A stretch of 40,547 nt of DNA from the NCBI GenBank assembly GCA_945882675.1, contig CAMCWU010000004.1, positions 1-40,547 of the forward strand, read 5' to 3'. Below the pieces are notes generated by a model. That model was not told where the DNA came from, did not search any database, and saw only the letters and a program-made list of their open reading frames with translations. Every line of letters starts with the position of its first letter. Positions within the stretch are counted from its first letter, which is position 1. The DNA is from Klebsiella pneumoniae. Its GTDB lineage: Bacteria > Myxococcota_A > UBA796 > GCA-2862545. Both the position numbers and the translations under genes were made by a program. Positions 1-40,547 of this stretch are shown in pieces.

Positions 1-513
1 GAGCTCGGACCCGCGCTCCGGGCCGCCGAGCCCAACCCCCCGAAGGAGAACGGGATCTCGATCGAGGGCCTCGCCGCGGCCGGTGACGGGCTGTGGATCG
101 GCTTCCGCAGCCCGCTGTCGACGGACGGCCGCGCATGGGTCGTGAAGCTCGCGTCGCCGGCGGACGCGCTCACCGGCTTGATGGCGCTCGAAGCCCCGAT
201 CCTCCTGGATCTCGGGGGCCGCGGCGTGCGGTCCATGGACTGGGACGCATCGCGCCAGGTGTGGTGGATCGTCGCGGGCCCACCCGGAAAGTCCGGGGAC
301 TTCGCGCTCTATCGCTGGGGCGGCCAGGGAAACGTGCCGACGCCGGTGGACGTGGACGTCGCAGGCCTCGGCGTGGAGGGCCTGGTGGTGGCGCCGGACG
401 GCCGCCTGCTCGCGCTCGCGGACGACGGGACGCGGCCGGTCGGCGGCCAGGAGTGCAAGGCCGCCCCGGAGGATCAGCGGAGCTTCCGCGCGCGATGGCT
501 CACGGTGCCCTAG
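1..513 (+). CDS. DUF3616 domain protein, C-terminal part (cut by window start)
   Basis: The reading frame is open from base 1 to a TAG at 511-513, so the N-terminus lies outside the window. The visible 170 residues begin with a segment of the type NGISIEGLA followed by GDGLWIGFRSPL, a pattern I associate with DUF3616, a beta-propeller-like family found mainly in exported proteins of Proteobacteria and Myxococcota. The rest alternates short beta-type stretches with Gly turns (LLDLGGRG, WWIVAGPPG, LALADDG), as in a propeller blade. No catalytic residues can be named and the substrate is unknown. It converges on glgC and the two stop codons overlap (510-512 on minus, 511-513 on plus), leaving no room for a terminator between them. 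Confidence 0.75.
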   Translation, partial: ELGPALRAAEPNPPKENGISIEGLAAAGDGLWIGFRSPLSTDGRAWVVKLASPADALTGLMALEAPILLDLGGRGVRSMDWDASRQVWWIVAGPPGKSGDFALYRWGGQGNVPTPVDVDVAGLGVEGLVVAPDGRLLALADDGTRPVGGQECKAAPEDQRSFRARWLTVP

Positions 514-1916
514 CTCTGCCGGCGGGGCCCGTACTGGTCGTACCGCGGCCCCATGGGCGGGTCCGCGTTCCGGTTCGTGCTCGCGCGAACATACCCGGAG
601 TCCCACTCGCGCATGATCCGCGCAGTGGCCTGGTCGATCTGCATGAGCTCGACCATGTCGTTCGCGATCTCGATCGGTCCGTTCGCAGGGACGATCGTGC
701 CCTTCGGCAGCACGACGATACCCGAGTCCGACACGAACGGGAAGCGCCGCCGGTCCGCAGCCGGATCCTCACCGATCACGGTCCCGGGCGCTATCCGCAC
801 GCCCTTGTCGAACATCACCTTCCGGAGCCGCGCCCCCGCGCCGACGTCGCAGCCCGACATCAGCACCGAGCTCTCCACGGACGAGCCCGCGTGGAAGAAG
901 CAGTCGTACCCCGCGACCACATTCCGCAGCGTCGCGCTCGCGACGATCACGCCCTCCGCGACCAGGCTGTCCTGGATCTCGGAGCGGCGGCCGTGCGCTC
1001 CGTCCTGGACGAAGCGTGCCGGCGGATGGTGGCGGGCGGTGGTGCGGATCGGCCAGCGCCGGTTGTAGAGGTCGATCGGCGGAAGCGGAGCGCGGAGGTC
1101 CATATTCGCCTGGAACAGGCTCTCGATGGTGCCGACGTCCCGCCAATAGGGCGCGTCCCGCCGGACCTCTCCCGGCACCGTGTTCGTGGAGAAGTCGTAC
1201 GACTGGACGAGGTCGCCGTCCGCCACCATGCGCGGGATGATGTCCTGCCCGAAGTCGTGCTTCGAGCCCTCCCGACCGGCGTCCTCGATGAGCGCGCGCT
1301 CGAGGACCTCGCGCTTGAAGAAGTAGTTCCCCATGGAAACCAGGCACACATCCGGCTCGCCCGGGATGGGCTTCGGGTGGCTCGGCTTCTCCTGGAACCC
1401 GACGATGCGGCCGGTATCGTCGACCTCTACCACGCCGAACTGATGCGCTTCATCCCGGGGAACGCGGAAAACCGCGACCGTCAGGTCCGCGCCGATCCGG
1501 CGGTGGGCTTCCTCCATCTGGTCGACGGACATCAGGTAGATGTGGTCGCCGCCGAAGACGGCGACGTGCTCGGGGCGCGCGTCCCCGATGAGGTTCATAT
1601 TCTGCCAGACGGCGTCCGCGGTGCCTTCGTACCAGTGGCTGCCCCGCCGCATCTGCGCCGGAGCGACCTCGATGAACTCGCCGAGCCGCGCCACGTGCCA
1701 CGTGCGGTTGAGATGCTTGAGCAGGCTCATCGCCATATACTGGGTGAGCACGTAGATGTGCCGGTACCCCGAGTTGACGAAGTTCGACAGGGCAAAGTCG
1801 ATGATCCGGTAGCGGCCGCCGTAGGGGACGGCTGGCTTCGCGCGGTGCGACGTCAGGGGCGCGAGCCGCTGCCCCTTGCCGCCCGCCATGATCATCACCA
1901 GCGTCCGAACGGGCAC
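510..1916 (-). CDS. glgC: Glucose-1-phosphate adenylyltransferase (ADP-glucose pyrophosphorylase)
   Basis: Makes ADP-glucose from glucose-1-phosphate and ATP, the committing step of bacterial glycogen synthesis, in the cytoplasm. The N-terminal nucleotidyltransferase signature MAGGKGQRLAPLT is followed by KPAVPYGG, YEGTADAVWQN, the FGGDHIY metal site and VGTIESLFQANMDL. The last part is a left-handed beta-helix (hexapeptide-type) domain. The likely start is the GTG at 1916, preceded by GGAGG and touching the TGA of the upstream lipoprotein gene (1918-1920), which points to translational coupling. An in-frame ATG at 1940 lies inside that gene and would give 476 instead of 468 residues. The protein is longer than the usual 410-430 residues because of a C-terminal tail. 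No other glycogen genes are in the window. Confidence 0.95.
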   Translation of the reverse strand: MPVRTLVMIMAGGKGQRLAPLTSHRAKPAVPYGGRYRIIDFALSNFVNSGYRHIYVLTQYMAMSLLKHLNRTWHVARLGEFIEVAPAQMRRGSHWYEGTADAVWQNMNLIGDARPEHVAVFGGDHIYLMSVDQMEEAHRRIGADLTVAVFRVPRDEAHQFGVVEVDDTGRIVGFQEKPSHPKPIPGEPDVCLVSMGNYFFKREVLERALIEDAGREGSKHDFGQDIIPRMVADGDLVQSYDFSTNTVPGEVRRDAPYWRDVGTIESLFQANMDLRAPLPPIDLYNRRWPIRTTARHHPPARFVQDGAHGRRSEIQDSLVAEGVIVASATLRNVVAGYDCFFHAGSSVESSVLMSGCDVGAGARLRKVMFDKGVRIAPGTVIGEDPAADRRRFPFVSDSGIVVLPKGTIVPANGPIEIANDMVELMQIDQATARIMREWDSGYVRASTNRNADPPMGPRYDQYGPRRQS

Positions 1917-1917
1917 A

Positions 1918-3120
1918 TCACCCTCCGATGCAGATATCACCCGAGTCGATCGGGTTGACGGTCGGATCCCCGTCGTCGCAGTCGCCCTCCCCCGCCCAGA
2001 ACACGTCCCCGTCCATGTCCCGGGCCCAGGTCATCGGCACGTCTCCGACGTCCACGCAGCCCCCGCAGGTCGCCGCAGCCCCGGTGACCGTGCTGGCGGC
2101 GCCCGTGCCGAGAGTGTCCCCCGGTGCGCTCCAGCCCCAGGCCGTGAGCGCGACGTCCGCGCCCGGGTGCAGGGGCGCGCAGAACGTACCATCTTCGCCG
2201 GTGATGACCCGCTGTACGCCCACGTACCCTGCGTCCGCCGCCGTGATCTCGATGCCCGACACGGCCCCGCCCGGTCCGGTCACCCGCCCCGAAACGCAGG
2301 CGGTCGCAGGGGGCTGCGCGGCGATCGCGAGCCAGCCGAAAGACCGCGTCGTGGCTTCCACCGCGCCGTCCACCACGGTGAGCCGCCGCGAGAGCTTCCA
2401 GTAGCCCTCCGTCCGGTCCCATGCGTACAGCCCGAGGCTCGCGTCCTCCGCGTGCGGCCAAGCGTCGCCCACGACCCAACGGACGGTGGCCTGCAGCTCC
2501 TCTCCCAGCGCCAGGCTGGAGGTTACGCCATCCGCGTCCTCCTGCACGGGGAGCCCGAGCTCGAACGCGGCGAAGATGTCGAGCGGCTCCTCGAACTGGT
2601 CGTCGCGGAGCCAGGTGCGGATCCCCGGCACCACGGGATCGGCGTCTCCCCCGCGATACCAGCCAAAGTCCGCGTTCCCGGCCGCCGGCGTGCCGTCCTC
2701 GAGGAGGAGCGAGCCCGCGGGGATCGTGACCGTGATCTCGGCGTCTCCGATGACGATCTCCGCGCCCACGTCGTGCTGGGACGGCTCCAGCGGCGCGAGC
2801 GTGATCTTCGCGCTGCCGAACGCGCCGATGGTCTGCTCCGTCACCGCGGTGCCGCCCGTATACCCCGGCGCCGAGGCGCGCACCGTGAGCCGACCGGCCA
2901 GGAGCTCGGGGTACCGCGCCATCCCGGCGAGATCGGGCACCGTGTTCTGGAACCCGATCTCGGTCTCGACGCCGGAGATCGGCTGGCCATCCGCGTCGCG
3001 GACGACGAAGCCGAGGGTGGCTTCCGTCGCCTGGTCGAGGCTCTTGTCGTCGGTATCGGGCCCGCAGGCGGCGGCGAGCGCGGCGAGCGGGACCAGCGAG
3101 CGGAGGAGTAGGTGTTTCAC
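1918..3120 (-). CDS. Large lipoprotein with carboxypeptidase-regulatory-like and MopE-like segments
   Basis: A 400-residue protein with a lipoprotein signal (Cys19 in LAAAC), so it should be anchored in the outer or inner membrane facing out of the cytoplasm. After the signal comes a stretch like a carboxypeptidase-regulatory Ig fold (LGFVVRDADGQPISGVETEI), and a second similar copy around residue 280 (SGRVTGPGGAVSGIEITAAD). The last 30 residues carry DMDGDVFWAGEGDCDDGDP, an Asp-rich repeat of the MopE/thrombospondin-3 type that usually binds calcium and is very common on myxobacterial surface proteins. Function unknown. Its stop codon is fused to the start of glgC, but a metabolic link is not evident; co-transcription is inferred from spacing only. 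Confidence 0.85.
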   Translation of the reverse strand: MKHLLLRSLVPLAALAAACGPDTDDKSLDQATEATLGFVVRDADGQPISGVETEIGFQNTVPDLAGMARYPELLAGRLTVRASAPGYTGGTAVTEQTIGAFGSAKITLAPLEPSQHDVGAEIVIGDAEITVTIPAGSLLLEDGTPAAGNADFGWYRGGDADPVVPGIRTWLRDDQFEEPLDIFAAFELGLPVQEDADGVTSSLALGEELQATVRWVVGDAWPHAEDASLGLYAWDRTEGYWKLSRRLTVVDGAVEATTRSFGWLAIAAQPPATACVSGRVTGPGGAVSGIEITAADAGYVGVQRVITGEDGTFCAPLHPGADVALTAWGWSAPGDTLGTGAASTVTGAAATCGGCVDVGDVPMTWARDMDGDVFWAGEGDCDDGDPTVNPIDSGDICIGG

Positions 3121-3140
3121 CCCCCGAGCTTAATACGGCG

Positions 3141-3899
3141 TCACCGCGCCGGCGCGAAGGTCGACGAGACGAGGCCGATGATCTCGGTCGAACGGCTGGT
3201 CACGGAGGTCACGCGGGCGGGCAGGCCCGTGAGGATCGCCATGTCGGCGTTGAGCGCGGAGAGGGCCTTCGGCATGGCGAACAGGCTGCCGAGGAGATCG
3301 CCCTGGAACTCGTTCGAGAGCTTCTTCGGCAGGCTCTTCGACTCGTTGACGAGCGCCTGGACCTGGGCCGGCAGGGCGGCCAGGTCGTCGATCGAGCTCG
3401 TCAGGTTGGTCAGCAGGCCATTCAGGCCGTCCACCGCCTGCTGGACGTTGGCGGGGACCGCGTCCGTCACGCTGAGCTGCGGGACCTTGCCCTTCGTCAC
3501 GACCGAGAGCTTGTTGCCGGCGACCTGCTGGAGGCTCGCGATGGCGTCCTCGATCGGCGTACCCTTCTCGAGCGCGAGGGCCGTGTTCAGGTTGACCTTC
3601 CCCGCGCGGAGCGACGTCTCGACGCCCGCGAGCGTCGAGTCGATGGCCCCGACCTGGGTGAAGACGGCGTCGATGGACGCGATGCCCGTCTTCTCGATCT
3701 TGGCCTTGCCCTTCTTGCCCTTCTTGTTGCCCTTTCCGCCCTTCTTGTTGCTGCCCTTGTCGTCTTCGGAAGCCTTGGCCTTGCCCTGGGTCCCCTTCTG
3801 CTCCGACTTCGGGGGGGCGGCGAACGCCCCGTCTTCGAAGGCGGGCATGACCAGCAGCAGAGACACCGAGACCGCGACCGACCGAAGCAACGACGACAT
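3141..3899 (-). CDS. Exported protein with Lys/Gly-rich linker and helical domain, unknown function
   Basis: The start is taken at the ATG at 3899 because a signal peptide follows directly (SLLRSVAVSVSLLLVMPAF, cleavage near AFAA) and a GGGGAG ribosome site precedes it. The longer frame reaching 4301 is antisense to the divergent lipoprotein gene. The mature protein of about 225 residues begins with a low-complexity basic segment (residues about 33-65, runs of Lys and Gly such as KKGGKGNKKGKKGK), followed by a predominantly helical domain with repeated short Leu/Val-rich segments. I recognise no family. The basic linker could bind polyanions, but that is a guess. It lies 20 bp downstream of the start of the lipoprotein gene that precedes glgC, on the same strand, so it may head that transcription unit. 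Confidence 0.8.
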   Translation of the reverse strand: MSSLLRSVAVSVSLLLVMPAFEDGAFAAPPKSEQKGTQGKAKASEDDKGSNKKGGKGNKKGKKGKAKIEKTGIASIDAVFTQVGAIDSTLAGVETSLRAGKVNLNTALALEKGTPIEDAIASLQQVAGNKLSVVTKGKVPQLSVTDAVPANVQQAVDGLNGLLTNLTSSIDDLAALPAQVQALVNESKSLPKKLSNEFQGDLLGSLFAMPKALSALNADMAILTGLPARVTSVTSRSTEIIGLVSSTFAPAR

Positions 3900-4041
3900 G
3901 GCGACTCCCCTGGTGATCCCCGTCCGGGACGATGCCTGGAGGACGAACGTACCCGCCCGATATTCGATCGCCCGCCAGTGTGCAGGCGAAGATCGTGCGA
4001 TCGCGATCCGGAGGTCCCCGCGATGGGGTAGGATGTGGACC

Positions 4042-4503
4042 ATGAACAAGCGCCACGTCGTCGTCATGGGTCTCGGGATGGGTCTCGCTGGCTGTGGGAA
4101 CAAGTCGGCGCCGGACGCCCCGATCGGCCCCGGCAACCCGCCCGCTCCCGAGCCCTCCGAGCAGGCCGCCGTCATCCCGGAGGTCGAAGAGCCGCACGGC
4201 AACCCGCCGCCACCCCCGTCCAGCGGCTTCCCGGAGTGGGACGCCGTCGCGTCGGGCCACCCGCCGGGCGCCACCAACCCGCCCATGGCGGTGCTGGTCA
4301 TGACGCCGGAGCGCGCCTGCTACAAGACGTGGGCGTCCCCCATGTCGCCCAGGGGGATGCTGCGCGGAGACCGCGTGGAGGACCCGCTGGTCACCACGGA
4401 CGGCACGCGGGTCGAGTGCCCCGAGCCCCGGGCCGCCCAGGTCTTCGACGCGTGGAAGGCCGCGGGTTCGCCGAAGACCCCGGAGTCGAAGGCGACCCCC
4501 TGA
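4042..4503 (+). CDS. Small Pro-rich lipoprotein, unknown function
   Basis: A 153-residue protein starting at the ATG at 4042 with AGGA 10 bases upstream. The signal ends in a lipobox (GLAGC, Cys18). A Pro-rich region follows (residues about 25-75, including NPPPPPSSG), typical of a spacer across the cell envelope, then a compact C-terminal part with two Cys residues (ERACYKTW and TRVECPEP) that could form a disulfide. No known domain recognised. The 142-bp gap to the divergent gene at 3899 must hold promoters for both. Its stop (4501-4503) lies just ahead of the ferritin-like gene, which has no ATG of its own, so the two may be co-translated. Confidence 0.75.
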   Translation: MNKRHVVVMGLGMGLAGCGNKSAPDAPIGPGNPPAPEPSEQAAVIPEVEEPHGNPPPPPSSGFPEWDAVASGHPPGATNPPMAVLVMTPERACYKTWASPMSPRGMLRGDRVEDPLVTTDGTRVECPEPRAAQVFDAWKAAGSPKTPESKATP

Positions 4504-4526
4504 GCACCCCCACTCACCACCTCACG

Positions 4527-5180
4527 GTGGGGGTCCTCGAGTGGCGGCGCCGCGTCTCGGCGGAGTACCGCTCGGCCGCCCTCACGGCGCAGCTCCTGCA
4601 CCGGTGCATCCAGCTCGGGATCGACGACGCCCTGCTCGCGACCGCCCAGCGTATCGTCGCGGACGAGCTCGAGCCCGCGCGGATCTCCCACGACGTCGCG
4701 GTCGCTCTCGGCGGGCCGGACGAGCCCGTCCCGCTCGATCCGGGCGAGCTGCAGGCGCCGGACCGGCCGGAGGGGCCGTTCGCCGACCTGGTGGAGCGCG
4801 CGGTCCAGGGGTTCTGCCTGGGCGAGACGTTCGCCGTGCCGCTGTTCCACGCCATGCGCCAGGGGGCGGAGGGGCCGGCACGCGCCGCGCTCGATCGGAT
4901 CCTCCGCGACGAGGCCGTGCACCGCCAGTTCGGGTGGGATCTCCTCGACGCGCTGCTCGAAGTCGACGGAGACGGCGTCCGCGCGTACGTGACGCGCCGC
5001 CTGCCGGGCTGGCTCGCGGGGTTCGAGCGAGCATACCACCCGGATCACCCGGGAGAGGACCTGGGCCCGGCCGAGCGGGCTGCCGGGCTCATCCCGCTGT
5101 CGGCCTACCGCGCGGCCTACGTGGAAGCCGTCGAGACCGACATCCGCCCGCGGCTCGCCCGCCGCCAGATCACATGGTGA
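4527..5180 (+). CDS. Ferritin-like (di-iron helical bundle) protein
   Basis: A helical protein of about 217 residues with spaced acidic and His residues of a ferritin-like di-iron centre: Glu in SAEYRS, a DELEPARISHD segment, Glu in CLGETFAVP, and RDEAVHRQFGWDLL, the E-x-x-H motif of the fourth helix. The arrangement resembles uncharacterised ferritin-like proteins of Myxococcota rather than true iron-storage ferritin. No ATG is available. GTG at 4527 is the best start; the frame stays open upstream across the stop of the preceding lipoprotein gene, so a CTG at 4500 is possible. It overlaps the convergent DUF493 gene by 11 bp. Substrate unknown; oxidative chemistry on a small molecule or iron handling is inferred from the fold alone. 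Confidence 0.75.
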   Translation: MGVLEWRRRVSAEYRSAALTAQLLHRCIQLGIDDALLATAQRIVADELEPARISHDVAVALGGPDEPVPLDPGELQAPDRPEGPFADLVERAVQGFCLGETFAVPLFHAMRQGAEGPARAALDRILRDEAVHRQFGWDLLDALLEVDGDGVRAYVTRRLPGWLAGFERAYHPDHPGEDLGPAERAAGLIPLSAYRAAYVEAVETDIRPRLARRQITW

Positions 5181-5451
5181 GGACGACCTCTGGTATCTGC
5201 CGGAGGATCGCGTAGACGTCGAGCACGTCCTCGGCCGAGCGGACGTCCACCCGGTAGCGCACGGAGACCCACTTCCCGCCGCTGCTGCGCCGCTCGTCGA
5301 CTTCTCCCGTGCCCACGGCGGCAGCGATCGCGGTGACGATCGTGCCCACGGCTGCGGGCCGGACGACGACGCGGAACTCGAAGGTCCCGGGGAACTCGTG
5401 GCCGCTCTCCAGCAGGGCACGGGCGGTGGCGCGCGGATCGATGTCGGTCAT
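5170..5451 (-). CDS. DUF493 family (YbeD-like) small protein
   Basis: A 93-residue protein with the DUF493/YbeD pattern: FPGTFEFRVVVRP, then SSGGKWVSVRYRVDV and a C-terminal EDVLDVYAILRQIPEVV. The family has a ferredoxin-like alpha/beta fold resembling regulatory ACT domains. E. coli YbeD lies near lipoate genes, but no such genes are near this one. The start is taken at the ATG at 5451 (MTDID); an upstream in-frame ATG at 5469 would add six residues without matching the family. It converges with the ferritin-like gene, overlapping its 3' end, and is divergent from the kinase gene at 5532. Confidence 0.85.
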   Translation of the reverse strand: MTDIDPRATARALLESGHEFPGTFEFRVVVRPAAVGTIVTAIAAAVGTGEVDERRSSGGKWVSVRYRVDVRSAEDVLDVYAILRQIPEVVLTM

Positions 5452-5531
5452 CCACGCCAGATAACACACCGGGGCTGGCCTTTGGCCGCGCCGGGAGGCA
5501 AGATCGGAGCACCACCAGGGACGACGCGCGA

Positions 5532-7748
5532 ATGACCGAGTCCATCACAGGCAGAACCATCGGCGGGAAGTACCTCGTCACGAGCCACCTGCGCTCGACA
5601 CGCATGGGCGACTTCTGGCTCGCGCGCCGGAGCGACGACCAGGAGCTGGTGGCGCTGAAGCTGCTCGATCCTACGCTGTTCAACGAGCTCGAGGCGATCA
5701 GCCGCTTCGAGCGGGAGGCCCGCGTGGTCGGGCAGCTCCGGCACCCGTGCCTGCTGAGCCTCATCGATCACGGGCGTACGGACGATGGGATCCCGTACAT
5801 CGTCACCGAGCACATCCCGGGCGAGCTCCTGTCGGACGTCATCGAGGAGTCGGACCACCTCGCGCCCGAGCGGGCGGCGCGGATTGCGGCGCGCGTCGCC
5901 CTCGCGCTGAACCACGCCCATGACCAGGGGATCATCCACCGGGATCTGCAGCCGGCGAACATCCTCGTCACCCCGGAAGGAGACGACGCCGACGGGGTGC
6001 GCGTCCTCGAGTTCGGCCTCGCGCGCATCGCGCAGAGCGACACCGGCGGGGACGAAGCGAGCCTCACGGCCGTGGGTGTGCGCATCGGCTCGCCGGCCTA
6101 CATGGCGCCCGAGTACATCGAGGAGTACTCGCTCGACTTCCGCGCCGACCTGTACTCGCTCGGGATCGTGCTTTACGAGATGCTGGTCGGTACGCCGCCT
6201 TTCACGGGTCGACCGTACAAGATCCTGAATATGCACATCAACGAGCCGGTCCCGAAGCCCTCCGCGGGCGCGGCCGGGATCCCGCCGGCGCTCGACGCGC
6301 TCGTGCTGCAGCTCTGCGAGAAGGACAAGGGCAAGCGCCCGAAGTCGGGGAAGGCTGTCGCGGACGCGCTGGAGGCGATCTTCGCCACGTCGTTCGTTCC
6401 GCAGCCGGCCCACCGCAAGGGCGCGACGCCGACCCCACAGCGTGCCGCCACGTCGGCGCCCATGGCGACCGCGCCCGACCGCGACCCCGTGCTCCAGCGG
6501 TTCACGTCCGCCCAGGTCCGATCCGTGCAGCGCCGGACCGCGGTTGCGCTCCCGAACCGCGCGGACTGCCTCGTGGTGGAGGACGTGGGGAAATGGTCGG
6601 TTTTCGGGGACAATGGCGTGAAGCCGGGCTGGCTGCTGGAGCTGCCGGACGAGCCGCGCACCGGCCTGCGCCCCACTGAGTTCTGGCGCGAGTACGTAGC
6701 GTCTCGTCGGTATCGACTCACGGCGCCCGACGGGTCGGAGCAGGTCGAGATCGTGGCGAGCAGCATCGAGCCGGGCGCAGCGGTGCACAGGACGGTCGAG
6801 CACGTGAGAAAGTTCTTCGATCCTCTCGAGCCGGACGCCGGCGCGCTGTTCGAGCTCTGGCAGCAGGGAGCGTGGGAGGACCTCGAGCGGCTCTCGCGCC
6901 GCGTGATCAGCGGGAGCCGGGGCCCGCTGAACTCGGGGATCTTCTCGCGCTTGTTCGGCGGTGGAGAAAGTCGGAAGCTCGAGAACCACCCGGCGCTGAT
7001 GTTCCTCGGCGCCGCGCTCTTCGAGACCGGCAAGGAGAAGGAGGGCGCGGATCTCGTGCAGGAGTACCTCACGAGCTACGGCACGCAGTGGCCGGCGCGA
7101 TACCAAGCGGTGGCCCTTCTTTACGACGGCATGAAGGCGCGTCGGATGAACCGCGACAAGATCGCGCTCGAGCGCTGGCAGTCCGGCCTCGAGATCGAGC
7201 CGCTCGAGCGCCTGGTCGCCGGGATCGAGCAGCTCACGGGCGAGCGGCGAAACCCGACGCCGTGGCTCGCGCAGAAGTTCCCCGACTACAACATCGAGGT
7301 TTACGGCGGCAGGGAGGAGGTCCGGCTGACGGACACGCTCGATAGCCTGGATGGAAGCCAGCTCCTCGCGGTCGTGATGCTCGGGGGGTTCCGTGGGAAC
7401 GCCGAGTACAACGAGCTGATGAGCCGCTGGCTCGCGTACGTCACTTGGTTCGCCGACTTCCTGCCGGAGGTGCATGTCATCACCACGCGGCCCGAGCGCG
7501 AGACGGATAGGCCCGAGTTTTATGCGGCGGAGGACGCCGCGAAGCGCGCGGGCGTGAAGATCCACGTGCTGAACGACAGCAACGCCTGGGTGCAGCGCAA
7601 GGTCAAAATCTCCCGGGTGCCGACCGTGTTCCTCGTCAACAAGTGGGGGTACGTCGCCCACGAGGGACTGGTGCAGCCGCCGGCCATGTGGGACGCCCTC
7701 CGGCGCAACGCCGTCATGCGCCTGCGCGCGCTGAGCCAGCAGACATGA
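5532..7748 (+). CDS. Degenerate Ser/Thr kinase fused to PDZ-like, helical and thioredoxin-like domains
   Basis: A 738-residue protein. Residues about 10-285 are a Hanks-type kinase domain with VALK (Lys43), the helix-C Glu in FEREARV and GSPAYMAPEY. The catalytic loop reads HRDLQPAN (136-143, Lys replaced by Gln), the metal-binding DFG is EFG (160-162), and the Gly-rich loop keeps only one Gly (RSTRMGDFW), so catalysis is doubtful. A segment near 340-435 looks PDZ-like (GVKPGWLLELP). Next comes a helical, TPR-like region, then from about 605 a thioredoxin-like fold (LLAVVMLGGF, RVPTVFLVNKWG with the cis-Pro) that lacks the CxxC pair. No transmembrane segment is visible, so it is probably cytoplasmic. 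Its stop overlaps the ATG of the next gene (ATGA), implying coupled expression with the Cys-cluster protein. Confidence 0.9.
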   Translation: MTESITGRTIGGKYLVTSHLRSTRMGDFWLARRSDDQELVALKLLDPTLFNELEAISRFEREARVVGQLRHPCLLSLIDHGRTDDGIPYIVTEHIPGELLSDVIEESDHLAPERAARIAARVALALNHAHDQGIIHRDLQPANILVTPEGDDADGVRVLEFGLARIAQSDTGGDEASLTAVGVRIGSPAYMAPEYIEEYSLDFRADLYSLGIVLYEMLVGTPPFTGRPYKILNMHINEPVPKPSAGAAGIPPALDALVLQLCEKDKGKRPKSGKAVADALEAIFATSFVPQPAHRKGATPTPQRAATSAPMATAPDRDPVLQRFTSAQVRSVQRRTAVALPNRADCLVVEDVGKWSVFGDNGVKPGWLLELPDEPRTGLRPTEFWREYVASRRYRLTAPDGSEQVEIVASSIEPGAAVHRTVEHVRKFFDPLEPDAGALFELWQQGAWEDLERLSRRVISGSRGPLNSGIFSRLFGGGESRKLENHPALMFLGAALFETGKEKEGADLVQEYLTSYGTQWPARYQAVALLYDGMKARRMNRDKIALERWQSGLEIEPLERLVAGIEQLTGERRNPTPWLAQKFPDYNIEVYGGREEVRLTDTLDSLDGSQLLAVVMLGGFRGNAEYNELMSRWLAYVTWFADFLPEVHVITTRPERETDRPEFYAAEDAAKRAGVKIHVLNDSNAWVQRKVKISRVPTVFLVNKWGYVAHEGLVQPPAMWDALRRNAVMRLRALSQQT

Positions 7749-8812
7749 TCAAGACGCCCGCCGGCATCCGCTGGAGCTGCCACGGCTGCGGGACGTGCTG
7801 CACCGGCCACGACCTGGGGCCGGTGGAGCCCGCGGTGATCCCGCGGCTGATCGACGCCGGCATCGCCGAGAAGTGGGCGCCCGCGGCCGACGGTTGGTTC
7901 GAAGAGCGGACGGACGGGATCTTCCTGCGGCAGGTCGGCGGCGCGTGCGTATTCCTGCGTCCGGACAAGCTGTGCGCGGTCCACGCCCTCGTCGGCGCGG
8001 ACGCGAAGCCCGGGTTCTGCCGTGAGTTTCCCTACCACTTCGTGGACGACCCGCGCGGGACGGTCGCGGTGATCCGCGCCACGTGCGCAGGGTTCTACCG
8101 GTCGTTCCGGGACGGGGCGGAGCTCGATCCGGCCACCGTGGAGGCCGCTGCGGCGCTCCCGCGCGTCGCTCCGCGTACCCGGTTCGCGCCCGCCACCGTG
8201 CAGGCGCTGCCGGGCCTGGACGTGCCGCTCGACACCTGGCTCGACTGGGAAGCCGCCGCGATCGCGGACCTCGAGGCGGTCGGGGCGGCCCCGCCCGCGA
8301 CGCAGATCGGCTACGTCCGGGACGGCATAGCGCGGCGCGCCGGCATCACGCTCGCGCCCCCGCGGCCCGAGCAATACGACGCCGCGGTCCGGGCGCTCAG
8401 CTTCATGTTGGTCCGGGTGCTGGAGGCCGCGCTCGCGGCACCGGGCGGCCAGGCGCACCAGGTCGAGTTCGCGCAGGACTGCCGCGCCCTGCTCATCGGC
8501 GCGCACGAAGCCCGGATCCCAGGGCCGCTGGACGACGAAGCGCTTGCGTGGGTGGATCTCCTGCTTCGCAGCCAGCTCCTGGCGCGTCCGTGGGCGGCCT
8601 GGGGAGGGCTCGCGGAGGGGCTCGGGGTGTGGCTGCTGGGGATCGAGGTCGCGCAGCGCGCGATCGGCCGCCCGGTGTCGCCAGCGGACCTCGCGGCGCC
8701 GCTGGAGGCGTGGGAGCGGCTCGTCGCCATCGGGGTCGTGGGGCAGTGGCTGCGCAAGGCGAAGGTCGCATTGATCGACCTCGTCATGCACGCGCCAGCG
8801 GGGCAGGCCTAG
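7745..8812 (+). CDS. YkgJ-type Cys-cluster protein (CxxCxxCC), long form
   Basis: A 355-residue protein whose N-terminus has Cys12, Cys15, Cys18 and Cys19 (SCHGCGTCC), plus later Cys in GGACVFL, KLCAVH and GFCREFP. This is the metal/Fe-S-binding pattern of the YkgJ family, to which flagellin N-methylase FliB also belongs. The family covers the first 130 residues; the remaining 220 form a mostly helical extension I do not recognise. The ATG shares bases with the TGA of the kinase/thioredoxin-like gene (ATGA at 7745-7748), so the pair is almost certainly one transcript. A redox-linked or modification role alongside that protein is inferred from this coupling. It converges with a possible small gene whose stop overlaps its own. 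Confidence 0.88.
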   Translation: MIKTPAGIRWSCHGCGTCCTGHDLGPVEPAVIPRLIDAGIAEKWAPAADGWFEERTDGIFLRQVGGACVFLRPDKLCAVHALVGADAKPGFCREFPYHFVDDPRGTVAVIRATCAGFYRSFRDGAELDPATVEAAAALPRVAPRTRFAPATVQALPGLDVPLDTWLDWEAAAIADLEAVGAAPPATQIGYVRDGIARRAGITLAPPRPEQYDAAVRALSFMLVRVLEAALAAPGGQAHQVEFAQDCRALLIGAHEARIPGPLDDEALAWVDLLLRSQLLARPWAAWGGLAEGLGVWLLGIEVAQRAIGRPVSPADLAAPLEAWERLVAIGVVGQWLRKAKVALIDLVMHAPAGQA

Positions 8813-9123
8813 TTGTCGGGGCATTCCTCGAGGGATACCCCGAGCCAGTCGGCGGCATACGCTGTCGCCCGGCCGGTCCGCACCGGCCGGTCCGCCACCC
8901 ACATCGCCGGCACCCCGGCGCGCACGGCGAGCGCGAGATAGCCGTGCGGGCCGACGGGAAGGAGGACGGCGTCGATCCGGGTTCTGGCGAGTGTGGACAA
9001 GACCTGCTCCCTCAGCTCACCGGGGCGGATATGGGGCCCACGGAGTTGACTCGTGACTTTGTCCAACGGGTCCTGGCAGTCGATCGCTGAGCTCGCCGTG
9101 CTGGAGGACGGACGATCGGCCAT
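8809..9123 (-). CDS. Possible small protein or gene remnant
   Basis: An open frame of 104 codons whose C-terminal two thirds have protein-like composition (AVLLPVGPHGYLALAV, GVPAMWVADRP), unlike the Arg/Pro-rich shadows common in this window. The only in-frame ATG at 9123 lies inside the divergent activator gene. A TTG at 9000 would give 63 residues and avoid that overlap, so the true 5' end is unclear. It fills the otherwise empty 240 bp between the Cys-cluster gene and the activator gene. I recognise no family, and a remnant of a longer gene is as likely as an intact one. Confidence 0.35.
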   Translation of the reverse strand: MADRPSSSTASSAIDCQDPLDKVTSQLRGPHIRPGELREQVLSTLARTRIDAVLLPVGPHGYLALAVRAGVPAMWVADRPVRTGRATAYAADWLGVSLEECPDN

Positions 9124-9262
9124 CGAGGCCGCTTCCCAGGCTCTCGTCCACGCGCTCGGGGCGTCGCGTGTCTACGTTGAAATGGGGCGCGCCGGTGCCG
9201 CGCCGGTGGCGTTCGCGGTCTCCGGGCTCGACGGCGCTGCGGCGACCACGATCCGTCAGTAG
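9053..9262 (+). pseudogene. N-terminal GAF fragment of AAA+ transcription activator, ended by in-frame TAG
   Basis: A GTG start at 9053 with GGAG eight bases upstream opens a 69-residue frame that ends in TAG at 9260-9262. The residues (SIAELAVLEDGRSAIEAA, ASRVYVEMGRAG) look like the first half of a GAF sensor domain. The same frame continues past the TAG with LSRGIIATSLAAGKPVLTT, the expected second half of that GAF domain, and then the AAA+ domain at 9308-10531. One substitution or sequencing error would restore a single protein of about 492 residues. I therefore read this as the front of an interrupted gene rather than an independent small gene. Confidence 0.65.
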
Positions 9263-9307
9263 CTCTCGCGCGGGATCATCGCGACCTCGCTCGCCGCCGG
9301 AAAGCCG

Positions 9308-10527
9308 GTGCTCACCACGAGCGCGCGCATCGACGACCGCTTCCGGGAGCGGGCATCCGTCCAGCGCAACAGCATCGAGGCCGTGCTCTGCCTGCCCATC
9401 CCGGACCCGCCAGGCGGCGTCGTCTGGATCGAGCGCGCGGCGTCGAAAGGCCCGTACCTGCCGGAGGAGGTCGCCTTCGCGCGGGCGGCGGCCGCGATCG
9501 CCGGCGCCACGCACCTGCGCCTCCGGAGCGCGCCGAGCGCCGCCCCCCCTGGCCGCGGGCTGTCGCACGACGGGTTCGTCGCGGAGAGCCCCGCGATCCG
9601 CGCGGCGCTCGAGCAGGTGGCGATGGTCGCGCCGCTCGACGTGGACGTGCTGCTCACCGGCCCGTCCGGCGCCGGCAAGACCGAGATCGCGCGGCTCCTG
9701 GCCGGCAACAGCAGCCGGCGAACCGGCCCGTTCGTCGCCGTGAACTGCGCCGCGATCCCCGAGAACCTGTTCGAGTCCGAGCTCTTCGGCGCCCGCGCCG
9801 GCGCCCACTCGACCGCCACGCGCGCGATCGCCGGGAAGGTGGAGGCCGCTCGCGGCGGGACCCTGTTCCTCGACGAGATCGGAGAGGTGCCGCTCGGCGC
9901 ACAGGCCAAGCTCCTCCAGGTGCTCCAGGAGCGCGTGTACTGGCCGCTCGGCGCGTCGGAGGCGGAGCGGGCAGACGTCCGCGTGATCGCCGCCACTAAC
10001 GCGGATCTTCCCGCGCTCGTGAAGGAGCGCCGCTTCCGCGAGGATCTGTACTGGCGCCTCGCGGTCTTCCCCATCCAGGTGCCTGGGCTCGATCGGCGGC
10101 GCGAGGACATCGTCCCGCTAGCGGAAGCGTTCGCGACCAGCGCCAGCGGCCGCCTCAAGCTCGAGCGGGTCCCGCTGTCGGCGACTACGGCCGCCTGGCT
10201 CGAAGCGCGCGACTGGACCGGGCACCTCCGTCAGCTCCGCAACGGCGTGGAGGCCGCGGTGATCCGCGCGAACCACGAGGGCGCCACGACGATCGCCCCG
10301 AAGCACTTCGGCGCCGCGCCGGCGGACGCCCCGCCCCGCGTATTCTACGACCTGACGCGGGACTTCCAGCGCTCCCTGCTGCAGCGCGCGATGAGCCAGG
10401 CCGGCTCCCGCGCGGAGGACGCCGCAGCTGCCCTCGGCCTCGCGCGGTCGACGTTCTACAAGCTGTGGCGCGAGGTCGGCCTCTCCGACGGGACCCGGAA
10501 CACGGAGGGGCCCAGGAACGGCGACCC

Positions 10528-10531
<4 letters not shown>
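9308..10531 (+). CDS. Sigma-54-activator-type AAA+ regulator with Fis-like HTH (downstream part of interrupted gene)
   Basis: The frame is open from 9263 after the TAG; GTG at 9308 is the first plausible restart and gives 407 residues. The rest of a GAF domain is followed by the AAA+ domain: Walker A GPSGAGKTEIA, FVAVNCAAIPENLFESELFG, Walker B GGTLFLDEIGE, VRVIAATN and the RFREDLYWRLAVF sensor region. The C-terminus ends in a Fis-type HTH (AEDAAAALGLARSTFYKLWRE). The loop that normally reads GAFTGA and touches sigma-54 reads GAHSTA (9800-9817), so it may not act on sigma-54. The TGA overlaps the ATG of the kinase-SUMF1 gene (ATGA at 10528-10531), suggesting one regulatory unit in which the kinase could modify or read out the activator. 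Confidence 0.88.
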
Positions 10532-12759
<2,228 letters not shown>

Positions 12760-12768
12760 AGCGAAAAA

Positions 12769-12785
12769 GTTCACAACCTGTGAAC
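12769..12785. promoter_or_regulatory. Perfect 7-3-7 inverted repeat, candidate operator
   Basis: GTTCACA-ACC-TGTGAAC is a perfect interrupted palindrome in the A/T-richer gap between the kinase-SUMF1 stop (12759) and the ParB-HTH gene (12853). It begins 9 bases after the stop and ends 67 bases before the start. There is no T-tract after it, so a terminator is unlikely. The position fits an operator of the downstream DNA-binding protein, possibly autoregulation. This is inference from symmetry and place. Confidence 0.55.
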
Positions 12786-12852
12786 ACTAAGAATGGGGAC
12801 GTGGTGGTGCCTCGCGATCATCCGCACGACACTGACCGCGGGGGAACCGGTC

Positions 12853-13476
12853 ATGACCGCACTTCTCGAGCAGGCCTTCACCTTCGCCCAGACGGCGGCG
12901 CACGACCGCATCGACGACGAGCTCGAGCTCGGTCGCCTGCTGGTGGCAGCGCGTGAGGAGAACCCCGACCTCGATGTCGCAGGTTTCTCACGCCTCGTCG
13001 GCCTCAGCCCGTCGCGCGTATACCGTGCCACTCGGGTGCTGGAACTGTGCACCCGCGTGGGCTGCGACTGGCCGGGGCTCACGCCGAGCCACCTCCGCGC
13101 CGTGTTCCCGGTGCCGCCCGAGCTGCAGCGCGAGCTCCTGGAGCGGGCCGAGGCCGAGGCCTGGCCGGTCCGGAAGCTCGTGCAGGAGGCCGAGCGCACG
13201 CCGCAGCTGCTGCGTACGCGCGGTCGCCCCCGCGTGAGCCCCGCCCTCAAGACGATCCGGGAGCTCCATCGCCTGGCGACGGAGTCCGGAGCGTTCGAGG
13301 GGGCGGACGCCCTCACGCGCATGTCGAGCCGGGAGATGAGAAAGATCCTCGCGGACGTCGACCGGCTGGCAGCGGAGCTCGCCGCCCTCCAGTCCCTCCT
13401 GCGCCGGCCGGGGAGCCGCGGCCCCCGCCCGTCCGAGCCCGCGCGCATGCGCGCCGTGGGCTCGCAGCAGGCCTGA
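12853..13476 (+). CDS. Solo ParB/KorB-type HTH protein
   Basis: A 207-residue protein starting at the ATG at 12853 (GGGGGAA just upstream); a GTG at 12793... frame upstream reads through non-conserved codons. Residues about 40-125 follow the order of the ParB central HTH: FSRLVGLSPSRVYRATRVLEL, then LTPSHLRAVFPVPPELQREL, then WPVRKLVQEAE. The N-terminal CTP-binding domain of true ParB is absent, so this is not a chromosome-segregation ParB. A basic RGRP segment and a C-terminal coiled-coil-like stretch (EMRKILADVDRLAAELAALQS) suggest a dimer that binds DNA. A perfect palindrome lies 67 bp upstream. It follows the kinase-SUMF1 gene and converges with the small secreted-protein gene, with 3 bp between their stops. 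Confidence 0.72.
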   Translation: MTALLEQAFTFAQTAAHDRIDDELELGRLLVAAREENPDLDVAGFSRLVGLSPSRVYRATRVLELCTRVGCDWPGLTPSHLRAVFPVPPELQRELLERAEAEAWPVRKLVQEAERTPQLLRTRGRPRVSPALKTIRELHRLATESGAFEGADALTRMSSREMRKILADVDRLAAELAALQSLLRRPGSRGPRPSEPARMRAVGSQQA

Positions 13477-13479
13477 CGC

Positions 13480-13920
13480 CTAGTAGATGGTGAGCTCGAG
13501 CCCCGGGGCGCCGCCCGAGAAGGTGCCCTGGGTGCTGGTGAAGGGCGTGAGGGCCTGGTAAACCGCCTCGCCGCCATCGAGCGTGAAGGACGTGTGCGGC
13601 TCGCTGTACGAGACCGTCCAGGAGCCGTTCGTCACGCTGAGCGCGGTGCCGTACCGGACCGACACGCCGCAGTAGTCGCCGGGGGCGATCGTCTTCGTCC
13701 AGCCAGCCGCGAAGTCCACGTTGGCGTTCACGGCGTACTCCTCGTACCCGCCCGCGCACTTGTGGACGCGCACGCTGTTCACGTACGCGCTGGCCGACGT
13801 GATGTCGTTCAGCCCGCGGGTGGCGACGATGCCGAGCTCGGGATTGCCCATGTACTGGATGGCGTCCGCGGACACGGAGAAGGAAACGACTGCAAGCAGG
13901 GCGGCGACGCGCAAGGACAT
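13480..13920 (-). CDS. Small secreted protein expressed from a sigma-54 promoter
   Basis: A 146-residue protein from the ATG at 13920, with GAGG seven bases upstream. A signal peptide (LRVAALLAVVSFSVSADA) is followed by a beta-rich mature domain of about 127 residues with two Cys (VHKCAGGYEEY and GDYCGVSVRYG) that probably pair. I recognise no family. A matching -24/-12 sigma-54 element lies at 13957-13972 on the same strand and predicts a transcript start about 26 bases ahead of the ATG, so expression should need an AAA+ activator and respond to a condition such as starvation or development. Its upstream neighbour on the same strand is the TIGR02147 regulator. Confidence 0.8.
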   Translation of the reverse strand: MSLRVAALLAVVSFSVSADAIQYMGNPELGIVATRGLNDITSASAYVNSVRVHKCAGGYEEYAVNANVDFAAGWTKTIAPGDYCGVSVRYGTALSVTNGSWTVSYSEPHTSFTLDGGEAVYQALTPFTSTQGTFSGGAPGLELTIY

Positions 13921-13956
13921 GAAAGACCTCGATGTACGGCTGTTGCCACGCATGCT

Positions 13957-13972
13957 TGCAATGCGCGTGCCA
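13957..13972 (-). promoter_or_regulatory. Sigma-54 (RpoN) -24/-12 promoter
   Basis: Read on the minus strand the sequence is TGGCAC-GCGCA-TTGCA, an exact match to the RpoN consensus TGGCAC-N5-TTGCW with the obligatory GG and GC dinucleotides in the right spacing. It points at the secreted-protein gene, with a predicted start near 13946, a 5' leader of about 26 bases and a ribosome site. It lies in non-coding DNA between 13921 and 14046, which makes a chance match less likely. Confidence 0.85.
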
Positions 13973-14046
13973 GCGTCTTACACCGAGATTACAACCCTCC
14001 CTCCGTCGTCGACGTCCAGGTCTGTGGAACCCTGCCCTGCGGCCGT

Positions 14047-14895
14047 CTACGATCGCGGACCGGCGTCGCCTTCCTCTACAGGTCGGCTCAGCGGGATGAC
14101 GAACAGGCCGAGCGCGACGACCTGGTCGGCATCCTGCAGCTCCCGGAAGGGATTGATCGCATCGATCTCCATCTGGTGGAGGGCCCGCTTCAGGGCCGGC
14201 AGGTCGGACGAGCGGATGCTGAAAGACGCGGCGACGAAGTGACGGGCAGACGCGGGGTCCGTCTGGAGCGACTGGCCGGCGCGGTCCAGCAGCTCGAGGT
14301 GGATCTGCCGGACCTGCCGGGCGAGGTCGGGCTGACTGACCTCCGAGCCCGTGGCCCGCATCGGCTGCACTTGCTTCCAGCTCCCGTCCTTCTGTTGCTT
14401 GAGAAGGCCGGACGACATCAGGTTGTCGAGCTCCGTCCGGATCCGCTCCAGGTCTACGCCCGGCATCCGAGCGGCGATCCACTCCAGGTCCGGTCGGAAG
14501 CCCGCCAGGGTCGTCAGCTCCGATATCGTCAGTCGCGTCAGGTCCGTATGGATCTTACGGACGTCGTTGCCGGTCTTCTTACGGTCGCGCTCGTACTGGC
14601 GCGTAGCGTCGATCTGCATCCGCGCCGCGCGGCGCAGCTCATCCGTCGGGCTGTTCTCCATGCGCACGAGCGCCTCGAAGTACGAGGCCTCTTCCGGCTC
14701 GAGGAACATGGCTGCCGACCACTTCCGGGCGTCCTCCAGGGGGATCCGCCGCTCGCCACCGACCACCATGGAGACGTGGGCGCCCGACTGCTTCAGGCGC
14801 CCCGCGATCGCGCGCTGCGTGCAGCTCTTGCGTTCCTTGGAGCGATCCCGGATGAACGCGCGGTACTCGCTGTACTCGTAGATCGAGGAGGGCAT
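14047..14895 (-). CDS. TIGR02147 family protein, probable transcription regulator
   Basis: A 282-residue protein. The N-terminus SSIYEYSEYRAFIRDRSKERK matches the opening of TIGR02147 proteins (known from Fibrobacter, Bdellovibrio and Myxococcota), and this fixes the start at the ATG at 14895 rather than upstream in-frame codons. An HTH-like stretch follows (TQRAIAGRLKQSGAHVSMVVGGERRI). The C-terminal half carries the family's helical domain, here with FVAASFSIRSSDLPALKRALHQME. No enzyme motif and no signal peptide, so it should be cytoplasmic. It follows the kinase-receiver gene by 81 bp on the same strand, so the kinase might control it. Its gene ends just ahead of the sigma-54 promoter. 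Confidence 0.85.
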   Translation of the reverse strand: MPSSIYEYSEYRAFIRDRSKERKSCTQRAIAGRLKQSGAHVSMVVGGERRIPLEDARKWSAAMFLEPEEASYFEALVRMENSPTDELRRAARMQIDATRQYERDRKKTGNDVRKIHTDLTRLTISELTTLAGFRPDLEWIAARMPGVDLERIRTELDNLMSSGLLKQQKDGSWKQVQPMRATGSEVSQPDLARQVRQIHLELLDRAGQSLQTDPASARHFVAASFSIRSSDLPALKRALHQMEIDAINPFRELQDADQVVALGLFVIPLSRPVEEGDAGPRS

Positions 14896-14976
14896 CCGGG
14901 CGGTGCTCCGGGGAACGCGCCAGCGTCGCGGACCCAACTCCATTCTAACCCGTGGCGGACCCTTCCACAACTCCGC

Positions 14977-16278
14977 TCAGCTGGCTTCCGACGGGAGGAT
15001 CGCCCGGGAGATCGCGCCCAGGAGCTCGTCACGCGCACACGGCTTGCGGATAATGCCGCCGCTCGGGAGGTGCGCGCCGAACAGCGACGAGCTGGTCGAC
15101 AGCGAGCTCGTGTAGATCACCGGAATGCCGGGCCGACTGGCCTGAACGTCCTCGAACGCGCCCTCCGACGCGAGGATGACGTCCACGAGGGCGACGTCCA
15201 CGAAGCCCCGATGGCCCTCGACCGCGCGCACGGCCTCCGCCGCATCCGCCGCGACAAGGACCTGGACGCCCTCCTCCTCGAGCTGCTGCCGGAGCCAGCG
15301 CTGGCTGCGCAGGTCGTGGTCGAGGACCAGCGCCGTCCGCTTCCGGGGGATCCCCGCTGGAATGGACAGCGAGGGGCGGGTGAGCCGCGGGATCAGCGGC
15401 ACGCTCGACCGGGGCGGCACCACGAGCGGCGGGTGCTTCGGGTCCGGCGGCAGGCGGCCCAGGAGACGGCGGAGATCCTCGCAGAACGCCTTGGCGGTGC
15501 GCGTGCGCTCCGCCGGGTCGTACGCGAGCGCCCGGATCAGCACATCCTGCAGCGGCCCCGGGATCCCGTCGAGCAGCTCCGGCCGGAAGCTCATCGCGAA
15601 GAGGTCGAGCTGGATCCGGTCGGTCAGCAAGCTGTACAGCGTCGCCGCGAGGCCGTAGACATCTGACGTGGGCGTGGCGCCGCGCCCGTCCTCGCGCTGC
15701 TCGGGCGCCATGTAGCCGAGCGTGCCGATCGACTCGCCCGTGTGCGAGTGCTGCGCATCCCCGACCTCGAACCGGGCGATCCCAAAGTCCGCGACCTTGA
15801 GGCGGCCGTCGATCGTCATGAGCAGGTTCGCGGGCTTGAGGTCGCGGTGGACGATGCCGTACTCGTGGGCTTCACGTACGCCGTCCGCGGCCGCGGCTAC
15901 CATTCCGACCGCGAGCCGGGGCGGCAGCGGTCCATGCCGCTCGACCCAGCCGCCGAGCGAACCGCCTTCGCACAGCTCCATGACCAGGTACGAGAAGCCG
16001 GCTTCCTCCCCGCTGTCGTAGACGGCGACCACGTGCGGGTGGTCGAGCGCCCGCAGCGCGCGGGCCTCGCCCTCGAACCGGGCGCGATGCGTCGGATCCG
16101 CGAGCACACGCGGGTCCGGGATCTTGACCGCTAGCGACTCCCCCGTGCGCTCGTCGTGGACCTTGTACACGGACGCCATGGCGCCCCGCCCGATGGCTTC
16201 CAGCAGCCGATAGCGCCCCCCCAACCTCTCCGGAGGGCGAGGCGGCGGAGAATCCGAGGCGGGGAACAGGCTCGACAT
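14977..16278 (-). CDS. Hybrid Ser/Thr kinase with C-terminal receiver domain
   Basis: A 433-residue cytoplasmic protein. Residues 22-275 are a complete Hanks kinase: IGRGAMASVY, Lys52 in AVK, HRDLKPAN (144-151), DFG (164-166), GTLGYMAPEQ. A Pro-rich linker (280-310) leads to a receiver domain (314-428) with the acidic pair near 320-322 (VLDHD), phosphoacceptor Asp366 (ALVDVIL), Thr/Ser at 390-391 and Lys412 followed by Pro (IIRKP). All active residues are kept in both parts, so a histidine kinase elsewhere could phosphorylate the receiver and control the Ser/Thr kinase. ATG at 16278 with AGGA upstream. Divergent from the arginase-family gene (67 bp between them). Confidence 0.92.
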   Translation of the reverse strand: MSSLFPASDSPPPRPPERLGGRYRLLEAIGRGAMASVYKVHDERTGESLAVKIPDPRVLADPTHRARFEGEARALRALDHPHVVAVYDSGEEAGFSYLVMELCEGGSLGGWVERHGPLPPRLAVGMVAAAADGVREAHEYGIVHRDLKPANLLMTIDGRLKVADFGIARFEVGDAQHSHTGESIGTLGYMAPEQREDGRGATPTSDVYGLAATLYSLLTDRIQLDLFAMSFRPELLDGIPGPLQDVLIRALAYDPAERTRTAKAFCEDLRRLLGRLPPDPKHPPLVVPPRSSVPLIPRLTRPSLSIPAGIPRKRTALVLDHDLRSQRWLRQQLEEEGVQVLVAADAAEAVRAVEGHRGFVDVALVDVILASEGAFEDVQASRPGIPVIYTSSLSTSSSLFGAHLPSGGIIRKPCARDELLGAISRAILPSEAS

Positions 16279-16345
16279 GGCCGCATCCTATCCGGTCGCC
16301 CGAGTCCATGTCAGGGGGGATATAGGGGTCGCCCGCGGAGGCAGC

Positions 16346-17368
16346 ATGACCGACTTCGACCCCGACGGCCCGGCGCGGCCCGGGAGCCTGTTCGGGCTCC
16401 CCAGCACTCCCGACGACGCGCGCGTCGTCGTCATCCCCGTCCCGTTCGAGGCGACGGCGTCCTTCGGGCGCGGGACCTCCGGCGCGCCCGCCGCAGTGCT
16501 CGAAGCCTCGTCACAGGTGGACCTCACCGACCTCGAGACCGGCGAGCCGTGGCGCGAAGGCATCGCCATGCTGCCCATCGATCCCACGATCGCGGCCTGG
16601 GACGCCGAAGCGAGCGGCCTCGCGCTCCAGATCATCGACGCCGGCGGGCCCACGCCCGAGCTCGCGGCGGCCAGCGCGCGCGTCAACGCGATCGGCGCGT
16701 CGCTGAACGCCTGGGTGTACGCCCAGACGAAGCGCGTGCTCGACGCCGGAAAGATCCCCGGGGTCCTCGGTGGGGACCACTCGGTGCCGTTCGGCGCGAT
16801 CCAGGCCGCGGCCGAGCGCTTTCCCGGCATGGGCATCCTCCACGTAGACGCCCACGCGGACCTGCGCGTCGCATACGAGGGCTTCGAGTGGAGCCACGCC
16901 TCGATCTTCTACAATGTGCGGACGAAGATCCCAGGCGTCGGCAACATCGTCCAGGTCGGGATCCGCGACGTGGGGGCGGCGGAGCTCGAGTTCTCGCGGA
17001 ACCGCGAGGATATGTTCATGTACACGGATCCCGAGCTCGCCTGGGAGATGGCGGGCGACGAGCCGTGGCTCCGGATCTGCGCGCGCATTGTCCGGCCGCT
17101 CCCGCGGGACGTGTGGGTGAGCTTCGACATCGACGGCCTCGAACCCTCGCTCTGCCCGGAGACGGGCACGCCGGTGCCGGGCGGATTGCGCTGGCGGGAG
17201 GCGCTCCTGCTCCTGCGGGTGCTCGCCGAGAACAACCACCGGATCGTGGGGTTCGACCTGGACGAGGTGGGGACGGGCGCATGGGACGCGAACGTGGGCG
17301 CGCGGCTGCTCTACAAGCTCGCGGGCTGGTCGATCGCGTCGCGGGAGAACACAGGTCCGAAGTACTGA
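16346..17368 (+). CDS. Arginase/agmatinase family Mn-dependent ureohydrolase
   Basis: A 340-residue enzyme with the binuclear Mn site of the ureohydrolase family: GGDHS (142-146, His145), DAHAD (168-172) and SFDIDGLEP with Asp261 and Asp263. It hydrolyses a guanidino group, releasing urea. The substrate (agmatine, arginine, guanidinobutyrate or another) cannot be fixed from sequence, and the gene context gives no polyamine neighbours. ATG at 16346 follows GGAGG by four bases; an upstream in-frame ATG at 16277 would start inside the kinase gene's initiation region and is rejected. The C-terminal FDLDEVGTG replaces the more usual Glu/Asn-Pro loop. It converges with queE, with only four bases between the stops. 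Confidence 0.85.
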   Translation: MTDFDPDGPARPGSLFGLPSTPDDARVVVIPVPFEATASFGRGTSGAPAAVLEASSQVDLTDLETGEPWREGIAMLPIDPTIAAWDAEASGLALQIIDAGGPTPELAAASARVNAIGASLNAWVYAQTKRVLDAGKIPGVLGGDHSVPFGAIQAAAERFPGMGILHVDAHADLRVAYEGFEWSHASIFYNVRTKIPGVGNIVQVGIRDVGAAELEFSRNREDMFMYTDPELAWEMAGDEPWLRICARIVRPLPRDVWVSFDIDGLEPSLCPETGTPVPGGLRWREALLLLRVLAENNHRIVGFDLDEVGTGAWDANVGARLLYKLAGWSIASRENTGPKY

Positions 17369-17372
17369 GTCG

Positions 17373-18038
17373 TCAGACCCCCCGCTCGTCCGGGTCCCAC
17401 ACGACCTTGTGGAGCTGGAGCTGGAAGCGCACGTTCAGGCGATCTTCCAGGATCCAGGCGATCAGGTCCTTGCTGTCGATCTTCCCCCACACGGGGGAGA
17501 ACAGCACCGTGTTCCGCGCCGTCAGGTCGCGCGAACGCACGATGTCGCGCGCCCACTCGTAGTCACCGCGGCTCGCGATCACGACCTTGATCTCGTGGTG
17601 CGGCAGGAGGATATCGAGGTTCGGCCAGTGGTTCTTCGCGACCTCGCCCGAGTCGGGGGGCTTGAGGTCCAAGATCACGTGCACCGGCGCCGGGACGGGG
17701 TCGATGGGGAGCGAGCCGCTGGTCTCGAGCAGGACTTCGTGGCCGAGGTCGAGCAGGCGCTGCATGAGCGTGTTGACATTCGGCTGGAGCAGAGGTTCGC
17801 CGCCCGTGACCTCGATCGTGTGGATGCCGAGCGCGTGCGCTTCCGTCGCGACGTCTTCCAGGTCGCGCCACTGCCCCCCGGTGAACGTGAACGCGGAGTC
17901 GCACCATGTGCAGCGCAGGTTGCAGCCCGTCAATCGGACGAACACGCACGGCTTGCCGACGTGGGTGGACTCGCCCTGCACCGAGACGTACAGCTCGGTC
18001 ATGCGGAGCCGGCGCTCTTTCGGGATCTGCGGTGACAT
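17373..18038 (-). CDS. queE: 7-carboxy-7-deazaguanine synthase (radical SAM)
   Basis: A 221-residue radical SAM enzyme that contracts 6-carboxytetrahydropterin to 7-carboxy-7-deazaguanine in queuosine/preQ0 synthesis. Evidence: ELYVSVQGESTHVGKPCVFVRL at the N-terminus (written here as an order of motifs), the 4Fe-4S ligands Cys39, Cys43 and Cys46 in GCNLRCTWCDS, and the SAM-binding EVTGGEPLLQ. Later motifs are LETSGSLPI and LDLKPPDSGE. ATG at 18038 is chosen because upstream codons reach across the start of the divergent lipoprotein gene; a Met at 18002 is a shorter alternative. No other queuosine genes are present in the window. Confidence 0.93.
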   Translation of the reverse strand: MSPQIPKERRLRMTELYVSVQGESTHVGKPCVFVRLTGCNLRCTWCDSAFTFTGGQWRDLEDVATEAHALGIHTIEVTGGEPLLQPNVNTLMQRLLDLGHEVLLETSGSLPIDPVPAPVHVILDLKPPDSGEVAKNHWPNLDILLPHHEIKVVIASRGDYEWARDIVRSRDLTARNTVLFSPVWGKIDSKDLIAWILEDRLNVRFQLQLHKVVWDPDERGV

Positions 18039-18072
18039 CAGTCCCAGGTAACGCGGCGGGTTAGCGGATGGG

Positions 18073-20055
18073 ATGCGCATCGCCGTCCTCGCGCTCCTCG
18101 CCGCATGCCAGCCCGACGGGCCGGGTGTCGGCGTCACGTGCCAGGAGCTCCCGGTGGACGCCGGTGATCTCGTCGTGCGCGAGCTCGCGTGCGGCGCGGA
18201 GATCCCGCTGTCGGGCGACGGGCGGTCAGGCGCGGATGTGCTCCTCGCGAACAGCCGGTTTCACGCGGTGATCCGCTCCCCCGAGCAGGCGATGACGCTG
18301 CTGCGCGCGGGCGGTGGAACGCTCCTCGACGCGTCCCCGTGGGAAGCGGACGATCCGCTGATCGAGATCGTACCGATCGTGGGCGGCGGCTGGCTCGACG
18401 TCGACACCTTCGACGTCACCGACGACGGGATCCGCGTCGGCGGCACCGTGGTGGACCTCCCGGACCGTCCCGCCGAGGATGCCGGTGAGAGGCGGGAGAT
18501 CACCTGGCGGATCGCACCCGACGATCCCTGGCTGTACGTGGACGGCGCGGACGGGCTGTGGGTGCACCCCCGACCGTCCGCCGGGGTGTACGACGGCGCC
18601 ACGCTGCAGACGTCGACTTCCTTGCAGGCCGGTGCTGGCGATGTGGAGGATCTGGGAGGCGCGCTGAGGATCGACGGCGCCGACCGGTGGCTCGTGGGCG
18701 GGCCCGCGGACTGGGCGGAGCTCGGGCCGACACAGGCGCTCGCGGGGACGCTGCTCGCGGACGGGATCCCGACGGACGGGAGCGTACGGCTGCTCGCGGC
18801 GGGCGTGACGGTGGGCCGCCACTACGTCGACGAGCTCGGGGCGTTCGACCTGCAGATCCCGGCAACGGTCGACGCCGTGATCGGCGAGGTCGGGGGGTTC
18901 GTAGACACGGCCCCGGTGACGCCCGGGGATGCGCTGGTGCTCGACGCGGAGCCGGCGGGGATCCTCCGGATCCTGCCGGTGTGGGACGGGATCGACCCGC
19001 GCGAGCTCCCCGTGTCGTTCGCGTCGAACGGGGCGTCCCGACGGCTGCTGGTGGGCCCGGACGGGCGGGACATCGCCGTCGGGCCGGGCGCATGGGACGT
19101 CACGTTCGGGGACGTGCCGTCGCTGGCGGCGGCCACGGCGCGCGTGGACGTCGTCGCCGGGGACGTCGTGGACGTGCCGCTCCGCCCGACCCGCGCCTGG
19201 GAGCCCGGCGAGCGGGTCCTGGCGGCGTTCGGCGCCCTCGGCGAGGGCTCGTGGCGCTGGCGGGCGTCGGACGCCTTCGCGCTGTCCACGGCGGCTGCGG
19301 ACGGCTTCGGCTTCGTGGTGGTCGCGCCGCCCGACGGGGTGGGCCTGGTGTCGGACGCGGACGACGCGCTCCGGCTCGGCTGGCGGGACGGCACGCTGGC
19401 GGTGCACCCGGACGGCTGGAGCATCCTCGCGTGGCCCTGGACGGCCAACGACAAGTTCGCGGCGTTCGGCGCCCCCGACCTGGCCGGCATGGACCCGGCG
19501 ACCGCGCTTTCGGTGGCCACGGGACCGTCGAGCGGGCGGTTCACCGCCGTGGACCTCGCGTGGATGGACGTGGCGGGTCCGGCGTTCGACCACCGCTTCC
19601 CGCCGGCGTTCGTGCGCCTGGAGGATCCGGGGCCCGCCGGCCCCGCGGCCTGGGCGGCCTGGTGGGCCTGGCTCGACGCCGGCCGGAGCGTGGCGCCGCT
19701 CGGCCCGGCCACCTGGGTCGCCGTAGCGGACGCCGGCCTGTACGGCGCGGGCGAGGTCGAGAGCGGCATGCTGAACGGCAGGGTCTCCGCCGGCTCCGGA
19801 CCGGTCGTGAGCGTAGCGTGGGGAGCGGACGCGCCGCCCCGGGTGGAACTCCACGGGCGCGGGACCGCGGACCGGCTGGCGATCGTGAGCTCCGGGGGCG
19901 TGATCCTGGCGCAATGGACGGTCACGGGAGACGCGACGTATTCCCCGTTGCTCCTCGACGCAGGCGCGTGGGTCGTCGCCGTGGCGTGGACGTCCGCCGG
20001 CGGGGATTGGGCGGTCAGCGGCCCGGTGTGGCTCGCGCCGCCGGGTCAGGACTGA
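18073..20055 (+). CDS. Large lipoprotein of beta-rich repeats, unknown function
   Basis: A 660-residue protein starting at the ATG at 18073 with a very short lipoprotein signal (MRIAVLALLAAC, Cys12). It is rich in Gly, Asp, Trp and Val and lacks Lys almost entirely. It shows several segments of alternating hydrophobic residues, for example GGGWLDVDTFDVTDDGIRVG and GAWDVTFGDVPS, consistent with beta-sandwich units. It resembles the non-enzymatic front parts of myxobacterial lipoproteins that often carry a PHP-type hydrolase, but no metal-binding His motif is present. Function unknown. Its 3' end overlaps the convergent SURF1 gene by 10 bp and its start lies 34 bp from that of queE. Confidence 0.85.
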   Translation: MRIAVLALLAACQPDGPGVGVTCQELPVDAGDLVVRELACGAEIPLSGDGRSGADVLLANSRFHAVIRSPEQAMTLLRAGGGTLLDASPWEADDPLIEIVPIVGGGWLDVDTFDVTDDGIRVGGTVVDLPDRPAEDAGERREITWRIAPDDPWLYVDGADGLWVHPRPSAGVYDGATLQTSTSLQAGAGDVEDLGGALRIDGADRWLVGGPADWAELGPTQALAGTLLADGIPTDGSVRLLAAGVTVGRHYVDELGAFDLQIPATVDAVIGEVGGFVDTAPVTPGDALVLDAEPAGILRILPVWDGIDPRELPVSFASNGASRRLLVGPDGRDIAVGPGAWDVTFGDVPSLAAATARVDVVAGDVVDVPLRPTRAWEPGERVLAAFGALGEGSWRWRASDAFALSTAAADGFGFVVVAPPDGVGLVSDADDALRLGWRDGTLAVHPDGWSILAWPWTANDKFAAFGAPDLAGMDPATALSVATGPSSGRFTAVDLAWMDVAGPAFDHRFPPAFVRLEDPGPAGPAAWAAWWAWLDAGRSVAPLGPATWVAVADAGLYGAGEVESGMLNGRVSAGSGPVVSVAWGADAPPRVELHGRGTADRLAIVSSGGVILAQWTVTGDATYSPLLLDAGAWVVAVAWTSAGGDWAVSGPVWLAPPGQD

Positions 20056-20816
20056 CCAGCCCCCCGTCGGAAGCCGGCGTAGATCCAGAGCAGCGTCAGC
20101 ACCGCCGCGATCGAGAACCAGGTCCCCGCGTACTCCAGGTGCGGCCGCGCCGCGGGTCGGGCGATGAACCCCGTCACCGGGAGGCCCTGCGGCCGCGGGC
20201 TGCCGGCCTTCCGGCTCTCGCCCTCGACGACCAGCAGGTCGAGATCGAGGGGTCCGAGCTGCTTCCCGACCGCAGCGTACGGGCTGTACGACGTCTGCGA
20301 GCAGCCCGTGATGTCGGCGCGCGTGCCGGTGGGCCAGCGCTCGGGCGCCCCGTCGTCGGCGGGGATGGGCGCGAGCTCGGGCGAACCGTCGATCGGCAGC
20401 GCCAGGCCGCGGACCCGCGTCTCGCCCGCGGGCGGCGCCGGGAGCGCGGACTCCCAGCCTTCGAGGGGGATCCACCCGCGGTTCACGAGGACCCGTGGGC
20501 CGCCGGTCACCGCGAACCGCTGGACGATCTCGAGGCCCGGCGTCCCGCGCTCGACGCGGCCCGTCACGAACGTGGGTTCGCCCTCGAAGCTGCCGCGGAC
20601 GTCCACCTGGCGCCAGCGGAGCGCCTCCGGATCGCCGGTGAGCGCGGTGGCGGGCGGCCCTTCGAGGACGGCCTCGACCTCAGCGAGGCGCGCGTTGGTC
20701 TGGCCGTTGCGCCGCAGCTGCCAGAAGCCGAGGTTCAACAGAATGAACAGCCCGACGACCACGAACGCGGTGGGCACGGGGGCGGGGCGGAACCTTCGGG
20801 GGGCGGGCTGGCTCAT
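20046..20816 (-). CDS. SURF1 family cytochrome oxidase assembly protein
   Basis: A 256-residue protein with one transmembrane helix near each end (residues about 14-33, VPTAFVVVGLFILLNLGFWQ, and about 228-246, WFSIAAVLTLLWIYAGF) and a periplasmic domain between. This is the SURF1/Shy1 layout. Family signatures include LGFWQLRR after the first helix, WRQVDVRGSFE, RVLVNRGWIPL and a final WFSIA. SURF1 proteins help insert haem a into subunit I of haem-copper oxidases. The caa3 operon lies at 30.5-38.6 kb, so this factor is encoded apart from its probable client. Confidence 0.92.
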   Translation of the reverse strand: MSQPAPRRFRPAPVPTAFVVVGLFILLNLGFWQLRRNGQTNARLAEVEAVLEGPPATALTGDPEALRWRQVDVRGSFEGEPTFVTGRVERGTPGLEIVQRFAVTGGPRVLVNRGWIPLEGWESALPAPPAGETRVRGLALPIDGSPELAPIPADDGAPERWPTGTRADITGCSQTSYSPYAAVGKQLGPLDLDLLVVEGESRKAGSPRPQGLPVTGFIARPAARPHLEYAGTWFSIAAVLTLLWIYAGFRRGAGQS

Positions 20817-20941
20817 GCGGGCGGCTTAACACCGCCGCCGCTGTCGGATGATGCAGCCGAGGAATGCAGTCGCGTCGCGCGCGCGGGCAGGCTGCTCGGG
20901 CACGCAGGCGACGAGCGCCGCGAGGCACGGCAGGGCCCGCC

Positions 20942-22534
20942 TCACTTGTAGCGCACCAGGAAAATGTCGGTGGAGCCCTTGTCCGAGACGATCTCGGTCC
21001 GCTCCGGCTTCCCGTCCTCGATCACCAGGGTCTGCTCGAAGGTGCCGGTGGCGATGACGCCGCCGTCGGGGTCGGCCACAGCGCCGGTCGCGTCGTCCGA
21101 GTCGATGCCTCCGAGGACCCACGCGCACTCCAGCGCGTGCTGGTCGTCGTAGCTGACGACGAAGGCGTCGTGGGCGCCCTTGGCGAGCCAGGCCGTCCCG
21201 TCCGGCAGGGTCAAGCCCTCGATGAAATAGCCTGCCGCAACCACGCGCTCTCCCTGGACCGTCATCGCCACCAGGGAGCTGCCGCTCCCGATCGGCCCGG
21301 ATGCGCCTCCGGCTGCCCACGCGAGGGTGGCGTCCACGCCGTACTCGGCGAGGTACCAGGCATTCGTACCGTCCAACAGGACCTCGTTCTCCTCTCCCGG
21401 TCCGAAGAGGGTGGGTTCGTCGTCCTTCGCGCCGCTCATGAGCAGGCTGTCAGGTCCCGCCGCGGCGAGGTCCTTCGAGTTGAGGCCGGGCATCACTTCT
21501 GCCGACAGGAACGTGCCGTCCGCGGCGCCGTATGCAAGGAGCGGCGCCGCGACGGAGCCAGATGGCGTGAGCGTGACCTCCTGGGCTGTCCCGGCGCCCA
21601 GCGTGGTCGGGTTGCCGAGTCTCGCGCCCACGAGGACCTGGTCGCCCAGGACCACGACGCCGTAGCCCACGTCCGTCGCGAGCGTGGTACCGGCGACCTG
21701 GGCCCAGCGGAAGGAGCCGTCCTCGGCGTAGGCAGCCACGAACAGGTCGGTCCTCTGTATTTTGTCCTCCCCCAGCGGCGAGCCCGTAAGCGAGAGCTCC
21801 AGGGGCGTGCCGCGTGCGAACACGATCTCCTCCTCGAAGCCGCCGGCGACGTAGATGCCGCCATCCTCTCCCACGGCGACGTCGTTCACGTCCTCCCCGA
21901 CTCCCGCCGGATCGATGGTGGAGACCCACCGGAACGTGCCATCCGGGCCGTATCGTGCGACGAAGATCCAGTTGTCCGTCCAGCCCTCCGTTGCGAGGAC
22001 AGTCTCGTTCGGCTCGCCAATCCCGAAGGTGACGGTCCCGGACAGCGTGCCCGCCACGATGATGTCGCCGTCGGGCCGCACCGCGAAGGTCTTGGCGCGG
22101 ACGTGGTCGCACCCGCCCACACGGGTGGCCCACACCAGCGTGCCGTCGAGCGCGTGCTTGGAGAGGAACATCTCGTCGGAGGTCCCGCCGCAGTACTCGG
22201 GCAGCACGTACGGCTCGGCGCTGCCGTCGTGGAAGGTCAGGTCGCGCGCATACCAGCCCGCGAGCACAACCGTCCCGTCGGGCGCGAGCTCCACACCGGC
22301 CACCCCGTCCACGCTGAAGCTCGAGAGGTGCACGACCCACTCGAGCGTCTGACAGGGTACGGTCACGTCACCCGTGCTCCCGGTCGAGTCGGGCGGTAAG
22401 TCGCTGTCGGTCGGAGTGTCCGTGACGCACACCGGCGCCGTGTCGGTGTCGGTATCGTTGGGCCGGGCGGGCATGGGCTTTTCGGGCGCGCACCCCACGA
22501 GAGCCGCCGCCAGCCCCAGCCACGCGGCTCTCAC
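20942..22534 (-). CDS. Beta-propeller (SBBP-type repeat) lipoprotein
   Basis: A 530-residue protein started by GTG at 22534, which overlaps the stop of the upstream gene (GTGA). The lipobox is LVGC (Cys15), then a Thr/Asp-rich spacer of about 40 residues (NDTDTDTAP, DLPPDSTGSTGD). The rest contains six or seven repeats of the pattern Asp-Gly-x-(hydrophobic)-Val-x-Ala-Gly-x-(Phe/Tyr) followed by (Phe/Leu)-x-Trp-Ala, for example DGTVVLAGWY, DGDIIVAGTLSG, DGGIYVAGGF, GSFRWAQVAG and DATLAWAAGG. These are SBBP/beta-propeller blades typical of myxobacterial surface lipoproteins. No enzyme motif. It is the last gene of a three-gene unit with the beta-helix protease and a small lipoprotein and may hold or present the protease at the surface. 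Confidence 0.88.
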   Translation of the reverse strand: MRAAWLGLAAALVGCAPEKPMPARPNDTDTDTAPVCVTDTPTDSDLPPDSTGSTGDVTVPCQTLEWVVHLSSFSVDGVAGVELAPDGTVVLAGWYARDLTFHDGSAEPYVLPEYCGGTSDEMFLSKHALDGTLVWATRVGGCDHVRAKTFAVRPDGDIIVAGTLSGTVTFGIGEPNETVLATEGWTDNWIFVARYGPDGTFRWVSTIDPAGVGEDVNDVAVGEDGGIYVAGGFEEEIVFARGTPLELSLTGSPLGEDKIQRTDLFVAAYAEDGSFRWAQVAGTTLATDVGYGVVVLGDQVLVGARLGNPTTLGAGTAQEVTLTPSGSVAAPLLAYGAADGTFLSAEVMPGLNSKDLAAAGPDSLLMSGAKDDEPTLFGPGEENEVLLDGTNAWYLAEYGVDATLAWAAGGASGPIGSGSSLVAMTVQGERVVAAGYFIEGLTLPDGTAWLAKGAHDAFVVSYDDQHALECAWVLGGIDSDDATGAVADPDGGVIATGTFEQTLVIEDGKPERTEIVSDKGSTDIFLVRYK

Positions 22535-25500
22535 GGGCACCCCGCGTCGTCTACCGGGAGGCCGGGCATCGTCGCCGCGCACGCGTCGCACACGTCCGTC
22601 ACGCCGTCCCCGTCTGCATCGGGCAGGGACGCCACCGCGGTGAGCATCCCGTAACCGTACAGGCGGCGCGCGCTCTGCAGTTTGCCGGACAGGAATCCTT
22701 GGGAAGCGGTGGCCGACAGGTACATCTCGCCCGAGTCGAACCACAGCACCGCGTCCGGGATCGTGTCGGCGTCGACGTCCACCCGCTCGAGGCGGCGAGC
22801 CGGCGCGCCCTGGAGCCGCACGCTCCACGGGACCAGGTCGTCCACCGACCAGCCCGCACCGCCAGCGACCACGACCTTGACGATGCTGCTGCCACCGCCC
22901 ACGAGCACGGGGCTCGCAGCGCAGGACGGGGCGATGTCCACGCCTACGTGCAGGCGCGGGAACGTGCGGCCCATGCGCTGCGCGTCCTCCCACGCGGGGA
23001 AGCCCGCGTCGACGTTCGGGGGTGGGCCGTCGTCCAGGCTATTGCTCCCGCACTGGAAGTGCAAGTTCAGGTTGTCCCAGTCGTCCCAGCCGTCCAGGTC
23101 GGGCTGGATCCCTCCCTGCCCGTTGATGTCGGCCTCCACGTCCGTCTCGTACGGATCCCCGTCGCAGTCGAAGTCGAGGGGGATCGGCTGCGCCGCAGTC
23201 CCGACGCTGCCTACCGGGTCGCCGGTGTCGCTATTAACGCAGTCCCAGTCGACAAGGTACTCGGGAGTTGGGGACTCGAGCCCCGCCGCCTCGTTCAGGT
23301 GGGCTTCGTCTCCGACCGGGTCGACCCCTGACGACGCGAGGGTGAGCACCTCGCGGGAGTAGTTCGACTCCAGCACGCCGGTGCCGTCGTCGAGCCCGTA
23401 GCTGTAGCGGTAGTTCATCTCGGACTGATAGTTCGGCTTGTAGTTATGCTCGTCGTCGCTCTGGAGTCCGCCGTGCCAGAGCCCGAAGTTGTGGCCGAGC
23501 TCGTGCAGCAGCGCGCTCACCGACTGCTCCGGGAAGGTGTCGATGGCGCTCCCCGCCACCCACTCCTCCTTGGCGAGCGCAACAATCACGTCGTCGTCCA
23601 GCACTTCCCCGCTGGGCCGCCCGGTACCGAGGCACAGCCCGTCGTTCTGGAGGAAGTTGTAGTCGAAGTGCTCCCGGACGAAGGAGTGGGCGAGGATCGC
23701 GTAGTGGTAGATGCCCCTACGCTCCGCGTCGAAGTACTGCACCTTCAGGTCGTTGAAGAAGACGAAGTCGCCGCTGTCGCAGTCTGGGTCGCCGGGGAAC
23801 GCGTCCGCCGTGCTCCACGCGATGAGCTGGACCTCGGGGATGCAATCGTTCACGTCCACGGTCAGGGTGATGCCCGCCTCCAGCTCGAAGCGAGCGACGA
23901 GATCGTCGATGGCGGCTTGGCTGGGCTTGTGGGTGTGGAGCTCGTCGTCGTCGTCGCAGTTCGCCGACATGTAGTCGATCTCGAGGAAGACGTTCTTCAC
24001 GTTCGCCAGCGCGTTGAGGATGAAGTCCGGCGTCCCGTCGCAGTTCGTGTCGACGCCGTTCAGCTCCCAGTCGTCCTTCAGCCCGTCGCCGTCGTCGTCA
24101 TCAAGCCCGAAGCACTCGTCGCACTGCTCACAGTCGTTGTTGGACGGATCCTCGTCGAGGTCGTCCGGAGTGCAGGCGGAGTCCGGCAGGCCGAGCGACG
24201 GCGTCGAATCGCAGAGGGGCGCGTACGCGCAACCTCCCGTCGGGGTGCACGAGGCCACGTTGCAGTCGGACGACCAGGGGCACTCGCTCTGGACCACGGC
24301 GGTGTAGTCCCCGCCGGCGGCGTCCACTACCTCGATCTCCTCGCCCGCCTGGCAGGTGCCGTTGGCGTCGCACACGTCGGGCAGGAAGGTGGTGGCCGTG
24401 ACCACGCCGGTGCACCGGTCGCCGTCCTCACAGCGCCAGCCGACGGGGCGCGGATCGCCCGAGACGCAGGCGAGGACGCTGCGCCTTTCATCGCACCACT
24501 CGGTCGTGCAGGCGTTGCCGTCATCACATTGCATGTCGTGAGGGACCGCGCAGCCGTCGCCGCACGTGTCGGTGAGCGCCGAGCTGGTGCCGTCCTCCAT
24601 CACCATGAGCGCCCGAATCCGGGCGTGCGGTGGGAAGCCCGAGCCGGTGAGCGTCCACGTGCGACCGGTGACGAGGGTGGCGTCCCCGAGCCAGGTCTCC
24701 GCCTCCGTGTCCGAGTCGGAGAAGACCTCGACCCGCTGCACATCGCCACCGACCAGGTTCCCTTCGACGAGAACAGTCACGAGCGTGGACGTCGCGCTGA
24801 CGATGGTGGGCGCGGCGAGATTGTGCTGCGCCCCCTCCTCGGCGTGGATGGCGCACAGGTCGTTGTCGTGGATCCGGTTGCGGGAGGCCGTGTTCCCGCC
24901 GGCCGGGCCCGAGAAGAGGATCCCGTAGTCTCCGTTGCCGGTGATGATGTTGTCGAAGAAGATGTTGGACACCACAGGCATGTGGTAGACGTCCTGGACG
25001 AGCCGGATCCCGCCCAGGGTGTTCCCGAGCGCCGGCCCGACCGCCGGGATCCGGCCGATCTCGTTCGCCTCCACGGTCACGAACAGAACAGCGGTCCGCT
25101 CCGCGCTGACCACGTGCACGCCGAAGCCGTCATTGGCCGCCACGAGGTTCCCTTTCCCTTGTGCGCCGACGGTGACGGAGCCCACCTGCACCCGGATCCC
25201 GTCCCCGGTGTTCCCCAGCGCCTCGTTGCCCGTCGCCGATGTGCCCACGAGGTTTCCGTAGAGCTCGTGGTAGGCGAAGCCGAAGCCGAGGACGACGCCG
25301 TCGTGCCGCAGCCAGACCCCATCGCCCTGGTTCCCCGACACGAGGTTCCCGGAGGCGGTGCTCGTGCCGATGGTCGCGTCGAGCGCGTCCACCAGGACCC
25401 CGCCGAAGACGGTCTCCAGCAACCCCAGGGGATTGAGCCCGTTCGCCACCGCCACGAGCCCGGTGACGTCGGTACCGATCCGGTTGGCCGTGAGCGTGAC

Positions 25501-26763
25501 GTGCGGGTCCCCGATCCACACGCCGCCCAGCGGGTTGCCGGAGACGAGGTTGCCTCCCGTCGTCCAGGCGGTCCCGCCGACCTGATGGCCGCCGCCCTGG
25601 CCGCTCGTGACCATCCCGTACCGCCCGTTCGGGAGCGCAGCAGCGCCCGCCGCGTCCGTGCCGATGCGGTTGTCCCCCACGAACACGTCGCTCGCCCAGT
25701 CGCCGCCCGTGGCGCCGCCGATCGCGATGCCGGAGCCCAGGTTCCCGGAGATCACGTTGCCCTCGCCGGAGATCAGCCCCCCGATGATGTGGCCGTCGGA
25801 CCCGGAGACGCGGACGCCGTCCTGGCCGTTCGGGAGGGCCGCGGTACCGGCGGGGTCAGTGCCGATCAAGTTGTCCTGGACGATCGCGCCGGCGCACGCG
25901 CTACCGAGCACCACGCCGCTCAGCGCGTTGCCGGAGACCTGGTTCCCGGTGATCTCGACGCCCGTGACCAGGACGCCGGGGCCACCCGTCACCAGGATGC
26001 CGTCACCCTGGTTCGGCAGGGCCGCCGAGCCTGCCGCGTTGGTGCCGATCAGGTTGTCCGAAACCACGGTGTCCGACTGCCGTACCAGAACGCCCGGTCC
26101 GTTCGCGTTACCCGAGATCACGTTCCCGGTGATCACCGTGTCGGCGGCGTCCGCGCCGACGAGGACACCCGCGCAGCCGCTCGCACCCCCCGTGCAGTTT
26201 CCGTCGGCGAAGTTCCCTGAGGCGTCCGTACCGATGAAGTTGTCACTGACCAGCGTTCCCACGGCGGGGACGCCCCCGGTGGTGAGGATCCGCACGCCGG
26301 CTCCGGCGTTGTCACGGATGACGTTTCCGATGCCGCCGCCCACGACGACGTTCGCCGAGCCGTTGACCACGATCCCCGACGCGGGGAAGGAGACGATCTC
26401 GAGGCCCGTGATCTGGACGGCATCGGCGGTCACGTGAAGCCCCGAAATGGAGCCCGCGAGTGCGCTGCCGTCGAGTCGCACCCGTCCGCCGCCGTCCAGT
26501 GTCAGTCCGATGTCGGAGAGGTTCGGGAGCTGGGTGCCGGAGACGGAGATCGCCGTCACCGTCGTCGTGGGGAAGACCGTGGTGGAGAAGGTGATCGCGT
26601 CGCCGGGTGCCGCGCACCCGATGGCTTTGCGGAGACTCATCCCGCTCGCACCACACGCCCCAACGACAGTATCCAACGTGGTATTCACGGTGAGCGTGGC
26701 GGCCCAGGCAGCCGAGTCCGCGAGGAGCATTCCGAGGACGACGCTCAGTCGGACCGCGCTCAC
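22531..26763 (-). CDS. Giant secreted protein: beta-helix plus Cys-rich region plus metzincin-type metalloprotease
   Basis: A 1410-residue protein. GTG at 26763 overlaps the upstream stop (GTGA) and is followed by a signal peptide (VVLGMLLADSAAWAA). Residues about 40-65 resemble the C-SLREA domain (SLRKAIGCAAPGD). Residues about 70-640 are a right-handed parallel beta-helix of many repeats built on NxIGTDAxG and GNxVSGN units. About 730-840 is Cys-rich (CGDGC, CDDGNACTTEWC). A zinc protease centre follows, HELGHNFGLWH (1087-1097), with a Met-turn candidate at Met1116 (SEMNYR). The C-terminus ends in an Asp-rich calcium-type repeat (DADGDGVTDVCDAC). The long frame reaching 27264 is not used because it overlaps the upstream gene. 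It probably acts outside the cell on a protein or surface layer. Confidence 0.85.
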   Translation of the reverse strand: MSAVRLSVVLGMLLADSAAWAATLTVNTTLDTVVGACGASGMSLRKAIGCAAPGDAITFSTTVFPTTTVTAISVSGTQLPNLSDIGLTLDGGGRVRLDGSALAGSISGLHVTADAVQITGLEIVSFPASGIVVNGSANVVVGGGIGNVIRDNAGAGVRILTTGGVPAVGTLVSDNFIGTDASGNFADGNCTGGASGCAGVLVGADAADTVITGNVISGNANGPGVLVRQSDTVVSDNLIGTNAAGSAALPNQGDGILVTGGPGVLVTGVEITGNQVSGNALSGVVLGSACAGAIVQDNLIGTDPAGTAALPNGQDGVRVSGSDGHIIGGLISGEGNVISGNLGSGIAIGGATGGDWASDVFVGDNRIGTDAAGAAALPNGRYGMVTSGQGGGHQVGGTAWTTGGNLVSGNPLGGVWIGDPHVTLTANRIGTDVTGLVAVANGLNPLGLLETVFGGVLVDALDATIGTSTASGNLVSGNQGDGVWLRHDGVVLGFGFAYHELYGNLVGTSATGNEALGNTGDGIRVQVGSVTVGAQGKGNLVAANDGFGVHVVSAERTAVLFVTVEANEIGRIPAVGPALGNTLGGIRLVQDVYHMPVVSNIFFDNIITGNGDYGILFSGPAGGNTASRNRIHDNDLCAIHAEEGAQHNLAAPTIVSATSTLVTVLVEGNLVGGDVQRVEVFSDSDTEAETWLGDATLVTGRTWTLTGSGFPPHARIRALMVMEDGTSSALTDTCGDGCAVPHDMQCDDGNACTTEWCDERRSVLACVSGDPRPVGWRCEDGDRCTGVVTATTFLPDVCDANGTCQAGEEIEVVDAAGGDYTAVVQSECPWSSDCNVASCTPTGGCAYAPLCDSTPSLGLPDSACTPDDLDEDPSNNDCEQCDECFGLDDDDGDGLKDDWELNGVDTNCDGTPDFILNALANVKNVFLEIDYMSANCDDDDELHTHKPSQAAIDDLVARFELEAGITLTVDVNDCIPEVQLIAWSTADAFPGDPDCDSGDFVFFNDLKVQYFDAERRGIYHYAILAHSFVREHFDYNFLQNDGLCLGTGRPSGEVLDDDVIVALAKEEWVAGSAIDTFPEQSVSALLHELGHNFGLWHGGLQSDDEHNYKPNYQSEMNYRYSYGLDDGTGVLESNYSREVLTLASSGVDPVGDEAHLNEAAGLESPTPEYLVDWDCVNSDTGDPVGSVGTAAQPIPLDFDCDGDPYETDVEADINGQGGIQPDLDGWDDWDNLNLHFQCGSNSLDDGPPPNVDAGFPAWEDAQRMGRTFPRLHVGVDIAPSCAASPVLVGGGSSIVKVVVAGGAGWSVDDLVPWSVRLQGAPARRLERVDVDADTIPDAVLWFDSGEMYLSATASQGFLSGKLQSARRLYGYGMLTAVASLPDADGDGVTDVCDACAATMPGLPVDDAGCP

Positions 26764-27149
26764 GACGGGTCTCCCTGGCCGGCGATCTCGAACTGGACCA
26801 CGCGCCATTCGCACCCTCCCATCGGGTCTGGGAAGGCGGCCCACCACGCTCCTTCCGCCAAGGCGAGCTCGCCGAGGATCGCCTGGTCCACGTGGACGTC
26901 GGCGATGAAGCCGTCGATCACGGTGACGACGAAGGGAGACGGGTCCGTGACACAGCGTGCGGGGTCCAGCGCTTCCTGGCCGCACTCGACGGGGGCAGGG
27001 CTGCACGTGGGCACCGGGGTCGGGACGTCGACCCCCAGGCCCGGCTCGGCCTGAACCTCGACCCGCGCGGCCTGCGAAGGCACAGCCGGCAGGGCGTTGA
27101 GGGGTTCGGTGCATGCTGGGAGAAGGGCAATCAAGATCGGGACGCGCAC
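26760..27149 (-). CDS. Small lipoprotein, first gene of the beta-helix protease operon
   Basis: A 129-residue protein. The best start is GTG at 27149, preceded by GAGGGA; it opens directly into ILIALLPAC, a lipoprotein signal with Cys13. The longer frame to 27362 adds Arg-rich residues that do not look like protein. The mature part has a Pro/Val-rich spacer (VDVPTPVPTCSPAP) and a C-terminal segment with alternating hydrophobics (FVVTVIDGFIADVHVD, WRVVQFEIAGQ). No family recognised. The TGA overlaps the GTG of the beta-helix/metalloprotease gene, so it is translationally coupled to it and may be its anchor, chaperone or inhibitor; this is inference from position. Confidence 0.7.
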   Translation of the reverse strand: MRVPILIALLPACTEPLNALPAVPSQAARVEVQAEPGLGVDVPTPVPTCSPAPVECGQEALDPARCVTDPSPFVVTVIDGFIADVHVDQAILGELALAEGAWWAAFPDPMGGCEWRVVQFEIAGQGDPS

Positions 27150-27374
27150 GGAATCCCTCGCCAAGCGAGAATCGCACGGCGCAGAGGAGCGGCGGCGTCG
27201 GCGCGAGAATGCGGGCGTTGGAGGGAGGTCGGATCGCCAGAGGGAATCGCGTGGGTCGGCGCACGCCCTGGTGCGGATGGCACGGCCCTCACTCGAGAGC
27301 GCGCGGACCGGCGCCCAGCAGACCCGGCACGGGCTGGAGCACCCCAGCAGCCCGACCTGCAAGGGCGACTGGTG
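27150..27374. other. Non-coding gap upstream of the protease operon
   Basis: Between the small lipoprotein start at 27149 and the possible tiny frame ending at 27375 I see no convincing gene on either strand; the open frames here are Arg-rich shadows. It should hold the promoter of the three-gene operon (minus strand), but no -35/-10 or -24/-12 pair stands out. A short CTCGC-CAA-GCGAG hairpin (27157-27169) is too small to interpret. Confidence 0.5.
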
Positions 27375-27479
27375 TCACCGGTATTCGGCGTCGAACCTCG
27401 GCAGATCGACTGCTAGGCGCCTAGCACGCTGGAACGGCAGCTCGAACGCCAATAAGAGCAGATACCAGACCGTCGTCAC
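27375..27479 (-). CDS. Possible 34-residue membrane micropeptide
   Basis: A GTG at 27479 overlaps the TGA of the preceding small exported-protein gene (GTGA, the coupling style used elsewhere in this window) and opens a frame ending at 27375. The peptide has a hydrophobic start (VWYLLLLAFELPF) and a basic, acidic tail (QRARRLAVDLPRFDAEYR). It contains the 16-bp palindrome at 27411-27426. There is no family to compare with, and a chance frame is quite possible. Confidence 0.25.
   Translation of the reverse strand: MTTVWYLLLLAFELPFQRARRLAVDLPRFDAEYR
27411..27426. repeat. Perfect 16-bp palindrome
   Basis: TGCTAGGCGCCTAGCA equals its own reverse complement over all 16 bases, with no spacer. It lies about 260 bp upstream of the protease operon and downstream of the small exported-protein gene. 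It could be a protein-binding site or part of a terminator, but no T-tract follows on either strand. Confidence 0.45.
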
Positions 27480-27982
27480 CGCCGGCCCGCGAGCTGGCTC
27501 TGCACCCCCAGCGTGACCGCGCCGGCCGGCGTGATCCGCCCGTTCACGGCGTCCACCCCGGCCTCCAGCCGCAGCGCGACGCCGAGTGTCCGCGAGCGCC
27601 GGAACTCCGCTGCCCCGCCGAGCCGCGCCGTCCCCCCCACGTCTCCGAGCCCGACCCCGGGCTGGACGAGCAGGGCTCCGCCCGCGACGAAGCCGTGGAC
27701 CCCCACCACGACGAGGTCCATTCCCCGCCGCGCTTCGAGCATATACGCGGTGCGGACCCCGTTCCCGGCCCAGTCCTGCCGGAGCGTGAGCCCGCCGCCC
27801 CAGTACCGCCCGAACGACAGGTCCTCGTCGTATTTCCCGCGCCACGCCCCGAACGACAGGTGCGTCGCGAGCGCGGGGCCGTCCGCCAGCCCGAACCCGC
27901 CCGTGACGTCCACATATCCGCCGGTGCGGTCCGCGGTGATGCCCGCCTGCGCGGTGCCGAGCGCCATGAGTAGCAGGATCAC
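27476..27982 (-). CDS. Small exported beta-barrel-like protein
   Basis: A 168-residue protein started by GTG at 27982 directly ahead of a short signal (ILLLMALGTAQA). The mature protein has many Gly and aromatic residues alternating with small ones (GYVDVTGGFGLADGPAL, SFGAWRGKYDEDLSFGRYWGGGLTL), as in a small outer-membrane barrel of about eight strands, but it does not end in the usual C-terminal Phe. No family recognised. It is divergent from hemE, with 76 bp between the starts. Confidence 0.65.
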   Translation of the reverse strand: MILLLMALGTAQAGITADRTGGYVDVTGGFGLADGPALATHLSFGAWRGKYDEDLSFGRYWGGGLTLRQDWAGNGVRTAYMLEARRGMDLVVVGVHGFVAGGALLVQPGVGLGDVGGTARLGGAAEFRRSRTLGVALRLEAGVDAVNGRITPAGAVTLGVQSQLAGRR

Positions 27983-28058
27983 GTGGGCTCCAACCGGGAA
28001 CGTACCCCGGCGGCGCGCCTCGGCCAGCCCGCGAGGTTACGGGCGACGGGGGGTTCCG

Positions 28059-29069
28059 ATGGAGACGCCACGCCTGATCCGCGCCATGCGCGGCGAGCCG
28101 GTCGACCGCACGCCGATCTGGTTCATGCGCCAGGCAGGCCGGTACCTGCCGGAGTACCGCGCGGTCCGGGAGCGCGTGTCGTTCCTCGATCTGTGCCGGA
28201 ACGCGGACCTCGGGCTCGAGGTGACGCTCCAGCCGGTGGACCGCTTCGGCCTGGACGGCGCGATCGTGTTCTCGGACATCCTCACGGTGGTGGAGGCGAT
28301 CGGACGCGAGGTCGTGTTCGATCCCGCGCCGAAGCTCCCGAACCCCGTGCGCACCCCCGCGGACGTCGCCAGCCTCAGGCGGCCGGACGTCGCGGACGCC
28401 CTGCCCGTCGCGCCGGAGGTCATCAAGCGCTGGAACAAGGTCCGGCCGGATGTGCCGATCCTCGGCTTCGCTGGCGCGCCTTTCACGCTCCTGTGCTACC
28501 TGGTGGAAGGCAAGGGCAGCAAGGACTGGGTGCACGTCAAGCGCATGCTGTACGAGCAGCCGCTGCTGGCCCGCACGCTGCTCGACCTGCTGGCGGACGT
28601 CGTCGGCGACTACCTGCAGCTCCAGGTGGACGCCGGGGCAGCGGGGGTCCAGATCTTCGATACGTGGGCTGGGACGCTCTCTCCGGCCGACTTCGAGCGC
28701 TGGGCGCTGCCCGCGAGCCAGCGCGCTCTCGCCCGCGTGAAGGGGGCGCCGCGGATCTTCTACACCAAGGACAGCTCGCCGTTCCTGCACCTGCTGAAGC
28801 AGACGGGGGCGGATCTCATCGGGCTCGACTGGCGCGTGGACATCGGCCGGGCGCGCCAGGTGCTCGGGGAGACGCCGGTCCAGGGGAATATGGACCCGGT
28901 CATGCTGTTCGCGCCGCCGGAAGACGTGAAGGCGGAGGTGCGGAGGATCCTGACGGCTGCCGGGCCGACGGGGCACGTGTTCAACCTCGGGCACGGGATC
29001 CTGCCGGAGACGCCGATCGCGGGCGTGCAGGCGATGGTTGACGCAGTCAAGGAGTTCCGTCGGCCCTGA
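28059..29069 (+). CDS. hemE: Uroporphyrinogen III decarboxylase
   Basis: A 336-residue cytoplasmic TIM-barrel enzyme that decarboxylates the four acetate side chains of uroporphyrinogen III to give coproporphyrinogen III, in haem synthesis. The signature RTPIWFMRQAGRYLPEYR near residue 18 holds the substrate-binding Arg residues. Further matches are DGAIVFSDILTV with the catalytic Asp, GFAGAPFTLLCYLVEG, FDTWAG and FNLGHGILPETP at the C-terminus. Length is close to the family's usual 340-355. ATG at 28059. It supplies haem for the oxidase genes 1.5 kb away but is not in their operon (opposite strand). Confidence 0.96.
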   Translation: METPRLIRAMRGEPVDRTPIWFMRQAGRYLPEYRAVRERVSFLDLCRNADLGLEVTLQPVDRFGLDGAIVFSDILTVVEAIGREVVFDPAPKLPNPVRTPADVASLRRPDVADALPVAPEVIKRWNKVRPDVPILGFAGAPFTLLCYLVEGKGSKDWVHVKRMLYEQPLLARTLLDLLADVVGDYLQLQVDAGAAGVQIFDTWAGTLSPADFERWALPASQRALARVKGAPRIFYTKDSSPFLHLLKQTGADLIGLDWRVDIGRARQVLGETPVQGNMDPVMLFAPPEDVKAEVRRILTAAGPTGHVFNLGHGILPETPIAGVQAMVDAVKEFRRP

Positions 29070-29323
29070 ATTCACCACGAAGACAGAAGTGCCGAAGGTC
29101 GCACGAAGAGCAACCCCTCGTCAGCGCGGGCGCGTTGCTGGTTCGGCCTGCTCTCTGAGTTGCTTCGCCGCGAGCGCCACCTGTCATGAGGCGCCTGGGC
29201 CCGGACAGATCGACCCGGAGATCCGGGGCACTCAAAAGAGGCGTCCTCGAAGGGGCGTCGCCGCAGGTCGTCAGGCAACGCGCTCTTCGTGCACCCTTCG
29301 ATCCTTCGGTCTTCGTGGTGAAT
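29070..29323. repeat. 254-bp segment bounded by 42-bp imperfect inverted repeats (MITE-like or shared terminator)
   Basis: The left arm at 29070-29111 and the right arm at 29282-29323 are reverse complements at 36 of 42 bases without gaps. The outer 15 bases (ATTCACCACGAAGAC) and inner 11 bases (GCACGAAGAGC) match exactly. Between them lie 170 bases without a convincing gene. The element sits exactly between the convergent stops of hemE (29069) and the dihaem peroxidase (29330), and both flanks carry CCCTGA/TCAGGG at those stops. Repeats of the CACCACGAAGAC type are known to occur dispersed in many genomes. A non-autonomous mobile element or a long bidirectional terminator are both possible; no direct target duplication is evident. 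Confidence 0.7.
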
Positions 29324-29329
29324 CGTTCT

Positions 29330-30607
29330 TCAGGGCGCCTTCAGCAGCTCCGCCGGCAGCTCATCCCCCGTGAGCGCCCCCAGGAACGCGATCACGTCCG
29401 CGCTCTCCTGCTCCGTGAAGTTCAACGCCTTCAACGTGAGCTCCCGGTGCCCGGCCCGCGGCTGCCCCGGCAGCTCGTTGTAGAACGCCAGCACCGACTC
29501 GAGCTCCGGCATGCTCCCGTTGTGCATATACGGCGCGGTCTCGGCCACATTCCGCAGCGAGGGCGTCTTGAACGCCGACTCGAAGTCCGCGAACGAGGGG
29601 TTGAGGTACTGCAGCTCCTCGCACTCGACCGTATCCGAGTATTTTCCTCGACAGTTGAACTCCGACGCGAGCAGCTTCATCGCGCCCATGGTCCGGCCCT
29701 GGTCGTAGCCGTTGCCGACCTCCGGCAGGCCGAGGTTGTGGAAGGCGCGGTCCGTGAGCTGGGGCCCGCTGTGGCAGCTCACACAGTTCCCGTCGCGCAG
29801 GAACAGGCGGAGGCCGCGGATCTCTGCGTCGTTCAGGGTGTCGCCGCCCTTCGCGTCCCCGGCCTGCAGGGCGTCCACGTACCGGTCGAACGGCGCGTCC
29901 TGCGCCACCAGCTTCCGCTCGTACGCCGCGATCGCCTTGCCCACGTTCGCGAACACCCGGTTCACGGCGTCCCGCGATTCGTCGGGGAGATCCTGCCACC
30001 CGTCGACGACTGCCGGATCGGTCGAGTCGGGCCGGCCGTGCTCCGGGAGCTCGAGGACCGGGAGCGCCCCGAAGATCGCCTCGTACGCTGGCCGATGGCG
30101 ACCGGTCACCTGCCGGGCCACGAACACGCGGTCCGACCCCATCTCTTCGGGGTTCTCGATCGGCCCCAGCGCCTGCATCCACAGCGAGTCCGCCCGCCCG
30201 TCCCAGTACAGGAACGGCGCGTACTGGCTCCCGACGATGCTGGGCGTGTGCCGGGCTGCCGTGCCGACGCCGCGCGAGAGCGGGAGCCCGTCCGCGAAGC
30301 CCTTGTCCGGACGGTGGCAGGTCGCGCACGAGATCCCGTGCGGCGAGAGCCCGGGATCGAAGAACAACGCCTGGCCGAACGCGGCCGCGGCCGGGTCGTC
30401 CGCGACTGAGTTGCTCGGGTCCGGCCGGGGCGTGGGGTCGAGGCGCATGCCGGCGAGCCGCTCCATCTCTGCGGGGCTCCACGCGGCGTCCGGCGTCACC
30501 GGCGCATCTTCGCATCCGCCCAGGATCAGGAGCGTCAGCGCTGCTCGTAGATGAACGACGTGCTGTCCGGCCCGCGCGGCCCGACGACGTCCACGGTGAT
30601 GGTCCAT
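29330..30607 (-). CDS. Dihaem cytochrome c peroxidase (MauG/CCP family), exported
   Basis: Two c-type haem sites, CATCH (about residue 94) and CVSCH (about 275), in the spacing of bacterial dihaem peroxidases. The family signatures are GQALFFDPGLSPHGISCATC, YWDGRADSLWMQALGPI and FKTPSLRNVAETAPYMHNGS. The mature protein should be periplasmic and use haem electrons to reduce peroxide or oxidise a partner. A lipoprotein-like signal precedes (LTLLILGGC). The start is uncertain: ATG at 30607 gives 425 residues and a basic n-region but overlaps the upstream gene by 73 bp; a CTG at 30538, overlapping that gene's TGA, fits the spacing style but leaves almost no signal. Last gene of the oxidase operon. 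Confidence 0.88.
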   Translation of the reverse strand: MDHHRGRRRAARAGQHVVHLRAALTLLILGGCEDAPVTPDAAWSPAEMERLAGMRLDPTPRPDPSNSVADDPAAAAFGQALFFDPGLSPHGISCATCHRPDKGFADGLPLSRGVGTAARHTPSIVGSQYAPFLYWDGRADSLWMQALGPIENPEEMGSDRVFVARQVTGRHRPAYEAIFGALPVLELPEHGRPDSTDPAVVDGWQDLPDESRDAVNRVFANVGKAIAAYERKLVAQDAPFDRYVDALQAGDAKGGDTLNDAEIRGLRLFLRDGNCVSCHSGPQLTDRAFHNLGLPEVGNGYDQGRTMGAMKLLASEFNCRGKYSDTVECEELQYLNPSFADFESAFKTPSLRNVAETAPYMHNGSMPELESVLAFYNELPGQPRAGHRELTLKALNFTEQESADVIAFLGALTGDELPAELLKAP

Positions 30608-30981
30608 GAGCCGCCCATGTGGAACTTGAAACCGGAGGTCTGATATAACCCGCCGGGGTGTTTGCAGTCGCCGGCGGCCGGCAGCGCGCCTTCGGGGCAC
30701 ACGCCCGGATCGTTCAGCGGATCCGTCATCATCCCGTGGTTGTGCTGCGGCATCCTCGCGTTCAGCTTCACCGATCCGTCGTCGATGGGGGTGCCGTCCT
30801 TCTCGGCGAGCGTGGCCCGGACCGAGAACAGCTCGCCAGAAGGCGGCGTCTCCGGCACGAAGTCGAGCCCCACGAGGTACCGCCCGGACTGCGTGAGCTT
30901 CGGCGCCCCCCAGGCGGCTGGCGCGGCCGGCGCGGCCGGCTCCGGCGAGCTGCAGGCGGCCAGCCACAGCAGGAGGATCAT
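30535..30981 (-). CDS. FixH/YtkA-like small lipoprotein
   Basis: A 148-residue lipoprotein (LAAC, Cys10) whose ATG overlaps the TGA of ctaG (ATGA). The mature part has a single Ig-like beta domain with GRYLVGLDFVPETPPSGEL, SVRATLAEKDGTPI, NARMPQHNHGMMTDP and GSWTITVDVVGP, the order seen in FixH/YtkA-like proteins. The HNHGMM stretch has His and Met suited to binding copper. Placed between ctaG and a dihaem peroxidase, a role in oxidase copper or haem assembly in the periplasm is a reasonable inference, not shown. Confidence 0.75.
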   Translation of the reverse strand: MILLLWLAACSSPEPAAPAAPAAWGAPKLTQSGRYLVGLDFVPETPPSGELFSVRATLAEKDGTPIDDGSVKLNARMPQHNHGMMTDPLNDPGVCPEGALPAAGDCKHPGGLYQTSGFKFHMGGSWTITVDVVGPRGPDSTSFIYEQR

Positions 30982-31940
30982 GCCGCCACCTCCGACGGCG
31001 GGAGCGGAACGCCCGACCGCTCCGCGGCGAACTGCCGGTAGTACGTGCGGAAGAACGTGAGGGCGATGACGAACCAGAACACGAGCCCGCCCGGCAGCCA
31101 CATGATGAGGCCGCCGACCCGCTGGTCGACCATCGGGTCCAGGCCGAAGACGCGCGGCTGGGTCGAGTAGTACTCGTAGATCAGGTAGTCGCTCATGGTG
31201 ATGATGGCGCCGAGCGCCTTCATGGGCACCGTGAGGAGGAACAGGTAGATCATCCGGTTACCGGGGGTGAGCCTGGGGATCTCCTCGATCCGCGACCAGG
31301 CCGGCCACCACATGACCACCGCGCCCGTCATGAAGGTCAGGTGCTCGACGATGTGGACGTCGTGATCCTGCAGCGCCCAGTCGTACATGGCGGGGACATG
31401 CCAGAGGTACAGGGAGAACGTCCAGAACAACAGCGCGACCACCGGGTGGGTCCACGCCCGCCCGATGCGCACGAGCGCGGGCCGCGCGGTCACCGGCTTC
31501 CACATCCACGGCGGGATCCCGAGGAGGAACCACTGAGGGAAGAACAGCGTGATCAGGAGGTGCTGGACCATGTGGCCGCTGAACAGGTACCGATCCGAGA
31601 GCTCGTGCAGCGGGCCCTGGAGCGCCACGAACACCAGCGCGATGGAGCCCAGGAAGTAGCGCCACTCCTGCGAGGTGGGGCCGACAGGCGACAGGTTCCA
31701 GCGCCGCCGCAGCGGCCCGGCGAGCAGCGTGTACGCCACCACGAACCCGAGGCACCCGATCACCACCGACGGGAAGAGCTCCCAGACCACCCACGCGTCC
31801 GGCGGCGTGAGGATCGGGAGCTTGCTCCAGTCGTAGACGCCGCGGATCGGTACCGACCCGCCGTGCGCCCATGCAGCTCCCCCGATCCCGAGCAGGAGCC
31901 CGGCGAGGAGCCCCCTGCCCAGGCCCGGGAGGCGGGTCAC
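30978..31940 (-). CDS. ctaG: CtaG-type cytochrome c oxidase assembly factor (caa3)
   Basis: A 320-residue membrane protein of the caa3_CtaG family (the Bacillus type, unrelated to Cox11). GTG at 31940 overlaps the upstream stop (GTGA). A signal-like N-terminus (LLAGLLLGIGGAAWAHGG) is followed by about six or seven transmembrane helices. Conserved His residues are in LFSGHMVQHLLITLFFPQW, SLYLWHVPAMYDWALQDHDVHIVEHL (given as motif order) and the Met/Trp-rich MTGAVVMWWP. In Bacillus this family is needed for a functional CuB centre of the caa3 oxidase. It lies directly after the oxidase structural genes. Confidence 0.92.
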   Translation of the reverse strand: MTRLPGLGRGLLAGLLLGIGGAAWAHGGSVPIRGVYDWSKLPILTPPDAWVVWELFPSVVIGCLGFVVAYTLLAGPLRRRWNLSPVGPTSQEWRYFLGSIALVFVALQGPLHELSDRYLFSGHMVQHLLITLFFPQWFLLGIPPWMWKPVTARPALVRIGRAWTHPVVALLFWTFSLYLWHVPAMYDWALQDHDVHIVEHLTFMTGAVVMWWPAWSRIEEIPRLTPGNRMIYLFLLTVPMKALGAIITMSDYLIYEYYSTQPRVFGLDPMVDQRVGGLIMWLPGGLVFWFVIALTFFRTYYRQFAAERSGVPLPPSEVAA

Positions 31941-32809
31941 CGGGCGGCCTTGACGTCTTCCGGGAGGACGACGCCGAGGTTGTTGCCCCAGGTGTTGCGC
32001 TCGTACGTGGCGACCGCCGCGATGTTGAAGTCCGAGAGCGCGCCGAACGCCGACATGACGCCGTTGTACGGCTGGCCGGCGACCACGATCGGGCCCGCGA
32101 GGCCGTTGATCACGATCTTCGCGTGCGTCGTCTTGTCCGTGAAGTAGTCGCTGCCCGCGAGCGGGGGGTAGGCCCCGGCGAGACCCAGGCCAGTCGGCTG
32201 GTGGCAGGCGGCGCAGTTGCCCGTGTAGATCTGCTCCCCGCGGGTCATGAGCGCGGCGAGGACCTCCGGCTCGGACTTGCCGGTCAGGTCGACGGCCGGC
32301 GGGCCGGAAGGCGACGTGTTGCCCTTCGGCATGAACATCGCGATCCGCTCCTGCGAGATCGGCGGCGATGCGCAGTAGGTGCGGTTGCTCGTCGAGCTGA
32401 CGAGCCAGGAAGAGCAGGTCCCGTTGTACGTGTCGCCCCAGCGCTCGGCGATGGGGAACACGTCGTCGCGGGGGCTCGGCGACCAGGTGTGCATGAGCGT
32501 CATCAGCACCATCACCATCAGCGCGGCGCCGATGAGCGGGGCGAGGAACACGCGGGTGAAGATCCCGTCGTCGTCCCACAGGTGCATGAAGAGCGCAACG
32601 ACGGTCGTGAACTTCACGACCGAGAGGGCGATGAGCACGGTCGCCGGCAGGTTGTACCAGCCGAACAGCGGGCCGAGCTCGATGAACGTGAGCACGCCGA
32701 GGAACACCGCGATGCCGGTGTAGAACCAGCCCGAGTGGGCGTGGTGCTCCGCGGGTGCGTGCCCACCCAGCGGGTGGCCGTGGGGGTCGCGAGGGGCTTC
32801 GCCGCTCAT
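31937..32809 (-). CDS. Cytochrome c oxidase subunit IV fused to a cytochrome c domain
   Basis: A single frame of 290 residues with ATG at 32809 overlapping the ctaE stop (ATGA). Residues 1-115 are a prokaryotic subunit IV (COX4): a His-rich N-terminus, three transmembrane segments (about 26-48, 52-74 and 84-108) and the conserved VVKFTTVVALFMHLWDDD. A linker of about 70 residues with two Cys follows (NGTCSSW, RTYCASP). From about residue 175 comes a class I cytochrome c with CAACH (about 197-201) and a Met ligand candidate in GVMSAFG. Subunit IV is normally a stand-alone protein of about 100 residues, so the added haem domain is unusual; it could carry electrons to CtaC in addition to that subunit's own haem domain. 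Confidence 0.9.
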   Translation of the reverse strand: MSGEAPRDPHGHPLGGHAPAEHHAHSGWFYTGIAVFLGVLTFIELGPLFGWYNLPATVLIALSVVKFTTVVALFMHLWDDDGIFTRVFLAPLIGAALMVMVLMTLMHTWSPSPRDDVFPIAERWGDTYNGTCSSWLVSSTSNRTYCASPPISQERIAMFMPKGNTSPSGPPAVDLTGKSEPEVLAALMTRGEQIYTGNCAACHQPTGLGLAGAYPPLAGSDYFTDKTTHAKIVINGLAGPIVVAGQPYNGVMSAFGALSDFNIAAVATYERNTWGNNLGVVLPEDVKAAR

Positions 32810-33435
32810 CGGACGTACTCCATCAGGTAGACCAGGGTGAAGATCACGATCCAGACGATGTCGACGAAGTGCCAGTACAGCCCCGCGACCTCGACCGCGT
32901 TCCCGATGTCCTGCCGGATCCAGCCCTTCGCGAGCCAGATGCACTGCAGCCCGAGCCAGAGCACGCCGATCGCCACGTGCGTGCCGTGGAAGCCGGTGAG
33001 CACGTAGAAGGTCGAGCCGAACAGGTTCCCCTGCAGCGACAGCCCCTCGTGGAAGAAGTGGCTGAACTCGTAGACCTGGAAGCTGACGAACGAAGCGCCC
33101 ATGAGCATGGTCGGCAGGATCCACATGATCGTGGTCCGCGGATCATGCCGCTTGGCGGCCGCCACCGCCATCACCATCGTCCACGAGCTCATGAGGAGCA
33201 AGAACGTCGAGATGGAGGTGACCTCGACGCTGAAGACGTCGAGCGGGTACGGGCCGACCAGGGACGTGCCCCGGTACGACATGTACGTGCCGATCAGCGA
33301 GCCGAAGAAGAAGCAGTCGGATCCCAGGAAAACCCAGAATGCGAGCTTCAGCGAGTTCACGCCCATCGCCGCGTAGGCGTGGTTGTCCGGGTCGGACGAT
33401 ACCAGCGGGTGGTCGTGGTGGGTGGCGGTGGACAT
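32806..33435 (-). CDS. ctaE: Cytochrome c oxidase subunit III
   Basis: A 209-residue integral membrane protein with five predicted helices, as in the shorter bacterial subunit III. Signatures are KLAFWVFLGSDCFFFGSLIGTY, the conserved Glu in FHEGLSLQGNLFGSTFYVLTGFHGTHVAIG (motif order), and YWHFVDIVWIVIF at the C-terminus. Subunit III stabilises the proton uptake and oxygen path of subunit I. ATG at 33435, 48 bp after ctaD, and its TGA overlaps the next ATG. Confidence 0.95.
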   Translation of the reverse strand: MSTATHHDHPLVSSDPDNHAYAAMGVNSLKLAFWVFLGSDCFFFGSLIGTYMSYRGTSLVGPYPLDVFSVEVTSISTFLLLMSSWTMVMAVAAAKRHDPRTTIMWILPTMLMGASFVSFQVYEFSHFFHEGLSLQGNLFGSTFYVLTGFHGTHVAIGVLWLGLQCIWLAKGWIRQDIGNAVEVAGLYWHFVDIVWIVIFTLVYLMEYVR

Positions 33436-33483
33436 GGTTGCGACTCGGGAGAGAGAGGTTCGAAGAGGGTCGGCCGCTCGGCC

Positions 33484-35424
33484 TCAGTGCGCCGCCGAAG
33501 CACCGGCGGGGGGATGGACGTGCGGGGTCGTGCCCTTCGGGGCCGCGAACGGGTCCTCCTTGATCCAGGCGAGGCACACCAGGATGTAGAGGATGGCGAG
33601 CGGCGCCTGGACCATGATCTGCGTGGTGAACGCCGACGAGTCGAACTCCCCGTTCCCGCGGCCGAGCATGATGGCCGCCATGAAGCAGACCTGCACGAAG
33701 GCGTTGAGGATGGGCCAGTACGAGCCGTTCGGCATGTGCGGGTGGTGCGGGCCGGGGCCAGCGATCTTCTCCTGGCTCACGGCCTCGCCGCCCTCGTGCT
33801 TCTCGTCCCAGTACGGGCGATCCGAGTGGACGGTCGGGATCTTCGCGAAGTTGTAGTGCGCGATCGGCGTGGGGAGCGACCAGTCGAGCGTGGCGCCGTC
33901 CCACGGGTCCGCCGGGGCCGGCACGGCCTGCCGCCAGGAGACGAACCCGTTGATCAGGTTCAGCAGGATGCCGAACGCCAGCGTGAACGCGCCGAGCGTG
34001 GCCATGAGGTTCCAGAACTCCCAGCCGACGCCGGCGTCGTACGTGAAGGTCCGGCGGGCCATGCCCATCGCGCCGAGGAAGTGCATGGGGAAGAAGGTCA
34101 GGTTGACGCCGAGGACGACGAAGAACCAGGCGACCTTGCCGAAGGTCTCGTTCAGCATGATGCCGAACATCTTGGGCACGTAGAAGTACACGCCCGAGAG
34201 CAGGCCCATGAGCGCGCCGCCGACGAGCACGTAGTGGAAGTGCGCGACGACGAAGTAGGAGTCGTTGTGCTGCAGGTCGACCGGCGGGGACGCGTGCATG
34301 ACGCCCGAGAGGCCGCCGATCGTGAACAGGCCGACGAGCGTGACCGCGTACAGCATCGCGACCGTGTAGCGGATCTGGCCGCCCCACATGGTGGCGATCC
34401 AGTTGAAGATCTTCACGGCGGTCGGGATGGCGATGATCATCGTCGTGACGGAGAAGGCGGCGTCCGCGACCGGGCCGAGGCCGACCGAGAACATGTGGTG
34501 CGACCACACGCCGAAGCCGATGAAGCCGATGGCGATGCCCGAGAAGATGATGAACGGGGCGCCGAAGAGCGGCTTGCGCGAGAAGGTCGGGATGACCTCC
34601 GACACGATGCCGAACGCGGGCAGGATGAGGATGTAGACCTCCGGGTGCCCGAACAGCCAGAACAGGTGCTGCCACAGGAGCGGGTCGCCGCCCTGCTCGG
34701 GCATGTAGAAGTTCGTCCCGTAGTTGCGGTCGAACATGAGCATGACGAGGCCGATCGTGATCATGGGCAGCGAGAGCACGAGGAGGAACTGGACCACCAG
34801 CGCCATCCACGTGAACACCGGCATCCGGAACATCGTCATCCCCGGCGCGCGGAGGTTGAAGATGGTCGTGATGAAGTTGAAGCCGGCCGCCATGGACGAC
34901 GTGCCGAGGACCAGCAGGCCGATGGCCCAGAAGTCGATCGCGGCGGTCGGGCTGTACTTCGCGCCGGTCAGGTTCGCGTAGCCGTACCAGCCCTGGTCCG
35001 GGTACAGGCCGAAGAAGAACGAACTGTTCATGAACACCGCGCCGAACAGGAACAGCCAGAAGCTGAACGCGTTCATGCGGGGAAACGCGACGTCGCGCGC
35101 CCCGATCTGCAGCGGGATCAGGTAGTTGAAGAACGCCGCCGACATCGGCATGACTGCGCCGAAGATCATGTTCGTGGCGTGCATCGTGAACATCTCGTTG
35201 TACGTCTGCGCCGAGATGAACCCGAAGCGGGGGTACATGAGCTGCGTGCGGATCGCCAGGGCCTCGATCCCGCCGACCAGGAAGAAGAAGGTCGCGGTGA
35301 AGAAGTACAACTTCCCGATGCGCTTGTGGTCGACCGTCGTGATCCACGACCAGAGGGAGTTGTCCTCGACCTCGTGAACGTGGGTCGCGGTCCCGGCCTG
35401 CTCTGCGGTGATGGTGGTAGCCAT
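33484..35424 (-). CDS. ctaD: Cytochrome c oxidase subunit I (A1-type haem-copper oxidase)
   Basis: A 646-residue protein with about 12-14 transmembrane helices. The haem-copper residues are visible: low-spin haem His in MHATNMIFG, CuB His and cross-linked Tyr in WLFGHPEVYILILPAFG, CuB His pair in SHHMFSVG, and the two haem ligands in VAHFHYVLVGG. The Glu in HPEVY is the D-channel Glu of A1-type oxidases. Extra length at both ends compared with mitochondrial subunit I is usual for caa3 enzymes. It reduces oxygen to water and pumps protons across the cytoplasmic membrane. Confidence 0.97.
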   Translation of the reverse strand: MATTITAEQAGTATHVHEVEDNSLWSWITTVDHKRIGKLYFFTATFFFLVGGIEALAIRTQLMYPRFGFISAQTYNEMFTMHATNMIFGAVMPMSAAFFNYLIPLQIGARDVAFPRMNAFSFWLFLFGAVFMNSSFFFGLYPDQGWYGYANLTGAKYSPTAAIDFWAIGLLVLGTSSMAAGFNFITTIFNLRAPGMTMFRMPVFTWMALVVQFLLVLSLPMITIGLVMLMFDRNYGTNFYMPEQGGDPLLWQHLFWLFGHPEVYILILPAFGIVSEVIPTFSRKPLFGAPFIIFSGIAIGFIGFGVWSHHMFSVGLGPVADAAFSVTTMIIAIPTAVKIFNWIATMWGGQIRYTVAMLYAVTLVGLFTIGGLSGVMHASPPVDLQHNDSYFVVAHFHYVLVGGALMGLLSGVYFYVPKMFGIMLNETFGKVAWFFVVLGVNLTFFPMHFLGAMGMARRTFTYDAGVGWEFWNLMATLGAFTLAFGILLNLINGFVSWRQAVPAPADPWDGATLDWSLPTPIAHYNFAKIPTVHSDRPYWDEKHEGGEAVSQEKIAGPGPHHPHMPNGSYWPILNAFVQVCFMAAIMLGRGNGEFDSSAFTTQIMVQAPLAILYILVCLAWIKEDPFAAPKGTTPHVHPPAGASAAH

Positions 35425-35493
35425 GGGTGGCCCTCGGAAGCCTGGAGCGTTGAGAATCGTGCGCAGGGAACCCGGGAGGATCTCCCGGGGTTC

Positions 35494-36615
35494 TTACTTC
35501 AAGGAGAGGAGGTACGCGGCGATGGCCTCGGCGTCGGCCTGGGAGACCTGGGTGCCGGGGATGTTCGGGTCGTCGCCGGGGACGTTCATACCGTCGTTCG
35601 CGCCCTCGACGCCGCGGCTGATGTTGCCCTCGTAGCTCGTGCCGGGCTTCATGGAGTTGGGGTCCATGATCCACTTGACCAGGTTCTCGGGCGTGTTCGG
35701 CTCGGTGCGGGCGCCGAGCCACTGGCGGGTGCCGAAGCGGGTCAGGTTCGGCCCGATGATGCCCTTGGCCTGCTCGTGGCCCGTGATGGCATGGCACCCA
35801 GCGCAGCCGGCGCCGACGAAGCGGTCCTTGCCCTGCAGGATCTGCGCGTCGCTCGGGGTCTCGACCGGGGTCTTCATATCCTGCACCCACTTCGCGAAGT
35901 CGCCCGCTTCGTGGGCGATGACGTCGAAGCGCATGTACGCGTGGCTCTCGCCGCAGAACTCAGCGCACTCGCCGCGGTAGACGACCGGCGTGCCGGCAGC
36001 GACCGGGTCCGTGACCGTGAACCACATGCGGTTCTGGCGGCCCGGGATGACATCGCGCTTGCCGCCGATGCGGGGAGCCCAGAACGAGTGGATGACCGAA
36101 TCGCTCTCGAGGATGAGCGAGACGGGCACACCCGCGGGGATGTGCAGGTCGTTCGCCGTGACGACGCCGTCCTTCAGGTAGTCGAACGCCCACCACCAGC
36201 GCTTGCCGACGACGCGGACCTCCAGGCTGCCGTCGGGCGCGGCGTTGCCGAGCTCGAAGATGGTGCGAACCGTCGGCACGAGCAGCGCGACGACGATGAC
36301 GACGGGCGCCATGGTCCAGCCGAGCTCCAGCTGGGTGTTGCCGTGGATCTGCTCGGGCTTGCGGCCGGAGCCGTCGTCCCGGAAGCGGAACAGCGTGTAG
36401 AGCAGGACGATCGCCACGATGACGAGGACGACGGCGTCCACGTACGTGACGAGCGCGTGCAGGCGCTGAATCGCCTCCCCGTAGTCGGTGGCGGGATCGG
36501 TCATGGTGAACGGCAGCTTCCCGTCATCGTCCTGCCAGGGCCGATCGCAGCCCACCAACCCCAAGAGGGGCGAGGCCAGCACCAGCGGCAGGAACCGGGG
36601 GAATGAAGAGGACAT
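35494..36615 (-). CDS. ctaC: Cytochrome c oxidase subunit II with fused cytochrome c (caa3)
   Basis: A 373-residue lipoprotein-type subunit (LVGC, Cys23) with two transmembrane segments (about 55-76 and 100-122). The cupredoxin domain has the CuA site: His in HSFWAP and CAEFCGESHAYM. After about residue 250 comes a cytochrome c domain with CAGCH (about 271-275) and a Met ligand candidate in NDGMNVPG. The fused haem domain defines a caa3-type oxidase. ATG at 36615, eight bases after ctaB. Confidence 0.96.
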   Translation of the reverse strand: MSSSFPRFLPLVLASPLLGLVGCDRPWQDDDGKLPFTMTDPATDYGEAIQRLHALVTYVDAVVLVIVAIVLLYTLFRFRDDGSGRKPEQIHGNTQLELGWTMAPVVIVVALLVPTVRTIFELGNAAPDGSLEVRVVGKRWWWAFDYLKDGVVTANDLHIPAGVPVSLILESDSVIHSFWAPRIGGKRDVIPGRQNRMWFTVTDPVAAGTPVVYRGECAEFCGESHAYMRFDVIAHEAGDFAKWVQDMKTPVETPSDAQILQGKDRFVGAGCAGCHAITGHEQAKGIIGPNLTRFGTRQWLGARTEPNTPENLVKWIMDPNSMKPGTSYEGNISRGVEGANDGMNVPGDDPNIPGTQVSQADAEAIAAYLLSLK

Positions 36616-36623
36616 GCGGCGCC

Positions 36624-37559
36624 TCACAACACCTGCGCCCGGACGAGCGCAAGATCGATGAACATGGCGAGAAACAGAAGGGAAAGGTAGATGATCGACT
36701 GCTTGAAGACGCGGTAGTCCTGGCGGGGATCCCGCGCCAGGATGGCGTAGCCGACGAGGCCGAGGAACCACAGGCCGAGCACCGCGGCGACGACACCGTA
36801 CACGAAGCCGAGGTAGCCGAGGGCTACCGGCGCGAGCGTGACGGGCAGGAGCGCCAGGGTATAGGCGAGCGAACGCCATCTCGTCCCCTGATCGCCGACG
36901 ACCGAGGGCATCATGGGGAAGCCCGCAGCCTCGTACTCGCGCTTGCGGAAGATGGCGATCCCCCAGAAGTGCGGAGGGGTCCACAGGAAGATGATGGCGA
37001 ACAGGATCCAAGCCGCGAGCGAGATGGAGCCGTTGCCCATGGCCGCGCTCGCGATGAGCGGGGCCGTGCCGCCCGCCGCGCCGCCGATGACGATGTTCTG
37101 CGGCGTGCGCGGCTTGAGCCAGACCGTGTAGACGACCACGTAGAACGCGATGGTCGCGAGCGAGACGAACGCCGCGAGCGACCCCCCGACCGACCAGAGG
37201 ATCGCGGTCGAGAGCAGCGTGAGCACCGCGCCGTAGGCGAGGACCACGTTCGGGAGCAGCGAGGAGGCGGGCAGCGGGCGGCGGTTGGTGCGCGCCATTC
37301 GGGCGTCCGCGTCCCGCTCGTACCAGGCGTTGAACGCGGAGCTCGCGCCACCCGCGAGGCCCGTGCCGAACAGCACCCAGGCGGCCTTGGCGAGCGGCGG
37401 CAGCTCGTCCTGGCCGAGCAGCAGCGCCGGCAGGCCGGTGAACACCACGAGGGCCATGACGCGCGGCCGGGTGATGCCGACGAACAGCCGGATGGTCTCG
37501 GCGAGGCCGCCGCGTACCTGCTCCGGGCCGGCGGCGATGAGGGACTCCTGCGCGGTCAA
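36624..37559 (-). CDS. ctaB: Protohaem IX farnesyltransferase (haem O synthase)
   Basis: A 311-residue UbiA-type membrane prenyltransferase that adds a farnesyl group to haem B to make haem O. The Asp-rich motif NAWYERDADARMARTNRRP binds the diphosphate-Mg, and the second site is in YTVWLKPRTPQNIVIGG. About nine transmembrane helices. No ATG fits: the start is TTG at 37559, which overlaps the ctaA stop (TTGA), so translation is coupled to ctaA. The next in-frame start candidates lie beyond the first conserved segment (LFVGITRPRVMALVVFTG). Confidence 0.93.
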   Translation of the reverse strand: MTAQESLIAAGPEQVRGGLAETIRLFVGITRPRVMALVVFTGLPALLLGQDELPPLAKAAWVLFGTGLAGGASSAFNAWYERDADARMARTNRRPLPASSLLPNVVLAYGAVLTLLSTAILWSVGGSLAAFVSLATIAFYVVVYTVWLKPRTPQNIVIGGAAGGTAPLIASAAMGNGSISLAAWILFAIIFLWTPPHFWGIAIFRKREYEAAGFPMMPSVVGDQGTRWRSLAYTLALLPVTLAPVALGYLGFVYGVVAAVLGLWFLGLVGYAILARDPRQDYRVFKQSIIYLSLLFLAMFIDLALVRAQVL

Positions 37560-38557
37560 CTCCCCTCCCCTGCCAGCCCGTGGGCCGTCGGGATGGTGCC
37601 GGACGGCGCGGGGGTCATCACCCCGTGAGCAGGCGCGCGCCAGAGCTCCCAGTGCAGGAGGGTGAGGCCGAGCGCGACGGAAGCGGCTCCGAAGCTGTGC
37701 AGGAGCGTGATCTCGACGGGCACTGCGAGCAGCACGTTCGCGATCCCGACGGTGGCCTGGAGCGCGATCGCGGCGAGGACGAGCCATGCAGCACGGCGCG
37801 CGCGCCCCACCGTGGCCATGACCGCCGCGCCACCGAGCACGAGGATGACGTAGGCGAGGAGCCGGTGAGTGACGTGCAGGCCAACGGCGCCGTCGAAGGT
37901 CGGGAAGTACGTTCCGACACCGCACTCCGGCCAGGTGGCGCCGCACACCAGCCCGGCGTGGCTGGCCGAGACGAGGCCGCCGAGGACGAGCTGGGCTGGC
38001 ACCGCGAGCGCGAGAAGCGCCGCCACGGCGCGAGCGGTCCCGCCCACCGCCGCGCGCTCGACCGGCGCTACCTGCTCCCGCAGCCCGAGCGCGAGGACCA
38101 GCAGCGATACGCAGAAGGCGTTGCCCGTGACGAGGTGGCTCGCGACCGTCCACTCGGCGAGGAGGTGCAGCACCGTTAGCCCGCCGAGCACGATCTGGAT
38201 CGTGAGGATCAGCGCCGAGATTCCGGCCGCGCCGAGGAGCCAGCGCGGGAGATCACGGCGGTGCGCGACCATGCCCACGAGCAGCGCGAGGAACCCGAGG
38301 CTCACGCCGCCCGCCAGCACCCGGTGCCCGAACTCGAACGCGATGCCGAGGTCGATGGGCGGGATGACCTCCCCGAAGCAGAGCGGCCAATCCGGACACG
38401 CGAGCCCCGCGCCGTTGACCCGCACCGACGCGCCCACGACCAGCAGGGCCCAGGTGACGGGCACGAGGCCGGTCGCCAGGGACGCCAGGCGTCCGATCAT
38501 CGCAGGGGTAGGGGCTAGCCGTGCCATCCGGGCCACATCCTGGAAGGGAGGTTGCAT
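37556..38557 (-). CDS. ctaA: Haem A synthase (COX15/CtaA family)
   Basis: An integral membrane enzyme of 333 residues and eight helices that oxidises haem O to haem A. The four haem-ligand His residues are in EFGHRVLAG, VASHLVTGN, HVTHRLLAY and LLHSFGAASVAL. Two Cys pairs of the extracellular loops (GLACPDWPLCFG and GLVCGATWPECG) are as in the Bacillus-type enzyme. Three Met starts are possible, at 38557, 38527 and 38500; 38527 has AGGA at a better distance, and 38557 is given as the longest. First gene of the oxidase operon; the 113 bp upstream must contain its promoter. Confidence 0.93.
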   Translation of the reverse strand: MQPPFQDVARMARLAPTPAMIGRLASLATGLVPVTWALLVVGASVRVNGAGLACPDWPLCFGEVIPPIDLGIAFEFGHRVLAGGVSLGFLALLVGMVAHRRDLPRWLLGAAGISALILTIQIVLGGLTVLHLLAEWTVASHLVTGNAFCVSLLVLALGLREQVAPVERAAVGGTARAVAALLALAVPAQLVLGGLVSASHAGLVCGATWPECGVGTYFPTFDGAVGLHVTHRLLAYVILVLGGAAVMATVGRARRAAWLVLAAIALQATVGIANVLLAVPVEITLLHSFGAASVALGLTLLHWELWRAPAHGVMTPAPSGTIPTAHGLAGEGS

Positions 38558-38670
38558 CTCTACTGCGAAGCGCCGCCCGTGGCCAACGCGAGGCGTCCGG
38601 CGCCGGAGGATAGCTGGGCTTCATCCCTCGGAAGCAGCTATGCAGCAAGGCGTTGCAGATCGTGACCGCG
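38558..38670. other. Intergenic region upstream of the oxidase operon
   Basis: 113 bases between ctaA and the sulfatase stop. As the only sizeable gap ahead of nine same-strand genes it should hold their promoter. I do not see a clear -35/-10 pair, a sigma-54 element or a long hairpin. Confidence 0.4.
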
Positions 38671-40149
38671 TCACTCGGCGGCGGGCGCGACGCTCCCCGT
38701 CGTCGGGACCAGATCCGCGCGGAAGGCGTCGAGCGCGGCGGAGAGGCTGGCGTATGCGGCCGAGGCTTCGGGCGCCAGGGGTCCGCCCGCGAGCAGATCC
38801 GGGCCGTCGTCCGGGCGCCCGGCGAGGTCAAAGAGCGCCTGCTTCCCGGACTTCTCGTCGACCATGAGCTTGAAGCGGTCGTCGCGGACCGCCCGCTCGT
38901 CGACGTTCAGGTCGCGGAAGCCGAGCGGCGAGAACGTCTCCGTGTACAGCACGCTGCGGCCCGGCGCTCCGGGATCCTCGAGGAACGGGCGCAGCGATCG
39001 GCCGTCCACGGGGATCGGCCCGCCGTCCGTACCCTGCAGGGCCGCCAGGTCCACGCCGGCCACGTCCGCCACGGTCGCGAACACGTCCACGGCGTGCACG
39101 AGCGCCGCCGACTCCCCGGGCGCAGTCACCAGCGGCCCGGCGACCACGAGCGGCACGTTCACGCCGCCCTCGAAGAGCGTGAGCTTGCTGGACGCGGGAT
39201 CGCGCGGGGGGAGCACGGCGTGGTCGGGCGTGCCGTTGTCGCCCATGAAGACGACGACCGTGTCCCGCAGGTCCACCTGGGCGAGGAGGCGGCCGAGCTC
39301 CGTGTCCATGGCCTCCGCCACGGCGTGGTACCGCTGCGACTGGACGTTTCCCGGCGTCGGGAGCGTGTAGAGGTCGCGGGGCGGCTCGCTCAGCGGGGTA
39401 TGGGGCGCCGACAGGGCGAGGTACACGAACCACGGCTCCGGCGCGGTCGCCATGCGCTCGAGCGCGGCGTCTACCTGGAATGTCGTCAGGTACGCGGTCT
39501 GCTGGGAGAGCACGCCGTTGTCGTCGAGCTCCCAGTCGTAGTAGGTCTCTACCGCGTCCGTGGAGCCCTGATCGATGTTCGAGAGGTTCGTCCGGTACCA
39601 CGGGAAGCCCTGGACCCCGGGGTGACGGATGTTGCTGTCGGACGCCCAGGTCGCGAGGTGCCACTTGCCCACGACCCCGCTGGCCCAGAGATCCCTGGCA
39701 GACGCGAGCATCTCGGGGATGGTGACCTCGCGCGCCGGCAACTCGTACCCGCCGTCGTACGCGTCGACGACGTTGCCTACGCCGGTGCGCCGGCCGTAGC
39801 GGCCAGTCAGCAGCGCGGCGCGGGTGGGCGAGCACGACGGGTAGGCCCAGGCGTTGCGGAACAGGACCCCGCTCGCCGCCAGGGCGTCGATCGACGGGGT
39901 GGGGACCGGGACGGGGTGCTCTCCGTACGCCCCGATCTTGTCGACGCCGATGTCATCCGCCAGCACGACGAGGATGTTCGGCGGCCCGCCAGTCGGCGCC
40001 GGAGCGTCCGTGTCGGGCAGGGCCGTCTCCACGTTCGCCGGGGTCGGCGAGCCGGCCGGTTCCCTGCCGATCACGTCGGCCGGATCCGAGCCACACGCGC
40101 ACAGCGCGAGCAGCAGCGACAGGTCGGGACGCAGGCGGCGGGCGCTCAT
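38671..40149 (-). CDS. Sulfatase family lipoprotein
   Basis: A 492-residue alkaline-phosphatase-fold hydrolase. The signal ends in LCAC (Cys19 as lipid anchor), followed by a Thr/Pro/Asp-rich spacer. The catalytic motif is CSPTR at 106-110 (C-x-P-x-R, in which Cys becomes formylglycine), with metal ligands in LADDIG (65-66), a GVVGKWHLAT segment and VVFMGDNGTPDH with LFEGGVNVPLVV. It should cleave sulfate esters at the cell surface or periplasm; the substrate is not predictable. Activation needs a formylglycine-generating enzyme; the SUMF1-like domain at 12.0-12.8 kb is cytoplasmic and fused to a kinase, and unlikely to be it. ATG at 40149; divergent from the last gene. Confidence 0.93.
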   Translation of the reverse strand: MSARRLRPDLSLLLALCACGSDPADVIGREPAGSPTPANVETALPDTDAPAPTGGPPNILVVLADDIGVDKIGAYGEHPVPVPTPSIDALAASGVLFRNAWAYPSCSPTRAALLTGRYGRRTGVGNVVDAYDGGYELPAREVTIPEMLASARDLWASGVVGKWHLATWASDSNIRHPGVQGFPWYRTNLSNIDQGSTDAVETYYDWELDDNGVLSQQTAYLTTFQVDAALERMATAPEPWFVYLALSAPHTPLSEPPRDLYTLPTPGNVQSQRYHAVAEAMDTELGRLLAQVDLRDTVVVFMGDNGTPDHAVLPPRDPASSKLTLFEGGVNVPLVVAGPLVTAPGESAALVHAVDVFATVADVAGVDLAALQGTDGGPIPVDGRSLRPFLEDPGAPGRSVLYTETFSPLGFRDLNVDERAVRDDRFKLMVDEKSGKQALFDLAGRPDDGPDLLAGGPLAPEASAAYASLSAALDAFRADLVPTTGSVAPAAE

Positions 40150-40183
40150 GCGATAGTGTATCCTCGCAGACGCGGAGCAGTCG

Positions 40184-40547
40184 TTGTTCTGGTTCCTCTC
40201 GGATGTGGCGCGCGCGGGGTTGCTGGTCGGAGCGACGGGATCACCCGCTCCTCTCAGCGACGCGACGCGCATCCTGACCTGGCGCGAAGGGGGCGACACC
40301 GTCGCCGTCTTCCAGCAGGCGTCGGTGGGCGCAGGGCAAGAGCTCGCGTGGCTCACGCCGGTCCCTCGCGGGCTCCTGGCGAACGACGCGCGCACGGCAG
40401 ACCCGGACCTGCTCGCCCAGCTCGACCGGTGGAGCGGCCCGCTGGTGCTCGCGCCGACCTGCGCGGACGTGGTGACCGACCAAGCCGCCGGCTGCGACGA
40501 GCGCGCCCGGCCCCTGCCGGAGATCGCCACGGACCGGACGATCCTCG
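40184..40547 (+). CDS. Probable DUF2330 protein, N-terminal part (cut by window end)
   Basis: The frame is open from 40157 to the end of the window. Residues such as ATRILTWREGGDTVAVFQQ and LAWLTPVPRGLL match the start of DUF2330 proteins, which are exported and usually begin with a signal peptide. The start is unclear: TTG at 40184 has GGAG seven bases upstream; GTG at 40205 is an alternative. Neither gives a standard signal, because the expected basic n-region is missing. It is divergent from the sulfatase with about 35 bp between them. Function of the family is unknown. Confidence 0.6.
   Translation, partial: MFWFLSDVARAGLLVGATGSPAPLSDATRILTWREGGDTVAVFQQASVGAGQELAWLTPVPRGLLANDARTADPDLLAQLDRWSGPLVLAPTCADVVTDQAAGCDERARPLPEIATDRTIL

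Follow-up and report, generated by a model that had tools for sequence, protein, structure and literature searches.

Among described kinases, the nearest working model for the protein reported here is PknG, an actinobacterial Ser/Thr kinase in which a rubredoxin-like domain acts as a regulator and a C-terminal TPR region acts as a scaffold (PMC8546545). Both are soluble kinases with a redox-type domain, and ours may also have a TPR-like region. However, the rubredoxin of PknG is N-terminal to its kinase domain, and PknG has no PDZ domain and no thioredoxin fold, whereas our 738-amino-acid protein ends in a redoxin-like domain without cysteines. The possibility that it is simply a PknG was ruled out by the absence of a rubredoxin and by its order of kinase, PDZ, TPR, and redoxin parts (the TPR assignment being weak). 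PknB-type (Hanks) kinases have the same kinase domain, and PknB led its PDB matches; PknG was not among the matches listed. The protein differs from the PknB type because it has no PASTA domain or membrane segment and its P-loop, catalytic-loop Lys, and DFG motif are altered. It scored 246 with the NCBIfam PknB model, for which the cut-off is 450. ResA/TlpA oxidoreductases and peroxiredoxins (PF08534/PF00578) have the same fold as its C-terminal domain, but that domain has no active-site Cys and is joined to a kinase, and the whole protein has no membrane segment. Finally, the product of the adjacent gene is like the FliB/YkgJ CxxCxxCC proteins (PF03692) in having the Cys motif and 8 conserved cysteines. 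FliB, whose Cys motif is related and which likewise conserves 8 cysteines, binds [4Fe-4S] (PMC8598068).

The gene is at positions 5532 to 7748 on the forward strand of the window (the whole 40,547-nucleotide stretch of DNA that was analyzed), exactly where the initial annotation had placed it. It runs from ATG to TGA in one uninterrupted frame. Its translation and its orthologues (L035/L117, L118, L119, and L120) established a domain order of kinase, linker, PDZ-like, TPR-like, and redoxin-like, which bears out the order first proposed. This domain anatomy is well supported, and we refer to the protein as the redoxin-kinase. No Pfam or NCBIfam model covers its tail, and the NCBIfam kinase models were all far below their cut-offs, in agreement with the earlier statement that no described family is known to have this arrangement. 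A literature search, with most subscription papers outside its reach, found no kinase-thioredoxin or kinase-peroxiredoxin fusions and no similar bacterial pseudokinases. A comparison of two species of the genus showed purifying selection on all of the domains. The dN/dS ratio was about 0.21 to 0.33 for each domain, compared to about 0.86 for the linker (NG86; these values are approximate because dS was >1 in most regions). Within the genus, conservation is highest in the kinase domain (68% identity). Promoter and terminator scans detected neither element.

The kinase domain (residues about 12 to 285, positions 5565 to 6386, +) has a Hanks-type fold. Pfam Pkinase (PF00069) matched residues 26 to 276 (E value of 5e-40, 138 bits against a cut-off of 31.7), and other kinase-fold Pfam models matched the same region. 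The active-site changes that had been noticed from the sequence all proved to be real by translation and alignment. The P-loop, LRSTRMGD (residues 20 to 27, positions 5589 to 5612, +), is degenerate in an alignment with 22 kinases, having lost its first two glycines and kept the third. The catalytic loop is HRDLQPAN (residues 136 to 143, positions 5937 to 5960, +), with Asp138 and Asn143 kept and Lys changed to Gln, and EFG replaces DFG (residues 160 to 162, positions 6009 to 6017, +). Therefore, as judged against a canonical Ser/Thr kinase, the VAIK Lys, HRD Asp, and catalytic Asn are present, and the DFG Asp, loop Lys, and GxGxxG are not. In the four complete members of the family, the VALK Lys (Lys43, positions 5658 to 5660, +), HRD Asp, and catalytic Asn are invariant. 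The loop Lys position is Q, S, A, and A, and the DFG position is E, E, D, and D (EFG within the genus and DFG in L118 and L119, which are from another genus). The activation-segment GSPxYMAPE and the C-lobe motifs are also kept.

We compared the protein with the kinases of its own genome in a profile alignment (n = 30). The catalytic-loop Lys was present in 28 of them and DFG in 29. The only EFG was that of the redoxin-kinase, and the only other kinase without the loop Lys has Asn there. Therefore, the departures at the Lys and DFG positions are real for this genome. Among the family members seen, EFG is specific to the genus. The initial annotation was right to call this active site degenerate, with its changed loop Lys, DFG, and P-loop. 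However, the description does not extend to the family as a set of pseudokinases, because the HRD Asp, catalytic Asn, and VALK Lys are kept in 4/4 and DFG is kept in 2/4. Judged by these residues, some of the family may retain activity.

Outside the family, the nearest kinase domains (about 45% identity) belong to three stand-alone pseudokinases with an HRG[IL]DPxA catalytic loop (L036:8001-8831, L040:7823-8647, and L009:1501-2328). They are from the same family of organisms as the redoxin-kinase. However, they have lost the catalytic Asp and Asn and kept DFG, and they have no PDZ-TPR-redoxin tail. HRG-type pseudokinases occur in three genomes that also hold a redoxin-kinase (G010, G012, and G019). 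The neighbors of L036, an ABC transporter and a TPR protein, revealed no link. A second group of pseudokinases has an HRN or HRA catalytic loop (L014, L020, and L038), and the L014 and L038 proteins end in a hydrophobic, membrane-type segment. In a tree, the redoxin-kinases and the HRG and HRN/HRA forms made up one 10-row clade (support 100/98), all without the loop Lys, and the HRG forms were nested among the redoxin-kinases (support 97/94). Loss of the loop Lys is common to the whole clade and is therefore older than the 738-amino-acid protein. We had considered the change from Lys to Gln as a mark of decay in this protein alone, but that idea was dropped because the whole clade is without that Lys. 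Catalytic loss itself has taken place more than once within the clade.

The PDZ-like domain (residues about 339 to 415, positions 6546 to 6776, +) had been proposed in the initial annotation, and a bridging homologue supports it. When this segment was searched alone, 7 of 8 PDB profile hits were PDZ domains, although these were weak (E values of about 0.7 to 0.9), and the 738-amino-acid protein itself has no Pfam PDZ match. However, protein P0003 from genome G008 matched PDZ_6 (E value of 2.3e-5, slightly under the curated cut-off) and aligned to residues 339 to 415 (hhalign 96.7%, E value of 3.7e-10; 30.5 bits, compared to at most 6.6 in 2000 shuffles). P0003 has a clear PDZ domain and no kinase, and its gene (L222:1-453, -) is truncated where the contig stops. 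The helical region suggested earlier was also borne out (residues about 426 to 572, positions 6807 to 7247, +). Helices were present in a full-length AlphaFold2 model that was made from two sequences and used for secondary structure only (pLDDT of 36). All three PDB profile hits to the region were TPR proteins (weak, E values of 0.2 to 0.4), and one redoxin-kinase member matched TPR_4 weakly (E value of 0.12). The region is probably TPR-like, although this assignment is weak.

The C-terminal domain (residues about 578 to 726, positions 7263 to 7709, +) had been described as thioredoxin-like, without CxxC but with the cis-Pro. Several comparisons support that fold, PDB profile hits among them. 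In profile-profile alignments with nine domains of the redoxin family from its own genome, E values were 4e-5 to 7e-6 over 113 columns, and the alignment took in the N-terminal FPDY strand (APDF in redoxins) and the cis-Pro strand. The score was 34.5, compared to 19.1 for the best of 200 column shuffles, and the controls (receiver, arginase, and a reversed alignment) gave nothing comparable. The cis-Pro motif itself is RVPTVFLVNKWG (residues 695 to 706, positions 7614 to 7649, +), identified by translation, orthologue alignment, and hhalign. An AlphaFold2 model of the domain, made from two sequences, had the expected strand-helix order and a thioredoxin fold at moderate confidence (pLDDT of 60, pTM of 0.56). 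All 50 of the Foldseek PDB matches listed were from the thioredoxin superfamily (ResA/TlpA, peroxiredoxin, and others; E values down to 2e-5, TM about 0.5). Pfam Redoxin (PF08534) scored 15.4 to 18.7 bits, below its gathering cut-off of 26.6. The only cysteines in the protein are at residues 73, 262, and 346, so there are none in residues 347 to 738, and the alignment has no redoxin active-site Cys in any of the five members. Without an active-site Cys, this domain cannot do thiol chemistry.

The stop codon of the redoxin-kinase gene overlaps the start codon of the next gene (ATGA), which the initial annotation had not mentioned. This gene (positions 7745 to 8812, +), which is probably translationally coupled to the first, encodes a 355-amino-acid CxxCxxCC protein of the FliB/YkgJ type. 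It matched PF03692 (29.8 bits against a gathering cut-off of 23, E value of 9.9e-7) and has the motif CHGCGTCC (CX2CX2CC; positions 7778 to 7801, +). Eight cysteines are invariant in three homologues. Based on the analogy with FliB, it probably has an Fe-S or other metal center. However, the partner is not the FliB flagellin lysine methylase, because it scored 22 bits with the NCBIfam equivalog model, well under the cut-off of 85. Its motif spacing is also CX2CX2CC rather than CX4CX3CC. Three genomes (G000, G001, and G010), which represent two genera, have the redoxin-kinase gene followed by the CxxCxxCC gene. Directly downstream of the redoxin-kinase, G019 has an agmatinase-like gene and G012 has another gene, and the CxxCxxCC protein is present in 36 of 58 relatives of the order, mostly without a redoxin-kinase. 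Therefore, the pairing is not obligatory.

In the window, an agmatinase-like, arginase-family gene lies about 8 kb away (positions 16337 to 17368, +; assigned with NCBIfam and Pfam). It scored 143 bits, compared to the agmatinase cut-off of 174. In relatives, this gene is directly after the CxxCxxCC partner or the redoxin-kinase. G010 has redoxin-kinase, CxxCxxCC, and agmatinase-like genes in that order, and G019 has a redoxin-kinase followed by the agmatinase-like gene. A YkgJ-like CxxCxxCC gene followed by an agmatinase-like gene is a recurrent pair in this order of Myxococcota (L202, L203, L208, and L118); in L202, L203, and L208, the second gene was named by its sequence resemblance to Pfam-tested ones. 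The window also encodes a Ser/Thr kinase that has HCDLKPEN and DWG motifs and is joined to a sulfatase-modifying-factor (FGE) domain (10525 to 12759, +), and another Ser/Thr kinase whose C-terminal receiver domain is weak (14977 to 16278, -).

A search for the architecture elsewhere in the Myxococcota found four relatives. Complete orthologues are in G001 (L035/L117, 61% identity), G010 (L118, 39%), and G019 (L119, 37%), and G012 has the C-terminal half of one, cut by a contig end (L120). Therefore, the redoxin-kinase is in only five genomes, all from one family-level group. Searching for the tail in 379 genomes of the phylum found no further members, and a profile search of 71 genomes of the class added nothing except the kinase-less PDZ relative in G008. 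The CxxCxxCC partner is widespread, and in several genomes an agmatinase-like gene comes after it. The redoxin-kinase therefore seems to have joined an older pair of genes in this lineage only. We class it with the bacterial kinase fusions, and its distribution is narrow. Long DxDxDG-repeat proteins (calcium-binding, thrombospondin-3-like) are encoded near it in three genomes (L118:1353-5078, -; L119:10836-13787, +; and L120:2695-5091, -). This might be due to chance in genomes that are rich in repeats.

A cysteine-less redoxin domain beside PDZ-like and TPR-like modules suggests binding rather than chemistry. With the coupled CxxCxxCC gene, the simplest reading is a nucleotide-switched scaffold for the CxxCxxCC protein. 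We infer that the kinase domain probably still binds nucleotide, and that in this genus phosphate transfer would be poor or absent. The redoxin-kinase and its partner are probably made from the same transcript, with translational coupling. The redoxin-like tail, possibly with the PDZ-like and TPR-like parts, would dock the partner, and the docking might be switched when the kinase lobe binds nucleotide, much as the TPR and rubredoxin parts of PknG govern target binding. The protein looks like a member of a small, previously undescribed family of scaffolds rather than an ordinary enzyme. A soluble, nucleotide-binding (pseudo)kinase scaffold that docks the metal partner through its redoxin domain is our tentative preference. 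Loss of the catalytic Asp from its nearest relatives (HRG, HRN, and HRA forms), in a clade with 100/98 support, argues for it, as do the purifying selection on every domain, the ATGA overlap, and the shared gene order. DFG in two orthologues and the HRD Asp in all argue against it, because they would be compatible with an active kinase. The loose pairing with the CxxCxxCC gene and the weak TPR assignment also count against it.

A Ser/Thr (or dual) kinase that is active but unorthodox is a serious rival, although we consider it rather unlikely. The EFG Glu and the odd catalytic loop would then support catalysis, and the tail would only recruit substrates, as in PknG. Replacement of the catalytic-loop Lys occurs in eukaryotic tyrosine kinases, and other kinases of the phylum have replaced it and have an intact DFG (HRDVSPSN and HRDVNPRN). 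The retained Lys43, Asp138, Asn143, GSPxYMAPE, and C-lobe motifs, the DFG of L118 and L119, and the conservation of the kinase domain within the genus are all consistent with activity. However, the genus has lost the DFG Asp and two P-loop glycines, EFG is unique in its genome, and the sister kinases are pseudokinases. It is improbable that the protein instead regulates metabolism (of polyamines or arginine) and works with the agmatinase-like gene, not with the metal-cluster protein. That gene does follow directly in G019, or after the CxxCxxCC gene in G010, and its pairing recurs in three other loci, but here it is distant, its score is below the agmatinase cut-off, and it is the CxxCxxCC gene that overlaps directly.

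The initial annotation had suggested a scaffold or a redox-linked sensor. A thiol-based sensor kinase, with the redoxin domain reading a disulfide or peroxide state, would fit the fold and the Cys in the first core strand of 4 of 5 members (VCMLGG). However, that Cys is Val in our protein, and no member has an active-site Cys. We regard this reading as very improbable and reject it for our protein, which has no Cys in that domain. A redox link might still exist through the coupled CxxCxxCC partner. It is scarcely credible that the fusion arose by faulty assembly or that the gene is decaying. The assembly is a draft in 377 contigs (81% complete), but the complete fusion (37 to 61% identity) is present in two genera whose genomes were assembled independently, with a cut copy in a third, and an uninterrupted frame under purifying selection argues against decay. 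Therefore, an artefact was rejected.

A more elaborate form of the scaffold reading, which we put forward only as a long shot, would join two pseudoenzymes. The nucleotide-switched pseudokinase and cysteine-less redoxin would be a dedicated partner or maturation factor for an Fe-S (FliB/YkgJ-like) modifying protein, and the tail-less HRG paralogues in G010, G012, and G019 might compete or dimerize with it. Few partners of CxxCxxCC (YkgJ) proteins have been identified, and a kinase-like scaffold coupled to one of them would be a concrete, testable partner. Bacterial pseudokinases have been little studied, and this clade, which holds active-looking, EFG, HRN/HRA, and HRG versions together, would provide a natural series for studying how a kinase becomes a scaffold.

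Follow-up and report, generated by a model that had tools for sequence, protein, structure and literature searches.

A short inverted-repeat element between hemE and a peroxidase gene, and its probable relation to mobile elements carrying GxxExxY nuclease genes

We analyzed a stretch of 40,547 nucleotides, referred to as a whole as the window, in which two convergent genes are separated by a 254-bp element consisting of two arms and an interior. The features of the locus are as follows.

28062 to 29069, plus strand: hemE (start approximate), the upstream neighbor of the element
29061 to 29069, plus strand: outer flank CGGCCCTGA, the end of hemE including its stop codon
29070 to 29111, plus strand: left arm, an inward-reading array of short units ending in GAAG (ATTCACCACGAAGACAGAAGTGCCGAAGGTCGCACGAAGAGC)
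29112 to 29281, no strand: interior, non-coding, 170 bp
29151 to 29203, minus strand: core, common to elements on contigs C197, C358, and C172 (C172 being a tie with shuffles), where it is oriented alike with respect to the arms; boundaries drawn by eye
29282 to 29323, minus strand: right arm, the left arm inverted at 36 of 42 bases
29330 to 30515, minus strand: dihaem cytochrome c peroxidase-like gene (start approximate), convergent; named from the initial annotation and visible CxxCH motifs

The initial annotation of this DNA had described imperfect inverted arms at the two ends of the hemE-peroxidase intergenic region, enclosing a gene-free segment, and that description was confirmed. A repeat search recovered arms of 42 nt each, complementary at 36/42 positions (86%) and separated by 170 nt. 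When we compared 42-mer pairs lying within 400 nt of each other across the whole window, this pair scored highest (36, with the runner-up at 30); in five simulated versions of the window drawn from a first-order Markov model, the best scores were 27 to 30. The left arm starts immediately after the hemE stop codon (TGA, 29067 to 29069), and the right arm ends 6 bases short of the stop codon of the convergent peroxidase ORF (29330 to 29332). We recognized no gene between the arms (29112 to 29281), and the element lies between these two protein genes, not inside a 16S or 23S rRNA gene. Two exact copies of the sequence CACCACGAAGAC occur in the window, both within the arms. As a separate observation, hemE and the convergent peroxidase gene (window positions 29064 to 29069 and 29330 to 29335) and a gene on contig C358 (locus L017, near 1209) all end in CCC TGA at the element edge, a pattern that would arise if the stop codon were provided or targeted by the end of the element.

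The element folds strongly, with z scores of -6.6 on the given strand and -7.2 on the complement, and a hairpin ending both transcripts was the second alternative offered by the initial annotation. Under this explanation, the arms are selected at the RNA level as a bidirectional transcript-end or mRNA-stability element and have spread only as a useful regulatory cassette. Arms are also seldom located between divergent genes (4 of 81, compared to 63 of 328 background gaps; P = 0.0012), as expected if they are placed behind genes; the loci in this comparison are mostly from Methylobacter relatives and are not independent, and 41 of 122 arms were unclassed for gene orientation (16 inside called ORFs, 24 at locus edges, and 1 far). 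Avoidance of promoters, however, is equally expected of a tolerated insertion, and the scarcity in divergent regions fits selection against promoter insertion, together with the convergent setting in the window. Arms elsewhere are also found inside operons and around a nuclease gene, and a scan for terminator-like sites (a short G+C-rich stem plus a T run) returned none at 28900 to 29500, which leaves little support for the proposed transcript end. The single match in an Rfam search of the region was a chance match under threshold. The long hairpin could shape RNA 3' ends; selection at the RNA level strikes us as an improbable explanation of the arms themselves.

The assembly that contains the window (3.71 Mb, 377 contigs, 80.8% complete) holds further copies. 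A BLAST search with the 254-bp element found arms on C13, C35, C147, C172, C181, C197, C216, and C358 in addition to the window's own contig, C4, and a search with the arm pattern added C37 and C203, with no matches for the reversed control; at least 10 further contigs in this genome therefore bear arms. An absence of additional copies, which the initial annotation had named as counting against its reading, was not observed. The suggestion that the outer CACCACGAAGAC is a dispersed repeat was accordingly correct, in that it is part of a repeat recurring elsewhere in the genome. The predicted spacing of about 170 bp was not: spacing is not fixed, and paired elements in the genome measure 88, 120, 254 (window), 266, 273, 307, and 364 bp in total. 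For five of them (window, C147, C172, C197, and C358), the core can be aligned in one orientation relative to the arms, and most same-orientation pairs among these five have interior scores above those of all shuffles; the comparison of the window with C147 was not significant, and that with C172 tied with shuffles. The elements on C181 (120 bp) and C35 (88 bp) consist of arms nearly alone. Elements on C181, C197, and C358 have CGGCCCTG[AC], which resembles the outer flank CGGCCCTGA, on the outer side of the left arm. On contig C212 (locus L022, about 1500 to 1720), we observed four tandem copies of a core of about 49 bp, present once in the window element, within weaker arms.

Each arm consists of short units (CACGAAG) arrayed with a period of about 8 to 9. 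The exact 21-mer TTCACCACGAAGACACGAAGG occurs in at least 118 stretches carrying at least nine phylum-level names, where our arithmetic, assuming equal base frequencies, gives a chance expectation of about 0.1 in 257 Gb. Carriers among the matches listed include Gamma-, Alpha-, and Betaproteobacteria, Syntrophobacter, Geotalea, Eremiobacterota, Chloroflexi, Planctomycetota, Verrucomicrobia, Acidobacteria, Aminicenantes, and SAR324, and for 62 of the 122 21-mer matches listed, an inverted partner lies no more than 700 bp downstream. Closer to the window, the distribution is patchy: the arm is present in 4 of 38 relatives, the window's genome included. Two genomes (G002 and G024) have window-like paired arms 180 to 350 bp apart, whose interiors are mostly unrelated to the window's core.

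Considering 282 genomes of the window's phylum, we detected the arm pattern ACCACRRAGRCACRRAG in 11. The GxxExxY nuclease profile PF13366 matched 8 of these 11 arm-positive genomes and 30 of 271 arm-negative ones (P = 6.6e-6), for 38 genomes in total, in a cross-table whose units are genomes, including related ones such as G024 and G033 of one genus, and whose pattern covers the CACRRAG arm type only. Of 25 arm positions listed for four genomes, 8 have a PF13366 match no more than 400 bp away, some of these matches being gene fragments.

The RAYT (Y1 tyrosine) transposase profile PF01797 gave no such association, with matches in 5 of 11 arm-positive and 124 of 271 arm-negative genomes (P = 0.62). 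Movement by RAYT of a REP/REPIN-type or terminal-inverted-repeat element deserves consideration because the element is palindromic, extragenic, and dispersed, and because long terminal inverted repeats can flank RAYT genes, according to PMC3733652. REPs and REPINs resemble the present family further in being patchy and in comprising non-autonomous copies beside a rarer coding form. The window arms, however, are longer and by inspection have no GTAG or CGTC tag. RAYT loci themselves had flanking repeats at 5 of 19 loci tested, none with units of the CACGAAG type, and a single RAYT ORF is found among the 118 listed arm loci, more than 3 kb from an arm. Profile searches of the window's genome (80.8% complete) gave 0 matches for PF01797 and likewise 0 for PF13366. 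We rejected RAYT as the mover for want of association in the genome, co-occurrence, and locus tests, and regard it as very unlikely.

The gene found between arms belongs to the GxxExxY family (TIGR04256/PF13366, by profile matches), a small PD-(D/E)XK family. At the 118 listed arm loci, a GxxExxY ORF is present in four and lies between the arms in all four, and 26 of 30 arm-bearing genomes have a GxxExxY gene. Approaching from the gene, we found inverted repeats scoring above all 200 shuffles around 19 of 30 GxxExxY genes from arm-bearing genomes, with none detected for the other 11. In an unselected sample of the phylum, 13 of 29 testable genes had such repeats and 16 had none detected; 1 of 30 PF13366 loci in this sample, and 5 of 30 PF05635 loci in the corresponding test of that family, could not be included. 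Among random ORFs of comparable size from these loci, 9 of 400 were flanked by repeats, a background that is if anything overstated, as two or three of the nine resemble real iteron elements. Near-identical GxxExxY genes in G024 and G033 (loci L338 and L349), with no arms of their own detected, have a gene-less arm pair of 180 to 260 bp adjoining them.

The units vary among elements (CACGAAG, CACGGAG, CACAAAG, CGCCAAG, CACGAAA, CACGGAC, and CGGAT) and agree within an element, and the best match of an arm was its partner arm in 26 of 31 elements. The nuclease gene of Methylobacter oryzae (G040) has arms with the unit CACGAAA, which differ from a CACGAAG arm elsewhere in the same genome. In a Mantel-type test on 28 elements, arm similarity was correlated with nuclease similarity (rho 0.39 over all pairs; 0.36 when only pairs from different phyla were compared), and in both cases 0 of 5,000 permutations reached the observed rho; two low-complexity, distant loci (L280 and L282) were dropped from this set, and elements without a protein in the set (L221) are also absent. 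The nuclease protein tree, drawn without L061, L076, and L146 (duplicates or unlabelled), mixes the phyla while keeping some clustering, with 16 label changes against a minimum of 8. We rejected plasmids as the vehicle, with the nuclease in only 8 of 72,556 plasmid records; among viral contigs, it occurs at one locus, itself flanked by arms.

Covariation of arm unit and nuclease is left unexplained by selection on an RNA hairpin, and it also bears on whether the nuclease has any part in movement. Nuclease gene and arms might both be passengers on segments moved by another transposase or by host recombination, with GxxExxY as cargo, for example for defence. Arms with the gene are indeed far outnumbered by arms lacking it, and the layout is not peculiar to the nuclease: PF05635, a different small family, lies inside arrays of other units at 18 of 25 genes. 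The covariation across phyla, however, together with the nuclease-specific co-occurrence with arms, points to a direct relation, and in the gene listing of arm loci we noticed no recurrent gene other than GxxExxY between these arms. We think it rather unlikely that both are passengers.

The catalytic residues D70, E80, and K82 are invariant in 43 of 43 nucleases, and the D-x9-ExK pattern is kept. A PDB sequence search with the nuclease returned no match at an E value of 10 or below. The structure model is confident (pLDDT 96), with fold neighbors of the PD-(D/E)XK class, the best being 4ic1 (Z 9.1), which we take to be a Cas4. Other neighbors include restriction enzymes and Holliday-junction resolvases, which indicate the general PD-(D/E)XK class and no particular function. 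Given the conserved residues, the confident model, and the fold neighbors, GxxExxY is likely an active PD-(D/E)XK nuclease. A lone PD-(D/E)XK domain is not a known transposase.

Related genomes that differ at one site capture the element in several states. In Methylobacter (loci L286 to L312), an intergenic site flanked by genes for an ABC ATPase and a permease was readable in 17 of 23 genomes. It contains arms and a GxxExxY gene in three species (G040, G322, and G323), is empty (2 to 42 bp) in G325, G327, G334, G337, and G338, and holds a gene-less hairpin with CACGAAG arms in G039. G328 and G332 have arm-like sequence in which we did not see a clear pair, G331 and G333 have hairpins with a CGGAT-type unit, and G330, G324, G339, and G329 have other sequence. 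These filled, empty, and variant states show that the element is gained and lost as a whole and that the site, an insertion hotspot, accepts more than one type. We could read no target-site duplication there, and the arms are not the exact ends. For the window copy, hemE was found in 30 of 38 relatives, none with the peroxidase gene within the hemE-flanking DNA examined, and these relatives thus offered no empty site.

The window element shares with MITEs (miniature inverted-repeat elements of bacteria) a short, non-coding, intergenic sequence with terminal inverted repeats and several copies. Two hallmarks of MITEs, a short non-coding segment bounded by terminal inverted repeats and the occurrence of dispersed copies, are both present in it. 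As for a third, ends in common with an autonomous, transposase-encoding element, the arms are shared with GxxExxY elements of other genomes and with none in the window's genome. In contrast to MITEs, the protein associated with this family is a small PD-(D/E)XK nuclease, the arms are arrays of short units, and we could resolve no target-site duplication. We know of no transposase associated with these arm ends.

We conclude that the 254-bp segment is probably a non-autonomous, MITE-like derivative of a nuclease-associated family of mobile elements with inverted iteron arrays. The first alternative of the initial annotation, a small non-autonomous mobile element, is thus supported by the copies in the genome, the arms in many phyla, the enclosed nuclease gene, and the filled and empty Methylobacter sites. 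Full elements would consist of a GxxExxY nuclease gene between inverted arrays of short units (iterons). The nuclease may bind both arms through their unit arrays, possibly when these are extruded as a cruciform, and may then cut; host recombination would then repair the cut, copying the element and so allowing it to spread. Gene-less copies such as that in the window would be moved in trans or left after loss of the gene, and the position between two gene ends would be a place that tolerates insertion. The nuclease as driver of movement is our inference from these patterns.

More tentatively, such elements may constitute an undescribed autonomous class present in at least nine phyla, in which a single-domain PD-(D/E)XK nuclease recognizes and cuts flanking iteron arrays, moving itself and trailing gene-less hairpins, with S23p elements as a parallel second class; we hold this to be possible, falling somewhat short of probable. 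GxxExxY is widely annotated without a function, and a place in iteron-armed mobile hairpins would give it a testable role, would account for a repeat that is abundant but unnamed in the intergenic regions of environmental bacteria, and would make the family a candidate mobile element without a classical transposase.

Our literature searches returned no description of the repeat sequence (judged by title for 40 of 211 papers matching short strings; one other match concerned fish eDNA) and no function for GxxExxY or its profile accessions; PMC8934634 uses GxxExxY as a label only. Among the matches listed on PDDEXK proteins with terminal repeats, on S23p and intervening sequences, and on related mobile elements (including PMC11637426), we saw no description of the layout. 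The recurrence of these arms around a nuclease gene in unrelated bacteria suggests a widespread kind of mobile element that has so far gone undescribed. Multicopy families found in many intergenic regions of Geobacter bemidjiensis are palindromic or made of short direct repeats and were judged non-randomly inserted (PMC2996986); the passages on them name no protein partner, and those families may overlap with ours.

A parallel in layout is offered by the 23S rRNA intervening sequences, in which a small gene for S23p, a four-helix bundle (PF05635), sits inside an inverted-repeat stem, as described in PMC4990558. The window element differs in lying between protein genes, in having no gene, and in its unit, CACGAAG, compared to the mostly 7-bp units of PF05635 elements. 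In arm-bearing genomes, PF05635 (23S_rRNA_IVP) genes (loci L226 to L255) were enclosed by inverted arrays of such units, including GTGAGGC, GTTCTAG, and TATCAGC, at 18 of 25 tested loci. These four-helix-bundle genes represent a second small-gene family of the same architecture outside rRNA. Among the control ORFs, we also came across one that is not GxxExxY (L137, 3474 to 3822, minus strand), flanked by CACGAAG-type arms in outward orientation.
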